Below, piece after piece: positions 1-10,722 of a DNA stretch of 10,722 nt. Each line of letters starts with the position of its first letter. Position 1 is the stretch's first letter. The stretch is from assembly GCA_934636465.1 (NCBI GenBank), contig CAKUAR010000037.1, forward strand, positions 1-10,722, in the 5' to 3' direction. Below the pieces are notes generated by a model. The model was not told the origin of the DNA. It worked only from the letters and a program-made list of their open reading frames with translations, and did no database searches. The DNA comes from an uncultured Muribaculaceae bacterium. Its GTDB lineage: Bacteria > Bacteroidota > Bacteroidia > Bacteroidales > Muribaculaceae. The translations under genes and the position numbers were made by a program.

Positions 1-24
1 AACTGAATTTTTCTTCGCCTTTAG

Positions 25-55
25 TTGAATTCTTTAAACTCTTGAAATAATTTTG
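25..55 (+). promoter_or_regulatory. Possible Bacteroidetes-type promoter, rightward
   Basis: TTG at 25-27, a 20-bp spacer, then TAATTTTG at 48-55, which fits the Bacteroidetes -33/-7 pattern (TTTG, about 17-23 bp, TAnnTTTG). It would start a transcript near position 60 that runs into the tRNA gene. The -7 box is half of a perfect 9-bp inverted repeat (48-56 with 81-89), so it could also belong to a two-fold symmetrical binding site. The rest of positions 1-141 is AT-rich and holds no gene that I can support. Confidence 0.35.
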
Positions 56-81
56 CACTTGCTTGTTGACTCTACATGTGG

Positions 82-89
82 CAAAATTA
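82..89 (-). promoter_or_regulatory. Possible -7 box for a leftward gene outside the window
   Basis: Read on the - strand this is TAATTTTG, a match to TAnnTTTG. It faces left and could serve a gene starting beyond the left edge. I see no convincing -33 TTTG at the right distance, so this is weak. It is the second half of the inverted repeat with 48-56. Confidence 0.25.
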
Positions 90-123
90 CGAAGAAAATC
101 GATAGGTAATTAAAAAAGTTTGC

Positions 124-131
124 TAACTTTG
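124..131 (+). promoter_or_regulatory. -7 box of the tRNA-Ser gene
   Basis: TAACTTTG exactly matches the Bacteroidetes -7 consensus TAnnTTTG and lies 11 bases before the first base of the tRNA, the usual distance for a short 5' leader. The -33 region around 100-104 is not a good TTTG match. The absence of a better candidate and the exact box make it the likely promoter of the tRNA. Confidence 0.55.
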
Positions 132-141
132 TGAAAATTTT

Positions 142-229
142 GGAGTGATGCTCGAGTGGTTGAAGAGGCACGCCTGGAAAGCGTGTAAACGTCAAAAGCG
201 TTTCGGGAGTTCGAATCTCCCTCACTCCG
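142..229 (+). tRNA. tRNA-Ser (anticodon GGA)
   Basis: A complete class II tRNA can be folded by eye. The acceptor stem is 142-148 with 222-228 and the discriminator base is G229. The anticodon stem is 169-173 with 181-185, enclosing a seven-base loop with anticodon GGA at 176-178, which reads UCC and UCU serine codons. The long variable arm (stem 187-191 with 199-203) is typical of tRNA-Ser. The T stem is 205-209 with 217-221 around the loop TTCGAAT. The CCA end is not encoded (GCAAA follows), so it must be added after transcription. The gene is followed at once by a strong terminator. Confidence 0.97.
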
Positions 230-235
230 CAAAAC

Positions 236-271
236 CACGCTTGACTTTCACAAGTTGAGCGTGATTTTTTT
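236..271 (+). terminator. Rho-independent terminator after tRNA-Ser
   Basis: A 12-bp stem (236-247 with 252-263, two G-U pairs) with a four-base loop TCAC is followed by seven T residues at 265-271. It sits six bases after the tRNA and 29 bases before the thioesterase start. It ends the tRNA transcript; since no clear promoter lies between it and the next gene, read-through may also feed that gene. Confidence 0.85.
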
Positions 272-299
272 GGGGTGATATAAAAGGAGTGAATAAAAT

Positions 300-1007
300 A
301 TGTTTACGATTGAGGGAAAGGTGACTACGAGCCGATGCGATGTCAACGACAAGCTCAAACTCTTTTCGGCTGTGCAGATGATGCAGGACTGCTCGGAGTT
401 GTGGGCCGACACCGAACCGGAAATGAGCCGGTATTTCAAGGAGCATGGCATGGCGCAGGTGCTTGTGTCGCGCCAGATTGACGTTGTGCGTATTCCTGAC
501 TATAAGGAAGATTTGAGCGTAGAGAGCCGCGTGTTTGAAATGCAGAGCATGTGCGGATATAGAAACACTTTCGTGCGCGACGCGGCTGGGAAGCCTTGCT
601 ACAAGAGCTGGAGCATGGGCGCGTTTGTTAACCGCGAGTCGGGTCGCATTGAGCCTGTGCCTGTCGATGTGGTGGCAACCATGCACCTTGACCCAAAACT
701 CGACATGGACTATTGCTCGCGGCGCATAAAGTTGCCACAGGGAGTGCTGAGTGAGTGCGCTCATGTGACCGTGCTGCGCGACGACATAGACTATAACATG
801 CACATGAACAATGCCCAGTATGTGCGCGTGGGGTGTGAGTTGCTGCCCGATGGCTTTGTGGTGAAGCGCATGCGGATAGAATATAAGTCGCCTGCCCACT
901 TGGGCGATGTGCTGACGGCAATGACCGGCACGAGCGGCAACACGTTTTGGGTGACACTTGCCAATGGCGACACAACGTGTGCCTTGATGGAATTTGTGGC
1001 TTTTTAG
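300..1007 (+). CDS. Acyl-ACP/acyl-CoA thioesterase, double-hotdog type
   Basis: A 235-residue protein of the acyl-ACP thioesterase family (FatA/FatB-like, two tandem hotdog folds), expected to hydrolyse the thioester of a fatty acyl chain in the cytoplasm. The N-terminal hotdog spans roughly residues 1-130 and the second roughly 145-235. The second half carries the signature DxNxHMNNAxY at residues 164-174, with Asp164, Asn166 and His168 in the places of the plant-enzyme catalytic Asp, Asn and His. The segment after it (about 192-202) reads like IEYKSPAHLGD: proline stands where plant FatB enzymes have the catalytic Glu, as in many YbgC-like 4HBT thioesterases. Substrate (ACP or CoA, chain length) therefore cannot be called. 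The start is supported by AAAGGAG at 283-289, ten bases upstream. It heads a three-gene run; the next gene begins about 28 bases after its stop. Confidence 0.85.
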   Translation: MFTIEGKVTTSRCDVNDKLKLFSAVQMMQDCSELWADTEPEMSRYFKEHGMAQVLVSRQIDVVRIPDYKEDLSVESRVFEMQSMCGYRNTFVRDAAGKPCYKSWSMGAFVNRESGRIEPVPVDVVATMHLDPKLDMDYCSRRIKLPQGVLSECAHVTVLRDDIDYNMHMNNAQYVRVGCELLPDGFVVKRMRIEYKSPAHLGDVLTAMTGTSGNTFWVTLANGDTTCALMEFVAF

Positions 1008-1035
1008 TAATGGTGAAGAAAAGAGAATGAAAGAA

Positions 1036-1998
1036 ATGAAAATAGTTGTTTTAGACGGTTATACGGAGAACCCTGGCGATTTGTCGTGGGACTCTCTGCG
1101 CCAGCTGGGCGATTGCACGGTGTGGGAACGCACGGCACAAAATCAGATAGTGGAGAGGGCTGCCGAAGCCGACATAGTGCTTACCAACAAGGTGCCGCTT
1201 GGCAAGGCGGAGTTTGACGCGCTGCCGAAGCTGAAATTTGTGGGCGTGCTTGCCACTGGCTACAACATAATAGACCTTGACGTTGCCAGCGACCACAACG
1301 TGGTTGTGACCAACATTCCGGCATATAGCACCAATTCGGTGGCTCAAATGGTTATGGCTCATTTGCTCAACATCGTTAACCAGGTGCAACACTACACCGA
1401 CGAGGTGCGCAGCGGCAAATGGAGCGGTTGCCCCGACTTTTGCTTTTATGACACGCCGGTGTTTGAGCTTGGCGGCAAAACGATGGGCATAGTGGGGCTT
1501 GGGCACATAGGCATGGCTGTGGCACGCATAGCAGTGAGCATGGGCATGAAAGTGCTTGCCTACACGTCGAAAGACGCAGCCGCATTGCCCGAAGGCGTGG
1601 AAAAGGCTGCGCAGCTCGACGACCTGTTTGCCGCAAGCGATGTGGTGACGCTTCACTGCCCACTCACTGACGGCACGCGCCACATGGTCAATGCCCACAG
1701 ACTTGGGCTGATGAAGAAAAGCGCGATTTTAATCAACACCGGGCGCGGTCCGCTCGTTGACGAGCAGGCACTTGCCGATGCGCTCAACGCCGGCGAGATA
1801 TACGCTGCCAGTGTAGATGTGATGTCGCAAGAGCCGCCGAGAGCCGATAATCCGCTGCTCACGGCGCGCAACTGCCACTTCACGCCACACATAGCCTGGG
1901 CAAGCAAGGATGCGCGCGTGAGGCTTATGGGCATAGCCGTTGACAATGTGAGAAAATTCTTGGCCGGACAGCCTGTGAATGTGGTGAATAAACAATAA
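1036..1998 (+). CDS. D-2-hydroxyacid dehydrogenase (hydroxypyruvate/glycerate dehydrogenase-like)
   Basis: A 320-residue cytoplasmic oxidoreductase of the D-isomer-specific 2-hydroxyacid dehydrogenase family, which interconverts 2-oxoacids and D-2-hydroxyacids with NAD(P)H. Substrate-binding halves flank a Rossmann domain whose GLGHIG loop is at residues 154-159. The family catalytic trio is present: Arg237 (TGRGPLVD), Glu266 (SQEPP) and His285 (PHIAW). After the second Rossmann strand the sequence reads AYTSK, without the acidic residue usual in strict NAD enzymes, so NADPH use is possible. The closest named type by overall motif pattern is glycerate/hydroxypyruvate dehydrogenase; exact substrate is inference. 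ATG 1036 gives the N-terminus MKIVVLDGY expected for the family; ATG 1027 is equally open, and a TTG at 994 would overlap the previous gene. Stop lies 14 bases before the next start, indicating an operon. Confidence 0.88.
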   Translation: MKIVVLDGYTENPGDLSWDSLRQLGDCTVWERTAQNQIVERAAEADIVLTNKVPLGKAEFDALPKLKFVGVLATGYNIIDLDVASDHNVVVTNIPAYSTNSVAQMVMAHLLNIVNQVQHYTDEVRSGKWSGCPDFCFYDTPVFELGGKTMGIVGLGHIGMAVARIAVSMGMKVLAYTSKDAAALPEGVEKAAQLDDLFAASDVVTLHCPLTDGTRHMVNAHRLGLMKKSAILINTGRGPLVDEQALADALNAGEIYAASVDVMSQEPPRADNPLLTARNCHFTPHIAWASKDARVRLMGIAVDNVRKFLAGQPVNVVNKQ

Positions 1999-2012
1999 AC
2001 ACGAATTGACGA

Positions 2013-2807
2013 ATGGTATTGCAATTTTTAAGTGATTTGCACTTGGAGAAGCCGGCTCACGCGGCGTTTGTGGAGGAAAACCCGATAAAGGTGCTGGGCG
2101 ACATATTGGTCATGGCTGGCGACATATCGGAGATAGGGCACACGAGTGCCGCCATTGAACGGTTTTGGGACTGGTGCGGCGACAACTTTGAGCAAACCTA
2201 CATAGTGCCTGGCAACCATGAGTTTTACAGCGGACTTGACTTGGCTGACACGCTAAAACCGTTCAGCTACATGGTGCGCAGCAATGTTAACTATCTGAAC
2301 AACCAGTGCGTGACTATTGACGGCAAGACGGCGATTTTCTTTACTACGCTGTGGACGCACCTGACATATAACGAGAATGAAAATCCGCTACTGCTCGACG
2401 ACCCCGATTTTCAGAACGTGAAGTTCGACGGCCGCCGGCTCACAGCAGAGACCTACAATGAGGCTCACGACGTGTGTCTGGAAATGCTTAAAGACTCGGT
2501 GGCGGCATCGACGGCAGAGCAAAAGATAGTGGTGACGCATCATTGCCCCATAAACGCTGAGCACCCGCGCTACAAAGGCAATGGATTGACCGAATGTTTT
2601 GTCACGCCGCTTGAAAGCTATATAAAGACAAGCGGCATAGATTACTGGATACATGGCCACACGCACTACAACGGCGCCACACACAAACTGATAGGCAAAA
2701 CACTGATATTGTCGAATCAGTTTGGCAGTTTGCGGCCAGGAACCGGCAAACCCGAAGATGGGTTCTCGTCGGCAGCGGCCATAATGACAAATCTTAAAGG
2801 CCGATAA
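2013..2807 (+). CDS. Calcineurin-like metallophosphoesterase
   Basis: A 264-residue predicted cytoplasmic phosphoesterase with a binuclear metal centre. The family motifs appear in order: DLH (Asp8, His10), GD (Asp37), GNHE (residues 67-70), THH (His176/His177) and GHTH (215-218). There is no signal peptide or membrane segment. Substrate cannot be predicted: this superfamily includes phosphodiesterases, nucleotidases and pyrophosphatases. It is the last gene of the + strand run, 14 bases after the dehydrogenase stop, and is followed by a strong hairpin terminator. The start has no clear Shine-Dalgarno sequence, which is common in Bacteroidetes, but the first metal-binding motif begins at residue 8, which fits this start well. 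Confidence 0.87.
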   Translation: MVLQFLSDLHLEKPAHAAFVEENPIKVLGDILVMAGDISEIGHTSAAIERFWDWCGDNFEQTYIVPGNHEFYSGLDLADTLKPFSYMVRSNVNYLNNQCVTIDGKTAIFFTTLWTHLTYNENENPLLLDDPDFQNVKFDGRRLTAETYNEAHDVCLEMLKDSVAASTAEQKIVVTHHCPINAEHPRYKGNGLTECFVTPLESYIKTSGIDYWIHGHTHYNGATHKLIGKTLILSNQFGSLRPGTGKPEDGFSSAAAIMTNLKGR

Positions 2808-2846
2808 ATCAACGAGCGGCGTTTGGTTTTATATGAAAAACAAGAA

Positions 2847-2882
2847 AAGCGGCAGCGTGTGCAACCACACACGCTGCCGCTT
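2847..2882. terminator. Bidirectional terminator between convergent genes
   Basis: A perfect 15-bp GC-rich inverted repeat (2847-2861 with 2868-2882) with a six-base loop lies midway between two convergent stop codons. On the - strand it is followed by a T-rich tract (CTTGTTTTTC), and on the + strand by a weaker one (GACTATTTTG). It should end both the metallophosphoesterase run and the rhamnosidase transcript. Confidence 0.85.
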
Positions 2883-2913
2883 GACTATTTTGTGGTGTGT
2901 GACGAAATTCCGA

Positions 2914-5844
2914 TTAACGGAGGTTGGCGCTTGTGAATGTGTAGTTGCCAGACCCCACTTTATACACGGCATAGCCGTTATCCATGCGAATGAACGACAC
3001 GTTGCGGCTGCCGTCAATCTTCTTGCCCGACTCTTTAACGTTGTCGCTGCTTGTGGCAGGCACCCACACCTCAATCTCCACATTGGCAGGAAGCTCAATG
3101 TTCATTTCAAAGTTGTGCTTGCCCACCAAACGCCACTCGTTGGTAATCATGCCATACATTGACCTGTAAGACGCACGCGCCCATTTCAGGTCGCCCACCA
3201 CTTGTGGCTTGATGGTCACGCAAGGCAGGCCGCTGTCGGCGGTTGACATGCGTATGCCGGCGAGATATTTGTAGAAATATTCGCTGATGAGGCAGAATGG
3301 GGTGTGGTTGAGTGAAGAAGCGCCAGCCCAGTCTTCCCACATGGAAGTGGCTCCATTCTTAATCATGTAGCCCCAACCCGGATATTCGGGTTGTGTGGCG
3401 AGTTTGTAGGCTGCTTCGGGGTCGATTTCGGGCATGATGTTCATTATGGCTTTTGTGCCGAGAAAACCAGTGCCCATGCGATAGTTATATTTCTTGATGT
3501 CGGCCATAAGTCCGTCGATTACGCCTTGGCGATGGTCTTGTGGCACAATGCCGAATTCAAGAGCTATGGCGTTGGGCGACTGACGGTAAGGTGTGGCGAT
3601 GTTGCCGTGATACACATTGTTGATAGAGTCGAAAAACTCTTTGTTGCAAGCCTCGGCAATGCGCTTGCTCCACTGCTTGTAGAACAGGTTTTCTGCCGGG
3701 TATTTGAGCAGCGATGCTATTCGGGCTATGTCGTCAACCACCTTGAACTGGCTTGACGTGCCGTAGTAAATCAAGCCCTCCGGCGGAGCCATGACAATGG
3801 CGTCGTTGAGGTTGGCAGGCATTTCCATTTTTGGCGACAGCCAGTCGCCCAGCACATCGTTGATTATATCGGGTTTGCCAGGGATTTGGCGTTTCAGGCT
3901 GCTTGTGGCAAAATGCTTCATCACCTCGTAGTTTTGCTCCAGAATACGCTTGTCGCCATAGAAATTATAGAGGTCGATAGGCATATACACTATGGCTGCC
4001 GGCCATGTGGTGGTGAGCCCTTGGTCGTAGGCTGTGCTTGGAGCCACATCGTTGAGCTCGCCGTCGCGGTTTTGTGTTTCGGCAAGGTCGGAGAGCCACT
4101 TGGTGTAGTATTGCGCACCGTCGAAATTGTAGAGCAGAGCGCGCGATGTTAGGTAGGTGTCGCACGTCCAGCCCTGCTTTTCGCGGTGAGGACAGTCAGT
4201 AGGAATACTCATGTTGTTGTTGAGCAGTGTGATGCGTGCATTTTCCTGCATCTTGTTGGCAGTTTCATTAGAGCACTCAAAGTTGCCAACCGACTTGAGG
4301 TCGGTGTGCACCTTCACGCCGTTCACATCTAAAACCTCGACTTCGGGGTCGGCAGTCACGCGAATGAACTGGAAACCCTTGTAGGAGAAATGGCACTCAA
4401 AGCTCTCCTCGCCCTGACCGCCGAGAATGTAGCCGTTTTGCTGGCGCACGCGTATGCCTGCGTCATAAAAAGAGGCGTAGGCAGAGTCGGCAGCCACTTC
4501 CTTCACCATTTCCATTTTGGTGGGGTGAATGTTGGGCACAAGCTCCTTGTCGGACGGCTGCTCGCAATATTCTACAAGCACCTTGGCTCCGGCAGGACCT
4601 TTGACCTTGACCTTGGCCCAGCCGGCTATCTCGCACCCTAAGTCATAGATAGAGCTGTTGTTGCCTCGCTTAAACACGTTTATGGGCTTCAGCGAGCCCT
4701 GGCGGCGCACTGGCGGAATGGTCTGCGAGCGCAGAGGATTGTCGCACGGCACTATGCTGGCGTTGGCCCAAGCAGAGTCGTCGTAGGTGGCAGTGGTCCA
4801 CCCCTCGTGTTTCTGGCGCGCGTCGTAGATTTCGCCTTGACGTGTGTCGTCATAGACGATAGGACCTGGGGCTACTTTCCATGAGTCGTCGGTCACTATA
4901 TTGGTCACAGAGCCGTCAGCGCGCTCAATGCGCAGCAGGGCTATGAGCTTGGGTTGGTCAACCCAAGCCGACTGGCTTAGTTTCCAAATGTCATTGGTGA
5001 GCGGATTGTATTGCCCGCGACCCAGCATCACGCCTATGGCGTTGTCGCCGTTGGTGATGAGCGAGGTTACATCGTAGGTGCAATAGAATGAGCGGTGGTT
5101 GAAGTTTGTCCAAGCTGGGTTAAGCACGTCGTTGCCCACGCGGGTGTGGTTGATAAACGCCTCAAAGTAGCCAAGACCGCAGATGTAGAGCGTGGCACGG
5201 CTCACATTTGATGCACTGAATGTCTTGCGGAGCAGCGGCGCGGCATCGTAGGGCAGCGGCTTGGCGAGGTCTTTGATTTGAAATATGGTTGAGTCTTTGC
5301 AGTTGAACCACGGCCACTTGAGTTTGGCGTGCTTGCGCTCGTAGTCCTTGTGCTCAGCCCACTCTTTGCTCCACTGCTCCTTGCTCTTGAAAGCAATCCA
5401 GTTGGCTGTGCCCCAGTCTTGCTTGCTGAGCACACCCATGCTCCATGCGGCAGGTTTGCTCCACTTCGACGGCTGGCCAGCCTGGTCCCAAACCATGACT
5501 TTCCAGTGGCACGTCTGGAAAGAGCGCAGCGGTTTGCCGGCATACTCCACCTGCGACATGTCGCGCGAGGTGACCTTGCCCGAATCCCAAATGTCGGCCA
5601 CGCCGGCATTGAGCTTGTCCTCGCTCGACGCCACCACTATGCGATAGGCGCTTTGCGTTACGCCGCGCTGGTCGGGGGCTAAGATTGTCCAACTGAGGCG
5701 AGGCTTGGCAACGTCGATGCTGCGAGCCACCCAGAGGTATTCACACCGCAGGTCGATAGGTGTGACTGCCGGTGCAACAGTTGCCGCAAGCGATGAAATG
5801 CACACCGTGAGCAGCAACATGAGTGAAAATATCTTTCGTTTCAT
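2914..5844 (-). CDS. Secreted alpha-L-rhamnosidase, GH78
   Basis: A 976-residue exported glycoside hydrolase expected to release terminal L-rhamnose from plant glycans or glycosides. Residues 1-21 form a signal peptide (MKRK, a hydrophobic stretch, then SLAA before the cut); the Cys at 15 lacks a good lipobox, so it is probably not a lipoprotein. The layout matches GH78: an N-terminal fibronectin-like region to about 130, beta-sandwich domains to about 510, a six-hairpin (alpha/alpha)6 catalytic domain about 515-865, and a C-terminal beta domain. The acidic cluster is intact in TDCPHREKQGWTCD: Asp550, Glu555 and Asp562, with the second catalytic Glu in MWEDW at 837. ATG 5844 is chosen over the in-frame ATG 5880 because it begins the signal peptide. 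It lies 86 bases after the aminotransferase stop with a terminator-like hairpin between and no consensus promoter. No SusC/SusD or regulator gene is adjacent. Confidence 0.92.
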   Translation of the reverse strand: MKRKIFSLMLLLTVCISSLAATVAPAVTPIDLRCEYLWVARSIDVAKPRLSWTILAPDQRGVTQSAYRIVVASSEDKLNAGVADIWDSGKVTSRDMSQVEYAGKPLRSFQTCHWKVMVWDQAGQPSKWSKPAAWSMGVLSKQDWGTANWIAFKSKEQWSKEWAEHKDYERKHAKLKWPWFNCKDSTIFQIKDLAKPLPYDAAPLLRKTFSASNVSRATLYICGLGYFEAFINHTRVGNDVLNPAWTNFNHRSFYCTYDVTSLITNGDNAIGVMLGRGQYNPLTNDIWKLSQSAWVDQPKLIALLRIERADGSVTNIVTDDSWKVAPGPIVYDDTRQGEIYDARQKHEGWTTATYDDSAWANASIVPCDNPLRSQTIPPVRRQGSLKPINVFKRGNNSSIYDLGCEIAGWAKVKVKGPAGAKVLVEYCEQPSDKELVPNIHPTKMEMVKEVAADSAYASFYDAGIRVRQQNGYILGGQGEESFECHFSYKGFQFIRVTADPEVEVLDVNGVKVHTDLKSVGNFECSNETANKMQENARITLLNNNMSIPTDCPHREKQGWTCDTYLTSRALLYNFDGAQYYTKWLSDLAETQNRDGELNDVAPSTAYDQGLTTTWPAAIVYMPIDLYNFYGDKRILEQNYEVMKHFATSSLKRQIPGKPDIINDVLGDWLSPKMEMPANLNDAIVMAPPEGLIYYGTSSQFKVVDDIARIASLLKYPAENLFYKQWSKRIAEACNKEFFDSINNVYHGNIATPYRQSPNAIALEFGIVPQDHRQGVIDGLMADIKKYNYRMGTGFLGTKAIMNIMPEIDPEAAYKLATQPEYPGWGYMIKNGATSMWEDWAGASSLNHTPFCLISEYFYKYLAGIRMSTADSGLPCVTIKPQVVGDLKWARASYRSMYGMITNEWRLVGKHNFEMNIELPANVEIEVWVPATSSDNVKESGKKIDGSRNVSFIRMDNGYAVYKVGSGNYTFTSANLR

Positions 5845-5868
5845 GATTTTGAAAATTATGTTATGGTT

Positions 5869-5913
5869 GAAAAAGCCCAAACCAGTGGGTTTAATGACTA
5901 CTGGCTTGGGCTT
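5869..5913 (-). terminator. Rho-independent terminator (or attenuator) after the aminotransferase
   Basis: On the - strand, AAGCCCAA at 5913-5906 and CCAGT at 5904-5900 pair with 5873-5880 and 5882-5886, one mismatch (5881/5905) in the stem, and five U residues follow (5874-5870). It lies 18 bases after the aminotransferase stop and 25 bases before the rhamnosidase start, so any transcript of the rhamnosidase beginning upstream must pass through it. Confidence 0.8.
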
Positions 5914-5930
5914 GTGTTGTTTGTCTTGCT

Positions 5931-7124
5931 TTAAGATAGCTTGGCAAGGGCTTCCTTTATGCGCTGGGCAGCCTTTTTGAGATTGTCGTCGCTTGTTGCA
6001 TAGCTCAAGCGTATGTAGCCTGGGCTGCAGAATGCGTCGCCCGACACTGTTGCCACATGACCCTCGTTGAGCAGATACATTGCAAGGTCGTTGGCGTCAC
6101 TAATCACTGTGTCGCCATATTTTTTGCCAAAGTAGTAAGAAACTTCTGGAAACACATAGAATGCTCCATGAGGCACGTTGACGTTGAGTCCCGGAATTTC
6201 TTTGAGTAATCCCACTATGAGGTCGCGGCGACGCTGGAATGCCTGACGCATGGTCTCAACGCACTCTTGCGAGCCTGTGTAGGCTGCTTCGGCTGCCTTT
6301 TGGGCTATCGACGACGGTCCTGACGTGTATTGGCCCTGCAACTTCTTGACAGCACCGGCAAGCCACAATGGGGCTGCCAGGTAGCCAATGCGCCAGCCGG
6401 TCATGGCATAGGCCTTGGAAACGCCGTTGATGACGGCAACGCGGTCGCTGATTTCGGCAAACTGGCCGATTGACTCATGACCGCCTATGTAGTTGATATG
6501 CTCATAGATTTCATCGGCAAGGATAAACACTTGCGGGTGTTTGGCAAGCACATCAGCCAGAGCCTTTAGCTCTTGCTTGCTATACACGCTACCTGTGGGG
6601 TTTGACGGCGAGCACAGAATGAGCAGCCTGGTTTTGGGTGTGATGGCTGCCTCGAGCTGCGCAGGAGTGATTTTGAAGTCCTGGCTTAGTGGAGCATAGA
6701 CCTCCACGCTTATGCCTCCGGCAAGTTTCACCATTTGCACATAGCTGACCCATGCCGGTGTGGGGATAATAACCTCGTCGCCAGGATTTATGATTGACAT
6801 GACTGTGTTGCAAAGCTCATGTTTGGCACCATTGCCCACAACTATCTGGTCGGGGGTGAAAGTGAGGCCGTTTTCGTTCTTCAGCTTTGCGCAAATGGCT
6901 TTGCGCAGCGACAGGTAGCCTGGCACTGGGCTGTAGAACGAGAAATTGTCGTCGATAGCCTGTTTGGCAGCTTGCTTGATGTGGTCGGGGGTGCAGAAGT
7001 CAGGTTCACCAACCGACAAGTTGATTACATCTACACCTTGTGCCTTGAGCTCGCTGCTTTTTTGTGACATGGCGAGAGTGGCCGATGGAGCCAATCCTTG
7101 GATTCTTTCAGAGATTTGATTCAT
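5931..7124 (-). CDS. Class I pyridoxal-phosphate aminotransferase (aspartate aminotransferase-like)
   Basis: A 397-residue fold-type I, class I/II aminotransferase, most like the subgroup Ib aspartate aminotransferases found in Thermus and many Bacteroidetes; such enzymes move amino groups between aspartate or related acids and 2-oxoglutarate, and some also act on prephenate. The PLP-binding residues are visible: Asn175 in SPSNPTG, Asp204 in LADEIYEH, the Schiff-base Lys237 in SKAYAMTGWRIGY, Arg245 in the same motif, and the carboxylate-binding Arg372 in GYIRLSY. The open frame continues upstream to 7259, but ATG 7124 is preferred because MNQISERIQGL is the normal N-terminus and the upstream segment contains the promoter and a leader hairpin. 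It is probably a separate transcription unit from the SPOR lipoprotein. Aspartate as main substrate is inference. Confidence 0.92.
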   Translation of the reverse strand: MNQISERIQGLAPSATLAMSQKSSELKAQGVDVINLSVGEPDFCTPDHIKQAAKQAIDDNFSFYSPVPGYLSLRKAICAKLKNENGLTFTPDQIVVGNGAKHELCNTVMSIINPGDEVIIPTPAWVSYVQMVKLAGGISVEVYAPLSQDFKITPAQLEAAITPKTRLLILCSPSNPTGSVYSKQELKALADVLAKHPQVFILADEIYEHINYIGGHESIGQFAEISDRVAVINGVSKAYAMTGWRIGYLAAPLWLAGAVKKLQGQYTSGPSSIAQKAAEAAYTGSQECVETMRQAFQRRRDLIVGLLKEIPGLNVNVPHGAFYVFPEVSYYFGKKYGDTVISDANDLAMYLLNEGHVATVSGDAFCSPGYIRLSYATSDDNLKKAAQRIKEALAKLS

Positions 7125-7160
7125 ATCGCATATAGTGTTTTCTGTTGTTCGGAGATTAAG

Positions 7161-7199
7161 ATGCCGCCGGCACACAGCGGCTGTGCCGCCAAACGGCAT
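7161..7199 (-). promoter_or_regulatory. 5' leader hairpin of the aminotransferase mRNA
   Basis: A two-part stem: outer 7161-7166 with 7194-7199 (6 bp) and inner 7168-7174 with 7182-7188 (7 bp, GC-rich, seven-base loop), separated by an asymmetric internal loop. It begins three bases after the predicted -7 box, so it would occupy the extreme 5' end of the mRNA, with about 37 unpaired bases before ATG 7124. There is no U-tract, so it is not a terminator. A stabilising or regulatory leader structure is possible; function is unknown. Confidence 0.5.
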
Positions 7200-7201
7200 T
7201 T

Positions 7202-7243
7202 CAAAGATAGTAAAATAATGGGAGTGCGGCAACGTTTTTTTTT
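7202..7243 (-). promoter_or_regulatory. Promoter of the aminotransferase gene
   Basis: On the - strand: TATCTTTG at 7209-7202 matches the -7 consensus TAnnTTTG exactly. GTTG at 7233-7230 supplies the -33 TTG at a 20-bp spacing. A run of nine A residues (7243-7235) lies just upstream, like an UP element. Predicted start is near 7198. It lies right after the stop of the SPOR lipoprotein gene. Confidence 0.65.
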
Positions 7244-7258
7244 GCGCTGCGTGCGGCA

Positions 7259-7753
7259 TCAGATGATTTCAAACACCCACGGCTCCGGAACCATGATTTT
7301 GATTTTCATGTAGCCGTGAATGTTCTTGATAAATGCCGCCGCCACGTCGAGTTTCTCAAAGCCTTTCACCACTACGAGGTAGGTGTCGGGGGCGGAACGC
7401 TGCAGCACATACGACTCAAAGCCCTCCTCGCTTTTCAGACGGTCGCGATAGGCGCGTGCATTGATTACCTGCTTGAATTCTGCCACTACCACGCTGTAGC
7501 GTTTGGCAACATCGCGCTTGCCATCGACCACGCGCGCATAGTCGCGGATTAGGCGCAGGCTGTCGCCATAGACGGCAACGTTGTGGCGGCGCTTCTCGGC
7601 CTCGATTTTAGCCAGTGTCTCGGTGCCTATGGATTCTTGTTTTTTTTGAATGGCCTTGTTGTAGGCCTGACGGTAGTTCTGCTCATTGGAGTGGCACGAA
7701 GTGGCCACTGCGAGCAACAGGAGAGAAAAAATCAAAAAAATGAGGTGTTTCAT
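7259..7753 (-). CDS. Small SPOR-domain lipoprotein
   Basis: A 164-residue predicted lipoprotein. Residues 1-19 are a hydrophobic signal peptide ending in the lipobox AVATSC, so Cys20 should be lipidated. Residues about 25-80 are charged and probably helical (a linker or coiled coil). The C-terminal part, about 86-157, has the pattern of a SPOR domain: YSVVVAEF at the first strand, then RAYRDRL in a helix, then TYLVVVKGF and a second helix. SPOR domains bind denuded glycan strands of peptidoglycan, often at division sites. The spacing to the upstream phosphodiesterase gene is only 21 bases, so it is likely co-transcribed with it and the PorE-like gene. The SPOR assignment rests on pattern only and is moderate; the lipoprotein call is firmer. 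Confidence 0.75.
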   Translation of the reverse strand: MKHLIFLIFSLLLLAVATSCHSNEQNYRQAYNKAIQKKQESIGTETLAKIEAEKRRHNVAVYGDSLRLIRDYARVVDGKRDVAKRYSVVVAEFKQVINARAYRDRLKSEEGFESYVLQRSAPDTYLVVVKGFEKLDVAAAFIKNIHGYMKIKIMVPEPWVFEII

Positions 7754-7774
7754 AAATGTTCAAATCATTTTATT

Positions 7775-8302
7775 TTAGTCGAGCACCTGACCTTGCGGGT
7801 GCTGTTTGTCGTCGGCCAGTTCTATTATTTGGCAGCTTGTAACGGAGCCGTTGTCGAGCGTGAGAGTCACAAGAGTGCGCACCTTTTGCCAGCCCTGTCG
7901 GCCGGCAGCTCCGGGATTGACCACAAGCACCTGCCGCGCCCTGTCGGGTATTACCTTGAGAATGTGGCTGTGTCCGCACACCATGAGCTTTGGTTTCGAC
8001 AGGCTAAGCCGTGACGCTATGCCTGGTGCATAGCGGCCGGGATAGCCGCCAATGTGGGTGAGCAGAACTTTCACGCCCTCGGTTTCGAAAATTTCCATTG
8101 GCTTGAGCGTGATGCGCAAGTTGCCACCGTCGGCGTTGCCATAGACGGCTCTGACCACAGGGACTATGGTCTTGAGGCGGTCGAGCACTTTCTCGTTGCC
8201 TATGTCGCCGGCATGCCATATCTCGTCGCAGTCGGCAAAATACTTGGCATAACGGTCGTCCCAATATGAATGTGTGTCTGAAATTAAACCTATTTTTTTC
8301 AT
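7775..8302 (-). CDS. YfcE/MJ0936-type metallophosphodiesterase
   Basis: A 175-residue small calcineurin-like phosphodiesterase without export signal. The metal-binding motifs are all present: SDTHS (Asp9, His11), HAGD (Asp33), GNAD (Asn56, in place of the usual GNCD or GNHE), LTHIGGYPG (His83) and CGHSH (His111, His113). Size and spacing match the YfcE/MJ0936 group, whose members hydrolyse model phosphodiesters but whose natural substrates are mostly unknown. The frame is open to 8347, but ATG 8302 gives MKKIGLISDTH, the normal family N-terminus, and follows an A-rich stretch usual before Bacteroidetes starts. It lies 41 bases after the PorE-like gene and 21 bases before the SPOR lipoprotein gene. 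It is unrelated in sequence to the longer metallophosphoesterase at 2013-2807 except for the shared motifs. Confidence 0.9.
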   Translation of the reverse strand: MKKIGLISDTHSYWDDRYAKYFADCDEIWHAGDIGNEKVLDRLKTIVPVVRAVYGNADGGNLRITLKPMEIFETEGVKVLLTHIGGYPGRYAPGIASRLSLSKPKLMVCGHSHILKVIPDRARQVLVVNPGAAGRQGWQKVRTLVTLTLDNGSVTSCQIIELADDKQHPQGQVLD

Positions 8303-8343
8303 TTTTCTTTGCGTGCGGAAAAACTGTTGCGGCCGCAGCGGTG

Positions 8344-10326
8344 TCAAAACATCTTGTAGGTGGTGGTTAGCACCTGAAACTCTGTGCGGCGGTTGATTTG
8401 GTCGGCTGCCTCCTTGTTGGCGTCCGACAGCTTGCTGATAAACTCCTCGGTGAGCGTGTCGCCCTCCTTGAATTGTGGGTATAATCGGGCTATGCGTTTG
8501 GTCACCGTCTTTGGCTTGGTTTTGCCATAGCCGTGAGGTTTGAGCCTGTCGCGGCTCACACCATGCGCCACAAGGTAGTCAACCACCGACTTTGCTCGGC
8601 GGTCCGACAGCTTGTTGTTGTATTCGTTGCTGCCTATGCGGTCGGTGTGCGACGCCATTTCAATGGTGATGTTGGGGTTGTCTTTGAGCACCTGCACCAT
8701 TTCGTCGAGCGCTTTCTTTGACTCCTCTCGCAGCGATGCCTTGTCGAAGTCGTAGAAAATGTTCTCTATGACTTGCGGTTTGGTTATGGCGGCAAGCACG
8801 AAGTCAACGCCATATTCAGCATCGGTCTCGGTGGTGTCGCTGGTGAACTGTTGTTTGTTGTTGAGGTAGCCCTCGGCGCCAGCAAGCATCACATAGCTTA
8901 TGCCGCGCTTGAGGTCGAAACGAAATGTGCCGTCGGGTTTTGCCACGGCTTTTTGGTTGCTGCCGTCATTGCCCACAATGCGTATTATGGCGTTTGGCAC
9001 AGGCTCTTCGTCCTTGTCAATCACAGAGCCCGAAATCCAAATTTGCAGGTCGGGTTTCACGAAGCTGTATATGTGGTCGAATCCGCGTGCGTCGCGTCGG
9101 TTAGAACTGAAGAAGCCTGACTCGCCTTTGCCGAAAGTGATGCCGAAATCATCGTCGGCAGAATTGATGGGATAGCCCATGTTTTCTATGTTCCACTTGC
9201 CCGACGGCTGCAAAGTGGCCTTGAACAGGTCGAGCCCGCCGAGTCCGGCATGGCCGTCGCTGGCGAAATATAGCACGCTGTCGGTGCGGCTGTAAGGGAA
9301 ACGCTCGTCGCCGGGAGTGTTGATTTGGTCACCGAGGTTTTCGAGAGTGCCGCGGCTGTCCTTGATGTTGATGCGCCACAAGTCTTTGCCGCCTTGTCCG
9401 CCTGGCATATCCGACGAGAAATAAAGATATTTGCCGTCGGCCGACACTGCCGGGTCGCCAAAAGCCGATAGCGTGTCGCCAGTAATTTCAAGTTTCACCG
9501 GTGCGCTCCATTTGGCCTCGCTTCGCTGCGAAGTGTAAATTTCTACCGAAGTGCCGGAGTTGGGTTTGCGAATGGCACGTGCCAGATACATTGTGGAGCC
9601 GTCGGGAGAAAACGAAGTGATGCCCTCGTCAAACTCGGTGTTGAGCTCACCCTCCACTGGTTGTGGCCGCTGCCAGTTGCCTTTCTCGTCTTTTTTAGAG
9701 AAAAACACATCGCAGTTTTTAGTACCGGTGATTTCGCTTTTGGCTGTGCCGTTTGACTTCTCCGACGATGAGGTGAAATATAGCTGGTCGGCAGTGGCGT
9801 CGAGAAACATTGGGCAGAAATCAGCTCTTGTGGAGTTGAACAAAGTGGCGCTTTTTACCTCGTAGCGAGAGCCTTGCTCTTTGGTTTTTGGAGCTATGCG
9901 GCAACCGCGTATGCCAACTTTGGCTTGGAAATTGTCGGGCACTTTTTCAAGAAACGCCTCGTAGCTTTTTATGGCTGCGGAGTATTGACCCTCATGCTGC
10001 TGCGCTTGTGCCAGATAGAGCAGCGCCATGCTGTCGGGGTACTCATAGCGTATTGCATTTTGAAACGCAGCGCTGGTGCGTGACGCCTGGTTGAGCTTGC
10101 GGTAGCAGAGTCCGAGCTGATAGGCTATCTCGCCGCGCACTGGGCGTTCTTCCTTGCGGCTCATCTTGTTGTACCACTTGCGGTAGATTTTGGCGGCATC
10201 GAAATATTCGCCACGCTCAAAGGCGGCATCGGCATCGGTGAGCTTGGGGCCTTTGCACGATGTGACGGTTGCTGACGCAATCACGCCGGCGGCTATGGCT
10301 ATTATCAAATAAAGAAATTTCTTCAT
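8344..10326 (-). CDS. PorE-like OmpA-family lipoprotein (TPR, beta-propeller, CRD, OmpA_C)
   Basis: A 660-residue envelope protein. Residues 1-23 are a signal peptide ending in VTSC; Cys24 should be lipidated. Tetratricopeptide-like helices cover about 28-137. A PD40/WD40-like beta-propeller covers about 165-420, with repeated units such as SPDGSTMYLAR, SADGKYLYFSS and DLFKA. A carboxypeptidase-regulatory-like beta domain lies at about 428-512. An OmpA_C domain (520-655) starts at FYDFDKASL and retains the peptidoglycan-binding pair Asp562 (SHTDRIG) and Arg577 (DRRAKS), and ends with NRRTEF. This order and length match PorE of Porphyromonas gingivalis, which anchors the type IX secretion apparatus to peptidoglycan, but many Bacteroidetes have paralogues of this layout and no other T9SS gene is in view. 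It is the first gene of a probable three-gene operon. Confidence 0.88.
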   Translation of the reverse strand: MKKFLYLIIAIAAGVIASATVTSCKGPKLTDADAAFERGEYFDAAKIYRKWYNKMSRKEERPVRGEIAYQLGLCYRKLNQASRTSAAFQNAIRYEYPDSMALLYLAQAQQHEGQYSAAIKSYEAFLEKVPDNFQAKVGIRGCRIAPKTKEQGSRYEVKSATLFNSTRADFCPMFLDATADQLYFTSSSEKSNGTAKSEITGTKNCDVFFSKKDEKGNWQRPQPVEGELNTEFDEGITSFSPDGSTMYLARAIRKPNSGTSVEIYTSQRSEAKWSAPVKLEITGDTLSAFGDPAVSADGKYLYFSSDMPGGQGGKDLWRINIKDSRGTLENLGDQINTPGDERFPYSRTDSVLYFASDGHAGLGGLDLFKATLQPSGKWNIENMGYPINSADDDFGITFGKGESGFFSSNRRDARGFDHIYSFVKPDLQIWISGSVIDKDEEPVPNAIIRIVGNDGSNQKAVAKPDGTFRFDLKRGISYVMLAGAEGYLNNKQQFTSDTTETDAEYGVDFVLAAITKPQVIENIFYDFDKASLREESKKALDEMVQVLKDNPNITIEMASHTDRIGSNEYNNKLSDRRAKSVVDYLVAHGVSRDRLKPHGYGKTKPKTVTKRIARLYPQFKEGDTLTEEFISKLSDANKEAADQINRRTEFQVLTTTYKMF

Positions 10327-10385
10327 CAGGGTTGCTGTTATAAGTCGTGGAGAGGCGCAGCGCCAATCATGGCTTGCGCTTAAAT

Positions 10386-10414
10386 AATAAAACGAGCGTC
10401 AAGCTCCGTTTATT
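10386..10414 (-). promoter_or_regulatory. Terminator-like hairpin in the PorE-like leader
   Basis: The arms 10386-10397 and 10403-10414 pair around the five-base loop 10398-10402 with two single-base bulges. On the - strand the stem ends in CGTTTTATTATTT, so it resembles an intrinsic terminator. It lies 60 bases upstream of the PorE-like start, between the gene and its candidate -7 box. It could be an attenuator, or the terminator of an older upstream - strand gene. Confidence 0.4.
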
Positions 10415-10436
10415 GTGATAGTTTGACCATATATTG

Positions 10437-10444
10437 CAAAACTA
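10437..10444 (-). promoter_or_regulatory. Possible -7 box of the PorE-like operon
   Basis: On the - strand this is TAGTTTTG, matching TAnnTTTG, and would give a leader of roughly 105 bases. No TTTG lies at the standard 17-23 bp distance (the nearest, 10479-10476, is about 31 bp away), so the call is tentative. Confidence 0.35.
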
Positions 10445-10530
10445 CAATTTTTGCATTGATTATTAAGAAGAGTTGCAAAAGTTTTTATTGCTGTTCGATA
10501 AAACTATTTTGAATCAGTAAAAAAAATTAG

Positions 10531-10629
10531 GGCTGTCACCTATTGCAGGAGTCAGCTCATTATGGTTACTTTGCTTTTGCACCAAAACATAGTTAACCAT
10601 GGGCAAAGTAGTCATTTTAGCGGACAGCC
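10531..10629 (+). promoter_or_regulatory. Fold-back structure around the transposase start
   Basis: The inner stem pairs 10562-10574 with 10603-10615: 13 consecutive pairs, two of them G-U, enclosing a 28-base loop. The outer stem pairs GGCTGTC 10531-10537 with GACAGCC 10623-10629. The start codon ATG 10562 sits in the inner stem, and the AGGAG at 10547-10551 lies in the internal loop between both stems. A competing 7-bp pairing, 10562-10568 with 10594-10600, crosses the inner stem. In RNA this would hide the start codon. IS10 and IS50 use comparable structures to block transposase translation from outside transcripts; applying that here is inference. Confidence 0.55.
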
Positions 10630-10722
10630 GCTATATTGTCAAGTGATAAAATTGCTTGACAAGTCAAAAGTTCTTCATGTCAGCCGGGAAAAAGGCTCGG
10701 AACGTTATGTCAAACGCTTCAA
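10562..10722 (+). CDS. Transposase N-terminus, IS4-like with DUF4372-type start (partial)
   Basis: An open frame of 53 complete codons that runs off the right edge. From residue 19 it reads HFSGQPLYCQVIKLLDK and then SREKGSERYVKRF, the pattern of the DUF4372 N-terminal domain that precedes the DDE catalytic domain in many Bacteroidales IS4-like transposases; the catalytic residues are outside the window. ATG 10562 has AGGAG ten bases upstream. However, the first 13 residues (MVTLLLHQNIVNH) do not look like the family. A second ATG at 10599 begins MGK in another frame; adding one A to the AAA at 10605-10607 would give MGKSSHFSGQP, a natural-looking family start. So the copy either starts at 10562 or has lost one base and is frameshifted just after its start codon. 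Recognition is by memory of the family. Confidence 0.7.
   Translation, partial: MVTLLLHQNIVNHGQSSHFSGQPLYCQVIKLLDKSKVLHVSREKGSERYVKRF

Follow-up and report, generated by a model that had tools for sequence, protein, structure and literature searches.

The window, a stretch of 10,722 nucleotides of DNA from an uncultured Muribaculaceae bacterium, ends in a decayed copy of an IS4-family insertion sequence of the DUF4372 type, of which it contains the left-end control region. It appears fairly likely that intact relatives with GQP, GQS or GTS near the N-terminus of the transposase (the GQ-type subgroup, which includes the window) carry an IS10-like face-to-face module, consisting of two promoters, an antisense RNA and a shield against read-through transcription. 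Judged from sequence comparison, the element probably silences itself in a manner close to that of IS10. The stems, boxes and terminators concerned, with their positions and conservation, were found in the DNA of the window and its relatives (Table 1).

An insertion sequence occupies the last 237 nt of the window with its left end and continues past the contig end. Its left terminal inverted repeat (IRL) was delimited by relatives' copies with both ends and 9-bp duplications, and position 10531, taken as the end of the element in an earlier note on this DNA, is therefore internal. The inverted repeat of the two-ended copies reads TATTGCTGTCCGATAAAA(C/G). Target duplications of 9 bp were recognised by eye in L011, L021, L024, L028 and L034; L007 has none. 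Three full-length relatives (L011, L141 and L121) encode IS4-family proteins that combine DUF4372 with DDE_Tnp_1, with 201-253 bits against NF033592 (IS4_1; cut-off 115) and E values of 1e-28 to 1e-30 against PF01609 (DDE_Tnp_1). The 53 codons of the window itself, beyond which the gene runs out of the window, matched DUF4372 with an E value of 4.4e-4 and 20.8 bits, below the cut-off of 25. Such elements are frequent: at E 0.001, a DUF4372 match was obtained in 104 of 295 genomes sampled from the order of Alloprevotella tannerae. One A. tannerae genome harbours an identical leader in nine loci at different sites (L021-L024, L036, L043, L044, L063 and L064), and in some of them the body of the element is shortened; this points to recent transposition. 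Neither the window nor any of 14 relatives matched Rfam at gathering thresholds. A 40-residue protein piece found no match in plasmids or phages, nor did a DNA search of plasmids, and of 10 stretches picked out of viral contigs by the protein alignment none was confirmed. A DNA pattern of the layout described in the earlier note was discarded, its four viral-contig matches having translations without a DUF4372-like start. Elsewhere in the window, positions 8344-10326 of the minus strand encode a 660-amino-acid protein with TPR, PD40, carboxypeptidase-regulatory-like and OmpA domains, an order that presumably recalls the type IX secretion protein PorE.

Homologous short proteins (33 found, 27 aligned) indicate where the transposase starts: 26 of the 27 begin with MGKSSHFSGQPLY or a close variant, and in the remaining one (P0025) a start of this type is preceded by a longer N-terminus. 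A scan of genome contigs yielded 63 related loci, of which 58 have an ATG at the position of the window's ATG 10599; L056, L061 and L062 have another codon there, and L040 and L066 are out of register. The ATG at 10562, previously read as the transposase start, thus lies upstream of the gene. In the window copy the reading frame is shifted by one base near codon 3; intact copies exist. In native mRNA as predicted, codons 6-11 (10618-10633, TAGCGGACAGCCGCTA) fold locally into a hairpin of 6 bp. In a more distant element (L180 and L186) a Shine-Dalgarno-like AAGGAG precedes the start, and a GGTCTG/CAGACC pairing, partly outside the tested region, abuts the start codon; neither locus passed the stem test described below.

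Table 1 Features at the left end of the insertion sequence (positions in the window)
Feature	Position	Strand	Basis or remark
Presumed left target-site duplication, 9 bp	10477..10485		Inferred from IRL position and 9-bp duplications of relatives; right end outside window
Left terminal inverted repeat (IRL), true left IS end	10486..10504	+	TATTGCTGTTCGATAAAAC; boundary in relatives and matching right end with 9-bp duplications
P1 5' arm, within IRL	10490..10503	+	Complementary to 10615-10628 with one G-U and one mismatch; kept in relatives
U-run of predicted antisense terminator (A/T tract on plus strand)	10520..10529	-	Terminator counts in GQ lineages
Predicted antisense RNA, about 80 nt	10520..10599	-	Box, P3' and P2' with U-run in relatives
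P2 hairpin, predicted antisense-RNA terminator	10530..10558 (arms 10530-10540/10548-10558)		Covariation in relatives
Possible -33 element (TTG), weak	10543..10545	+	20 nt before -7 box; consensus from passages of PMC7366714
P3 5' arm, only in outside-initiated RNA	10562..10568	+	Fold of outside-initiated RNA; own versus swapped arms 0/20000, 39 representatives
13-bp stem of the earlier note	10562..10615 (10562-10574/10603-10615)	+	Largely two facing -7 boxes; present, not conserved
Transposase promoter -7 box	10566..10573	+	TTACTTTG, 5/6 key positions; consensus from passages of PMC6847099
Predicted native transposase mRNA start, in P3 loop	10578	+	Box start +12, after the F. johnsoniae -7 numbering in passages of PMC6847099
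P3 3' arm, reaching into start codon	10594..10600	+	Fold of outside-initiated RNA; own versus swapped arms 0/20000, 39 representatives
True transposase start codon	10599..10601	+	Start position in homologues and relatives
5' part of DUF4372/IS4 transposase gene, cut by window end	10602..10722	+	DUF4372 E 4.4e-4, below cut-off; three relatives IS4_1 201-253 bits
Antisense -7 box remnant, codons 2-5, spoiled in window copy	10604..10610	-	Exact in 49/70 GQ-type elements at this place
P1 3' arm/internal TIR-like site 1, codons 5-11	10615..10628	+	Synonymous codons favour IRL pairing

The stem that reaches the start codon, P3, was examined in 43 leaders, left from the 63 loci after removal of 10 identical ones and 10 without a recognised IRL (L061 was also left out of the swap tests). 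Own P3 arms paired at -6.54 kcal/mol and arms swapped between leaders at -3.49 kcal/mol (0/2000); across 39 representatives of diverse DUF4372 elements these values were -9.70 and -5.94 kcal/mol (0/20000). A smaller preference for own arms was seen in 80 control ORFs as well (-6.67 versus -5.74 kcal/mol, z -4.1). Covariation of P3 was absent from a plain MAFFT alignment (33% paired), which we ascribe to a stagger of one or two bases in the 3' arm; partner-swap tests were used instead. Compared with shuffled upstream sequence, a start-abutting stem reached p 0.05 in 12 of 23 clusters, 9 of 21 loci of a second draw and 7 of 17 loci of a third, and missed it in the other 11, 12 and 10; control ORFs reached it in 16 of 143 cases, i.e. 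above 5%. For the window's own cluster, of 48 members, the representative gave p 0.21, so that the case for P3 in this clade rests on the swap test. Start-abutting stems were also found in DUF4372 lineages outside the GQ-type subgroup, and the layout of P3 and promoter recurs in distant DUF4372/IS4 elements and in the later samples. A further lineage (L168, L172, L146 and L155) nests the same two parts differently: the second hairpin, terminator-like in L168 and L172, sits inside the start-abutting stem and not ahead of it.

The promoter assigned to the transposase gene is of the Bacteroidetes type. Passages of PMC6847099 give TAnnTTTG as the Bacteroidetes -7 element, with T at -12 and G at -5 in F. 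johnsoniae, and passages of PMC7366714 give a TTTG consensus at about -33 and a 23-nt leader in most B. thetaiotaomicron mRNAs. Ahead of the start, a box matching 5 or all 6 of the key positions was present in 18 of 23 clusters (5.6 expected), 11 of 21 loci of the second draw (3.9 expected) and 15 of 17 later loci (3.1 expected), and an exact one in 9 clusters (0.4 expected); the main clade's box has 5/6. The P3 5' arm overlaps this box. Native transposase mRNA, for which a median start at -20 is predicted in GQ-type lineages, would therefore begin in the P3 loop and lack the 5' arm, and only RNA initiated outside the element would form P3. Predicted opening energies of the start region in the 23 cluster representatives agree with this: 3.6 kcal/mol for native RNA, 8.2 for outside-initiated RNA and 5.2 with shuffled upstream sequence, the effect reaching p 0.05 in 11 of the 23. 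The representative of the window's cluster did not reach that level (p 0.15), nor did the window copy, with 4.5 native, 8.5 outside-initiated and 6.2 shuffled kcal/mol (p 0.12). According to these folding models, a fold confined to outside-initiated RNA covers the start region in the family taken as a whole.

On the other strand, an exact TAnnTTTG stands opposite codons 2-5 at one fixed place in 49 of 70 GQ-type elements, and three more exact copies on that strand were found between -60 and +60. By lineage it is exact in 17 of 28, with 1.4 expected from random synonymous codons. This first lineage rule (28, 30 and 38 lineages) counted some frameshifted main-clade fragments as lineages; the result was kept under a stricter recount that included the later loci, with 19 of 33 lineages (1.7 expected) and 9 of 16 strict lineages (0.6 expected). 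One of the 38 lineages, L178, had been put in the subgroup by the loose rule and was left out of the strict recount. The predicted antisense start lies opposite the A of the start codon. Exact boxes among the 33 lineages numbered 19 antisense and 10 sense, which fits a weak transposase promoter set against a stronger antisense promoter. As sequence motifs, convergent promoters with predicted overlapping 5' ends are thus found in GQ-type relatives. Support for an inner helix pairing IS nt 18-34 with codons 2-5 was weak (55/5000; L059, L061 and L062 left out), and the helix is not put forward here.

The hairpin P2 lies at the far end of the predicted antisense transcript. In 35 aligned leaders (of 44 distinct ones; 9 left out) 92% of cells are paired and 8 of 12 pairs show double changes, a covariation score reached by 0 of 500 shuffles. 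On the antisense strand a T-rich run follows P2, and a terminator scored in 24 of 30 GQ lineages (5.1 expected) and in 13 of 16 strict ones (3.3 expected). P2 scores as a sense-strand terminator too, in 14 of 30 GQ lineages (5.8 expected), 7 of 16 strict lineages (3.1 expected) and 10 of 17 later loci. Wobble pairs in GQ-type leaders (33 G-T versus 44 A-C in P2, 26 versus 38 in P3) did not discriminate the folding strand.

All 17 later loci have an antisense box with at least 5/6 key positions (3.9 expected), 5 of them exact (0.7 expected), and 15 have the antisense terminator (3.4 expected). These loci are relatives, and the agreement is therefore replication, not independent evolution. Both new samples were reduced before counting. 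The second draw of 30 loci contained 2 from genomes already used, and 7 of the other 28 were dropped, one for a short upstream region and the rest for want of a usable profile match or start, leaving 21. From the third draw of 30, 12 came from genomes already used and 5 had no gene start; the remaining 13 and 9 fetched stretches made 22, reduced to 17 by removal of 2 with short upstream regions, 2 without a start and 1 outside the subgroup.

From these motifs we infer the transcription starts, the existence of the two RNAs and the repression exerted by them. A weak promoter, its -7 box overlapping the P3 5' arm, would start the transposase mRNA ~20 nt before the start codon; this mRNA would begin inside the P3 loop, so that P3 could not form. 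A better -7 box on the other strand, within codons 2-5, would start an antisense RNA at the start codon, running back through P3 and stopping at P2 after about 80 nt. Such an RNA would overlap the first ~20 nt of the mRNA and the initiation region. RNA reading through from a neighbouring gene would hold both P3 arms, as well as P1, and its start codon would therefore be closed.

A simpler explanation is that the region is a read-through shield and nothing else, P3 with P1 hiding the start, the antisense -7 box being a by-product of codon choice and P2 terminating or merely folding. Start-abutting stems in other DUF4372 lineages would suit this, since they occur there with an exact antisense box at that place in only 1 of 63 elements and mostly without the antisense terminator (4 of 17 lineages, 1.8 expected). 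However, the antisense box exceeds what synonymous codon choice would give, also in the strict recount, and it goes together with the antisense terminator in the same subgroup, which makes a shield without antisense RNA unlikely.

A different role has to be considered for P1, the complementarity between the IRL and codons 5-11. The folds of the leaders of five relatives (z -5.9 to -6.7) have P1 closing P2 and P3; P1 is absent from the window's own minimum-energy fold. At codons 5-11 the choice among synonymous codons favours pairing with the IRL more than expected, at p 0.05 in 17 of 24 selected elements, and the same type of signal was found in 6 of 17 later loci. The comparison of own and swapped arms gave 529/20000, and no covariation of P1 was found in the main clade. 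A second copy of the IRL core (site 2) was observed ~350 nt into the transposase gene (+324 to +360) in L011, L119, L150 and others, in a reading frame that differs from that of site 1. In a profile over 21 elements, only the regions of the two sites stand out: 19 and 20 of the 21 have z below -1.5 at 324 and 336 nt (site 2), and 14 and 11 at 12 and 0 nt (site 1). Five near-duplicates had been dropped from the sample used for profile and swaps (39 representatives, 21 elements). The existence of the second internal site puts P1 as a pure RNA stem in doubt; it may serve transposase as a binding site, fold as RNA, or do both.

Taken to its end, this would make the complementarity an internal binding site at the DNA level, with no RNA stem involved; together with the IRL it would flank the promoters and allow transposase to repress itself. 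The distance of site 2 from the start codon and the profile speak for it, as do L139 and L150, where the inverted repeat has changed and both sites have changed with it, site 2 with an amino-acid change included. In L143, by contrast, the IRL is changed and the internal sites are not, and L159 has lost site 1; moreover, P3 and the antisense box and terminator are left unexplained. As an account of the whole region it has a slim chance of being right. It is taken up in part in a wider proposal, for a large group of Bacteroidetes IS4/DUF4372 elements, of a compact two-level RNA silencer made from the promoter code of the host: two sigma-ABfr promoters would face each other across the start, the antisense one in codons 2-5, the hairpins would double as antisense body and terminator and as shield, and two copies of the IRL core, evolving with the ends, would let transposase bind around its own promoters. 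This extension is tentative, and we consider it rather doubtful.

The stems described in the earlier note are present in the sequence. They comprise 13 consecutive pairs, two of them G-U, and a 7-bp complementarity in which 10531-10537 (GGCTGTC) is the reverse complement of 10623-10629. The 13-bp stem is contained in the fold of 10525-10640, which beats 200 of 200 dinucleotide shuffles (z -3.2). Covariation in relatives, on which the functional claim had been staked beforehand, was seen for neither stem, and both were set aside as functional elements. In 43 distinct leaders own and swapped arms of the 13-bp pairing both gave -4.48 kcal/mol (992 of 2000 permutations at least as good), and those of the 7-bp stem -5.71 and -5.69 kcal/mol (784 of 2000); over 38 lineages the 13-bp pairing gave p 0.066. 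For the most part, the 13-bp stem consists of a pair of similar -7 boxes in opposite orientation. That the layout TACTTTGC is common to both strands is explained by the antisense promoter and terminator, which had been missed. A functional shield made of these two stems, with its start at 10562 and its element from 10531, has in its favour the fold of 10525-10640 and a comparably strong 13-bp pairing in 3 of 42 relatives. It is hardly credible: start and end are both misplaced, neither stem covaries, and P3 replaces the 13-bp stem in the longer fold of outside-initiated RNA (10470-10660). The underlying idea of a read-through protection like that of IS10 and IS50 is supported, acting through other stems and another start codon.

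If the proposed module is real, DUF4372 elements would owe their dormancy to antisense RNA together with a shield against read-through, and control of the IS10 type would have arisen from Bacteroidetes promoters with no Shine-Dalgarno sequence. Titles and abstract openings of the open-licence literature on DUF4372, read-through protection, Bacteroides IS, IS231 and RNA-OUT, among the matches listed, contain no description of this arrangement, and the name DUF4372 was met there only in a UniProt update. RNA-seq of a gut community showed antisense transcription to be enriched in transposase genes, in passages that do not mention DUF4372 by name (PMC4555090).

Of the known systems compared, the nearest are the antisense control of IS10 and the stem-loops of IS200 and ISPpu9. 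IS10 has a convergent promoter layout, and in IS10 and IS50 fold-back of outside transcripts closes the initiation region while native mRNA escapes. The predicted antisense RNA resembles RNA-OUT in the RNA-IN/RNA-OUT control of IS10/Tn10. Unlike in IS10, the boxes are those of Bacteroidetes sigma-ABfr, there is no Shine-Dalgarno sequence, the antisense promoter lies within codons 2-5, the sequence is unrelated and the RNAs are predicted ones. Outside-initiated RNA is likewise predicted to close the initiation region and native mRNA to leave it open, as in IS10 and IS50, but the stem, whose 5' arm overlaps the -7 box, abuts the start codon and does not mask a ribosome-binding site. In the leader of IS200, according to passages of PMC3196728, one stem-loop ends impinging transcripts and another occludes translation. 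P2 and P3 similarly combine a terminator-type stem with a putative translation-occluding stem; the transposase family differs, however, and P2 is more often an antisense than a sense terminator (24 versus 14 of 30 lineages). In ISPpu9 of Pseudomonas putida a leader structure limits translation of the transposase and an antisense RNA covers the leader (passages of PMC8450116), a pairing of elements also predicted here. In that system the antisense RNA helps translation and the structure sits in the native mRNA, whereas in the DUF4372 elements the antisense RNA would repress and the structure would be confined to RNA entering from outside.
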